Shown here one piece after another: positions 1-41,726 of a stretch of 41,726 bases of DNA. Position 1 is the first letter of the stretch. Every line of letters starts with the position of its first letter. Origin of the DNA: a virus; IMG/VR virus record IMGVR_UViG_3300021197_001748, positions 1 through 41,726 of that record. One strand, written 5' to 3'. A model generated the notes under the pieces. It was given only the letters and a program-made list of their open reading frames with translations, ran no database searches and had not been told where the DNA came from. Both the position numbers and the translations under genes were made by a program.

Positions 1-2
1 CT

Positions 3-314
3 GCTCAGCTTATCGCAGATCGTGAGTTCCGACTCACCGATTGTGACTTGCGTGTAAATTATGAGATTAATCTCTTAACGGCACGTCGTGACTTGGAGTA
101 TAATCTCCTACAAGTGCGCTATGATTCACTTGAAGAGCGCAGCACCGCGCTATCTAATCTGAGGGACCAAGAGATTGCCGACCTTCAGGAGATGGTTCGC
201 AAACATCCAAACCGCAATAGCCATTGGTTTTTTGCGGGAGGGTTCATTGTTGGGGCTGCCACTTCAATCGCAATCTTCTTTGCAGCGAGAGAGATTAGCC
301 AGGGGTCACAATGA
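3..314 (+). CDS. C-terminal part of a coiled-coil protein with a C-terminal membrane segment (left-edge partial)
   Basis: The reading frame is open to the left edge, so the true start lies outside the window; the first internal start (TTG at 48) need not be used. The visible 103 residues begin with a long charged heptad-like helix rich in Leu, Arg, Glu and Asp, consistent with a coiled coil. A single hydrophobic segment follows (around GGFIVGAATSIAIFF), then a short tail ending in ISQGSQ. The topology is therefore helix first, membrane anchor last, which is the reverse of a typical i-spanin. I do not recognise the family; a membrane-associated lysis or envelope protein is possible but unproven. 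Its TGA stop overlaps the ATG of the next gene (ATGA at 311), so the two are probably translationally coupled. Confidence 0.6.
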   Translation, partial: AQLIADREFRLTDCDLRVNYEINLLTARRDLEYNLLQVRYDSLEERSTALSNLRDQEIADLQEMVRKHPNRNSHWFFAGGFIVGAATSIAIFFAAREISQGSQ

Positions 315-703
315 GCAAGAAAGACTGGAACAAGCTTGCAAAGTTCGAGCAGGCGATTAGCAAGAAATACGGGAAAGAAGCAATCCAGAATCCCAAGGGT
401 AATTGGACTGATGAAAAAGAAGCAGAATATCTAGAACAAATTAAACAATTGTCTGAAAAAGAGACACAGCTACATGATAAGGACGAGAAAGTAGAAGTTA
501 ATGGTATTTTAGTACCCAAGAAACTACTTAATAGAGAGTCTAATCGTACCTGCCCAGTGTGCGATACATATTCATTTAGTGTCCGCGACGACGTTTATAT
601 GAATAAGTTTGATTGCTGCTGGGGTTGTTATATACAGTGGGTGGAGGACCGAGAAGAAAGATGGCTATCTGGATGGAGACCAAATAATGGCAACGACACT
701 TGA
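311..703 (+). CDS. Small protein with a four-cysteine zinc-ribbon-like motif, unknown function
   Basis: This 130-residue protein has a Lys/Glu-rich helical first half. The second half carries CPVC at about residues 81-84 and, some 20 residues later, a CCWGC cluster. CxxC plus CxxC at this distance is the usual layout of a zinc ribbon or treble clef, so structural zinc binding is likely. I do not recognise the family. The start overlaps the previous stop by ATGA, and the end overlaps the next gene by 17 bases, so it sits inside a coupled operon just upstream of the terminase. Position alone would allow a small-terminase or packaging role, but nothing in the sequence resembles the helical gp16 family. 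Confidence 0.65.
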   Translation: MSKKDWNKLAKFEQAISKKYGKEAIQNPKGNWTDEKEAEYLEQIKQLSEKETQLHDKDEKVEVNGILVPKKLLNRESNRTCPVCDTYSFSVRDDVYMNKFDCCWGCYIQWVEDREERWLSGWRPNNGNDT

Positions 704-1214
704 AATTATCCGAGGAATTTCACAAGCAGCAGCGAACGCATATGACGGAGCACACGACGAAGGGTCCTCATATGATGGAAACGCCCGCCTTACGGGGCTA
801 CGTAGAGAAGAAGGACACTTAATTAATGATCGTCGCGTTATCGATGGATTTGGTGTTAAGTTCATGGGCAACGTTCTGAAGGTAACTTATCATGGCGAAG
901 TTCAACTTAAGCAAGTGTATGCGAACAATTTCGAGAGCGATATGGAGCAAACATTTGCTGATATCGTGAAGTTCCTCAAGAAAGAATACAAAGCTGTCAC
1001 TGGCAACACTCTTTCCTTAAAAAAGCTTGGCGAGTGTGATATGCTAGTACAAAATCGTTCACGTGTGTGGACGTGGGTCCAAGCCACCTGTGATTATGAA
1101 ATTGGCGGCTTGACTGGTGTAGTGGATGACGAGGCACAAAAGGAATTAAACGACCGTAATTTCCGCAATATGCTTAAGCGTACCCCGCAAGGATACGGTC
1201 CCGAGACTCCCTAA
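687..1214 (+). CDS. Conserved-looking unknown protein directly upstream of the large terminase
   Basis: I place the start at ATG 687, giving 175 residues, because GGAG at 675-678 lies 8 bases upstream; the longer frame from 609 only rereads the previous gene. The protein is mixed alpha/beta. It starts MATTLEIIRGISQ, and its middle contains VIDGFGVKFMGNVLKVTYHG followed by an amphipathic helix (FADIVKFLKKEYKAV). No signal peptide or membrane segment is visible. I do not recognise a family. It occupies the place of gp16 in T4-like genomes (immediately before gp17), but its predicted beta content argues against a classical small terminase. Another virion or packaging accessory role is equally possible. 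The gap to the terminase start is 8 bases, suggesting a shared transcript. Confidence 0.6.
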   Translation: MATTLEIIRGISQAAANAYDGAHDEGSSYDGNARLTGLRREEGHLINDRRVIDGFGVKFMGNVLKVTYHGEVQLKQVYANNFESDMEQTFADIVKFLKKEYKAVTGNTLSLKKLGECDMLVQNRSRVWTWVQATCDYEIGGLTGVVDDEAQKELNDRNFRNMLKRTPQGYGPETP

Positions 1215-1222
1215 AATGAAGA

Positions 1223-2818
1223 ATGGCGTATCAACTTACCAAGAAAGAAATTTATAAAGAAGTTATAAAGTGCGGCAAAGATCCAGTTTACTTTGTCAAT
1301 AACTACGCCCGTATCTCTCACCCCCAAAAGGGTCTAATCCCGTTTAAAACATACGACTTTCAGTCAGAACTGCTAAACGATTTTAATAACTATCGTTTCA
1401 ACATCATTCTAAAAGCCAGGCAGTTAGGTATCTCCACGATTACAGCGGGATACATTGTCTGGCTTATGCTTTTTCACCGTGACAAGAACGTACTTGTCAT
1501 CGCCACCAAGTTCGGCACAGCATCCAACCTTGTAAAGAAAGTAAAGCACATCCTCAAGAATGTCCCAGACTTCTTACAGATTACAAGCATCACCATAGAC
1601 AACCGGTCTTCGTTTGAGCTGTCCAATGGATCGCAGATCAAAGCCTCTTCAACTTCCGGTGATGCTGGTCGTTCTGAGGCTTTGTCACTTCTGGTAATTG
1701 ATGAGGCAGCGCACGTTGAGGGTTTGGCAGAACTGTGGACTGGTCTATACCCTACGTTGTCAACTGGTGGTCGATGTATTTCATTGTCGACTCCAAATGG
1801 TGTTGGTAACTGGTTTCACAAGACTTATACAGAAGCTGATCAGGGAGTAAATGATTTCTACCCCACCCAACTGATGTGGGACGTTCACCCCGATCGTGAT
1901 CGTGAGTGGTTTGAGAAAGAGACTCGCAATATGTCTCGTCGTCAGATCGCCCAGGAATTAGAGTGCAACTTCAACACATCTGGCGAGACTGTAATTCACC
2001 CAGATGACCTTGCTAGAATATTTGAATGCATTCGCGAGCCCCAACACAAGACTGGTTTCGATCGAAACTATTGGATTTGGGAGGAATATAATTCAGACTT
2101 TTCGTACCTTATGGTAGCCGACGTCGCTCGTGGCGACGGTAAAGATTATTCTGTATTTCATATTATCAAGCTGGAGACAATGGAAATAGTAGCAGAATAC
2201 CAGGGCAAGCCCGCACCAGATGTATATGGAAGCATGCTGTATTCTGTAGGTCAGGAATATGGAAACTGCCTACTGGTAGTTGAGAATAATTCAGTTGGAT
2301 TTGCAGTTCTAGATAAACTTAGAGAACTAGAATATCCTAATCTTTATTATTCAGTTAAGTCGACTCACGAATACGTTAGCCAGCTAGAAGCTGAAGTAAT
2401 GTCCAATTCAGTACCGGGGTTCACAACCTCCCAAAAGACACGTCCACTAATTGTAGCAAAGTTGGAAGAATTCATTAGAAATAAACTAATTACTCTATAT
2501 TCTTCACGAATTGCTAACGAGCTTAAGACATTTATATGGAACAACGGGCGCCCCGAGGCGATGCGAAGTTATAACGATGATCTGACTATGGCGCTTGCCA
2601 TTGCTTGTTGGGTACGCGATACGGCTTTGGAAACTAACAAAAGAGAGACAGAATATCAAAAGGCGTTTCTATCCTCTATGATCGTCTCCAATACCAAGTT
2701 TAGCTCAGCGATGCCTGGTATGCGAGGATACGATAGAAGATTTGACATGAATCAAGGCTCTAGTGCAGAGAAAAGCATAAAAGAACAAAAAGAATTTTTT
2801 TGGGTATATAAGGGATAA
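1223..2818 (+). CDS. gp17: Terminase large subunit (gp17-type packaging ATPase and nuclease)
   Basis: The 531-residue protein is the DNA-packaging motor, which docks on the portal, hydrolyses ATP to pump DNA and cuts the concatemer. The ATPase half has a Walker A-like loop KARQLGIST at residues 64-72 and a Walker B LLVIDEAAH at 156-164 with the catalytic Glu161. A coupling motif SLSTPNG lies at about 187-193. The RNase H-like nuclease half shows the acidic triad expected for the family: Asp300 in MVADVARGDGKDYS, Glu354 in VVENNSVG and Asp452/453 in YNDDLTMALA. T4 gp17 is 610 residues, so this is somewhat short but complete in motifs. The ATG lies 8 bases after the previous stop, and the portal gene follows after 5 bases. 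Confidence 0.95.
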   Translation: MAYQLTKKEIYKEVIKCGKDPVYFVNNYARISHPQKGLIPFKTYDFQSELLNDFNNYRFNIILKARQLGISTITAGYIVWLMLFHRDKNVLVIATKFGTASNLVKKVKHILKNVPDFLQITSITIDNRSSFELSNGSQIKASSTSGDAGRSEALSLLVIDEAAHVEGLAELWTGLYPTLSTGGRCISLSTPNGVGNWFHKTYTEADQGVNDFYPTQLMWDVHPDRDREWFEKETRNMSRRQIAQELECNFNTSGETVIHPDDLARIFECIREPQHKTGFDRNYWIWEEYNSDFSYLMVADVARGDGKDYSVFHIIKLETMEIVAEYQGKPAPDVYGSMLYSVGQEYGNCLLVVENNSVGFAVLDKLRELEYPNLYYSVKSTHEYVSQLEAEVMSNSVPGFTTSQKTRPLIVAKLEEFIRNKLITLYSSRIANELKTFIWNNGRPEAMRSYNDDLTMALAIACWVRDTALETNKRETEYQKAFLSSMIVSNTKFSSAMPGMRGYDRRFDMNQGSSAEKSIKEQKEFFWVYKG

Positions 2819-2823
2819 TAATA

Positions 2824-4818
2824 ATGGCAGACCGCAAGAATAATCCGAGAAACCAACAGAGCCGCTTGTTTAAGCAGCTTACACGTGTTTTTTCGGGACC
2901 AATCGTTCGATTTCGAAGTCAAACTGGTCGACAGATCAAAAGAAGAGATATGGACAAGTACGCCGCACGGTTTCAATCCGCTAGTGGTCAGCAGTTCAAG
3001 CGTTCACAATATTTTGCTTACGAGAAGATGCAGGCTAATGCCTATGTTAATCAAAATCGTTCCGAACGGTATGGTGACTTTGACGAAATGGAATATATGC
3101 CAGAGATCGCCTCAGCGTTAGACATCTATGCTGACGAGATGACAACATCATCGGACCTTACGCCCCTCTTATCGATTAAATGTCATAATGATGAAATTAA
3201 AGCGGTATTGGAGACCTTATACCATAACGTACTGAACATTGAGTTTAATCTGTTTGGGTGGTGTCGCTCGATGTGCAAATTTGGTGACTATTTCCTCTAC
3301 TTAGACATTGATGATAGCCAGGGTGTACGCTCAGCTATCGGTCTGCCAAGTATGGAGATTGAGAGACTAGAGGGAGAAGACAAAACAAACCCTAACTACG
3401 TTCAATACCAATGGAACTCTGCAGGACTAACCTTTGAGAACTGGCAGGTTGCACACTTTAGGATCCTAGGAAATGATAAGTATGCTCCTTACGGAACTTC
3501 CGTTCTAGAGCCAGCTAGAAGAATCTTTAGACAGCTTACCCTGCTAGAAGATGCCATGATGGCTTATCGTATTGTTAGATCACCAGAACGTCGTGTCTTC
3601 TATATTGACGTTGGTAACATTAACGCAAATGACGTTGAGCAATACATGCAAAAGGTTGTTACCCAGATGAAGAGAAACCAACTTGTTGATCCCGACACGG
3701 GACGAGTGGATCTTCGTTATAACCCAATGTCAGTTGAAGAGGACTACTTTGTTCCAGTAAGGGGCGGACAAAGCTCTAGAATTGAGAACCTCCCTGGAGG
3801 ATCTTTCACAGGCGATATTGATGATGTTAAATATCTTCGAGATAAACTATTTTCGGCACTGAAGATTCCCCAATCTTACCTTACGCAGGGCGAGGAGGGT
3901 AGTGAAGATAAGACAACATTGGCTCAGAAGGACGTCAGATTTGCCAGGACTATCCAGAGGCTGCAGCGCTCTGTTGTCTCAGAACTGGAAAAGATTGGTA
4001 TTATCCACCTATATACTTTGGGGTTTCGTGGAGACGATATTATCTCTTTCGATCTATCGCTAAACAACCCCTCAAAAATTGCTGAACTTCAAGAACTTGA
4101 ATACTGGAAAACCAAATTTGATGTTGCAAGCTCTGCCACAGAAGGCTATTTCAGCCGTCGCTGGATTGCGGAACACTTATTCCATCTTTCCGAAGACGAG
4201 TTCCTTCGAAACAGCAGGGAGCTAGTTTATGATAAAAAATATGATGCAATGTTGCAAGGACAGTTTGAATCCGCAACTGCCGCTGCTGTTGGCAGCGGTG
4301 ACCTTGGGGGGGGTGATCTCGGCGGCGATCTTGGTGGGGATCTGGGCGCGGACCTTGGCGGAGATCTGGGCGGTGAACCACTGGGAGGAGAAGCTGGAGG
4401 AGAACCAGCAGCTGATGCGGGAGCAGACGACCCGGATGCAGGAGCAGACGATTCAGTCTTACTCGCAACCCCTGATGCTCCCCCCGGAAAGCGAGACTCA
4501 ACCATTACTCGTGCCGATGGAAAGACGACTACCGCCCGATCCCATGGATGGTACGAGCCTAAAAAAGTAGACCGTAGAGATGCCGGCGCGCGTAAGCGCT
4601 CCTATATGTCAAGGGTGACACCAGAAATGTTCAGGAACACAGATAGGACCCGGTTTGCCGGCAAACAAGACCTGGATAGATTATCAAAAGGTATTTATGA
4701 AAATGTAGATCCTACTTATGATATGGAAGAGAGAAAGCTGATTGAGGCTAATATTGAAATAAGAAGATTGGTAGAAAACTTGGAGCAAAATGAAGATGCT
4801 AACAAAGACAAGACATAA
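2824..4818 (+). CDS. gp20: Portal vertex protein (gp20-type) with a Gly/Asp-rich C-terminal insertion
   Basis: This 664-residue protein follows the terminase directly, as expected for the dodecameric portal through which DNA enters and leaves the head. Family-typical stretches include MEYMPEIASALDIYADEM (around residues 90-107), a wing/stem region containing VQYQWNSAGL, SVLEPARRIFRQLTLLEDAM, RSPERRVFYIDVGN and LKIPQSYLTQGEEG. The last of these is the motif I would use to identify T4-type portals. T4 gp20 is 524 residues. The extra length is C-terminal: residues 490-543 are a low-complexity run of G, D, L, E and A, followed by a basic stretch and a charged helical end. The gene overlaps the next by 29 bases. 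The start ATG is 5 bases after the terminase stop. Confidence 0.93.
   Translation: MADRKNNPRNQQSRLFKQLTRVFSGPIVRFRSQTGRQIKRRDMDKYAARFQSASGQQFKRSQYFAYEKMQANAYVNQNRSERYGDFDEMEYMPEIASALDIYADEMTTSSDLTPLLSIKCHNDEIKAVLETLYHNVLNIEFNLFGWCRSMCKFGDYFLYLDIDDSQGVRSAIGLPSMEIERLEGEDKTNPNYVQYQWNSAGLTFENWQVAHFRILGNDKYAPYGTSVLEPARRIFRQLTLLEDAMMAYRIVRSPERRVFYIDVGNINANDVEQYMQKVVTQMKRNQLVDPDTGRVDLRYNPMSVEEDYFVPVRGGQSSRIENLPGGSFTGDIDDVKYLRDKLFSALKIPQSYLTQGEEGSEDKTTLAQKDVRFARTIQRLQRSVVSELEKIGIIHLYTLGFRGDDIISFDLSLNNPSKIAELQELEYWKTKFDVASSATEGYFSRRWIAEHLFHLSEDEFLRNSRELVYDKKYDAMLQGQFESATAAAVGSGDLGGGDLGGDLGGDLGADLGGDLGGEPLGGEAGGEPAADAGADDPDAGADDSVLLATPDAPPGKRDSTITRADGKTTTARSHGWYEPKKVDRRDAGARKRSYMSRVTPEMFRNTDRTRFAGKQDLDRLSKGIYENVDPTYDMEERKLIEANIEIRRLVENLEQNEDANKDKT
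4291..4452 (+). repeat. In-frame degenerate GGDLGG-coding repeat inside the portal gene
   Basis: The DNA iterates a degenerate GGN-GAY-CTN-GGN unit and encodes residues 490-543 of the portal (GDLGG units, then GGEP and GADD units). It includes an uninterrupted run of eight G at 4306-4313. Because the repeat is so biased, all other frames also stay open here, which produces spurious long reading frames on both strands. A flexible acidic linker at the portal C-terminus is the simplest reading. Confidence 0.85.
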
Positions 4819-5623
4819 TAAGAAGCGCAACACCGCTTTTATCTACGAGGCACTCGTTAGGGAACTGACAAAATGTATTGTAGCTAAGGATGACAGCCGA
4901 AAAGGTATTGTCATATCACTAGTTAAGGAGCACTTTGGAAAAGACAGTGTGCTACGCAAAGAGCTTGATCTATATAAAGTTTTATATGAAATTGATAGCA
5001 ACGAAGCTCATATGTGTGAAAAGTTACTCAATGAGGTAAAGAGATCTCATAGTATGCTAGATCGAGAGCAAGTTTTCGAAGAACAGACAGCCCTTATAAA
5101 TAAGATCAATAGAATGCTTTCAAAGGATGTGTTCTCTAACTTTGTCCCAAACTACAAAAACTTAGCAACGATCTCACAAATTTTAAACCCAGATGTCTCA
5201 GTTAGGCACCGCGTCTTACTTGAGGGAAGTCTCGTAGAGTCTATTACTGGTACTATTGCTGATGAGAATAAACCAATGGCTCCGATTGATAATCTCTTGT
5301 ACAAAACATTCGTTAAAAAGTTTAATGACCAATATGACGGTAAGCTTCTAGAAGAGCAGAAAGAGTTATTAAGCAAGTACATTGCATCATTTCACGATGA
5401 TGGGTTTGGTCTTAAGATCTATCTAAACGAGGAAGTGGCTAGACTAAAGGAGTGTATTCAGACATCCCTGCAAGAGGGGGAAATCGCATCCGACGAGGTG
5501 TTGCTAAGTAATGCGAATAGGGTCTTAGATATGCTTCAGGAGTTTAGAGAAAAGGAAATTAACCCCTCGATGGTGGAGCAAGTCCTCAAAGTTCAGCAGT
5601 TAGCATTGGAGATAAAAATCTAA
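4790..5623 (+). CDS. Unknown helical head-region protein between portal and protease
   Basis: This 277-residue protein starts inside the portal gene (29-base overlap). Two in-frame ATGs are close together, at 4790 and 4796. The GGAG at 4782-4785 is 4 bases from the first and 10 from the second, so the exact start is ambiguous. The N-terminus is basic (TKTRHNKKRNTAFIYEALVR) and the rest is predicted almost entirely helical with alternating charges. There is no membrane segment and no enzyme motif. It occupies the place of T4 genes 67/68 (prohead core proteins), between portal and protease, so a prohead-core or assembly role is plausible from position only. I do not recognise the sequence family by function. 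It overlaps the next gene by one base (TAATG). Confidence 0.7.
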   Translation: MKMLTKTRHNKKRNTAFIYEALVRELTKCIVAKDDSRKGIVISLVKEHFGKDSVLRKELDLYKVLYEIDSNEAHMCEKLLNEVKRSHSMLDREQVFEEQTALINKINRMLSKDVFSNFVPNYKNLATISQILNPDVSVRHRVLLEGSLVESITGTIADENKPMAPIDNLLYKTFVKKFNDQYDGKLLEEQKELLSKYIASFHDDGFGLKIYLNEEVARLKECIQTSLQEGEIASDEVLLSNANRVLDMLQEFREKEINPSMVEQVLKVQQLALEIKI

Positions 5624-6192
5624 TGGCTCTCAGGGTAAAGATAGGTTCTGCTGTTGATGACGGAGTTTCTGATTCTGATCTTGCCAGTGTCCCCAATATT
5701 ATGGTTCGATTAGACATTCGAAGAACTTTGGATGATAATTTAATTATATCCGATCATCCTGATATTGATATTGTTATTGTTCCAAATAGTGGCAAGGTTG
5801 TTGCCATGGCTAAGAAATTAAACAGTGGAGTGGTTTATGGCGCCCAAGACAGGCTGTTTACATTCCTTAAGGATCGAGGAGTGGTCGACCCCGGCTCTAT
5901 CCAGGGGGGGAGTATCTACGCATCAATGGAGGGAGCCATCCCATCCGCCGCAGATCTACCCACGATTAAGATAGCAGTGATAAATGTTGCAAAGTGGATG
6001 GAAAAAGAGAAGCCGGCTATTGAATTCCTCGAAGATTACGAAGATGAGGTAGTCAAGGATTACACAGACCCAGATAATGAATATTCAACAGAGCTTGGGC
6101 AAGTGCCCCAGGCAGCGCGCAAAGGCTCTATTCTCCCTAGCCTATCTCGCAGCCCATACGGGTTATCGCTGTATAATTATTATGGATACTAG
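5623..6192 (+). CDS. Unknown head-region protein, coupled to its upstream neighbour
   Basis: The 189-residue product begins MALRVKIGSAVDDG and has a beta-rich middle (DIDIVIVPNSGKVVAMAKKL), a helix ending in KWMEKEKPAIEF, then a Tyr/Ser-rich C-terminus (SPYGLSLYNYYGY). No catalytic, metal-binding or membrane motif is visible. The TAATG overlap with the preceding gene implies translational coupling and a stoichiometric or shared role. It lies in the portal-to-protease interval, so a head-assembly or virion role is inferred from context alone. Confidence 0.65.
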   Translation: MALRVKIGSAVDDGVSDSDLASVPNIMVRLDIRRTLDDNLIISDHPDIDIVIVPNSGKVVAMAKKLNSGVVYGAQDRLFTFLKDRGVVDPGSIQGGSIYASMEGAIPSAADLPTIKIAVINVAKWMEKEKPAIEFLEDYEDEVVKDYTDPDNEYSTELGQVPQAARKGSILPSLSRSPYGLSLYNYYGY

Positions 6193-6200
6193 AGGTTGAT

Positions 6201-6524
6201 GTGGAGCTTCTCTATTTTATCTTATGTGCTTTTGGGTTAACTAACATTTTAGTCTATGGGTCCATCTTTAATAAAATGAGACCTAAGCATCATTTCTTCC
6301 ATTGTCCCATGTGTGTGGGGTTTTGGGTTGGTGTCTTTTTGTTGGTGACTAACCACTTCACAGAACTATTTACATTCGAGCAAAGTTTATACAATGCTTT
6401 TCTTCTGGGCTGCCTAAGCTCAGGAACATCATACATACTCGCCATGTTATTTGGCGACAAGGGAGTTAGACATGAGATTCACGGATCGCAAGTGGGGTCT
6501 TCAACCGGTACGCCGCTGCTGTAA
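6201..6524 (+). CDS. Small multi-pass membrane protein with a CPMCVGFW motif (DUF1360-like)
   Basis: The likely start is GTG 6201, with GAGG at 6192-6195 five bases upstream. The 107-residue product has about three hydrophobic segments: residues 1-20 (LLYFILCAFGLTNILVYG), about 37-52 (CPMCVGFWVGVFLLVT) and about 67-85 (AFLLGCLSSGTSYILAMLF). The short CPMCVGFW motif at a membrane entry is characteristic of the DUF1360 group of small membrane proteins found in bacteria and phages, whose function I cannot name. A membrane protein in the prohead operon is compatible with head assembly initiating at the inner membrane, as in T4, but that link is inference. Confidence 0.7.
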   Translation: MELLYFILCAFGLTNILVYGSIFNKMRPKHHFFHCPMCVGFWVGVFLLVTNHFTELFTFEQSLYNAFLLGCLSSGTSYILAMLFGDKGVRHEIHGSQVGSSTGTPLL

Positions 6525-6537
6525 GGGATCCCAACTC

Positions 6538-6556
6538 ATGCGGGTGGCGCCCGCAT
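6538..6556 (+). promoter_or_regulatory. Intergenic hairpin just upstream of a ribosome binding site
   Basis: ATGCGGG at 6538-6544 pairs perfectly with CCCGCAT at 6550-6556 across a 5-base loop. It ends 3 bases before the AGGA at 6560-6563 that serves the gene at 6572. No U-run follows, so it is not a classical terminator. Translational control, mRNA processing or transcript stability are the likelier roles. Confidence 0.5.
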
Positions 6557-6571
6557 CTTAGGAAAAAAATT

Positions 6572-7450
6572 ATGAAACTATTAATGGAAAATTGGCGCAA
6601 GTTTGTTAATGAGTCAGAAGCCTCTGATGCGTTTGTTAAGGGTCAAAATTTGGGATTAGAGCCGTTCACGGATTTGCTTAAAAAGATAGCTTCGGATCCC
6701 GAGTTTCGGAAATTAGCCTATGCGGGACAAAAGGATGCCGCAGGCTCCTCCGATGAAGCCGTTTCAGTCGACGAGGGCACACCCGTAGCGGCAAAAGACC
6801 TGACTCCAACTCAAATGGACATTGACACGAAGAAAAGTTTGGGCGATCAGATGACAAATAAATATAATGCAACTGCGTATGCCCTTGAGGACACTGTGAC
6901 GATGCCATCACCAGGCGGCCGCATCCCCCTGTTAGTTTTTGAAAATAAGTATATTTTGGATGGACACCACCGTTGGTCGCAAGTGCTCATGACAAATCCT
7001 GATGGGATGATGACAGTTAGCAATTTAACAAGTCCCGCGTTTGGGACCGGACCACAAGGTGCCGAAAGAGCCCTCAAGGCAACCCAGCTGGGGATTGCTG
7101 CCTTGGCTGGCAACGTGGTGACAAAGGATACCGATATAAATTTACTAACACTCTCACCTAAGCAGTTGGGGAAGTATGTTCTTGAAAACATAACAGATGA
7201 TGTTTTACAGTTGTTGGCGCAAGCCGGAAAGATCGCCAAGCCCGACAGGCAAGAGGCTGCCAAGTATTATATGTCTAATTTGTCTGCCGTCCAAGCCAAG
7301 CCCCCAGGCGCATTCAGGAGAGTAAGGGGGATGCCCCAAGCGGATGATTCCGGTGTCCCGCAAGCACAAGTGAATACCGCACTAAAGCGGGGCAATATTA
7401 ATTTCCACGACCCCAAGTCGCAGGATCTCAAAAAGGCAGCAGAGGAGTAA
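6572..7450 (+). CDS. ParB/sulfiredoxin-fold protein with a capsid-targeting-like N-terminus (candidate internal head protein)
   Basis: AGGA at 6560-6563 sits 8 bases before ATG 6572. The 292-residue product begins MKLLMENWRKFVNESEA. This resembles the capsid-targeting leader of T4 internal proteins (MKTYQEFIAEA type), which directs proteins into the prohead and is cleaved by gp21 after a hydrophobic-x-Glu; here the expected cut would follow Glu14 (VNE/S). Residues about 118-140 contain LLVFENKYILDGHHRWSQ. The DGHHRW box (130-135) is the signature of the ParB/sulfiredoxin N-terminal fold, which binds nucleotides and in some members is a nuclease. The gene lies directly upstream of the prohead protease. 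I infer a protein packaged in the head and possibly delivered to the host; the biochemical activity is unknown. Confidence 0.65.
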   Translation: MKLLMENWRKFVNESEASDAFVKGQNLGLEPFTDLLKKIASDPEFRKLAYAGQKDAAGSSDEAVSVDEGTPVAAKDLTPTQMDIDTKKSLGDQMTNKYNATAYALEDTVTMPSPGGRIPLLVFENKYILDGHHRWSQVLMTNPDGMMTVSNLTSPAFGTGPQGAERALKATQLGIAALAGNVVTKDTDINLLTLSPKQLGKYVLENITDDVLQLLAQAGKIAKPDRQEAAKYYMSNLSAVQAKPPGAFRRVRGMPQADDSGVPQAQVNTALKRGNINFHDPKSQDLKKAAEE

Positions 7451-7460
7451 TCATATATTT

Positions 7461-8057
7461 ATGAGCAAGAAACTACTAAGAGAATTTTTCGCACTATGTG
7501 ATGGCGGTATCTGCCAAGACCTTCTAACCGAAGCTGAGAAGAGGTTCGTGGCAGAGGGCGGTATGATCTTGTCTGGTATTTGCCAGAAGGCTAATACCCT
7601 TAATGGAAATGGGCGCGTATATAATGAGGAGATTCTTCGCCGTGAGGTCAAGAATTATCAGAAGCTTATTGATGAGAACCGCGCCCTCGGCGAGCTTGAC
7701 CACCCCGATAGCTCGGTTGTAACCTTGGAGAAAGTTTCTCACAAAGTTACGAAGCTCTGGATGGAGGGCGACGATGTATACGGAAAGTTACAAGTTTTGC
7801 CCACTCCAGCTGGAAACATTCTTCGCTCTTTAGTAGAAAGCGGCGTACAAGTGGGTATTTCCTCCCGTGGGCTTGGCTCGGTGCGTGAGCAGAACGGACA
7901 GACGATCGTCGAAGACGATTTTCAGCTTATCTGTTTTGATATGGTGTCAGAGCCCTCAACACCGGGCGCGTTTATGATGCGAGAGCATAAAGAGCCGTTA
8001 AACGAAAGCAAGGGCGACAAGTTAAATCGCCTATTTAACAGTATTTTGGAAGATTAA
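7461..8057 (+). CDS. gp21: Prohead core protease (gp21-type serine protease)
   Basis: The 198-residue length matches the T4 gp21 family (212 residues). This protease is assembled in the prohead and cleaves scaffold, capsid and internal proteins before DNA packaging. The catalytic histidine is in GELDHPD (His81). The serine is in the VGISSRGLGSV block (Ser134/135), and an acidic partner is probably in the following EDDFQLICFD strand. The early block LSGICQKANTLNGNGRVYN is also family-typical. GAGGAG at 7442-7447 is 13 bases from the ATG, which is longer than usual. The 3' end overlaps the next gene by one base. Substrates in this window should include gp22, gp23 (predicted cut near Glu59) and the leader-bearing protein at 6572. 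Confidence 0.92.
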   Translation: MSKKLLREFFALCDGGICQDLLTEAEKRFVAEGGMILSGICQKANTLNGNGRVYNEEILRREVKNYQKLIDENRALGELDHPDSSVVTLEKVSHKVTKLWMEGDDVYGKLQVLPTPAGNILRSLVESGVQVGISSRGLGSVREQNGQTIVEDDFQLICFDMVSEPSTPGAFMMREHKEPLNESKGDKLNRLFNSILED

Positions 8058-8482
8058 TGAATAAAACAGAACTTAAGAAGCTTTTAAAGCCAATGATCAA
8101 AGAATGTATTAAAGAGGTTATCTTCGAAGAAGGTATTCTTTCTAATATCGTATCAGAAGTGGCTACTGGTCTTGGGGGTGCTACACTAGTTGAATCTAAG
8201 CAACCTGCTCCCACCATAGACTTGGATCAGCAGACACTCTTCAAAGAACAGCAGGCTGCAGTAGAGCGTCAAAAAAACGAACTTCTTACAGCGATCAATA
8301 AAGACGCTTATGGTGGTGTAGATATTTTTGAGGGAACTGCCCCACTTTCAGCAGGTGGTTCTGTAGAGAAGGGACCTCAAGCGCAAGGTCCCTTGTCTGA
8401 TCTTGACCCCAGTGACCCAGGGCTGGATATCTCTAGCATTGTTGGTCTTGCCGGCAACCGCTGGGCTGCGCACTTGAAATAA
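8057..8482 (+). CDS. Unknown head-cluster protein with an amphipathic N-terminal helix
   Basis: The gene overlaps the protease stop by one base (TAATG), so it is probably coupled to it. The 141-residue product starts with a strongly amphipathic segment (LKKLLKPMIKECIKEVIFEE) and a second helix (GILSNIVSEVATGL). The middle is charged and helical, and the tail is Gly/Pro/Asp-rich and disordered-looking, ending GLAGNRWAAHLK. No enzyme motif is visible. Position beside gp21 suggests a prohead core or protease-associated protein, but I cannot assign a function. Confidence 0.65.
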   Translation: MNKTELKKLLKPMIKECIKEVIFEEGILSNIVSEVATGLGGATLVESKQPAPTIDLDQQTLFKEQQAAVERQKNELLTAINKDAYGGVDIFEGTAPLSAGGSVEKGPQAQGPLSDLDPSDPGLDISSIVGLAGNRWAAHLK

Positions 8483-8492
8483 CGGAAGAAAA

Positions 8493-8750
8493 ATGACAAT
8501 TAATGTAAAGATTACACCCAAGAATAGACATGAGAGTTCGGATCGAATGATTCGAAGATTTATTAAAAGAACAAAGAAGATTAAATTGATGGATGAACTT
8601 CGCGATCGGCGCTATTATGTGAAGCCCTCGGAAATTAAAAGAGTGGAGAAAAGAAGACGAATCTCAGAAAATAAAAAACGTGTTCGACAGGAAAAGGCTA
8701 TTTTGCTTGAAGAGCCTAATTATAATAGAAAAAAGAAAACAAGGAGATAA
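8493..8750 (+). CDS. rpsU-like: Phage-encoded ribosomal protein bS21 homologue
   Basis: This 85-residue, very basic protein follows the bS21 pattern. A short beta start (INVKITPKNRHESSDRMI) leads into a helix RRFIKRTKKIKLMDELRDRR, then YYVKPSEIKRVEKRRR and an Arg/Lys-rich tail. Cellular bS21 reads similarly, with RRF, a Lys-rich helix, an RRR-x-[FY]-x-KP box and a KR-rich end. bS21 is the last protein to join the 30S subunit, next to the anti-Shine-Dalgarno end of 16S rRNA, and it affects initiation. Phage bS21 genes are known in aquatic phages. Here the gene lies among late head genes, 10 bases after its neighbour and 3 bases before the next, so it is probably expressed late. Action on host ribosomes is inferred. 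Confidence 0.85.
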   Translation: MTINVKITPKNRHESSDRMIRRFIKRTKKIKLMDELRDRRYYVKPSEIKRVEKRRRISENKKRVRQEKAILLEEPNYNRKKKTRR

Positions 8751-8753
8751 AAG

Positions 8754-9248
8754 ATGGCAGTTAATAACCCACAGGGATCTAATACGCCCGCCGGCAACAC
8801 GATGAGCGTCCCCCGGGGGCAGTCTGGCGGTAGAACAAGAAACGTTGTTAATATTAACCAGCCTGGCTCAGAGGGCACCGTTGCTCGCACATATTCACCC
8901 AGTGATAGTGCGGATGCTGTCCCAAGTGGAGCGGCTGCTGGCTTCGCAAACTTTCGCCGACAAAGATATCTCCACGTATCAGCTACAAATCTTAACTCAG
9001 GCGGAAACTTTAAGTTTAAAATATGGTTGTATAATTCAGCGTTTGGACAATGGGCTCCTCTATCGTTCGCTGATGCACAGACCCCAGCTGGAGCTACGAT
9101 GGAAATAACACTAGCCACTGGCAACCCAAACAGTGCTTATTATATTTTTGATATCAACGGCGCTGAAAGAATTTATTTCCAATCAACCGCCTCTATTGGT
9201 AGCGGTGGCACCGGTGCGAAGGTGTTCCTCGGCGTAAACAGTTTTTAG
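8754..9248 (+). CDS. Small beta-rich virion protein, candidate head decoration or fibre component
   Basis: An AGGAG precedes ATG 8754 at good spacing. The 164-residue product has a disordered, Gly/Asn/Pro-rich N-terminal 60 residues. A compact beta domain follows (YLHVSATNLNSGGNFKFKIW, then PAGATMEITLATG, then GAERIYFQSTASIGSGG), ending KVFLGVNSF. This is typical of small capsid-decoration or fibre-base domains but not diagnostic. It opens the fibre-like gene block that separates gp21 from gp22. No transmembrane or catalytic motif is present. Confidence 0.65.
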   Translation: MAVNNPQGSNTPAGNTMSVPRGQSGGRTRNVVNINQPGSEGTVARTYSPSDSADAVPSGAAAGFANFRRQRYLHVSATNLNSGGNFKFKIWLYNSAFGQWAPLSFADAQTPAGATMEITLATGNPNSAYYIFDINGAERIYFQSTASIGSGGTGAKVFLGVNSF

Positions 9249-9257
9249 GAGTATCTA

Positions 9258-11717
9258 ATGCCAGATTATGGATGGGCATATGTAAATCTAGGTGCCCTTA
9301 GTACAATAAGCGGTGGTGCAACCGGATCTGTCACGTTCAGGTCGAACGAGTCTGCTGTTTCCGGTACTAGTGCTTTTATCTATGCTACCGCCTCTAACAA
9401 GGTGGGGCTGGGTATTAACACCCCCGGCAAAGATGTGGTCAACACACTACCCAGTTACATTCTAGATATTTCCGCTAGTAACGGCGATTTTACTGCTGTG
9501 CGTATGCACGGCGACCTACAAGTAACTGGCTCAGCGCACATTTCTGGAACCCTAACTGTTAATAGCCTCCACGCAAACACGGTAATTTCTTCTAGCAATC
9601 TTGTGGTTCGAGACCCCATCATCGGGATGGGTTTTGGTAAGGGCGGCGCGGAGACGGGCTCCGTTGGTGATCGAGGGTTGGTCCTCGGTCTCGCTGGCAA
9701 CAACAACCAAGCATTCCTCTGGGATCAGACCTCTGGGAGCTTTGTCCTGGGCAAGGTCGGGTCTGCCGGCGCGGATCAGAGTGTATACGATATTCCCAAT
9801 GGCGATCTAAGCACACTCAGGCTCGGCGATCTAACCGCATCAAATTCTGTTAGCGCCTCAGTATTTTATGGAAATGGAGAACACCTATCGGGAATCGCAG
9901 CAGGTGCTGTTACTTCGTATACTAACGCCTCCAATAACAGAATCATATCTTCAGTAAATTCAAGTACAATTAACGCAGAAGAAAACCTAACTTTTGACGG
10001 CAGCACACTAAAAGTTGTGGGCGCCACGTCTGGGTCTGGCACTTTTCATTCCGTTGGCGCAGCGACCTTTGGGAGCAGCATAGCAGCCACAGGGTCCATC
10101 AGTGGGTCTACAGGGCAATTTGGAAATATAACGTTAAACGGAGTAACCGCAAGTACGATTTCCGGCTCTGGAGTGTTGCAGACAGCCGGCGCCACGGTTT
10201 TGGGCGGTACACTAAATGTTACTGGCGCCACTATTTTTGCTAGTACAATCAAGGCAGCAAATCTAGGCACTGATACTGATAACACAGTCGTAATTGTTAA
10301 TAGCTCTGGATTCCTCAAGACAGACGAGATTGACAGTAGGGTCTTTGGCTCAACCCTTGTCGACGGCAACGGCTCATCCGGACAGCTGACTCTTTGGAAT
10401 GACTCAGACACCGTTCAGGGATCCTCGGCACTAACATACGACGGCAGCACACTTAAGATCGATGACGCTATTTCCGGCTCTGGCGCCATCCATGCAGTGG
10501 GGGCAGCGACCTTCGGCACTACTTTAGCTGTCACTGGTTCCACCACCTTGCAAGAAACCACAGTAGCTGGCGATCTCCTGGTTGCGCAAAAAATAATTCA
10601 CAATGGTGATACCGACACTTTTCTAAAGCTTGAAACAGACAAGGTAGAATTTACTGTCGGCAACGAAATTCTTCTAACGCTAACTGAAGATACACAGGAT
10701 ATAGTGACTGTAGGCGACGGCGGCGATGTGGACTTCCAAGTCAAGACGTCAGCCGAAGATCACACAATATTTGTCCAAGGGTCTAGCGACTTAATCGGTA
10801 TACGTAATTCATCGCCGACTGCAGTTTTACATATGTCCCAATCCGGCGGTAGTTCTGCATGTGTAGAGCCACTTTTGAGGATTGACCATCCGGGTGATGT
10901 TTCTGGTAAGCCAACTAATGAATCGTTATTCTATGTTACTGGAGCAAACCCTGACGATTACTTTGAAGCCCACGTGGGAATCAACACATCTACCCCCGAG
11001 GGCGCACTTCACGTTAAGTCCAAAGAGGGGACAAATTCTCTGGTTGTTCGAGATGGCAAGGTAGTCATTGGGCATAATAGTGCTGCAGCAAAGTTTCAAA
11101 TTCGACAGGGTATTGGGGGCGCTTCTGACCGGGACGTTTTCCTCGCAGAAGCTCTGTTGAGTAACGACCAGGTTACCAATCTCTTCTATATCACAGGATC
11201 AGCTACTGGCACAGGATTCTTTGGATCAATGAACACCGGCAGCCACTTGGCTGTTTCCGGCACGTCCTTCCTTACAGACGTAACCGCTTCAGTGGGCTTC
11301 AGTGGGTCCATTGGAAACTTCCAGACTCTTAATATCGGAAGCGTTGCAGTCGTGGGCGGTACCGTTAATAACACAACTATTGGTGGTACCACTCCCGCTC
11401 CAGTCAACCAAACAGCAGGAACAGTCCAGTATCGATCAAAGAACGCAAACTATACAGTCGCCGCTGATGATTATATTATCGGTGTTGCCCCCACTGGCTC
11501 ATTTGTATTAGGTCTCCAAGCTGCCAGCTCCGCTGGAACGGGTAGACTGTTAATTGTTAAGGATGTGGGGGGCACTGCTGGCACAAACAACATCACAATT
11601 GAGCCTAATGGGTCCGAGAAGATTGATGGGCAGCTACGTCTCGTCATTGCAGAAAACTCAGGATCAGTAACGATCTTCTGTGATGGGTCAAACTACTTTG
11701 TAGCAGGAACTAGATAA
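9258..11717 (+). CDS. Large fibre-like virion protein
   Basis: The 819-residue product is dominated by Ser/Thr/Gly/Val/Ala-rich beta repeats such as LQVTGSAHISGTLTVNSL, TFDGSTLKVVGATSGSG and TYDGSTLKIDDAISGSG, typical of elongated trimeric phage fibres. Segments of the type VGINTSTPEGALHVKS are common in environmental phage fibre proteins. The C-terminal ~100 residues (from about YTVAADDYIIGV to GSNYFVAGTR) form a domain that recurs in the proteins at 13789, 14366 and 19568. AGGAG lies just upstream of the ATG. The end overlaps the next gene by one base. Its place in the head-gene cluster rather than with tail-fibre genes leaves open a head-attached fibre (whisker- or vertex-type); a host-binding role is inferred. 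Confidence 0.75.
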   Translation: MPDYGWAYVNLGALSTISGGATGSVTFRSNESAVSGTSAFIYATASNKVGLGINTPGKDVVNTLPSYILDISASNGDFTAVRMHGDLQVTGSAHISGTLTVNSLHANTVISSSNLVVRDPIIGMGFGKGGAETGSVGDRGLVLGLAGNNNQAFLWDQTSGSFVLGKVGSAGADQSVYDIPNGDLSTLRLGDLTASNSVSASVFYGNGEHLSGIAAGAVTSYTNASNNRIISSVNSSTINAEENLTFDGSTLKVVGATSGSGTFHSVGAATFGSSIAATGSISGSTGQFGNITLNGVTASTISGSGVLQTAGATVLGGTLNVTGATIFASTIKAANLGTDTDNTVVIVNSSGFLKTDEIDSRVFGSTLVDGNGSSGQLTLWNDSDTVQGSSALTYDGSTLKIDDAISGSGAIHAVGAATFGTTLAVTGSTTLQETTVAGDLLVAQKIIHNGDTDTFLKLETDKVEFTVGNEILLTLTEDTQDIVTVGDGGDVDFQVKTSAEDHTIFVQGSSDLIGIRNSSPTAVLHMSQSGGSSACVEPLLRIDHPGDVSGKPTNESLFYVTGANPDDYFEAHVGINTSTPEGALHVKSKEGTNSLVVRDGKVVIGHNSAAAKFQIRQGIGGASDRDVFLAEALLSNDQVTNLFYITGSATGTGFFGSMNTGSHLAVSGTSFLTDVTASVGFSGSIGNFQTLNIGSVAVVGGTVNNTTIGGTTPAPVNQTAGTVQYRSKNANYTVAADDYIIGVAPTGSFVLGLQAASSAGTGRLLIVKDVGGTAGTNNITIEPNGSEKIDGQLRLVIAENSGSVTIFCDGSNYFVAGTR

Positions 11718-12547
11718 TGACTATATTGACTGGCTCATTGACCAGTCTGCAGATAAGTGGCAGCAGCTGGGTCCAAAGAAAAGATACAGGCGCAGAAGTT
11801 CTCTTAGACATGGACTTTACGCAATTAGCAAACCAGAATCTCACCAGTGGACAATTTAACAGCATCGGCGGAATTAGCGTCGACGTTCTAACAGGCGGAA
11901 GTCCGTTTTTTAAAGTGGTGAACGGCGAAGGTATTTCTTATAGCGATAACGGCACCGGATTCGCATATCTGTACTATTACCCCTATAACACTTTTACGGG
12001 CTCAACCTTAAATATTGCAGATAGGCTTAGAGTGGTCGCCCAATTTAGTGGAACTCTCTCTTCTGCGGCTGCTAGCACAAATCCCGATTATTTTGCACTA
12101 GGTATGTCGGCGCAAAACAATACATTTGTACTTACATGCGCCGGTCCCAATAGCAGCTACAGCAATAAATTTGTACACTATAATCAGTTTACTGTTAACA
12201 GCTACGCCTCGAATACTACCGCAATCACTCAAACGGGTGTAACAACTTCTGTGACGGGAGCAATACGCCTGGAGTTCGATGGTCAGCAGGGTAATTTTTA
12301 TACCGGCGCTGATAGAAAAACCAGCCCACCAGGTCTGACCGAATTCCCAGCTCCTGGCGACATAACCCCTCAAGGAAGAGTGCGTATGCTTACAAACACA
12401 GGGCAGCCTAAACTAATTAACAACTATGTGGCTCCATTCACCTCAAGCCAGTATACTTCAATTTTCATAGGCTTTGATGCTAACGCAACAGGTGACTTTT
12501 CGGGCTCTTTGCAGCGGTTGACGATATTTAGATATGGAGCAAACTAA
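11717..12547 (+). CDS. Beta-rich structural protein, copy 1 of a duplicated gene
   Basis: The start ATG overlaps the previous stop (TAATG). The 276-residue product shares an ordered set of motifs with the protein at 12728: SSWV near the N-terminus, a Dx[DN]FT...NQ[NT]L box (DMDFTQLANQNL), a PFFKVVNGEGIS box, DRLRVVAQFSGT, and a C-terminal L-T-R-I/F-R-Y-G motif (LTIFRYGAN). It looks like a beta-sandwich, possibly carbohydrate-binding, but no family is recognised. It is followed by the 59-residue gene at 12547, and the same arrangement repeats downstream. Part of the fibre-like block. Confidence 0.7.
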   Translation: MTILTGSLTSLQISGSSWVQRKDTGAEVLLDMDFTQLANQNLTSGQFNSIGGISVDVLTGGSPFFKVVNGEGISYSDNGTGFAYLYYYPYNTFTGSTLNIADRLRVVAQFSGTLSSAAASTNPDYFALGMSAQNNTFVLTCAGPNSSYSNKFVHYNQFTVNSYASNTTAITQTGVTTSVTGAIRLEFDGQQGNFYTGADRKTSPPGLTEFPAPGDITPQGRVRMLTNTGQPKLINNYVAPFTSSQYTSIFIGFDANATGDFSGSLQRLTIFRYGAN

Positions 12548-12726
12548 TGCAGGTTCAGGAAACAAGAATACAGCATGTTGGAGCAGGAGTGTCTAGCCAG
12601 ACAGCCGCCGTTGCATTATTTCAGATTTTAATATCCCTGCAGGATTTTGATAATATCGGCACTGATAATGCGCGTATTGCCCTAATTGATCAAATCATTG
12701 CCGCTATAAACGAGGCTAGAGGGTAA
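12547..12726 (+). CDS. 59-residue helical protein, copy 1 of a duplicated small gene
   Basis: The ATG at 12547 overlaps the preceding TAA (TAATG). I translate 59 codons to TAA at 12724-12726. The product begins MQVQETRIQHVGAG and ends with a helical part containing FDNIGTDNARIALIDQI and then AINEARG. This matches the 60-residue product at 13600, whose C-terminal half reads LDNITTDEQKLALWEQI then AITAARG. The paralogy and the identical placement behind duplicated large genes make it a real gene despite its size. The function is unknown; a small partner or chaperone of the protein encoded just upstream is a reasonable inference. Confidence 0.7.
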   Translation: MQVQETRIQHVGAGVSSQTAAVALFQILISLQDFDNIGTDNARIALIDQIIAAINEARG

Positions 12727-12727
12727 T

Positions 12728-13600
12728 ATGGGTCTCTCAATAGACGATAGTAGTTGGGTCCTATCTGATGCTGAAGGTGCGGCGGAGGTTGTCTTTGATA
12801 TAAACTTCACAGAGATGACAAACCAAACCCTTAGCGCGGGAGTTAACGCAATAACTGGAGCTAACAATATATTTGTAACACTAGTCGACAGCCCTCCATT
12901 CGTAGCAATTGTAAATGGAGAAGGATTATCAGCACGTTGTGTTACCGGAGACCAGGTACTTGTAAACCTAGACTTAACTGGAGCAATAAACGCCGGCAAG
13001 GCGGCGTCCGACCCGGGTCGCTTTGACCCCAGGGATAGGTTGAGGATAGTCGCAGAGTTTAGCGGCACGACAATAACCGGCGCCGGCGCCAACGGTGATG
13101 GGTTCTACATTGCTATTGGCAATGGGATGCTAACAGAAATTGGTTCCGGGGAGTTTTCCGGAACACCAATATCTACGGATGCTGCTATTACAGCTATTCA
13201 CATTGATTCGAATAATGGCAACAAACTTACACCTAGAATTTGGTCTAAAATAGAAGGCACCTACACAGAAAAAGATTATACGGGAACAAACGAGCGTGCT
13301 GTGACAACCGGTCACACTTACGTTATTCAAGATGTCGATGTAAGGCAGGGCTCCTGTTGGGCAAGATATAAGACCGGGAGTAACCCCATGGCTCCCTACA
13401 GCGTTGGGCTCCCAACACCAGACGATTTGACAACTTTCGGTCGTTCTAGGCTAGACGCATCATCGGCAGTCGCAATTGCTTCCGATCACAGTCCGTTTAC
13501 TGGCTCTGTTATAGCTAACGTTGTTTTTTGGGCACCGGTGACCGCTGTCTCTGCATCGCTTACGAGAATAGCTCTTTTGCGATATGGGTATGTAAAATAA
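12728..13600 (+). CDS. Beta-rich structural protein, copy 2 of a duplicated gene
   Basis: The gene starts one base after the stop of the small gene before it. The 290-residue product parallels the 276-residue product at 11717: SSWV, DINFTEMTNQTL, PPFVAIVNGEGLS, DRLRIVAEFSGT and a C-terminal RIALLRYGYVK. The centre is more diverged, with a GANGDGFYIAIGNGML stretch and PRIWSKIEGTY. The duplicate is therefore old or fast-evolving. The function is presumed virion surface or fibre. It ends in a TAATG overlap with the second small partner gene. Confidence 0.7.
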   Translation: MGLSIDDSSWVLSDAEGAAEVVFDINFTEMTNQTLSAGVNAITGANNIFVTLVDSPPFVAIVNGEGLSARCVTGDQVLVNLDLTGAINAGKAASDPGRFDPRDRLRIVAEFSGTTITGAGANGDGFYIAIGNGMLTEIGSGEFSGTPISTDAAITAIHIDSNNGNKLTPRIWSKIEGTYTEKDYTGTNERAVTTGHTYVIQDVDVRQGSCWARYKTGSNPMAPYSVGLPTPDDLTTFGRSRLDASSAVAIASDHSPFTGSVIANVVFWAPVTAVSASLTRIALLRYGYVK

Positions 13601-13782
13601 TGGATATTAAGACAACAGATATAGTGAACCTTTTTCAAAACATGGGGAGTGTTCCTACCGAGACTGCTCAGCAAGAAATTGAAATTTCTATTGAGGAATT
13701 GGATAATATCACTACTGACGAGCAGAAACTTGCCCTCTGGGAACAAATTTCTGATGCAATTACCGCAGCGCGCGGTAGTTAG
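13600..13782 (+). CDS. 60-residue helical protein, copy 2 of a duplicated small gene
   Basis: I choose the ATG at 13600, which overlaps the previous TAA, rather than the in-frame ATG at 13528, because the sister gene at 12547 starts in exactly this way and the products then match in length (60 and 59 residues). The sequence is acidic and helical: MDIKTTDIVNLFQ, then SIEELDNITTDEQKLALWEQ, ending ITAARGS. The C-terminal half aligns with its paralogue (DNI-x-TD, AL, QI, A-x-I, ARG). No known family; probably acts with the large protein encoded just upstream. Confidence 0.72.
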   Translation: MDIKTTDIVNLFQNMGSVPTETAQQEIEISIEELDNITTDEQKLALWEQISDAITAARGS

Positions 13783-13788
13783 TATGTC

Positions 13789-14226
13789 ATGGGTAGAAGA
13801 AGATTTAAAGCATTCATTCCCGAAACGCCTCCGCCTGGCTATGGAAAGCCTGCAAATGCCAATACCGGCGACGGATTTGACCTTAAGTGGGCGCCTCCAA
13901 TTGTGAGCCCATCTAGCGATACTGATGTAGATAAAGCTAAAAAGCGGTTGTCTATAACTTCAGATTATTCAGTTACCTCTGCTGACCACTTTGTGGGTAT
14001 TGATACTTCTGGGGGATCCGTGACCTTAACGCTACCATCAAGAGCCTCTGTTGCCGAGGGTAAGATATACATAATAAAAGACGAAGGGGGATCAGCTGCA
14101 ACAAACGCTATAAAAATTGAAACTGCCGATGCTGCTAGAATAGATGATTTAAATTCTGTTTCCCTTATTTCAAACTACGGCGCTGTAAGCATTTATTTCA
14201 ACGCCACAGACTGGCACATCTATTAA
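13789..14226 (+). CDS. Small structural protein carrying the recurrent C-terminal beta domain
   Basis: The 145-residue product starts with a basic, Pro-rich leader (MGRRRFKAFIPETPPPGYGK). The domain shared with the proteins at 9258, 14366 and 19568 follows. Its landmarks are a YSVTSADHFVGIDTSGGSV strand pair, TLTLPS, GKIYIIKDEGG, a TNAIKIET strand, a turn with ID (instead of IDG), and a Y-G-A-V-S-I-Y-F strand ending in W-H-I-Y. The domain looks like a compact beta fold used as a fibre tip or trimerisation unit. No enzymatic residues are evident. It ends the first part of the fibre-like block, 139 bases before the highly expressed gene at 14366. Confidence 0.68.
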   Translation: MGRRRFKAFIPETPPPGYGKPANANTGDGFDLKWAPPIVSPSSDTDVDKAKKRLSITSDYSVTSADHFVGIDTSGGSVTLTLPSRASVAEGKIYIIKDEGGSAATNAIKIETADAARIDDLNSVSLISNYGAVSIYFNATDWHIY

Positions 14227-14287
14227 CACAAATTTAACAGAGTGTATTCCTCCTTTTTAATCGCTTACCTTCTATATAGGAGTGCCA

Positions 14288-14310
14288 GGATCAGGTTTTT
14301 AATCTGATCC
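14288..14310 (+). other. Perfect 7-bp hairpin in the 139-base gap before the gene at 14366
   Basis: GGATCAG at 14288-14294 pairs with CTGATCC at 14304-14310 across a loop of 9 bases. It lacks a 3' U-run. The gap 14227-14365 also holds a second stem at 14321-14338 and a strong ribosome binding site, but no reading frame. Confidence 0.5.
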
Positions 14311-14320
14311 ATTTATAGGT

Positions 14321-14345
14321 CTGGAACATTGGTTCCGGGCTTTTA
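14321..14345 (+). terminator. Weak terminator-like hairpin ahead of a highly expressed gene
   Basis: CTGGAAC at 14321-14327 pairs with GTTCCGG at 14332-14338 (one G-U pair) across ATTG, followed by GC and four T. The stem is short and the T-run poor, so partial termination or an mRNA 5' stabiliser is more likely than full termination. Confidence 0.35.
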
Positions 14346-14350
14346 CCTTT

Positions 14351-14356
14351 AGGAGG
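14351..14356 (+). promoter_or_regulatory. Strong Shine-Dalgarno site for the gene at 14366
   Basis: AGGAGG lies 9 bases before ATG 14366, with a T-rich, unstructured spacer. With the extended site before gp23 it is among the strongest in the window, which fits an abundantly made protein. Confidence 0.75.
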
Positions 14357-14365
14357 GTTTTTTTA

Positions 14366-16435
14366 ATGGCTTATAAAACAATTATCGGTACGATGAAAAC
14401 TGCCGGTACTCTTGATATCTCCGCTGGTGATATCGATCTCGCAGCGGGTTCTGTTGACAATGCAGACCTCGCAGGCTCTATTGCTAACTCCAAACTAGCA
14501 AACTCCGCCGTCACGGTTACCGCCGGTGACGGACTTTCTGGTGGTGGTTCCGTTTCTCTCGGTGCCGCCGTCTCAGTTGCTGTTGACCTTAACGAACTAA
14601 CTGCTGCCGCAGTTGACGTTGCCAATGACAGCATTGCCCTAATCGATGCCACTGATAATGGCTCCAAGAAGGAAAGCATCGCTGACCTTATGACCGCCGC
14701 TGCTGGCGATGGCATCAAGGCTTCTTCCGGTGTACTCTCAGTTGACCTTAACGAGCTTAGCGCTGCCGCTGTCGCAGTTGGCGCTGACAGCATCGCTATC
14801 ATTGACGCCACCGACAACAGCTCCAAGAAGGAAAGCATCGCTGACCTTATGACCGCTGCCGCCGGTGACGGTCTCGCTGCTTCTTCTGGTGTCCTTGCTG
14901 TTCAGGTGAGTGGCGCTCTCGTCCTTGCTTCCGATAAGGCCGGTATCAGCGGATCTTTCGCAGGCGCTGGTCTCGGATATAACGGTGGAGTTAACTCCAT
15001 CAGCTCCCTAGAGCTTGACCTCTCTGAGTATAGCCGCGTCGATGTTGCCGCTGGTGACCACTTCCTCATGCTTGACTCAGACGGTTCCAGCGTTCAGCTA
15101 GAGCGTTTTGACAAGCTTGCCAACGCCATGGCTGGTGACGGTCTGGAAGATTCTAGTGGCGTCCTTGCTGTCAAGGTTGACGACACTGGTATTGAAATTA
15201 ACTCTGACACTGTGCGTCTCAAGGACAATGGTGTTACCCTAGCCAAGATGGCTGGTCTCGCACGAGGCAAGTTCATCTATGGTGACGCTTCTGGTGACCC
15301 CGCAGCTCTAGCTCTTGGTTCTGCTCACCAGTTCCTCCAAGCTGACGGCACTGACCTCGCTTGGGTTTCAATGAGTGGTGATGTCACCCTCGCCGCTGGT
15401 GTTGCCTCAATTGGTGCCACCAAGGTCACTGACGCAATGATGAATGATGATGTTGCTACTGGTCTCGCTGGTGTCGGTCTTTCCGCCGCTTCAGGTGTTC
15501 TAGCTCTTGACTGCAATGAGCTAAGCGCTGCTGCCGTTGATCGCGCGAATGACTCTTTTGTCATAATTGACGCGACCGACAACAGCACCAAGAAAGAGTC
15601 CATTGCCGATCTCGCCGCAGCTTTCGCTGATGGTGACGGTATTGAGGCTTCCTCTGGTAAGCTTAGCGTTAAGGTTGACGATAGCTCTGTTGAGATTGAC
15701 TCCGACACAGTTCGCGTCAAGGCTCTTGGTGTCACCAACGCAATGCTCGCTGGTTCCATCGCGAACGCCAAGCTTGCTAACAGTGCTCTTACTGTTGGTA
15801 GTACCAGTGTTTCCCTTGGCGGTACAGCCACTGCGTTCTCCGGTCTAACCGGTCTTGACTTCACCGCTGCTAACGCCAGCATTGGTGCCAGTCTTGGTGC
15901 AAACACTCTAACCCTCGGTGGAGCTGCTTCCCACGTCAGAATCGCTGGTAACCTTGAGGTTGTCGGTAGTGTTGACGCTGTTAGCGCCACAGAGCTAAGA
16001 GTTGAGGACCTAACCATTCAGTGCGCGAGTGGCTCTGCCAACTCTTCCGCTGCTGATGGCGCTGGTCTAAAGGTTGATGGCGCTGACGCCAGCTTCCTAT
16101 GGAGCCACTCCGGACAGCACATGGAGATTAACGAGGATTGCAAACTTAATGGTATGACAGCTGCACTCGCTGCTATCAGCGATGACGCTACCCTAACCCA
16201 GAAGCACTTCTTGGTTAAGGTTGACACCTCTGGTGGTGCCGTCACCGTGACCCTACCCAGCAGCATGCCTACTGGTAAGGTCTTCGTCATCAAGCAAGGT
16301 GGTCACGCCAGTAACGCTGTTACTATTGATACTGCCGGTTCTGAGACCATTGATGGAGCTGCTAGCATTTCACTAGGTTCCGCCTACGGTGCTGCGAACC
16401 TTATGTTCGATGGCTCTAACTACCTAATCTGGTAA
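14366..16435 (+). CDS. Repeat-containing, highly expressed fibre-like virion protein
   Basis: The 689-residue product contains about four copies of a ~53-residue unit, at residues 74-126 and 127-179 (tandem, near-identical) and diverged copies starting near 218 and 382. The unit core is DLNEL[TS]AAAV, DSIA[LI]IDATDN, SKKESIADLMTAAAGDG and SSGVL. The C-terminal ~90 residues carry the shared beta domain (VDTSGGAVTVTLPSSMPTGK to FDGSNYLIW). Codon choice is strongly skewed to GCT/GCC, GGT, CTC/CTT, GAC and AAG, like gp23 and gp18 and unlike neighbouring fibre genes, and the gene has an AGGAGG site. I infer a high-copy virion component, perhaps a fibre or decoration on the head; receptor binding is unproven. 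A strong terminator follows. Confidence 0.78.
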   Translation: MAYKTIIGTMKTAGTLDISAGDIDLAAGSVDNADLAGSIANSKLANSAVTVTAGDGLSGGGSVSLGAAVSVAVDLNELTAAAVDVANDSIALIDATDNGSKKESIADLMTAAAGDGIKASSGVLSVDLNELSAAAVAVGADSIAIIDATDNSSKKESIADLMTAAAGDGLAASSGVLAVQVSGALVLASDKAGISGSFAGAGLGYNGGVNSISSLELDLSEYSRVDVAAGDHFLMLDSDGSSVQLERFDKLANAMAGDGLEDSSGVLAVKVDDTGIEINSDTVRLKDNGVTLAKMAGLARGKFIYGDASGDPAALALGSAHQFLQADGTDLAWVSMSGDVTLAAGVASIGATKVTDAMMNDDVATGLAGVGLSAASGVLALDCNELSAAAVDRANDSFVIIDATDNSTKKESIADLAAAFADGDGIEASSGKLSVKVDDSSVEIDSDTVRVKALGVTNAMLAGSIANAKLANSALTVGSTSVSLGGTATAFSGLTGLDFTAANASIGASLGANTLTLGGAASHVRIAGNLEVVGSVDAVSATELRVEDLTIQCASGSANSSAADGAGLKVDGADASFLWSHSGQHMEINEDCKLNGMTAALAAISDDATLTQKHFLVKVDTSGGAVTVTLPSSMPTGKVFVIKQGGHASNAVTIDTAGSETIDGAASISLGSAYGAANLMFDGSNYLIW
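14585..14902 (+). repeat. Two tandem 159-base coding repeats
   Basis: The unit starting at 14585 repeats at 14744. A 37-base block is identical between 14661-14697 and 14820-14856, exactly 159 bases apart. The period is 53 codons, so the repeat is in frame and could expand or contract by recombination without frameshift. Confidence 0.85.
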
Positions 16436-16457
16436 TTTAAGCTATCACTTAGCTTGG

Positions 16458-16489
16458 AGGGGCGCCCATTCGGGCGCCCTTCTTTTTTT
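16458..16489 (+). terminator. Strong intrinsic terminator
   Basis: GGGCGCCC at 16460-16467 pairs with GGGCGCCC at 16472-16479 across ATTC, extended by G-U and A-T pairs, followed by TTCTTTTTTT. It separates the fibre-like block from the scaffold and capsid genes. Confidence 0.9.
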
Positions 16490-16510
16490 GGGTGTTTGTC
16501 AACTAGAATA

Positions 16511-16518
16511 CTATTTAT
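16511..16518 (+). promoter_or_regulatory. CTAWTTAT element (CTATTTAT), candidate late promoter of gp22-gp23
   Basis: The octamer lies after a terminator and 48 bases before the gp22-type ATG. It belongs to a set of five intergenic occurrences (16511, 20104, 20730, 23406, 28285). A TTGACA at 16521-16526 follows but has no good -10 at standard spacing. The assignment as promoter is inference. Confidence 0.4.
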
Positions 16519-16566
16519 GATTGACATAAAGTGTCTTTCGATCACTTGTATTTTAGGAGAGTATAA

Positions 16567-17586
16567 ATGTCATCAATGTTAGAACAAGCCATCGTCGACG
16601 CCACCGCTCTCAGGGAAGCCGCCCTCAAGAATGCTGAGGCGGCAATCATTGAAAAGTATGCCCCTGAGATTAAGACTGCAGTCAACGCATTATTAGAACA
16701 AGAAGAGACCACCCCGGAGCCCGTACAAGAGGCACCCGCACCAGAGGTGGATGCTCCGCCGGCATTCCTAGAAGGAGAGGGAGACCTCCCAGTCCAAGGG
16801 GAGGAAGTTGAATTGGAACTTACCCTAGAAGCGCTAGAGAACATGGCAAAAGAATTGGTGACAGAAGAAGACACAATCGAAGAAGAGGCTAAGCCTGACT
16901 TCCTTGATCTAGATAAGGACGGCGATAAAGAAGAGTCCATGAAGGACGCCGCCGAAGATAAGGAAGAGGCAGAGTCTGTGGACGAGTCCGCTGAGGAAGA
17001 GGATTTTGTCCTCGATGAGGCTGCTATCGCAGCGCTTGTCGAAGAACTCGTCGTAGATATTACACCCCAGAAGAGTGGATGGGCAGGTATGCCAGAGTCC
17101 ACAATGCAGCACAACCTAGAGCTAGAACTAGCTCATCGTGCCGCCACTGAGGTAAAAGCAGAGAACGACGAACTCAAGAAAGCTCTAGAAGAGCTTAATG
17201 AGTCCAACACGAATCTAAAGAAGTCTAATAAGACTCTTAAAGAAACTGTTTTGAAGATGAAGAGCGCATTTGACGATATGAGCACTTCAAACGCAAAACT
17301 AATTTATACGAATCGTATTTTGAGTAGCCCCTCCTTGAATGAGCGACAAAAAGAAAATATTGTTGAAGCTATATCTAAAGCCGGTTCGGTTGATGAAGCG
17401 AAGGTTATCTATGAGACACTTCAGAGCACAGGGGGCACTGCCCGACGAAAGCAAATGCCAAAATCCCTAAGCGAAACTATCCAGAGATCTTCAACCACGG
17501 TACTGCCTAGGCGTCAGCCCAAGCAGGCAACCGATACTGCTATTGACAGATTGCAAATTCTTGCAGGTATTAAACATAACAATTAA
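16567..17586 (+). CDS. gp22: Prohead core scaffold (gp22-type)
   Basis: The 339-residue protein is placed immediately before the capsid gene, and its C-terminal portion is family-typical (KLIYTNRILSSPSLNERQKE, then AISKAGSVDEAKVIYETLQ). The scaffold fills the prohead and is degraded by gp21. The N-terminal half is very acidic and Pro/Glu-rich. Residues 114-119 form DLDKDG, an EF-hand-like DxDxDG calcium loop, although loop position 12 is Met. A coiled coil spans about 195-245. T4 gp22 is 269 residues, so this one is longer, mainly in the acidic region. AGGAGAG lies just before ATG 16567. It follows a strong terminator and probably has its own late promoter. Confidence 0.88.
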   Translation: MSSMLEQAIVDATALREAALKNAEAAIIEKYAPEIKTAVNALLEQEETTPEPVQEAPAPEVDAPPAFLEGEGDLPVQGEEVELELTLEALENMAKELVTEEDTIEEEAKPDFLDLDKDGDKEESMKDAAEDKEEAESVDESAEEEDFVLDEAAIAALVEELVVDITPQKSGWAGMPESTMQHNLELELAHRAATEVKAENDELKKALEELNESNTNLKKSNKTLKETVLKMKSAFDDMSTSNAKLIYTNRILSSPSLNERQKENIVEAISKAGSVDEAKVIYETLQSTGGTARRKQMPKSLSETIQRSSTTVLPRRQPKQATDTAIDRLQILAGIKHNN

Positions 17587-17590
17587 TTAA

Positions 17591-17600
17591 AAGGAGGTGA
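17591..17600 (+). promoter_or_regulatory. Extended perfect Shine-Dalgarno for the major capsid gene
   Basis: AAGGAGGTGA matches ten bases of the anti-SD complement and lies 7 bases before ATG 17608. It is the longest SD match I noticed here, as expected for the most abundant virion protein. Confidence 0.85.
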
Positions 17601-17607
17601 TACTTTT

Positions 17608-19386
17608 ATGTCTGTATTAAACAAATTAACTGAAGGTATCGTCAACCGAGATATGAAGAAGGAAGGCGAAGCTCTTCTTTCCAAGTGGGAGAAGACTGGT
17701 CTTCTCGAAGGTCTCGGAGATGATACTACGAAAAACGGCATGGCTCGACTTTTGGAGAACCAAGCCAAGGAGCTTCTACGTGAGGCTGCTTCCACCATGT
17801 CTGGTGGAGACGTCGCGGGTTTCGCTGCTGTAGCGTTCCCCATCGTTCGTCGTGTATTCGGTGGACTCATTGCTAACGACCTCGTGTCCGTTCAGCCCAT
17901 GAGCCTACCCTCTGGTCTAATCTTCTTCCTAGACTTCACCTATGGTAACAACAAGCTAGGTACCGATTCTACGGACGCAGCGTTCCCGAAGGGTGCTTCC
18001 ATTTATGGAGGTCAGGTCGTAGGTAGCGAGCTAACTGGTGGTGTAAACCTTACTGGTCTCGGCGCGGAAAGAGGTCCTTATGCCCTTAACAATGGTTACT
18101 CCAGCCCGACTGGTAGTGCCGTCTTTAAGTTGGACACTGCTGCTACTGCCCAGAGCATCATTTTCGGAACTGGTTCCGGCGGCGCCGCTCCGGTTGGTGT
18201 TGCTGATCAGGAGACTTTGAACAAGCTTATTCGCTTCGATCCCGACCTATCTGGATCTGGTGTTGCTTTGATTGCGATCACGGGCTCTGCTGACCTTGCT
18301 CAGCTTAACGTCAATGATCTTATCACGCTTGCCCCGACTGGTACTCTAAGCACGGGTCGTATGGTCCGTCGCTTGACGTCATTCGATTCTGGTTCAAGCC
18401 AGAGCGGTGATCCTTCATTGTCATCCTATGTGTTGCGCCTAGTCTTTGAGTCAACCACAGCTGTTCAGGCTGCTGATTTGGCTGCAGAGCTAAATGACAA
18501 CGCGGAGTTTGAGATGGGCTTCACCATCAACGATAACTTCACTGCTACAGGTCAGCCTGTCGGTGGCGTCGTTGGTACTACGCTTTGGGAACTAGAGAAT
18601 AACTCTCTAATCCCCGAGATCAACATCAAGGTCGACAGTGTAGCTGTCACCGCGATGACCAAGAAGCTCAAGGCTAAGTGGACACCGGAGTTGGGTCAAG
18701 ACCTTAACGCCTACCACAACCTTGATGCCGAGGTTGAGCTAACCAGCATTCTCTCCGAGCAAATTGCTCTAGAGATTGATCAGGAGATCCTCGCTGATCT
18801 CATCAATGGTGCTGCCGCTGGTACACTCTACTGGTCACGTTCACCGGGTCTCTTCCTTAACCGCGAGACAGGTATTGAGGTCGGCGCCGCTTCTGCTGCT
18901 CCTGACTTCACCGGTACGGTCAGCGAGTGGTATGAGACGCTACTAGAGACGGTCAATGACGTTTCTGCTAGAATCCACCGCAAGACTCTCCGTGGCGGAG
19001 CAAACTTCATCGTCTGCTCCCCTGAGCTTGCTGCCATCCTTGAGTTCACCGCCGGATTCCGCGCTGCCGTCACTGTTGACGGTGACCGTGGCACCGCAGG
19101 TGCTGTCAAGGTCGGTCAGCTCTCCAAGAAGCTCGACGTCTACGTCGATCCGTACTTCCCGCGTCAGGTAATGCTCGTGGGTCGTCGCGGCGGAAGCTTC
19201 CTAGAGAGCGGATTCGTTTACGCTCCTTACGTCCCGCTACAAGTCACTCCCACCATCTTCGGTGTCGAGGACTTCGTGCCCCGTAAGGGCGTGATGACCC
19301 GTTACGCTAAGAAGATGGTCCGTCCTGATATGTACGGTCTCGTCATCTGCCGTGACCTAATTGGTGGAGCCGGCTCAACTGCCTAA
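17608..19386 (+). CDS. gp23: Major capsid protein (gp23-type)
   Basis: The 592-residue protein carries the T4-type capsid signature FAAVAFPIVRRVFGGLIAND and SVQPMSLPSGLIFFLDFTYG (about residues 72-111) and the C-terminal PTIFGVEDFVPRKGVMTRYA. It forms the hexamers of the head shell. The N-terminal ~59 residues are a helical, charged pro-region ending MARLLENQAKELLRE/A. Cleavage after Glu59 would fit gp21 specificity (L-x-E). T4 gp23 is 521 residues. Codon use is strongly biased (GGT, GCT, CTC/CTA, AAG) and the SD is near-perfect, both signs of very high expression. An intrinsic terminator follows 26 bases after the stop. Confidence 0.96.
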   Translation: MSVLNKLTEGIVNRDMKKEGEALLSKWEKTGLLEGLGDDTTKNGMARLLENQAKELLREAASTMSGGDVAGFAAVAFPIVRRVFGGLIANDLVSVQPMSLPSGLIFFLDFTYGNNKLGTDSTDAAFPKGASIYGGQVVGSELTGGVNLTGLGAERGPYALNNGYSSPTGSAVFKLDTAATAQSIIFGTGSGGAAPVGVADQETLNKLIRFDPDLSGSGVALIAITGSADLAQLNVNDLITLAPTGTLSTGRMVRRLTSFDSGSSQSGDPSLSSYVLRLVFESTTAVQAADLAAELNDNAEFEMGFTINDNFTATGQPVGGVVGTTLWELENNSLIPEINIKVDSVAVTAMTKKLKAKWTPELGQDLNAYHNLDAEVELTSILSEQIALEIDQEILADLINGAAAGTLYWSRSPGLFLNRETGIEVGAASAAPDFTGTVSEWYETLLETVNDVSARIHRKTLRGGANFIVCSPELAAILEFTAGFRAAVTVDGDRGTAGAVKVGQLSKKLDVYVDPYFPRQVMLVGRRGGSFLESGFVYAPYVPLQVTPTIFGVEDFVPRKGVMTRYAKKMVRPDMYGLVICRDLIGGAGSTA

Positions 19387-19411
19387 TCACTGATTAGTTA
19401 AAAAACAGTCA

Positions 19412-19445
19412 AACCCTCGGTTCTTTTCGGAGAGCCGGGGGTTTT
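19412..19445 (+). terminator. Intrinsic terminator after the major capsid gene
   Basis: A 12-bp stem (AACCCTCGGTTC at 19412-19423 with GAGCCGGGGGTT at 19432-19443, two G-U pairs) with an 8-base loop runs into TTTT and a further T-rich stretch. It ends the gp22-gp23 unit. Confidence 0.85.
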
Positions 19446-19481
19446 GTCTTTCGGGTAGCTAATTAGGAATACCTAGTTATT

Positions 19482-19500
19482 GGGCAGGCTTGACCTGCCC
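19482..19500 (+). other. Perfect 7-bp hairpin in the gap downstream of gp23
   Basis: GGGCAGG at 19482-19488 pairs with CCTGCCC at 19494-19500 around CTTGA. No T-run follows. The 181-base gap 19387-19567 contains this stem, a TAGGAATACCTA inverted repeat at 19464-19475 and the terminator, but no gene I can support. The stem may be a 5' leader structure for the gene at 19568. Confidence 0.45.
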
Positions 19501-19567
19501 CCGCTTCACAAGAGTGGAGTGTGGACATGATTATAAAAGGCGCAAAGCCTAGGGAGGGTTTCTAACT

Positions 19568-20041
19568 ATGGGAAGTAAAAGAGTCGGTCTTGCGAGAACG
19601 CAAGCATTAATTGAGAATTTAGCTCGGTCTATAAGCATGAGCAATTCATCGCTTACTAACCTAACACAGGTTAGCTCAGCAACACTTCAGTCAACTGGAG
19701 AGATGATTTTTGCCATTCAATCAGTGGCAGCCGCAGGCTCTAACCAGGGCGATGCAACGGATATTTCCGCAGGAGGCGGAACGCTTGTTACGGTAACCGG
19801 CGCTGGTAGTAATAAGGGTGTTAAATTGCCCGCACTATCTGGTGTAACTGCCGGTGTAATGTTTGTAATTATTAACACTAACGCATCTAATACATTGGAA
19901 ATATACCCCAACACGGGCGACAAGATTCTACCGGCTGCTGACAATGGCGCGATCACCGTCGCTGCTAGCACTGGTTTGATTTGCTGGAAAGCTGATGACG
20001 ACTCATGGTACGGTTTTGAGCCTGCCGTAATCGCTGCTTAA
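19568..20041 (+). CDS. Probable capsid-associated structural protein downstream of gp23
   Basis: AGGGAGGG sits about 10 bases before ATG 19568. The 157-residue product has a basic helical leader (MGSKRVGLARTQALIENLAR), a Ser/Thr-rich linker and a beta domain related to the C-terminal modules of the fibre-like proteins (VTVTGAGSNKGVKLPALSG, then GVMFVIINTN, NTLEIYPNTGDKIL and SWYGFEP). It is flanked by terminators on both sides, so it forms a one-gene transcription unit between gp23 and the neck genes. This is the position of vertex or decoration proteins in T4-type genomes. A head decoration role is inferred from position and fold only. Confidence 0.7.
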   Translation: MGSKRVGLARTQALIENLARSISMSNSSLTNLTQVSSATLQSTGEMIFAIQSVAAAGSNQGDATDISAGGGTLVTVTGAGSNKGVKLPALSGVTAGVMFVIINTNASNTLEIYPNTGDKILPAADNGAITVAASTGLICWKADDDSWYGFEPAVIAA

Positions 20042-20063
20042 TATAACGCACACCATGTAATAG

Positions 20064-20095
20064 AAGCCCCCTCCCACTGGAGGGGGTTTTCTTTT
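20064..20095 (+). terminator. Strong intrinsic terminator
   Basis: CCCCCTCC at 20067-20074 pairs with GGAGGGGG at 20079-20086 across CACT, with extra A-T pairs, followed by TTTTCTTTT. It terminates the unit of the gene at 19568. Confidence 0.92.
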
Positions 20096-20103
20096 ATGAA
20101 CAA

Positions 20104-20111
20104 CTAATTAT
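20104..20111 (+). promoter_or_regulatory. CTAWTTAT element (CTAATTAT)
   Basis: The octamer lies 9 bases after a terminator and 25 bases before the gene at 20137, inside AACTAATTATTATAT. It is one of five intergenic copies; the promoter role is inference. Confidence 0.4.
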
Positions 20112-20136
20112 TATATCACGCTAGGAAGGATGTAGA

Positions 20137-20367
20137 ATGCAGATAATAAAGGATAGCCCAGCGATGGAGCTTACAAGTGAGCAAGTCTGGGGCTTATTAA
20201 AAGAAGAGTTGCTTAGCGGTCTGTATGGGGGGGAAATAACCGAAGAGGAATTTTTAGACCAGCTTAAAACGTTGAGGGCAGTTGTTGATAACAGCACATT
20301 TTCTTTGATCGCGATCCCCTCAGCCACTACCGCTGAAGAGCAAAATAACGGAGGACCCTATGGGTAA
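20137..20367 (+). CDS. Small acidic protein, unknown
   Basis: The 76-residue product is acidic and helical in its first two thirds (LTSEQVWGLLKEELLSGLYG, then EITEEEFLDQLKTLRAVVD), followed by a disordered tail. AGGAAGG precedes ATG 20137 at good spacing, and its end overlaps the next gene by 8 bases. The helical part resembles generic phage subunit-interaction domains but no family is recognised. The overlap suggests coupled production with the basic protein that follows; an acidic-basic pair is possible but untested. Confidence 0.6.
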   Translation: MQIIKDSPAMELTSEQVWGLLKEELLSGLYGGEITEEEFLDQLKTLRAVVDNSTFSLIAIPSATTAEEQNNGGPYG

Positions 20368-20707
20368 AAAAAGAAGATATAGAAAGTTTCCACAGAAGTT
20401 TGGCAGAAAGTACGCCCTAAAGTATGGCACAACAATTAATCAGCCTGATAAAGAAGAGGTTATTGTCGAAGCGACCTCACCGCCCGAGCCTGTTGTTTTG
20501 GCACCATCCACGCCGGCTATTAACGCAGCTCCGGCAATTGCAATTCCAGAGACAAAGTTAGACTCTACTTCCATTGCTGACACAATCGTGGAGGCTATTG
20601 AGGCTCCCCCACCGCCTAAAAAGAAAAAGGCAACGCGCAAGAAAACTGCCACTACAGCCCGCAAGACAACAAGAAAAAGAACAACGCGATCAAAAACTAC
20701 TAGCTAG
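20360..20707 (+). CDS. Very basic protein with a histone-H1-like C-terminal tail
   Basis: The 115-residue product has a basic N-terminus (MGKKRRYRKFPQKFGRKYAL), a Pro/Ala-rich linker of about 60 residues with an acidic patch, and a C-terminal ~30 residues made almost only of Lys, Arg, Thr, Ala and Ser (KKKKATRKKTATTARKTTRK). Such tails in H1-like and bacterial histone-like proteins bind DNA without sequence specificity. GGAGG lies upstream inside the previous gene. It sits between the capsid and neck genes, so an internal DNA-condensing or DNA-end protein is an attractive but unproven idea. The composition gives no clue to an enzyme. Confidence 0.65.
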   Translation: MGKKRRYRKFPQKFGRKYALKYGTTINQPDKEEVIVEATSPPEPVVLAPSTPAINAAPAIAIPETKLDSTSIADTIVEAIEAPPPPKKKKATRKKTATTARKTTRKRTTRSKTTS

Positions 20708-20729
20708 ACGTGCTTTCTAATTCTCTCAA

Positions 20730-20737
20730 CTAATTAT
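20730..20737 (+). promoter_or_regulatory. CTAWTTAT element (CTAATTAT) before the neck genes
   Basis: The octamer is in the 49-base gap before the gp13-type gene, 20 bases before its ATG, and is followed by GAGGAG, the SD. It belongs to the five-copy intergenic set. Confidence 0.38.
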
Positions 20738-20756
20738 CTAGAGGAGAATTCTAAGT

Positions 20757-22028
20757 ATGTCCGTCCCGGTATTATCACCTAAACAAAACACAAGTCCAGT
20801 CGTCCTCCCAGCGACCGGCTCTGCTGCGCACGTAGCAGGAGTTGTACCCCTGGGTATCTATACAGGCTCGGTGGACTTCCTATCGGGCGCATCAGCCCAG
20901 GTAGCCTATACATACAAGAAGCTTGGCGGGGATGTTCTAGATATTGAGTTAAGCTCTTCGAATGTTTATGCTAACTACGAGGAGGCAGTATTAGAATACT
21001 CTTACCTAGTCAATACTCACCAGGCTAAGAATGTTCTTTCTAGCATTTTAGGAAACTCAACTGGATCTTTTGATGCCATGGGCGAGCTTAAGGGCGGGGG
21101 CTTGTCAGCTAGCCTAGCTGGTCAGCGAGTGGAGCTAAACTATCCAGCGATGAAGTTTGAGTATGCTCGACGCTTTGGACAGGCGATGTCATTTGATGCC
21201 GGTATGGGTGGAACAACGGCAGAGTATTCAGCGTCCTTCGAGATCATACAGAACAACCAGGATTACGACCTACAATCAATTGTAAAAACAAACGCTGCAG
21301 CCGATAGTAGCCTGCCTTACGCTTCGATTGATACTGACAAGAGAATCATAATTAATCGGGTATTCTACAAAACGCCACGTTCGATGTGGCGGTTTTATGG
21401 GTATTATGGTGGGTTAAACGTAGTGGGCAACTTGGCAACATACGGTCAATATGCCGATGATTCTACATTTGAATTGGTTCCGGTGTGGCAGAACAAACTA
21501 CAAGCTATGAACTTTGAGGACATGATCTATACAAGAACCTCTCAGTATTCCTATGAGATTAGAAATAACAAGTTGAGGATATTCCCCCAACCAGTAACGG
21601 GGGAGATAGAAAAAATGTGGTTCACCTTCCAAGTCGTCGATGACGCCTGGACTATTGACGAAAACATGAAGGACGGAGTTGCTGGCATTAACAACTTAAA
21701 CACTGTCCCGTTTGCCAATATCCCCTATCAAAATATCAACTCAATTGGTAAGCAGTGGATTCGAAGATTTGCTCTAGCGCTATCTAAAGAGACACTAGGT
21801 CAAATTCGTGGCAAGTTTGGCACCATACCAATCCCTGGCGAAAACCTAACCTTAAACGCTTCTGATCTTCTTTCACAGGCTAAAGACGAGCAAACTTCTC
21901 TACGAGATGAGCTGAAGGGGGTCTTGGATGAAATGGTATATTCCGCGCTTGCTGAGAAGGATGCTGCTTTGGCTAGCAGTGTAACTACTCTACAACAGGG
22001 TGCGCCACTACCAATTTATCAGGCATAG
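20757..22028 (+). CDS. gp13: Neck protein (gp13-type head completion)
   Basis: The 423-residue protein has a C-terminal third typical of gp13-type neck proteins: KQWIRRFALALSKETLGQIR, GKFGTIPIPGENLTLNASDL and DEQTSLRDELKGVLDEM. gp13 and gp14 form the ring that closes the filled head and accepts the tail. The N-terminal part is beta-rich (VAYTYKKLGGDVLDIELSSS, then NYPAMKFEYARRFGQAMSF). T4 gp13 is 309 residues, so this protein is longer. GAGGAG lies upstream. Gene order (neck, neck, tail terminator, sheath, tube) agrees with T4 genes 13-14-15-18-19. Confidence 0.78.
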   Translation: MSVPVLSPKQNTSPVVLPATGSAAHVAGVVPLGIYTGSVDFLSGASAQVAYTYKKLGGDVLDIELSSSNVYANYEEAVLEYSYLVNTHQAKNVLSSILGNSTGSFDAMGELKGGGLSASLAGQRVELNYPAMKFEYARRFGQAMSFDAGMGGTTAEYSASFEIIQNNQDYDLQSIVKTNAAADSSLPYASIDTDKRIIINRVFYKTPRSMWRFYGYYGGLNVVGNLATYGQYADDSTFELVPVWQNKLQAMNFEDMIYTRTSQYSYEIRNNKLRIFPQPVTGEIEKMWFTFQVVDDAWTIDENMKDGVAGINNLNTVPFANIPYQNINSIGKQWIRRFALALSKETLGQIRGKFGTIPIPGENLTLNASDLLSQAKDEQTSLRDELKGVLDEMVYSALAEKDAALASSVTTLQQGAPLPIYQA

Positions 22029-22038
22029 GGGGTAAAGA

Positions 22039-22533
22039 ATGTCATCTAATAACAAATGGAAGCAGCCGGATAGTCCACCGCCACCACTATTTGTTGGTAA
22101 AAAGGAACGTGATCTGATAAAGCAGGTCAACGACGAGCTAATCGAGCGCGTTATTGGTCAGGCTGTCCTATATTATCCTATTGATGTGGAGACCACCAAT
22201 TTTCATCCACTATATGGGGAGGCGCTAGAGAAGACATTCCTACCTCCTATTCGCGTATTCGCACTCGTGGAGTGGAATGCTTACGGTACTGAATACTCTG
22301 AGAACATTGGTGTTGACCAAAGGGTAGAGATAACAGTTCACTTCCACGAAAGACGTATTCAAGAGGACCAAGACCTGTACGTTCGCGCTGGCGACTTTGT
22401 TAACTACGGCGGAATCTTTTATGAAATTGTAGAGTGGGCTGAGCCAAGAAAGATCTATGGTCAAGTAGATCACAGTATTGAGGTATCGGCTAAATGCGTG
22501 AGAGCACGCCCAGGAGTTTTTGATGGCACTTAA
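22039..22533 (+). CDS. gp14: Neck protein (gp14-type)
   Basis: The 164-residue protein contains NDELIERVIGQAVLYYPID, then VRAGDFVNYGGIFYEIVEWA and PRKIYGQVDHSIEVSAKCVR. In T4 gp14 I recall a comparable order: a V-L-V-A-E helix, a Y-Y-V-P strand, a G-D-L-I-Y-F segment followed by F-E-I-x-W-V-E-P, and a GQ-N box. It is shorter than T4 gp14 (256 residues), mainly by lacking the acidic C-terminus. It is translated after the gp13-type gene and overlaps the next gene by 11 bases. Role: completes the head-tail connector. Confidence 0.7.
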   Translation: MSSNNKWKQPDSPPPPLFVGKKERDLIKQVNDELIERVIGQAVLYYPIDVETTNFHPLYGEALEKTFLPPIRVFALVEWNAYGTEYSENIGVDQRVEITVHFHERRIQEDQDLYVRAGDFVNYGGIFYEIVEWAEPRKIYGQVDHSIEVSAKCVRARPGVFDGT

Positions 22534-23380
22534 AGAACAAAAGGTGATCATGCCCTCCACCTTGGAGACCATTGATACAGCATTTTATGATTGGGTTAAT
22601 GAGACGCTCGATATCTCAGCTACTACCAACAGGGGGTTCAATAAGGTGCCTTTAATCTGGGTTTCTGCTGAGCGAGCATTTCAAGTGAAGCATGACAAAA
22701 ACTTGAGGGACGACTTTGGTGTTTTAAAACTTCCTTTGATTTCGGTCGAGAGAACTTCAGTCGTGAAAGACCCCACCCGAAAAGGTAGCTTTCAAGCTAA
22801 TGTTTTTCCAACTGATAAGACCAAAGGGGGTTCTATTTCTTACGCTAGGCGAATCAACCAAACTAAGACCGGTGATTTTGCAAATGCAGATGCTTATCGA
22901 ACACGCCCAAGGTTCTACTCACAAGGAAATGGTTTTGGACAAGAGAACTTCCCTTATCAAAATAAGAAAATAGTATACGAGGTCACTACGATCCCATTGC
23001 CAGTATACATCAATATCACATATAGTATTGTACTAAAGGGAGAATATTTCCAACAAATCAACGAGATGCTGACACCCTTTATCACAGAGACCGGGCAAAT
23101 AAATAGTTTTTATATTAGAGCAGACGGTCATAAGTTCGAAGCTTTCTTGCCACAAGACTTCGCTCAGAATAACAACGTTGCTAATTTAGGAGATGACGAG
23201 CGGGTTTTCGAGACAAGAATTGACATTAGAGTTCTCGGCTACCTGATGGGCGCTGGCAAGAACGACGACCAGCCGCGTGTCTCTTTTAGAGAAAATGCAG
23301 TAGAAGTCAGAATTCCTAGAGAACAGACTATTTTTGGGGATATACCAACGTCAGTCTCTGGGGCGTTTTATCGGGAGTAA
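22523..23380 (+). CDS. gp15: Tail terminator / sheath stabiliser (gp15-type)
   Basis: I choose ATG 22523 over the adjacent TTG because AGGAG at 22512-22516 is then 6 bases upstream. The 285-residue product matches the size of T4 gp15 (272). Its layout also parallels gp15 as I remember it: a V-P-L-I-W strand then a helix, a LPLISVERTS strand, a long Y-E-V-T-T-I-P-L-P-V-Y-I-N-I-T-Y-S block, Y-F-Q-Q-I-N-E-M-L-T-P-F, and finally R-V-F-E-T-R-I-D-I-R-V-L-G-Y-L. gp15 caps the finished tail and joins it to the neck. It lies between gp14-type and sheath genes, as expected. Confidence 0.72.
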   Translation: MALKEQKVIMPSTLETIDTAFYDWVNETLDISATTNRGFNKVPLIWVSAERAFQVKHDKNLRDDFGVLKLPLISVERTSVVKDPTRKGSFQANVFPTDKTKGGSISYARRINQTKTGDFANADAYRTRPRFYSQGNGFGQENFPYQNKKIVYEVTTIPLPVYINITYSIVLKGEYFQQINEMLTPFITETGQINSFYIRADGHKFEAFLPQDFAQNNNVANLGDDERVFETRIDIRVLGYLMGAGKNDDQPRVSFRENAVEVRIPREQTIFGDIPTSVSGAFYRE

Positions 23381-23405
23381 ATTTGGACTTTGCCAGCATG
23401 AGCTA

Positions 23406-23413
23406 CTATTTAT
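23406..23413 (+). promoter_or_regulatory. CTAWTTAT element (CTATTTAT) before the sheath gene
   Basis: The octamer is in the 95-base gap 23381-23475, 62 bases before ATG 23476. A TATAGT at 23441-23446 also lies in the gap but lacks a credible -35. Promoter activity is inferred from recurrence of the motif. Confidence 0.4.
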
Positions 23414-23475
23414 TACGAGAAGCCATAACTAGTAAAATACTATAGTGTGCGCTATAAGCAAGGAGAGAATAAATA

Positions 23476-26400
23476 ATGGCAAGTGGACCCAGCAAATTTA
23501 AGTTTATTTCCCCTGGTATCTTCGTCAACGAAATCGACGAATCAAAGCTACCAGCGGACCCCACTGTTGACCCCGGACCCACAGTGATTGGTCGCGCCCG
23601 TCGCGGACCTGGCATGCGTCCCATCCAGGTCTCCTCTTTTGAGGAATTTGTAGACGTATTTGGAACGCCAGACCCAGGCGCCGAAGGCGGCGATAACTGG
23701 AGAGAGAATGAATTTGATGGTCCCACCTACGGTGGTTACGCCGCCCAGGCATGGCTCGTTAGCGAGCAGTCACCGATTAACTATGTTCGCCTCCTAGGTA
23801 CAGAGAACCCGCTTAATGATGGCACAGCTGCAGCCAAGGCTGGTTGGACAACTTCTAACAGCTTGCCTGTTTCCATCTTCGCCCAAAATGGTGGCGCCTA
23901 CGGGTTGTTCATCGTTGATTCGGGATCCTTTTCGGGCTCTGTTAACGGCTCCGACAGCAATGCCCTCCTCACCACGGTGATCAATAATCCGCAGACTGGT
24001 ACTCTAGCTGCCGTGTTCTACCTCAATGAGGGCGCGCTTGGTCTACACGGTCAGGTCTTCGGTGGTGTTGCTGCAGAAGACCTCACCGCTTCTGCCGGCG
24101 CGGCTATCGATGCTAACTCAAGCACTGAGAAGCTGTTTACCCTCGCAGCTTTCAACAGCAGCGGCGAGACCGTTGAGAAGACTTGCTTCAACTTTGATCG
24201 CAACAGCGACAAGTACATTCGTAAGGTGTTTAACACTAACGCAGCCCAGACAAACTCAGAAATTGTTCAAACCACGTCACCCAGCTATTTCAACTACTGG
24301 CTCGGTGAGACCTACGACCAGATGATCACTGAGATCGTTTCAGGCTCAGCCGCCGGCACAGCAGTCTTACTACCCTTGGAGTCAGGCTCAGGCGGAAAGG
24401 TCAATAAGGCTGACATGAAGGCTTCTTTCACTAATGCCGAGACGCCCTTCTTCTTTGGTCAGGACGCGGGTGATGCCAGCACGAACCTCTATCAGGAGGC
24501 AAGTCAGCAAAACCTATTTAAGCTCGTTGCCCTTGACTTGGGTGAGTCTGCTCACCGCTACAAGGTCTCTGTCGCCAACATTACTGCGGCTCCTTACCCC
24601 GAGATTGACCCTTACGGCACATTCTCAGTGCTCATTCGTTCATCCGCAGATAGCGACAAGGCTCCGGTAATTGTAGAGAGATACGATGAGTGTAACCTCA
24701 ATCCACTTTCTGATAATTATGTTGCCAAGAAGATTGGTGATGCCTTCCAGACATACGATGAAACAGAAGGTCGCTTCCGCTACTACGGGAACTACCCCAA
24801 CCAGTCCGATTACTTCCGCGTCGTGGTTGACTCTGAAGTTGAGGCTGGAGGATCCACCATTGCTAGCATGCTCCCTGTTGGTTTCTTGGCGCCGTATCGC
24901 TATAAGGGCTTCTCATTCCGCTCAGCGTCCAACCCCCTTGGAGTGTTCGCAGATACCTTCCCAACATTGGGCACGGCTATAAACCCCAGTGTTCGTCAGA
25001 TTACACTAGTAACCGGCGGTATCAACATGGCTACCGCGATGCCGAACCCCGAAGCCAAGGCTGTCATTTGCTCAGCCCCTTCACTACTTAACACCACGCA
25101 CGAGTCGTTCGCGGCAAGATTCCTCTTCCCGACATTCCAGACCCGCGCAACCGCAAGTATCGCTGCAGCAGGCGGTCGACTCCGAAGCTCTTACTTCGGT
25201 GTCCGAACCACCAGAACTGCTGACAGCACCGCATTCGACCCAAGTTACTATGACATTTGTCGCCCCCTTCCCTTCGGAAGTAGCTCACTCAGCTCATTCA
25301 GCACGAGTGGATACGCCACGGCTGGTGGAATGCTTGAGCGTCCGTTCGTCTTCACCCTTGATAATATCGTGTCTGGATCCTCTGGGTTCATCTACGTGTC
25401 AGGGTCACGCCAGACAAACACCTCTTACACGGCTTTGGATTCACTTCGAAACCTCCTTACGGCAGGTGTAGCGCAGTTCACTGCTCCGGTCCACGGCGGA
25501 TTTGATGGTCTAAACATTGCAGAGCGCGAGCCCTTCCGTAACAGCGGAATTGCTTCTGCCGCAACAGTTCGCACCAACTACGCCTTGAACACTCTTGATA
25601 GAGCTGTCGCAACTGTTTCAGACCCCGAGAGAGTTCTTACAAACTTAATTACTGTCCCAGGCGTCTGGCGCTCACAAGTCACTGACAACGTGATTTCCAC
25701 ATGCGAAGAGCGTGGAGACTGCTTAGCTCTCATCGACATTGAAGATGCCGGCACTCCCGCGAACACCGAGGGCACCAGTTCCGTAGAGAACCGTCGCCCG
25801 AACGTCAACAGTGCTGTGACTAAGCTTCGTAGCCGAGTCATCAACTCAAGCTACGCATGCACCTACTTCCCCTGGGTTCGAGTCCGAGACCCCAACACCA
25901 CGGCTGTCATCTCAATGCCACCGTCAGTTGCTGCTCTTGGAACTTTCGCCTCTTCACAGGCGAAGACAGAGCTTTGGTTCGCTCCCGCAGGCTTCGTAAG
26001 AGGCGGCTTGAGTGACGGCGCAGCTGGTCTACCAGTTGTCGGTGTCGAGTATCGACTCACAGCAAACGAGCGAGACGAGCTATATGGAGCTAACATTAAC
26101 CCCATCGCTCAGTTCCCGAATGAGGGTATCGTAATCTTCGGTCAGAAGACCCTACAGATCACGCGCTCCGCACTTGATAGAATTAACGTTCGCCGCTTGA
26201 TGATCTTCGTCAAGAAGGAAATCTCCAAGATGGCTGCCACAGTCCTCTTCGACCCGAACGTTGACACAACGTGGGCACGCTTCACCTCTAAGGCTAACCC
26301 CTTCTTGGCGAGCATCAAGTCCCGCTTCGGTCTATCAGACTTCTTGGTTGTCCTCGACAAGACTACAACCACTGACGATTTAGTCGACAGAAACATCATG

Positions 26401-26493
26401 TACGCGAAGATCTTCTTGAAGCCCACCAAGGCAATCGAGTTCATCGCACTTGACTTTATCATTACACGACAGGGCGCTTCTTTCAATGATTAA
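23476..26493 (+). CDS. gp18: Contractile tail sheath protein (gp18-type)
   Basis: The 1005-residue protein starts FKFISPGIFVNEIDESKLPA and continues with IQVSSFEEFVDVFGTPDPG, standard for myovirus sheath N-termini. Its C-terminus (FVKKEISKMAATVLFDPNVD, then TKAIEFIALDFIITRQGASF) is the conserved handshake domain that links subunits. It polymerises round the tube and contracts at infection. T4 gp18 is 659 residues; the ~350 extra residues lie in the central part, which usually forms outer, surface-exposed domains. Codon bias is strong (CTC, TTC, AAG, GCC), fitting a protein made in more than a hundred copies per virion. GGAGAG precedes the ATG. Confidence 0.95.
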   Translation: MASGPSKFKFISPGIFVNEIDESKLPADPTVDPGPTVIGRARRGPGMRPIQVSSFEEFVDVFGTPDPGAEGGDNWRENEFDGPTYGGYAAQAWLVSEQSPINYVRLLGTENPLNDGTAAAKAGWTTSNSLPVSIFAQNGGAYGLFIVDSGSFSGSVNGSDSNALLTTVINNPQTGTLAAVFYLNEGALGLHGQVFGGVAAEDLTASAGAAIDANSSTEKLFTLAAFNSSGETVEKTCFNFDRNSDKYIRKVFNTNAAQTNSEIVQTTSPSYFNYWLGETYDQMITEIVSGSAAGTAVLLPLESGSGGKVNKADMKASFTNAETPFFFGQDAGDASTNLYQEASQQNLFKLVALDLGESAHRYKVSVANITAAPYPEIDPYGTFSVLIRSSADSDKAPVIVERYDECNLNPLSDNYVAKKIGDAFQTYDETEGRFRYYGNYPNQSDYFRVVVDSEVEAGGSTIASMLPVGFLAPYRYKGFSFRSASNPLGVFADTFPTLGTAINPSVRQITLVTGGINMATAMPNPEAKAVICSAPSLLNTTHESFAARFLFPTFQTRATASIAAAGGRLRSSYFGVRTTRTADSTAFDPSYYDICRPLPFGSSSLSSFSTSGYATAGGMLERPFVFTLDNIVSGSSGFIYVSGSRQTNTSYTALDSLRNLLTAGVAQFTAPVHGGFDGLNIAEREPFRNSGIASAATVRTNYALNTLDRAVATVSDPERVLTNLITVPGVWRSQVTDNVISTCEERGDCLALIDIEDAGTPANTEGTSSVENRRPNVNSAVTKLRSRVINSSYACTYFPWVRVRDPNTTAVISMPPSVAALGTFASSQAKTELWFAPAGFVRGGLSDGAAGLPVVGVEYRLTANERDELYGANINPIAQFPNEGIVIFGQKTLQITRSALDRINVRRLMIFVKKEISKMAATVLFDPNVDTTWARFTSKANPFLASIKSRFGLSDFLVVLDKTTTTDDLVDRNIMYAKIFLKPTKAIEFIALDFIITRQGASFND

Positions 26494-26534
26494 ATTGAGA
26501 AAGCACTATTTAAAATTAAAGGAGATATTTTAAA

Positions 26535-27134
26535 ATGGCATTTTGGACAGACGGAATAGCCCCCGAGCCTAAGAGGCAGTTTAGATTTAGGGTTATGGTC
26601 CCTTCTCTTCCCAACGGAGGAGGATGGTATGCACGTAGTGCGACAAAGCCCACCTTTAGTGTGACACAATCTCAGCACAAGTTTCTGAATCACACCTTCT
26701 ACTACCCTGGTAAGGTCGAGTGGAACACGGTCTCAATCTCCTTTGCTGACCCCACGAACCCTGACGCCACCGGCGCTATCTTGCAGCTTCTACGCACAAG
26801 CGGGTACAATGTTCCCGCCAACACCGAAGAGGCTGGCGCACTCAGCACCCTTGGCAAGGCTAACTCTGTTAACGCCCTAGGTGTTGTTCAGGTTGACGGT
26901 CTTGACGAAGACGGAAACGTCACGGAGACATGGACTCTTAATAATGCCTTCATCGTTGGCATCAGCTTTAACGACTATGCTTATGATGGCGAGGACATCT
27001 CCACTGTTGATATGGAGCTTCGCTACGACTGGGCAGCGTTCAATAACCAGTCAGGTCCCGCCAGTTCTCAGGACGGTGGTCAGAAGAATCTCTTCTCGAT
27101 CAGTGATCCGACACCCGCTGGGCATGGTTCATAA
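26535..27134 (+). CDS. gp19: Tail tube protein (gp19-type)
   Basis: The 199-residue protein directly follows the sheath gene, with AGGAGA at a good distance. It contains RQFRFRVMVPSLPNGGGWYA, the block YYPGKVEWNTVSISFADP and the C-terminal DGEDISTVDMELRYDWAAF, all typical of T4-type tube subunits. Hexameric rings of it form the inner tube. T4 gp19 is 163 residues; the extra residues are mostly a hydrophilic C-terminal extension (GPASSQDGGQKNLFS). Copy number should match the sheath. Confidence 0.93.
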   Translation: MAFWTDGIAPEPKRQFRFRVMVPSLPNGGGWYARSATKPTFSVTQSQHKFLNHTFYYPGKVEWNTVSISFADPTNPDATGAILQLLRTSGYNVPANTEEAGALSTLGKANSVNALGVVQVDGLDEDGNVTETWTLNNAFIVGISFNDYAYDGEDISTVDMELRYDWAAFNNQSGPASSQDGGQKNLFSISDPTPAGHGS

Positions 27135-27140
27135 AAGTCC

Positions 27141-27169
27141 TTAACATTTAAGGCTTAATATACTATAAT
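27141..27169 (+). promoter_or_regulatory. Sigma70-like promoter upstream of the gp26-type gene
   Basis: TTAACA at 27141-27146 and TATAAT at 27164-27169 are separated by exactly 17 bases (5/6 and 6/6 matches). A start near 27176 would give a leader of about 16 bases before TTG 27192. The -35 overlaps a small inverted repeat (CCTTAA, CAT, TTAAGG). Confidence 0.5.
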
Positions 27170-27191
27170 ACTCTTAACAGAGAGGTGAAAG

Positions 27192-28049
27192 TTGCCAAGA
27201 AATAATACCCGGCGCACGGGGAGCACGTCGAAGAAGGAGACCGCAGAGGCGGCTCCAACTCCCCCTACGTCCGTCTTGGATTTTGTCAATCCCACAGAAC
27301 ATGTGACTCTTCCGAGTGGCGGTCGTTTTTATGATGAGGATCATCCTCTTCATGGACAAGAGACAGTTGAAATTAGATTTATGACAGCGAAGGATGAGGA
27401 TATCCTCACTAGCCAGTCGTTGCTTCGAAGTGGGACTGCACTAGAGAAGTTTATGCAAAACATCCTAGTGGATAAGAGAGTCAAGCCGGCTAGTCTTCTT
27501 GTCGGTGATCGAAGTGCAATTCTTATTGCCGCCCGCGCAACGGGTTATGGTAAAGACTATCGGACTACAATAACCTGTCCTGCTTGCGGAGAGTCCTCTA
27601 AGGTTTCTTTTGACGTCACTGAGTTCCAAACTCACGAGGGATCAAAGGAGGAGCAAGAGGAGCTGGGAGTCAAGGTGACTGCCGATAACACATACACCGT
27701 AAAGCTCCCGCTAACCACAGTCACCGCTGAGTTTAGGCTCCTTACAGGGACTGACGAGAGCGCAATTACCAAGACCTTGCAGCAAAAGAAGAACAAAAAG
27801 AATTTCGATGGTTCTGTCAGCACTCAGTTTTCTCGTGCAATCGTAGCACTAAACACCGAGACAGACAGGAGCATTATTCAGCAGTTTGCTCTTATGATGC
27901 CTGCACAAGACGCGCGCCATCTTCGAGCAGCACTCAAATCTGTAACCCCTACTGTCGACCTAACTCAGAACTATGAGTGTCCCTCCTGTGGACATGGGCA
28001 AGAAATGGAGGTGCCGTTAACGGCGGACTTTTTTTGGCCTGACCGCTAA
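27192..28049 (+). CDS. gp26: gp26-type baseplate/tail assembly protein with paired CxxC motifs
   Basis: The start is TTG 27192, supported by GAGGTGA at 27182-27188; no usable ATG lies nearby. The 285-residue product has the landmarks of the T4 gp26 baseplate-protein family: LPSGGRFYDEDHPLHGQE, RFMTAKDEDILTSQSLLRSG, LLVGDRSAILIAARATGYGK, then CPACG near residue 128 and CPSCG near 263, likely a zinc site. T4 gp26 is 208 residues. It lies between tube and tape measure, which in many phages is the place of tail assembly chaperones. A run of seven T just before its stop would, with a +1 shift, fuse it to the gene at 28054. Confidence 0.78.
   Translation: MPRNNTRRTGSTSKKETAEAAPTPPTSVLDFVNPTEHVTLPSGGRFYDEDHPLHGQETVEIRFMTAKDEDILTSQSLLRSGTALEKFMQNILVDKRVKPASLLVGDRSAILIAARATGYGKDYRTTITCPACGESSKVSFDVTEFQTHEGSKEEQEELGVKVTADNTYTVKLPLTTVTAEFRLLTGTDESAITKTLQQKKNKKNFDGSVSTQFSRAIVALNTETDRSIIQQFALMMPAQDARHLRAALKSVTPTVDLTQNYECPSCGHGQEMEVPLTADFFWPDR
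28029..28035 (+). promoter_or_regulatory. T7 slippery run, candidate programmed frameshift site
   Basis: The zero frame reads GAC TTT TTT TGG CCT GAC CGC TAA. A +1 slip of the second TTT re-pairs perfectly and reads GGC CTG ACC GCT AAG TAC ATG into the 28054 frame without a stop. A -1 slip meets TGA at once. The site is 12 bases before the zero-frame stop. Confidence 0.45.
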
Positions 28050-28053
28050 GTAC

Positions 28054-28242
28054 ATGGAGAATGTTTACGAACAGTTCTTTGCTATGATGTATTATGGCAG
28101 ATGGGACTTTCAGCAAGCTTACTCACTACCAGTTGGTCTCCGAAAGTGGTTCATGGAGAGGCTGATAAAAGAAAAAGAGCGAGAGAAGGAACAAGTAGAA
28201 AAATCCCAAGACAAAGCCAAGGGCGTACAACGTTACGGGTAA
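28054..28242 (+). CDS. Small protein after gp26, possibly the frameshifted half of a tail assembly chaperone
   Basis: As a free ORF it encodes 62 residues: MENVYEQFFAMMYYGRWDFQ, then AYSLPVGLRKWFMERLIKEK and a charged tail. Short proteins with a Y-x-LP-x-x-x-R-x-W/Y-F-x-x-R box are typical of the second component of tail assembly chaperones, encoded just before the tape measure. I see no SD before ATG 28054 (the preceding bases are CGCTAAGTAC), whereas nearly every other gene here has one. The frame is open upstream to the T7 run in gp26. It may therefore be made as a fusion, by translational coupling, or both. A strong terminator follows immediately. Confidence 0.65.
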   Translation: MENVYEQFFAMMYYGRWDFQQAYSLPVGLRKWFMERLIKEKEREKEQVEKSQDKAKGVQRYG

Positions 28243-28247
28243 CTCAC

Positions 28248-28274
28248 AAAGCCAGAAGCAATTCTGGCTTTTTT
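28248..28274 (+). terminator. Strong intrinsic terminator before the tape measure gene
   Basis: AAAGCCAGAA at 28248-28257 pairs perfectly with TTCTGGCTTT at 28262-28271 across GCAA (10 bp), running into a six-T tract ending at 28274. Confidence 0.92.
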
Positions 28275-28284
28275 GTTTGGAAAA

Positions 28285-28292
28285 CTAATTAT
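28285..28292 (+). promoter_or_regulatory. CTAWTTAT element (CTAATTAT) before the tape measure gene
   Basis: The octamer lies 10 bases after a terminator and 36 bases before ATG 28329. A TATTTATA (reverse complement of the T4 late promoter core) lies at 28300-28307 in the same gap. Confidence 0.4.
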
Positions 28293-28328
28293 TTCTGGAT
28301 ATTTATATTCTAAGAGGAATCCGTAAAG

Positions 28329-30491
28329 ATGGCTAACGGCGACGAAAGCGGTAACGACCCTAATAATCAAGTACCAAAAGCGCGAGGCGTCCTCGAAAAA
28401 GAACTAGCCGAAGAGCGCTTGCAGGTTCTTAAAAACACCACGATAGCTATTAAGAAACAAGCCCTTGAAGAAGGTAAACTTCTTGAGGCGCTGCGGGCAA
28501 CGATCAAGCTAGAGCAGGAAAAAGCCAGAATTCAGCTTGAGTATGGCGATGCCGCAGACCGCAGCCGCGAGTCGCTCTTGGAGGAAGTAGAGGTTCTTGA
28601 GGCACGCCAGAGAGTTCTTGAAAAAACAATAGGGCTTGGACCAAAGCTAAAGTCAGCATTGCAGATCCCCGACAGCGGTTTGGGGAACTTTATCGATGAC
28701 CTGACAAAAGCCCAGCTAAAGCTGGGCGATGATAAAAAAGGTCTTATTGGGACAATCGGTGAGTTAGCAGAGGGCATATTTACTGCCGGAAATGCATTTC
28801 GCCAAGCCAGCAAAGCATTGGCAAGTTTTGCCGCCCTGGGCGTCACACAGGCGATAAAACTTGGAGTTCAAGTTGACAAGACTACCGCTGCCTTCACAGC
28901 TCAGACTGGAATTATTGGCTCTTTGCGTGATTCCATTGACGATATCGCCGTGGCAAACTTTAGATTGGGAATCGGTACCGATCAGGTCTCCAAAGCCACC
29001 ACGTCTTTGGTGAGCGGCTTCTCAGAGTTTGTTGCCTTGTCACAAGCGCAGCAGACAACTTTAGTTGAGAACGCCGCCCAGCTGCAAAAAATAGGTCTTT
29101 CCACGGATACTTTTGCCTCGTCCGTCAACGAGCTAAATAAGTCTTTTGGCATGACGCCCTCTATGACTACTAGCGCAATTCGCTCTCTGTCAGCCCTCGG
29201 GATTGAGTTGGGCATTGGTGCAGATCAAATTAATCAAAACTTTGTTCAGTCGCTGCCTACACTAAGGGTGTATGGTGATCGTGCGGTTGAGGTATTCCGC
29301 GAGCTACAAATTCAAGCTAGAGAGACTGGCACTTCGATATCTACACTTACTAGCACCTTTGGCAGCCAGTTTGATACTTTTGAAGGCTCAGCCCGAGCAG
29401 CGGGTAGACTTAACGCTGTTCTAGGCACAGACCTTTTCAGTACCACAGAGCTTTTGTTGGCAACCGAGTCTGAGCGTGTAGACATCATGCGTGAACGATT
29501 GGCAATGTCTGGGGTAGAGTTTGCCAATCTTGGCAAGTTCCAACAGCTCGCTCTTGCAAATGCGGCTGGAATCAGCGACGTGAATGAGGCAGCTAAGATC
29601 TTTGGAAATACACAGAGTGAGGTTACCACGCAAATCGGTGGTCTAAGCCTGACACAAGCGGAGCTAGAAGAGAGAATTCAGAAGGGTCGCGACGTCTTTG
29701 AGAAACTTCAATTTGCCCTCAGTTCTTTTGCAATAGCTGTGGAACCAGTTATTAATGGGCTCGCCTTTATTGGAAATGGCTTGGTGGCAGTATCGGAAAT
29801 CGCAGGTAGGGGCGGGCTGCTCGGCAGATCGCTTGTCGCCGGCGGCGTGCTGCTTGCGAGCTACGCACTCTCGGTAAAAGCCACTTCTCTAGCCTTCAAC
29901 GCCCTCGCAGTCTCCGCCGTCAGGGCTGCAGCCTCTGTCACAGCTGCCAACGCCGCCACCCAAGGCGCCGGCGCCGCAGGGGTAGGGGGCGCTATTTCGG
30001 GTCGTGCGCTCGCCGGCGGCGCCCTGCGCGCAGCTGGCGGTGTAGCCCTCGGTGGAACAGGCGGGTTCGCTGCGGGACAGGCAGGAGGATCCGCTTTGGG
30101 ACTTGAGGGACAAGGCGCTGGTGCATTTACGGGCGCATTGACAGCGCTAGGTCTATTAGGGGGGGCTGCCCTTACGGTTGGTACTGGCGGTCTGGCTGCG
30201 GTTCCCCTGTTGGGCTGGCTCGCTGCCGCTGGCGTCGGCGGTGGCATCGGCGCTATGGCATCCGCCCAAGACGGCGGTATAACTACGCAGGATGGTATAA
30301 TGCAGGTCCATAGTCAAGAAGCCATTGTGCCCCTTGGCGTTTTGATGAGCAAGTTTGATGAACTGATTAGCGCTGTGAAGCCATCCGCCGGCGGAGAGGG
30401 AGGAAACATCGTGGTTAAGGTAATGATGAACGAGAGAGAATTGGGCGAAGCTATCGTCCCAATGATTGACCGCCGCGTCCTAGGAAAGTAA
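28329..30491 (+). CDS. Tail tape measure protein (gp29-type role)
   Basis: The 720-residue protein follows the chaperone-like genes. It has long N-terminal helices (residues about 20-110, coiled-coil-like), a helical middle, a hydrophobic Gly/Ala-rich stretch at about 485-640 (SLVAGGVLLASYALSVKATS, LLGGAALTVGTGGLAAVPLL) and a C-terminal VHSQEAIVPLGVLMSKFDEL, a box common near tape-measure C-termini. This protein sets tail length and is ejected through the tube; the hydrophobic part may insert into the host membrane. At ~0.15 nm per residue the length would suggest a tail near 110 nm, an inference. T4 gp29 is 590 residues. The GC-rich Ala/Gly part departs from neighbouring base composition. 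Confidence 0.8.
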   Translation: MANGDESGNDPNNQVPKARGVLEKELAEERLQVLKNTTIAIKKQALEEGKLLEALRATIKLEQEKARIQLEYGDAADRSRESLLEEVEVLEARQRVLEKTIGLGPKLKSALQIPDSGLGNFIDDLTKAQLKLGDDKKGLIGTIGELAEGIFTAGNAFRQASKALASFAALGVTQAIKLGVQVDKTTAAFTAQTGIIGSLRDSIDDIAVANFRLGIGTDQVSKATTSLVSGFSEFVALSQAQQTTLVENAAQLQKIGLSTDTFASSVNELNKSFGMTPSMTTSAIRSLSALGIELGIGADQINQNFVQSLPTLRVYGDRAVEVFRELQIQARETGTSISTLTSTFGSQFDTFEGSARAAGRLNAVLGTDLFSTTELLLATESERVDIMRERLAMSGVEFANLGKFQQLALANAAGISDVNEAAKIFGNTQSEVTTQIGGLSLTQAELEERIQKGRDVFEKLQFALSSFAIAVEPVINGLAFIGNGLVAVSEIAGRGGLLGRSLVAGGVLLASYALSVKATSLAFNALAVSAVRAAASVTAANAATQGAGAAGVGGAISGRALAGGALRAAGGVALGGTGGFAAGQAGGSALGLEGQGAGAFTGALTALGLLGGAALTVGTGGLAAVPLLGWLAAAGVGGGIGAMASAQDGGITTQDGIMQVHSQEAIVPLGVLMSKFDELISAVKPSAGGEGGNIVVKVMMNERELGEAIVPMIDRRVLGK

Positions 30492-30521
30492 CAAAAACTT
30501 AATTCCACGATAGTTATACGT

Positions 30522-31463
30522 ATGACACAGAACTTTAACTCAGGAGAGCTGCAGGGCGCCTACATTCCGGTTGCACAGGGTATTGCTAACTCCAAACAGC
30601 TTTACCTAAGTATCTTTAATCTTCCTAGCCAGATTGAGATCAACCTCATGGCTTATATCGATACGTATAACGAGAACTATACCTCAGACTGGAACCAGGA
30701 GAAGGTGTTTGGTCGTCAAGATCCGATAGCCACGTTTAAAGATACCAGCCGAGAGATAACCCTTGCTGTAAAGGTGATAGCGAATAGCGAAGCCGAGGGA
30801 AGAAAAAACCTAGAAGACTGCAACCGCTTAATTCAGTTCCTATATCCCGCCTATCAAGCAGCCAACCGCGCTAATACAATTGCACGACCCCCGTTGTGTC
30901 GTATGAGATTCGCAAACTTAATAAGGCGTGCAGACGGCGCAGATAGCCCGAATGCCCGAGAGGGCGGCTTGCTCGGCTTCTTCACGAGCATCTCTCTTAC
31001 CGTAGAGGACGACGAAGGGTATTTTGATCCCGGCGCAGCAACTCTCATCCCCAAGGTCATCAGTTTGGGAATGAGCTACAAGCCTTTGCACGAACATGAC
31101 CTAGGATGGGGTCCTGAGATTGGATTTAATAATCCAGAGTTTGTTGATTTTCCCTATGGGAAGTCGACTATTGCGGTAACAGAATCCCCAGATCTTCAGG
31201 TTGCAACCGCAACCCCAGGTGTCACAGAGGGCGAAGTAGAAGCTAGTGTTCCAGTTGAGGTAGTGTCGGACGAGCAACTAGACCTACTCATAGCGCAGCA
31301 GGATGCCGATGCTCTTAGGGTTGGCGAGATGGTAACAAGCCGCCCTGGTGGCGATGACGCAGTAATGAGGCTTCAGAGCGTCGAGGACTATACTGGCGGT
31401 GAAGTTCTTTCGGTTGGCGATGCATTTTTCAGACTTGGGAACGGTTATTCCACGTCGGGATAA
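30522..31463 (+). CDS. Tail or baseplate structural protein (tube-initiator-like candidate)
   Basis: The 313-residue product follows the tape measure. It contains AYIDTYNENYTSDWNQEKVF, then GRQDPIATFKDTSREITLAV, RFANLIRRADG, a TVEDDEGYFDPG strand pair and HEHDLGWGPEIGF, then an acidic low-complexity C-terminus. The D-x-Y-x-E-x-Y-x-S-x-W-N block followed by G-R-x-D-P-I-A-T-F recurs, as far as I recall, in baseplate-region proteins of environmental myoviruses. A role at the base of the tail tube (like T4 gp48 or gp54) is suggested by position only. No SD is visible in the 30 bases before ATG 30522, which is unusual here. Confidence 0.6.
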   Translation: MTQNFNSGELQGAYIPVAQGIANSKQLYLSIFNLPSQIEINLMAYIDTYNENYTSDWNQEKVFGRQDPIATFKDTSREITLAVKVIANSEAEGRKNLEDCNRLIQFLYPAYQAANRANTIARPPLCRMRFANLIRRADGADSPNAREGGLLGFFTSISLTVEDDEGYFDPGAATLIPKVISLGMSYKPLHEHDLGWGPEIGFNNPEFVDFPYGKSTIAVTESPDLQVATATPGVTEGEVEASVPVEVVSDEQLDLLIAQQDADALRVGEMVTSRPGGDDAVMRLQSVEDYTGGEVLSVGDAFFRLGNGYSTSG

Positions 31464-31479
31464 TAAGGAAATTTAATTT

Positions 31480-31821
31480 ATGTCAAGCAGATACAATAAC
31501 GCGGTGCCATTTTTAAATGACAACGAGCTGTATGAAGATTTTTTTGAGGATAGGGACGTTAACTATGTTCAACAATATCGTACTGGGCTCTTGAGTCACC
31601 CAACCGTTGAACAGCGCGCGCGCTTGCAAACTGTTAGGCACGTCTGGAAGATTGGTGACAGGCTTGCTAAACTAGCGACTCACCATTATGGTGACCCTAC
31701 AATGTGGTGGGTTATCGCCTGGTATAACATGAAGCCAACCGAGACTCATTACAAAGAAGGGGACTTGGTATTCATTCCATTACCCCTCGATAAAGTCCTA
31801 ACAGTCCTGCAGAGGCGATAA
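31480..31821 (+). CDS. gp53: Baseplate wedge protein with a LysM-like domain (gp53-type)
   Basis: The 113-residue product has a charged N-terminal half. A LysM-like domain follows: HVWKIGDRLAKLATHHYGDP, then MWWVIAWYNMKPTETHYKEG, then DLVFIPLPLDKVL. The G-D-x-L-x-x-L-A-x-x-x-Y-G-D-x-x-x-W-W-V-I-A pattern with a final G-x-x-x-x-I-P is the form used by T4 gp53 and other myovirus baseplate wedge or hub proteins. Here the domain serves protein-protein contacts rather than murein binding, to judge from the family. T4 gp53 is 196 residues, so this is compact. It starts 16 bases after its neighbour with an AAGGAA site and ends one base before the next ATG. Confidence 0.75.
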   Translation: MSSRYNNAVPFLNDNELYEDFFEDRDVNYVQQYRTGLLSHPTVEQRARLQTVRHVWKIGDRLAKLATHHYGDPTMWWVIAWYNMKPTETHYKEGDLVFIPLPLDKVLTVLQRR

Positions 31822-31822
31822 G

Positions 31823-34800
31823 ATGGCAACAATTTTCGAAAAAAATCGAATAATTCAAAACTTATTTGGGGCTGAATATTCCTTGACCGATGTAAGCGGA
31901 ACGCTTGGTATTACAAACGCCGCTAGTGATCTGTGGAGCGCTTTAGCTAGCCAAAGAACTAGCCTAATCAACGAGCTAAATAATGAAGCCAGATATTACA
32001 GCTCGACACTTAGAGAGAATCTTCCTCCTGATCGAGGGACAGTAAGGCAGGCAAACATGAGTATCCCGCGGGCTGCAGCGTTACCAAGCGCAGCAGTCGC
32101 CGGAACTCGACATGCCAGCTCTTACAAGAGAGCTGTGCAAAGTTATGTCTGGATTCGTCTCGATCGCTCACAAATTTCTAGCCCCACCGAGGAACAGCTC
32201 GCCCCCTTGTATCAAGCTGGGCAAGAGACGACAAGCGTCCCACAGGTGACCAGCTTGAGAGATGAAATTAGAAATAAGTTTACCGAACTCATCCAGCAGG
32301 CAGATCTGGGAAGTGTCGCCAATAGTGAATATGCCAATGGCTTTCAGCGCGTTGTTTCTTGGGTACGCGCCTCCGGTGGTGGGCATGCTGAGACCGCTAG
32401 TGAAGATGGGATCTTGTCTAGAGCTGAAGATAACTATATATGGGCTTATTATCATAATTTTATTGCTGCGGAGCGAACAGCGCCGGCAGAGTCTTTTGCA
32501 TCTACCGTAGAAGATTTTATAGGTTTAGACAGCATAGTTAGACTGTTTGTTAGGGTTCGTGTTAGAATCCTATTGTTGGAATCGATTGATGCACTACCGG
32601 AAGAACAACAGGAGGTTCTAGAAGATCCTGACCAAGTTGGGACAGCACAATACGAAGAAGCGAGAGCAGCGCTTAGGACGGAGGCTAATCGTCGTGCACA
32701 AGAAGAGTATGTCGACGATGAAGACCGTGGAAGCCCTGAAAACCAGGCTAAGCTACGACGCCTTGCCGAACAGTCTTTCTTGATAGACTTCTTGCCAGAG
32801 TTTGCAGAACAGAACCAGCAAATTCGTGCTCCCAGTTATTTGAATTCTGATGGTGTGCCCTATTTCAATATGGTCCATGGGCAGACAGACACAATTGTAA
32901 ATCGATTGCTATACAACCCTGCGCTGCAGAATATGGACATCTTAAGACCGTCCGAAATTTCCAGCCTTGTTCCCAAAGTAAGATTGTTTAAGGTATTTTA
33001 CGATAGTGAGGCAGATTTTAACGCCAATCAGGGCGATAGCAATCAGAAGACCTATATCGAGCAAGAAGTTCCATTTGATAATTATATGCAGCCTTCTGAA
33101 GTTGAGTCCATGCTGACGAATGCGTTTGATCGAGGTCGGGGCGTGGGGCTCACAAGCTTTGACTGGCGGATGGAAGGTCGAGATCCTTTTACCGCTCGCC
33201 GCGATATCTTTGCAGAATTGAAGCTACACTTTCAAAGCTTTGATGAATTGCTGCGAGAGAGGAGCCTAAGAACCTCTGACCTTAATGAGTCTAAGACATT
33301 TCGATACGTAGACTTGGTGAACATTGGAATTGTCCGTCGCACCTCAACAGGCGCCTGGAATCCGGATTACTATAAGTTACGAGTCGAAGTAGGCTGGCAG
33401 GACCCGGGACCAAACAGCTCGTTCCTTGGTGATGCGGCAACACGCCAAGCCAAGAGGGATGCGGTCTTAAATTCCAAGATGGTCCTGTATCTCACGGCTA
33501 CTGATCACGATATTGATATAAATGATCAGGGCAATGTGAATATGTCAGTTCAATATGTTGCTTGGCAAGAGGCGTCATATTTGGACCAAGATTCTGATGT
33601 GCTGGCGACAGAGCAAATAAAGCAGTTACGCTTACAGCGCCGAGCGCAGATTGAAGAAGCGCGGGCAAACTGCAATGAAGAAAGAGTTGAACAGGTAATC
33701 CAGGAATTTAAGACAACGCTACGCCAGGAGCGCTATGAGTCCTACAAGAAGATATTGGATAAGTTGTATCTTGAGAGGCGCATTTTCTATGTTCCTGTGC
33801 CAGTCGCCGACTTGGAGTCCTACATTAATTTTGGGGAAAGTGGCGTAAACACAAGAGCAATAAACGACATCTTTAACAATAGAAATAATACGTCAGCTGC
33901 AGCCAATATTGATTTTGCCAACTCTGTCAGCATAAATGATAGAGATAGTACGCTGGCATCCGTCTTGGGCATGAATGTTGGATCCCTAGAGGACGGAGAC
34001 ATTCTTAAGAGAATTCAAGAAATGTCATATGACGCTAGCGGAGCAAACGCCAACGTTCAATATTTCTATTTTGGAGATTTGATTAAGGTAGCTTTGGAGC
34101 AAGTATCAGACTCTACATCTGCTCGGGCGGGAAGCAATCCCTCCGCCGGAATGGTAGGCAAGCTAGAGAAAGATTTAAGAATCTTAATGGGTCCTATAAG
34201 TTTTAAGAGAACTCTGGCACCTGCCCGCGGCACCGGCGCCACTCAAACGCAATTTGTTTATAATATTAATTTAGCTGATATTCCTATTTCCGTTAACTTT
34301 TATTCCGAGTGGTTTCTAAAACAAGTTGTATCTGAGCAGCGAAATACATACCCGATCCTAGTCTTTATCCGCGATCTTGCCAATAGATTGTTAACAGGCA
34401 TTCTGAAAAATCAATCGCATGGATTGACAAATGTAGCCCGACAGAATCTCCAGATAAGATCTAATTTCTTTACAGCTGCCGCGTCTGCTACCGGCGGGGA
34501 CATTGTGCAAGAAAACTTCAATACTATCTTAAACCCTAGAGCTAGATTGCGTCAGCAGCTCGGCTTTGATACACCGCAGCAATTCACCAGGCTAGACCTA
34601 GATGCAGCTACGGGCTTGCCGGAACCCTTGATGAGACCACCAAACGATAATGAGAAATCGTATCATTATATGCTAATATATGCCATTAATGCTGGATCCA
34701 CACAAGACTTGCAGGGTAATTACTCTGAAGATAGAAGGAGAGGCATTTACCACTTTGGGATAGGCAAGGACAGGGGGATTTTTAAGACTGTCAAATTCTC

Positions 34801-35260
34801 CAAGACGGATTTACCATTCCTTCGAGAAAGCAGGTTTTCCCAGGATGCTGAAGCTGCCGCTACTGGCTTGACGATTCTAGCAAATGTTTATGAGATAGAA
34901 ATGAAGATGGTGGGCAATACTATATTTGCTCCCGGTATGAAACTATATCTCAATCCATCAGGGCTTGCTCCAATGCTCGGTAGCCCCACCGCCAGACTTT
35001 CGCCAGCCAGCTTGTTGGGAATTGGAGGGTATCACGTGGTGATTGGAGTTCAATCCTATATCGAATCCGGAGTATATGAAACCACGGTCAAGGCAATTTG
35101 GGAAGCCTCTGGCGCTCGTGGTGCTATCGGGTTTACCGGACCAGAGGCACAAACACAGGGTGAGTCTGAATGCTCTACTGCGGTGGAGGCACAGAATATC
35201 ATAACTTCCCCGACAACCACTACGCAAACTATAAATACCGGACCAAGGGGGAATGACTAA
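31823..35260 (+). CDS. Very large baseplate-region structural protein, family not recognised
   Basis: The 1145-residue protein has no obvious signal peptide or membrane segment. Readable landmarks are a mid-N block (DGVPYFNMVHGQTDTIVNRL, then ISSLVPKVRLFKVFY), a beta-rich block (LKLHFQSFDELL, then YYKLRVEVGWQDPG), a highly charged coiled-coil stretch near residues 590-660 (QIEEARANCNEERVEQVIQE), and a C-terminal beta region with YHYMLIYAINAGS, GIYHFGIGKDRGIFKTVKFS and LGIGGYHVVIGVQSYIESG. Its place after the gp53-type gene and its size suggest a major wedge, hub or tail-tip protein. I cannot match it to T4 gp6, gp7, gp10 or gp27 from motifs. Overlaps the next gene by one base. Confidence 0.7.
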   Translation: MATIFEKNRIIQNLFGAEYSLTDVSGTLGITNAASDLWSALASQRTSLINELNNEARYYSSTLRENLPPDRGTVRQANMSIPRAAALPSAAVAGTRHASSYKRAVQSYVWIRLDRSQISSPTEEQLAPLYQAGQETTSVPQVTSLRDEIRNKFTELIQQADLGSVANSEYANGFQRVVSWVRASGGGHAETASEDGILSRAEDNYIWAYYHNFIAAERTAPAESFASTVEDFIGLDSIVRLFVRVRVRILLLESIDALPEEQQEVLEDPDQVGTAQYEEARAALRTEANRRAQEEYVDDEDRGSPENQAKLRRLAEQSFLIDFLPEFAEQNQQIRAPSYLNSDGVPYFNMVHGQTDTIVNRLLYNPALQNMDILRPSEISSLVPKVRLFKVFYDSEADFNANQGDSNQKTYIEQEVPFDNYMQPSEVESMLTNAFDRGRGVGLTSFDWRMEGRDPFTARRDIFAELKLHFQSFDELLRERSLRTSDLNESKTFRYVDLVNIGIVRRTSTGAWNPDYYKLRVEVGWQDPGPNSSFLGDAATRQAKRDAVLNSKMVLYLTATDHDIDINDQGNVNMSVQYVAWQEASYLDQDSDVLATEQIKQLRLQRRAQIEEARANCNEERVEQVIQEFKTTLRQERYESYKKILDKLYLERRIFYVPVPVADLESYINFGESGVNTRAINDIFNNRNNTSAAANIDFANSVSINDRDSTLASVLGMNVGSLEDGDILKRIQEMSYDASGANANVQYFYFGDLIKVALEQVSDSTSARAGSNPSAGMVGKLEKDLRILMGPISFKRTLAPARGTGATQTQFVYNINLADIPISVNFYSEWFLKQVVSEQRNTYPILVFIRDLANRLLTGILKNQSHGLTNVARQNLQIRSNFFTAAASATGGDIVQENFNTILNPRARLRQQLGFDTPQQFTRLDLDAATGLPEPLMRPPNDNEKSYHYMLIYAINAGSTQDLQGNYSEDRRRGIYHFGIGKDRGIFKTVKFSKTDLPFLRESRFSQDAEAAATGLTILANVYEIEMKMVGNTIFAPGMKLYLNPSGLAPMLGSPTARLSPASLLGIGGYHVVIGVQSYIESGVYETTVKAIWEASGARGAIGFTGPEAQTQGESECSTAVEAQNIITSPTTTTQTINTGPRGND

Positions 35261-36480
35261 TGGCACAGTTTGAAGGCAAGAACAACCTAGGAACAGCCGA
35301 GCTTTTCTTTCAAAGGCTAAGCTATTCCCAATTGGCGTTTCCTCAGACAAGTACCTCCCTTTACATTCATCCAGTCAGGGACTTTAACTTTGCAGAGTAC
35401 ATGTTATATGGTAGAATCAATAAAAACCATAACCCTATTGTCTTTAACACTGCTAACTCTAAAAAGATAACTAACTTAAATGACCCAAAGCAAGACTTGG
35501 TGGCTGCCAATTTTGTAGTTGATGCCTTTAATGCAGTTGTGCAGGAATTTGAGAAGGCAGCACTCCAAGGCAAGTTGGCGACTGACGACTCGTATCTATA
35601 TCAAATCAAGGCGTATAGGGCTTATGACTCATTGGGCGCATTTTATAACAACTACCGCAATGGGCTGGAGGATGTGTTTTTCTCTAACTTTTTGACTGAC
35701 AAGAGAAATAAGCAAATACTTAATTTTAAAACCTTTTTGCCCATATTTCTTGAGTATGTCAATCAAGTATCGGTTGCCTCTGCAGTCACACAAACAGGGT
35801 TTGTTACTACGCAGTTCTGCCCTCCCACCTCATCTGGCTTGGTAATTTCAATATCTGATTTAGATCCCACCAATGACGAGGACAAGGAGAAGTTTATCAC
35901 GAGTCCTAACTTCTTATATTATGTAGAAGTGCTAAAGAAGCACGGCTTCTTCATCAGCAAGGACAGACCGTGGGAGCTTGTAGCAGATATAGCAAACCCT
36001 TTCATGTTAAACTATGCAGCGACATACAACCTGGCTAACGAAAGCGACGTCCTTCGAGTCTATTTTCAAAGATCCGGTGGATCTGACATTGCAGACCTAA
36101 AGCGACTCGCTCTTAGCTTTTACAATCGAATTGCCTTGACAAAGACATTCGTAAGGACTAGAATTAAGAATGTAAAGTCGCGTGTATGCCGCAAGCCCTA
36201 CACGCTCCAACAGATGAATGAAGAATATTCTGATAATTATTGGCTTGACAAATACGTCGATATAAGGTATTATGAACAACAACAGCCAATAAGCCAGGGT
36301 GATTTGATATCCTTAAAGAAAGACCTTCCTTCCCTCTTAACCGTTCGTGGTTTGAACTTTGTTCTATCCCATATTAATAATAAACTTAATGGGTTTGCAA
36401 ACTATGACGGATCTTTTGCCAAGATTGCTCTTAAGCAAGAATCAAGGCGCACTGGTAAACCTCTAGACCCAACATATTAA
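35260..36480 (+). CDS. Unknown structural-region protein between baseplate genes and the polymerase
   Basis: The start overlaps the previous stop (TAATG) and the end overlaps the polymerase start in the same manner, so it is translationally tied to both. The 406-residue product is mostly alpha-helical with aromatic-rich segments (LYIHPVRDFNFAEYMLYGRI, YQIKAYRAYDSLGAFYNNYR, YFQRSGGSDIADLKRLALSF, TLQQMNEEYSDNYWLDKYVD). No catalytic motif, signal peptide or membrane segment is visible. Baseplate or tail attachment is likely from context. Coupling to a DNA polymerase is odd and leaves a different role possible. Confidence 0.68.
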   Translation: MAQFEGKNNLGTAELFFQRLSYSQLAFPQTSTSLYIHPVRDFNFAEYMLYGRINKNHNPIVFNTANSKKITNLNDPKQDLVAANFVVDAFNAVVQEFEKAALQGKLATDDSYLYQIKAYRAYDSLGAFYNNYRNGLEDVFFSNFLTDKRNKQILNFKTFLPIFLEYVNQVSVASAVTQTGFVTTQFCPPTSSGLVISISDLDPTNDEDKEKFITSPNFLYYVEVLKKHGFFISKDRPWELVADIANPFMLNYAATYNLANESDVLRVYFQRSGGSDIADLKRLALSFYNRIALTKTFVRTRIKNVKSRVCRKPYTLQQMNEEYSDNYWLDKYVDIRYYEQQQPISQGDLISLKKDLPSLLTVRGLNFVLSHINNKLNGFANYDGSFAKIALKQESRRTGKPLDPTY

Positions 36481-37667
36481 TGCTATTTCAATCATTGGAC
36501 AACAAGCAGGAGTGCGTGGGTGTCTACATGAATGGCGAACTTCATTTCGATACCATTCCAGAAGACCTCACTCAAACTTGGAGCTACTCAGCCTTCCTAA
36601 AAGACAGGGAGGATGTGGACTATGCATTCTTATACACCCAGAAGGCTCTAGGAGACGCCTGTCCGGTCCATCTCTCCGAAGCGTGGGAAACCATTAACGG
36701 AAGAATGAAAGCCTTCCTACGTGCCTTTACGACGGCTAAAGTGGATCTTACGCAAAACTGCTTTTTTGATCTCGTTGGAGACCAATTTTTGCGTGAGTAT
36801 TGCGAGATGAAAAATAAGATTACGGAGTATGTGCTAGAGAGTTGCGAGAAGCCGCAAAACTATGACTTCTTGGTCGACCTTACAAGAGTGTTGCACGACA
36901 TTAGGCACCGCCCGGTGCAAGTGGACCCATGGGCTCTAAGGGACATCGTACATGAAAAGCGCGCTCGTCAGTTTGTACAAAAGTTAGGTCAGATTTCGCT
37001 TTCGTGCGATTACAATATCTTTGGCACCAAGACTGGACGACTCACAACCAGAAAGAACAGCTTTCCTATCCTGACCATGGACAGAAGATTCAGGAAGGTT
37101 GTTGCGCCCACCAATGACTGGTTTGTGTCTCTGGACTTTAACGGAGCAGAGCTGCGCACATTCTTGGCACTCTCCGGTATAGAGCAGCCTGATTGTGATG
37201 TGCACGAGTGGAATAGGGAAAACGTATATCGAGGAGAGGGCACCAGAGACGAGGTAAAGGAAAGATTCTTTGCTTGGCTATACAACCCAAAGTCAAAAGA
37301 CTTCCTGACTGATAGATTCTACGATAAAGAAAGAGTGCTCAGCAAACACTGGGACAAACGTGCGGTAAGTAATCCATTTGGCAGGACCATCCTTGCTGGC
37401 GAACACCACGCCATGAGCTACTTGATACAAAGCACATGTTCAGACGTAGTTCTTCGACAAATGATTGTGTTAGATAGGTTTCTGCAAGAGAAGGAATCAT
37501 TTGTTGCATTTTGCGTTCACGACGAAGTTGTTCTAGACGTAACTGACGCCGGCTGTGCGCTAATCAACGAAATGGTTGAATATTTTTCAAATACTCCTTT
37601 AGGAAAGTTTGGAGTTAATGTAAAATATGGAAAGAATTATGGGGATATGAGAGAATGGAAACAATAA
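36480..37667 (+). CDS. Minimal family A DNA polymerase (palm/fingers only)
   Basis: The 395-residue product carries the family A core. A TGRLTT box lies near residues 185-190. Motif A is DFNGAELRTFLALSG, with metal ligand Asp219. A motif B-like helix TRDEVKERFFAWLYNP keeps the exact R-x3-K-x3-F-x3-Y spacing (Arg256, Lys260, Phe264, Tyr268). Motif C is VHDEV (His347, Asp348, Glu349). There are only about 165 residues before the core, and I see no 3'-5' or 5'-3' exonuclease motif, so this is far smaller than T7 gp5 or Pol I. T4-type phages normally replicate with family B gp43, not seen in this window. It overlaps the preceding structural gene by one base and the tubulin-like gene by 13. Role in replication, repair or priming is open. 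Confidence 0.82.
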   Translation: MLFQSLDNKQECVGVYMNGELHFDTIPEDLTQTWSYSAFLKDREDVDYAFLYTQKALGDACPVHLSEAWETINGRMKAFLRAFTTAKVDLTQNCFFDLVGDQFLREYCEMKNKITEYVLESCEKPQNYDFLVDLTRVLHDIRHRPVQVDPWALRDIVHEKRARQFVQKLGQISLSCDYNIFGTKTGRLTTRKNSFPILTMDRRFRKVVAPTNDWFVSLDFNGAELRTFLALSGIEQPDCDVHEWNRENVYRGEGTRDEVKERFFAWLYNPKSKDFLTDRFYDKERVLSKHWDKRAVSNPFGRTILAGEHHAMSYLIQSTCSDVVLRQMIVLDRFLQEKESFVAFCVHDEVVLDVTDAGCALINEMVEYFSNTPLGKFGVNVKYGKNYGDMREWKQ

Positions 37668-38485
37668 TTGGTCTGGGTCGAGCGGGTTGTGCAATTGCCG
37701 ATCGCTTCTCTCAATACCCTCAGTACGAAGTTTACAAAATAGACGTGGGGCTAAAGAGGACCCCAAGGACTCTTGGCGTGAAGAAGGTTGACCAGCCAGA
37801 GCGTTATGAAGAAGACTTCGGAAGCCTCAGAGGATTCTTTAAGGGAGTCTCTGGTGATGTACTATTTGTAGCCGGCGGAAGCGGACTAATAAGCGGCGCT
37901 TCTTTGCGTATTTTAGAACAGTTGAAAAAGTGCAAACTTCATATACTATACATATATTCAGATGAGGAATTGCTTGGTGAGACTGCCCGGCTTCAACAAA
38001 GGCTGACTTTTAACGTTTTTCAGCAATATGCCCGCTCGGGATTGCTTGAAAGGGTCATATTAGTCGATAATACCTGTTTGGAGAATATTCTCGGTGATCT
38101 GCCCATAATCGGCTTTTATGACAAGCTGAATGAATTACTTGTTCCTACTATGCATATGATAAACGTGCTCTCACATGACGAGGGGGTTATGGGAAATATT
38201 TCTCCCCCACATCAGATAAGCAGGATAGTTTCCTATGGTCTAGTGGATTTTGAAAGTGGTGAAGAAAAACTATTTTTTAATCTTGACAACGTGCGAGAAA
38301 AGGTGTATTATTATGCTATCAATGAGAAAAAGTTAAGGGAGCAGGGGAATATTCATAAGAAGGTTGTAGCACAAGTTAAGGCAAACGCCGAAAACACAAA
38401 AACCACGTATGGGATATACCCCACTCAATATGACCAAGACTATGTTTATTGCGTTGCATATAGTTCAATAATTCAAGAAAATTAA
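37655..38485 (+). CDS. Tubulin/FtsZ-like GTPase candidate
   Basis: The 276-residue product begins with a glycine loop IIGLGRAGCAIADRFSQYPQ, comparable to the N-terminal nucleotide loop of tubulin and FtsZ (GQAGCNIG / GVGGGGGNA). VLFVAGGSGLISGASLRILE (around residues 69-88) stands at the place of the GGGTGTG tubulin signature. Next come ERVILVDNTCLENILGD and a helix YDKLNELLVPTMHMI, corresponding in order to the FtsZ IVIPND-LLE strand/helix and the core helix with the guanine-contacting Asp/Asn. The second domain is diverged, as in phage tubulins. A plain Rossmann NAD-binding protein is the main alternative, but it would not explain the second glycine loop and the following order. It overlaps the polymerase gene by 13 bases. 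A filament role in positioning DNA or particles is inferred. Confidence 0.6.
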   Translation: METIIGLGRAGCAIADRFSQYPQYEVYKIDVGLKRTPRTLGVKKVDQPERYEEDFGSLRGFFKGVSGDVLFVAGGSGLISGASLRILEQLKKCKLHILYIYSDEELLGETARLQQRLTFNVFQQYARSGLLERVILVDNTCLENILGDLPIIGFYDKLNELLVPTMHMINVLSHDEGVMGNISPPHQISRIVSYGLVDFESGEEKLFFNLDNVREKVYYYAINEKKLREQGNIHKKVVAQVKANAENTKTTYGIYPTQYDQDYVYCVAYSSIIQEN

Positions 38486-38488
38486 TCC

Positions 38489-38517
38489 TTGACAATTCCC
38501 CCACTTTTTGATATAAT
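38489..38517 (+). promoter_or_regulatory. Consensus sigma70 promoter for the gp32-type gene
   Basis: TTGACA at 38489-38494 and TATAAT at 38512-38517 both match consensus exactly and are 17 bases apart. Transcription would begin near 38524. It is the best host-type promoter I found in the window and implies early or middle expression independent of the late operons. Confidence 0.88.
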
Positions 38518-38526
38518 CAATGTCAG

Positions 38527-38550
38527 AAGTCGAGAATATTCGCTCGACTT
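38527..38550 (+). promoter_or_regulatory. Perfect 8-bp hairpin at the predicted 5' end of the gp32-type mRNA
   Basis: AAGTCGAG at 38527-38534 pairs with CTCGACTT at 38543-38550 across an 8-base loop. It starts within a few bases of the predicted transcript start and ends 10 bases before the AAGGA site. It could protect the mRNA 5' end or take part in autoregulation; T4 gp32 represses its own mRNA through a 5' structure. Confidence 0.6.
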
Positions 38551-38574
38551 ACTCTAACAAAAGGAAAAAACAAT

Positions 38575-39336
38575 ATGGGAATCAATCTAGACAAGATGCG
38601 AGCAAAGCTCGCTGCAGTACAAAACAATGGAGACTCTTCTAGGAGTGCGTTCTGGCGTCCAAACGACGGCAACCAAACTATTCGTGTGGTGCCTACCGCT
38701 GACGGCGACCCCTTCAAGGAGGTATACTTTCATTACAATGTAACTAAGGGTGGTATTCTATGCCCTAAGCGTAACTTTGGGGACCCCTGTCCCGTCTGCG
38801 ATTTCGCGTCCAATCTGTGGCGTGACGGCGTAGACAAGGATGATGAGTCTTCAAAGAAGATGGCAAAGAGCCTCTTCGTTCGTCAGCGCTTCTTTAGCCC
38901 GGTTCTAGTCCGTGGCGAGGAGACTGATGGTGTTCGATGGTGGGGCTATGGTAAGACTGCCTATGAGAGCCTGCTGAATCTTGTGCTGAACCCAGATTAC
39001 GGTGATATCACCGATACTGAGGAGGGAACCGACTTGGTTCTCAACTATGGCAAGCCGCCTGGAGCATCTTTCCCGCAGACTAAGCTGCAGCCTCGTCGGC
39101 GTCCGTCACCCCTCTCTGAGGATGCGGATGCAGTGACGATGTACCTAAACTCAATCGAGGACATTATGAACCTCTTTGAGCGAAAGACTACCGAAGAGGT
39201 CGACCAAATGCTACGAGAGTTTGTCTCTGGCGGTGTGGATGCAGAGGGTAACTCTACGGAGACTACCCAGTATGCAAGCACAAGCACTACCGGCGACTCG
39301 GTGGACGATGCGTTCCGCCAACTCGCGGATGCCTAA
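38575..39336 (+). CDS. gp32: Single-stranded DNA-binding protein (gp32-type)
   Basis: The 253-residue protein has an OB-fold core with a zinc site arranged as His53 (YFHY), Cys63, Cys72 and Cys75 (CPKRNFGDPCPVC), closely matching the H-x12-C-x9-C-x2-C order of T4 gp32. Basic and aromatic DNA-contact segments follow (RQRFFSPVLVRGEETDGVRW). The C-terminus is acidic and Ser/Thr-rich, ending TGDSVDDAFRQLADA, the usual partner-binding tail. It coats ssDNA during replication and recombination. T4 gp32 is 301 residues. It has its own consensus sigma70 promoter and leader hairpin, AAGGA 9 bases before the ATG, and a terminator after it, so it forms a monocistronic unit. Codon use is well adapted, consistent with high demand. 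Confidence 0.9.
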   Translation: MGINLDKMRAKLAAVQNNGDSSRSAFWRPNDGNQTIRVVPTADGDPFKEVYFHYNVTKGGILCPKRNFGDPCPVCDFASNLWRDGVDKDDESSKKMAKSLFVRQRFFSPVLVRGEETDGVRWWGYGKTAYESLLNLVLNPDYGDITDTEEGTDLVLNYGKPPGASFPQTKLQPRRRPSPLSEDADAVTMYLNSIEDIMNLFERKTTEEVDQMLREFVSGGVDAEGNSTETTQYASTSTTGDSVDDAFRQLADA

Positions 39337-39353
39337 CTAGTAAAAGCCGCAGG

Positions 39354-39385
39354 GGGGCACGGGCTACAGGTGTCCCATTTCTTTT
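39354..39385 (+). terminator. Intrinsic terminator after the gp32-type gene
   Basis: GGGGCAC at 39354-39360 pairs with GTGTCCC at 39370-39376 (one G-U pair) across a 9-base loop, followed by ATTTCTTTT. Confidence 0.65.
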
Positions 39386-39394
39386 GGAGGTAGA

Positions 39395-40531
39395 ATGAAC
39401 ACAGTAGATTTTGAGGCGCTGCAGGCGCAAGAAGACAAAGTGGTGCAAGAGATTTTAAGCCGTGGGTTTCTTGATCCGCGAAAGACATACCCACAGCTCT
39501 TTTCTTTTGAAAATTCCAGACGCTATATTACAGAACTTAAGGATGCGCCATATAGCTCGCTTGAAGAAAATCAAGTCAGCGAATACGTTATTGATGAAAA
39601 GAGAGCCACGCATGAGCTGGCGCCGCTGATCAGAGAAGAGGGTCTTCAAAATCCGCCATTGGCGATGACGACCGCCATAGGCACGAAGCTAAAGCTGTTA
39701 ACTGGACACCACAGAAGCTTTGCTCTGGCTTCTCTAGGACAACAGATTCCAGTTATCATCGTAACAGAACTTCTTAGTCTCAATAATACGTCGGTATCAG
39801 CTGATGCTGACTTAATTCAGGGTATCGCGGCAAATCCTCGTAACCAGAATAGGACTTATTCGAAAAACGACGTCGCCCTACAAGTTGAGCTGAGCCTTAA
39901 GAAGAATCCATATCAAGATGGCTTAAACCCATCTGGTAAGCTCCCCCCTCGCCATAGCGATGACCCGGCTGTGTTCGCGTTTGATGATATGCTAAAAAGA
40001 CTTAAAGCATACGAGCACTTCCCTAATCCTGGCGATCGAACCAAGATATATAATCTAGTAAAGAGGGGGGCGGTGCGTTCAAAGCAAATTGATATGAAGC
40101 TTCCTGCTGAGCAGACTAATCATCTTATACGACAAGGGTGGGCGACTGGTATAAAGGAGAATGGCAAGCGTGTTGCTGCCACCGAACATTATGACTCCGC
40201 AAGAAATGCCCTAATCGTTATGGTTGATGATAATGGTCGACATCTAGATGAAAAGCTTTTGAAGCTAGCCCTGATGTGGTATGACGTTGACGACCGACAT
40301 GTCTGGGAGGAAAATAATATTAAGTTTATTGATATTGCAGGAAGAATCGCGTCTCCACCCGGTGATAAAGCATCGCTCGACACAAAGCGCCTTAATTTTA
40401 AGCAGAGAGTGGCGGAGTGGAACGAGACCCTGCAGAACTTTGGAGTTGGCTTGAGAATTCGTTATCTTGCCCTTCCAAAGCAGCTAAAGACGCCGTCCGA
40501 TAAGGATGTCACGTATACAATAAATGCCTAA
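39395..40531 (+). CDS. ParB-like nuclease-domain protein paired with a DNA methyltransferase
   Basis: GGAGG lies 4 bases before ATG 39395. The 378-residue product has a ParB N-terminal-type domain at about residues 75-125: PLIREEGLQNPPLAM, then LKLLTGHHRSFALASLGQQI and PVIIV. The GHHRS box is the ParB signature that binds nucleotide. The rest is helical and basic, with a likely DNA-contact region near KRLKAYEHFPNPGDRTKIYN, and no partition-type dimer domain is recognised. It overlaps the downstream Dam-type gene by 8 bases. ParB-like proteins next to DNA methyltransferases are a recurring phage arrangement, usually read as DNA-modification or anti-restriction modules. No parA or parS is visible, so plasmid-style partition is unlikely. 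Confidence 0.75.
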   Translation: MNTVDFEALQAQEDKVVQEILSRGFLDPRKTYPQLFSFENSRRYITELKDAPYSSLEENQVSEYVIDEKRATHELAPLIREEGLQNPPLAMTTAIGTKLKLLTGHHRSFALASLGQQIPVIIVTELLSLNNTSVSADADLIQGIAANPRNQNRTYSKNDVALQVELSLKKNPYQDGLNPSGKLPPRHSDDPAVFAFDDMLKRLKAYEHFPNPGDRTKIYNLVKRGAVRSKQIDMKLPAEQTNHLIRQGWATGIKENGKRVAATEHYDSARNALIVMVDDNGRHLDEKLLKLALMWYDVDDRHVWEENNIKFIDIAGRIASPPGDKASLDTKRLNFKQRVAEWNETLQNFGVGLRIRYLALPKQLKTPSDKDVTYTINA

Positions 40532-41471
40532 GACCCCACTCCGATATCCGGGTGGTAAGTCCCGTGCTGTAAAACACATCCTCCCTCTCATCCCCGAGGA
40601 TATAACGGAGCTTTGCTCTCCGTTCCTTGGGGGTGGGTCGGTGGAGCTTGCTGTTGCTGCCAGAGGAACACCCGTCCACGCTTATGATATCTTTGAACCA
40701 CTCGTGTGGTTCTGGAATGCTCTGTTAACAGACCCCCGCTTATTGGCAATCTGTGCAGACTCTTACCGAAAAGAACATCCTGATTTTGAAGGACAGCAAG
40801 GGCTTCTAAAAGAAGATTTTACACGCCTCCGCAATGAGTTGAGAGAGAGCGACCGTTTCTCTTTTACCAACGCAGCCAAGTTCTACGCAATCAACCGTAG
40901 CAGCTTTTCAGGGGCAACGTTCTCCGGTGGTTGGTCAAAGCGCGCATCTTACGAGCGCTTCACCGACAGTTCCATTGACCGTATCTATAACTTCCGAGAG
41001 CCCAACATAACAGTTAATTGCGAGGATTTTAAAACCTCGATTAATAAACACCCCGACGCATTCCTATACTGCGACCCGCCATACCTGCTTGGAAACGACA
41101 AGGACAAGCTATATGGTGACCGGGGCAACACGCACGCAGGTTTTGATCACAGAGCCCTCTATGACATCCTTAGTCAACGTTCTGGCTGGGTGCTATCATA
41201 TAATAATTGTCAAGAAATACGAGACCTCTACGACAATTATGAAATTCGTGAAGCCGAATGGTCAATGGGCATGAGCAATGTAGACGGCGCCGCATTGCGA
41301 CCAGTCAGGGCTGCCCTAGAGAGAATTGATAATGATTTTAAAGCCCTTATAAAAAACGAGAACCTCCTCGCCAAAGAAGTGGCTCAGCAGGCGCGTAAGC
41401 TACTGAATGAATGCTGGGATGCGAATAAAAAAAAGATGGGTAAGTCCTCAGAGATACTAATTATAGGTTGA
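40524..41471 (+). CDS. dam: Dam-type (D12 class) DNA adenine N6-methyltransferase
   Basis: The 315-residue protein has the D12-class order: LRYPGGKSR at residues 6-14, the S-adenosylmethionine loop SPFLGGGSVEL at 32-42, and the catalytic CDPPYLLG with Asp184-Pro-Pro-Tyr187. The AINRSSFSGA segment between them is also typical. It transfers a methyl group to adenine N6 in a short target. The target could be GATC, as for T4 Dam, but the specificity cannot be read from the sequence. A C-terminal basic helical extension (KEVAQQARKLLNECWDANKK) follows the catalytic core. It is coupled to the ParB-like gene before it and its TGA overlaps an ATG at 41471. Likely role: protection of phage DNA or marking for packaging or replication. 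Confidence 0.92.
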   Translation: MPKTPLRYPGGKSRAVKHILPLIPEDITELCSPFLGGGSVELAVAARGTPVHAYDIFEPLVWFWNALLTDPRLLAICADSYRKEHPDFEGQQGLLKEDFTRLRNELRESDRFSFTNAAKFYAINRSSFSGATFSGGWSKRASYERFTDSSIDRIYNFREPNITVNCEDFKTSINKHPDAFLYCDPPYLLGNDKDKLYGDRGNTHAGFDHRALYDILSQRSGWVLSYNNCQEIRDLYDNYEIREAEWSMGMSNVDGAALRPVRAALERIDNDFKALIKNENLLAKEVAQQARKLLNECWDANKKKMGKSSEILIIG

Positions 41472-41476
41472 TGCAA

Positions 41477-41726
41477 ATGAAGAATCTTATAGAGAGTTTT
41501 AATACCTTTCTTTCTGAAGAGAAGGGTGATAATATAGCATTAGCTATTCGGGCTATTGAAGCCGAGGGCTATGATTACGAAATTCTACCGCGCGGGAATA
41601 CTATTCGTATTACTGACGATAACCGCGAGGATGCTTTGGATAAGATGATTGCTGTCTTAGAGCCTCTGGGCTTTGAACACAATACATCAATTACGCAACA
41701 CTCCCTGGGACGCCTAGAAAAGATTG
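41477..41726 (+). CDS. Right-edge partial gene with a capsid-targeting-like leader
   Basis: The frame runs off the right edge after 83 codons. Two in-frame ATGs exist, at 41471 (overlapping the previous TGA) and 41477. I prefer 41477 because AGG at 41465-41467 is then 9 bases upstream and the product starts MKNLIESFNTFLSEEKG. This leader resembles that of the protein at 6572 (MKLLMENWRKFVNESEA) and T4 internal-protein leaders, with a possible gp21-type cut after Glu14 (LSE/E). The visible remainder is a small alpha/beta domain (ALAIRAIEAEGYDYEILPRG, then NTIRITDDNREDALDKMIAV). The function is unknown; a packaged internal protein is inferred from the leader only. Confidence 0.6.
   Translation, partial: MKNLIESFNTFLSEEKGDNIALAIRAIEAEGYDYEILPRGNTIRITDDNREDALDKMIAVLEPLGFEHNTSITQHSLGRLEKI

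Follow-up and report, generated by a model that had tools for sequence, protein, structure and literature searches.

A minimal protein with a predicted tubulin/FtsZ fold in the replication operon of Far-T4-type phages

Background

Two groups of phage tubulins have been described, the Pseudomonas PhuZ/TubZ group and the Clostridium TubZ group (PMC3678025), and the described examples are those of nucleus-forming jumbo phages and of Clostridium pseudolysogenic phages. PhuZ requires a C-terminal extension for assembly, and a hydrolysis-dead variant (D190A) still polymerises with GTP into stable, non-dynamic filaments (PMC4244570). Isolated "FtsZ" annotations also exist among uncultured phages. In contrast, a literature search found no description of tubulin or FtsZ in Far-T4 phages, which are widespread in aquatic environments (PMC4360716, PMC7198788), although one relevant 2025 paper on PhuZ-encoding phages (PMC12625630) was not covered.

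The sequence analysed here (the window) is the whole of a 41,726-nucleotide viral stretch, IMG/VR record IMGVR_UViG_3300021197_001748. The original prediction, made from the sequence alone, was that positions 37655-38485 encode a tubulin/FtsZ-like GTPase within a T4-type phage replication cluster, and that this might reflect cytoskeletal organisation of replication. Computational analyses confirm the reading frame and its context and support the tubulin-superfamily assignment. However, "GTPase" is not supported, and a cytoskeletal role in replication remains an inference.

A conserved gene family without convincing single-sequence matches in Pfam, PHROGs, isolate phages, or PDB sequences

ORF 37655-38485 (+) is a complete 276-aa reading frame that starts with ATG. 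On its own, the protein gave no convincing match in Pfam or PHROGs, no hit among isolate phages by tblastn, and no match among PDB sequences; a profile search against PDB sequences also gave nothing credible. In contrast, a scan of IMG/VR with the protein gave 37 loci, and in total at least 586 IMG/VR loci encode relatives. Pfam matches remain weak even across the family: of 31 aligned members, 4 hit Pfam Tubulin (PF00091) at E 0.0055 at best, and no gene of this type (hereafter type 1) exceeds the PF00091 cut-off in the 12 large viral contigs searched. The gene is under strong purifying selection, with dN/dS of 0.05-0.09 where dS is not saturated, similar to the neighbouring polymerase.

One hit lay in a WOR-3 bacterial MAG chromosome (CP070664.1; L118:7514-12873), and a cellular origin was therefore considered. 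However, this hit is a roughly 5 kb Far-T4 phage fragment (406-aa gene, PolA, tubulin, gp32, and UvsX) with runs of N near its ends, and is thus most likely a scaffolding contaminant or an unannotated phage insert.

The predicted structure has the tubulin/FtsZ two-domain arrangement

AlphaFold2 modelling of the protein gave a mean pLDDT of 93.5 and a pTM of 0.91. The order of elements, as assigned here, is S1-H1-S2-H2-S4-H4-S5-H5-S6-H6-H7, followed by S7-S8-H10-S9-S10, which is the tubulin/FtsZ arrangement without H3, H8, and H9. A Foldseek search of the PDB gave 477 matches at E<=0.001, and the top 50 are all FtsZ, TubZ, or tubulin (best E 3.3e-13; TM-score on the query 0.64-0.73), although at only 12-17% identity. 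Against BFVD, the first eight matches are phage FtsZ/tubulin/PhuZ-like proteins or unnamed entries. These include an "FtsZ Cell division GTPase" of an uncultured Caudovirales phage (A0A6J5RW92), a phage "cell division protein", a phage "tubulin", and PhuZ of Noxifer (E 1.3e-6). A0A6J5RW92 is the best structural match of all (TMq 0.80, E 2.4e-13), but is 452 aa in length and only 15% identical. In addition, profile-profile alignment with 21 FtsZ sequences scored 31.9 over 159 columns with the motifs in register, while unrelated neighbour-gene families used as decoys scored at most 22.5.

The N-terminal GxGxxG-like loop also gives weak TrkA_N and NAD_binding Pfam hits (E 0.01-0.1), as could be expected of a plain Rossmann-fold NAD(P)- or FAD-binding protein mistaken for tubulin. 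However, the central H7 helix and the C-terminal domain are present in the model, and this alternative is contradicted by the structural search and is very unlikely. The tubulin fold is therefore close to certain on the available computational evidence.

The nucleotide pocket is conserved but the T7 hydrolysis loop and helix H8 are not

Elements named in the original prediction (an N-terminal glycine loop, a loop at the tubulin-signature position, a strand, and a core helix) are present and conserved across 100 distinct family members. The T1-like phosphate loop GLGxAGC (37670-37690, +; residues 6-12) is in register with FtsZ GVGGAGCN, and G6, L7, G8, G11, and C12 are 97-100% conserved; D30 is 95% conserved. 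The loop GGSGLISGA at the T4 signature position (37874-37900, +; residues 74-82) is in register with FtsZ GGGTGSGA, but is relaxed from the FtsZ/tubulin GGGTG(S/T)G (G75 91%, G77 89%, S80 87%, and G81 70%), and some members lack key glycines. The S6 strand and the T6 residue N139 (38054-38071, +) are in register with FtsZ IPN, and N139 is 98% conserved. The core helix H7 (38114-38173, +; residues 154-173) carries Y154 (83%, plus F in 15%) and N159 (98%). The YDKLNEL motif of this helix matches the spacing of YGDLNHL, probably the beta-tubulin motif in which Y224 and N228 contact guanine.

In contrast, the T7/H8 region (38174-38224, +; residues 174-190) is coil in the model, with no helix H8, and no alignment column is more than 66% acidic. 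The C-terminal domain (38225-38464, +; residues 191-270) contains S7, S8, H10, S9, and S10 but no H9, and the protein ends six residues later. It thus lacks both a PhuZ-type C-terminal extension and an FtsZ-type tail. Binding of a nucleotide is likely, but efficient hydrolysis is not, and the designation "GTPase" is doubtful.

Relative to FtsZ (S. aureus 7ojd, M. jannaschii 1fsz, and others), the protein has the two-domain fold and the T1, T2, T4, T6, and H7 pocket in the same order (TM-score about 0.7 on the query), but has a relaxed signature, lacks H3, H8, H9, the T7 NxDxxD motif, and the C-terminal peptide, and lies in a replication operon instead of a division cluster. TubZ of Bacillus/Clostridium plasmids and pseudolysogenic phages is also a tubulin-fold homologue (4ei7 is among the top hits), but the phage protein lacks the H8 and T7 features and is part of a T4-type replication module. 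PhuZ/phiKZ TubZ of nucleus-forming jumbo phages is likewise a phage-encoded tubulin fold in a large myovirus, but the similarity is weak, and alignment with phiKZ PhuZ (one sequence only) scored at decoy level. A dynamic PhuZ-like tubulin, which hydrolyses GTP and forms a spindle or tracks that position phage DNA or carry capsids, would be compatible with the fold class, the retained pocket residues, and the large myovirus-type genome. However, it is unlikely given the unconserved T7 catalytic acid and H8, the absent C-terminal extension, and the position beside PolA and gp32, although no nucleus system was looked for.

The gene occupies a fixed position between a short PolA and gp32

The window is a fragment of a T4-type phage genome, with homologues of the terminase, portal, prohead protease, gp23, tail sheath, and gp32. 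The best gp23 matches are an uncultured record, Immutovirus, Microcystis phage Mel-JY01, and Rhodothermus phage RM378, i.e. the Far-T4 group (PMC4360716), for which flavobacterial or Bacteroidetes hosts have been proposed (PMC7198788, PMC13037479). Larger contigs of this type run about 150-200 kb. Immediately upstream of the tubulin-fold gene is a 395-aa family-A DNA polymerase (36480-37667, +; PF00476, E 3.6e-13), the reading frame of which overlaps the tubulin start by 13 nt, and downstream is a gp32-type single-strand DNA-binding protein (38575-39336, +; PF08804, E 2.4e-16). A sigma-70-type promoter with a 12/12 consensus match and an extended -10 lies between the tubulin gene and gp32 (38489-38517, +), suggesting, from the consensus match only, that gp32 is also transcribed separately from PolA-tubulin. 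Upstream of the polymerase is a 406-aa protein of unknown function (35260-36480, +) that matches no Pfam or PHROG family; it is regularly present but very fast-evolving (median identity 25%, against 46% for PolA). Downstream of gp32 (39395-41471) are a protein with a weak ParB-like PHROG match and a D12 (Dam-type) adenine methyltransferase, and the interval between gp32 and UvsX varies among relatives.

Among 99 distinct tubulin genes, PolA is upstream in 80 of 80 testable loci (61 within 50 nt and 52 overlapping), gp32 is downstream in 83 of 83, and UvsX in 57 of 58. In a close relative, the order continues with UvsX, exonuclease, DnaB helicase, and ribonucleotide reductase. These loci were found through the tubulin, and thus the figures show that it always sits there, not that every such operon has it. 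Indeed, three related phages that carry a second tubulin (see below) have PolA, gp32, and UvsX in the same order with other genes in the slot; in one of these (G048), the interval holds a DnaQ-like 3'-5' exonuclease, as assigned by eye (L338:2958-3794). Immutovirus likewise has no tubulin in that slot, and a split tubulin in its gp002/gp003 was rejected from the sequences. Therefore, the protein is not needed by that replisome type in general. Profile searches of five Far-T4-related reference records (Immutovirus, RM378, Mel-JY01, and two uncultured huge-phage records) found neither tubulin type.

Protein distance matrices for 62 loci correlate most strongly between tubulin and PolA (Mantel r 0.885, compared to 0.786 for PolA-gp32; no permutation above 0.2), although the overlap of the genes makes physical linkage part of the reason. 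In ten large relatives, no family-B polymerase and no gp45 clamp was found by Pfam, although the clamp search has weak controls. The only polymerase detected per genome is a ~400-aa family-A enzyme, which may need accessory factors. The tubulin-fold protein could be a non-polymerising accessory subunit of PolA (a processivity or recruitment factor, or a GTP sensor) that has kept only the tubulin fold. The overlapping genes, the co-divergence, and the presence of other genes in the same slot in related phages are consistent with this possibility, and loss of T7/H8 would damage the bottom face of a protofilament. However, gene overlap is common in phages and does not prove binding, the nucleotide pocket is conserved without an obvious need, and no polymerase accessory factor with a tubulin fold appears to be known. 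This alternative is therefore considered unlikely, although less so than a dynamic PhuZ-like tubulin.

The fixed operon position and the co-divergence with PolA, rather than free mobility, also count against the possibility that the protein is an FtsZ decoy that blocks host division by capping or poisoning host FtsZ filaments. The fold is FtsZ-like, and a subunit without a working T7 could act as a cap. However, the low identity to FtsZ and the absence of an FtsZ-like H8 or C-terminal peptide also count against this explanation, which is very unlikely.

A second, canonical tubulin family in T4-type contigs

A PF00091 search found another tubulin in one of the contigs that carry type 1 (G007, positions 103389-104480). 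This type 2 family (about 360 aa) is present in at least 298 viral loci, lies elsewhere in the genome, and is strongly conserved, with a canonical GGGGGTGS signature and a T7 FDxKDL motif in which D249 and D252 are invariant in a 32-sequence alignment. The AlphaFold2 model has a pLDDT of 89.1 with H8 present, and the best PDB hits are CetZ, TubZ, and FtsZ. Of 20 type 2 contigs, 5 also carry type 1; of 12 large type 1 contigs, 1 carries type 2; and contig 3300037634_007065 also holds both. These counts overlap and contigs may be fragments, but at least six contigs carry both types. Near one type 2 tubulin (L152:928-4032), a 1,035-aa ORF matches both SbcD-like and SbcC-like subunits, i.e. an apparent fusion.

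Possible function

Overall, the gene encodes a minimal protein with a predicted tubulin/FtsZ fold that is a core part of the replication operon of a Far-T4-type phage group, and both its fold and its context are well supported. A replication-linked role is likely, and GTP binding is probable, but both are inferred. It is further inferred that the protein is made together with PolA and self-assembles head to tail, or forms short oligomers, that turn over slowly or not at all because the T7 catalytic acid is absent; PhuZ D190A is a precedent for assembly without hydrolysis (PMC4244570). Polymerisation is uncertain; only single chains were modelled and there is no direct evidence of GTP binding, polymerisation, or contact with PolA or gp32. 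The protein would then act as a static scaffold or polymerase-associated platform that holds or positions the replication machinery, rather than as a dynamic spindle like PhuZ. This is the favoured explanation, but the static scaffold itself is tentative; operon position shows linkage and not mechanism.

A bolder possibility, doubtful at present, is that a third, previously undescribed lineage of phage tubulins works as a hydrolysis-free scaffold, or as a polymerase-bound factor, inside the replisome of T4-type phages. This would apparently be the first tubulin-fold component of a replication machine, and its coexistence in some phages with a second, catalytically complete tubulin would give a two-tubulin viral cytoskeleton. 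In comparison to the phage tubulins described previously, the protein reported here is a fixed gene in the replication operon of an abundant, uncultivated T4-type group. It raises the testable question of whether the tubulin fold has been recruited into DNA replication, and whether a tubulin that has lost its hydrolysis loop still polymerises.
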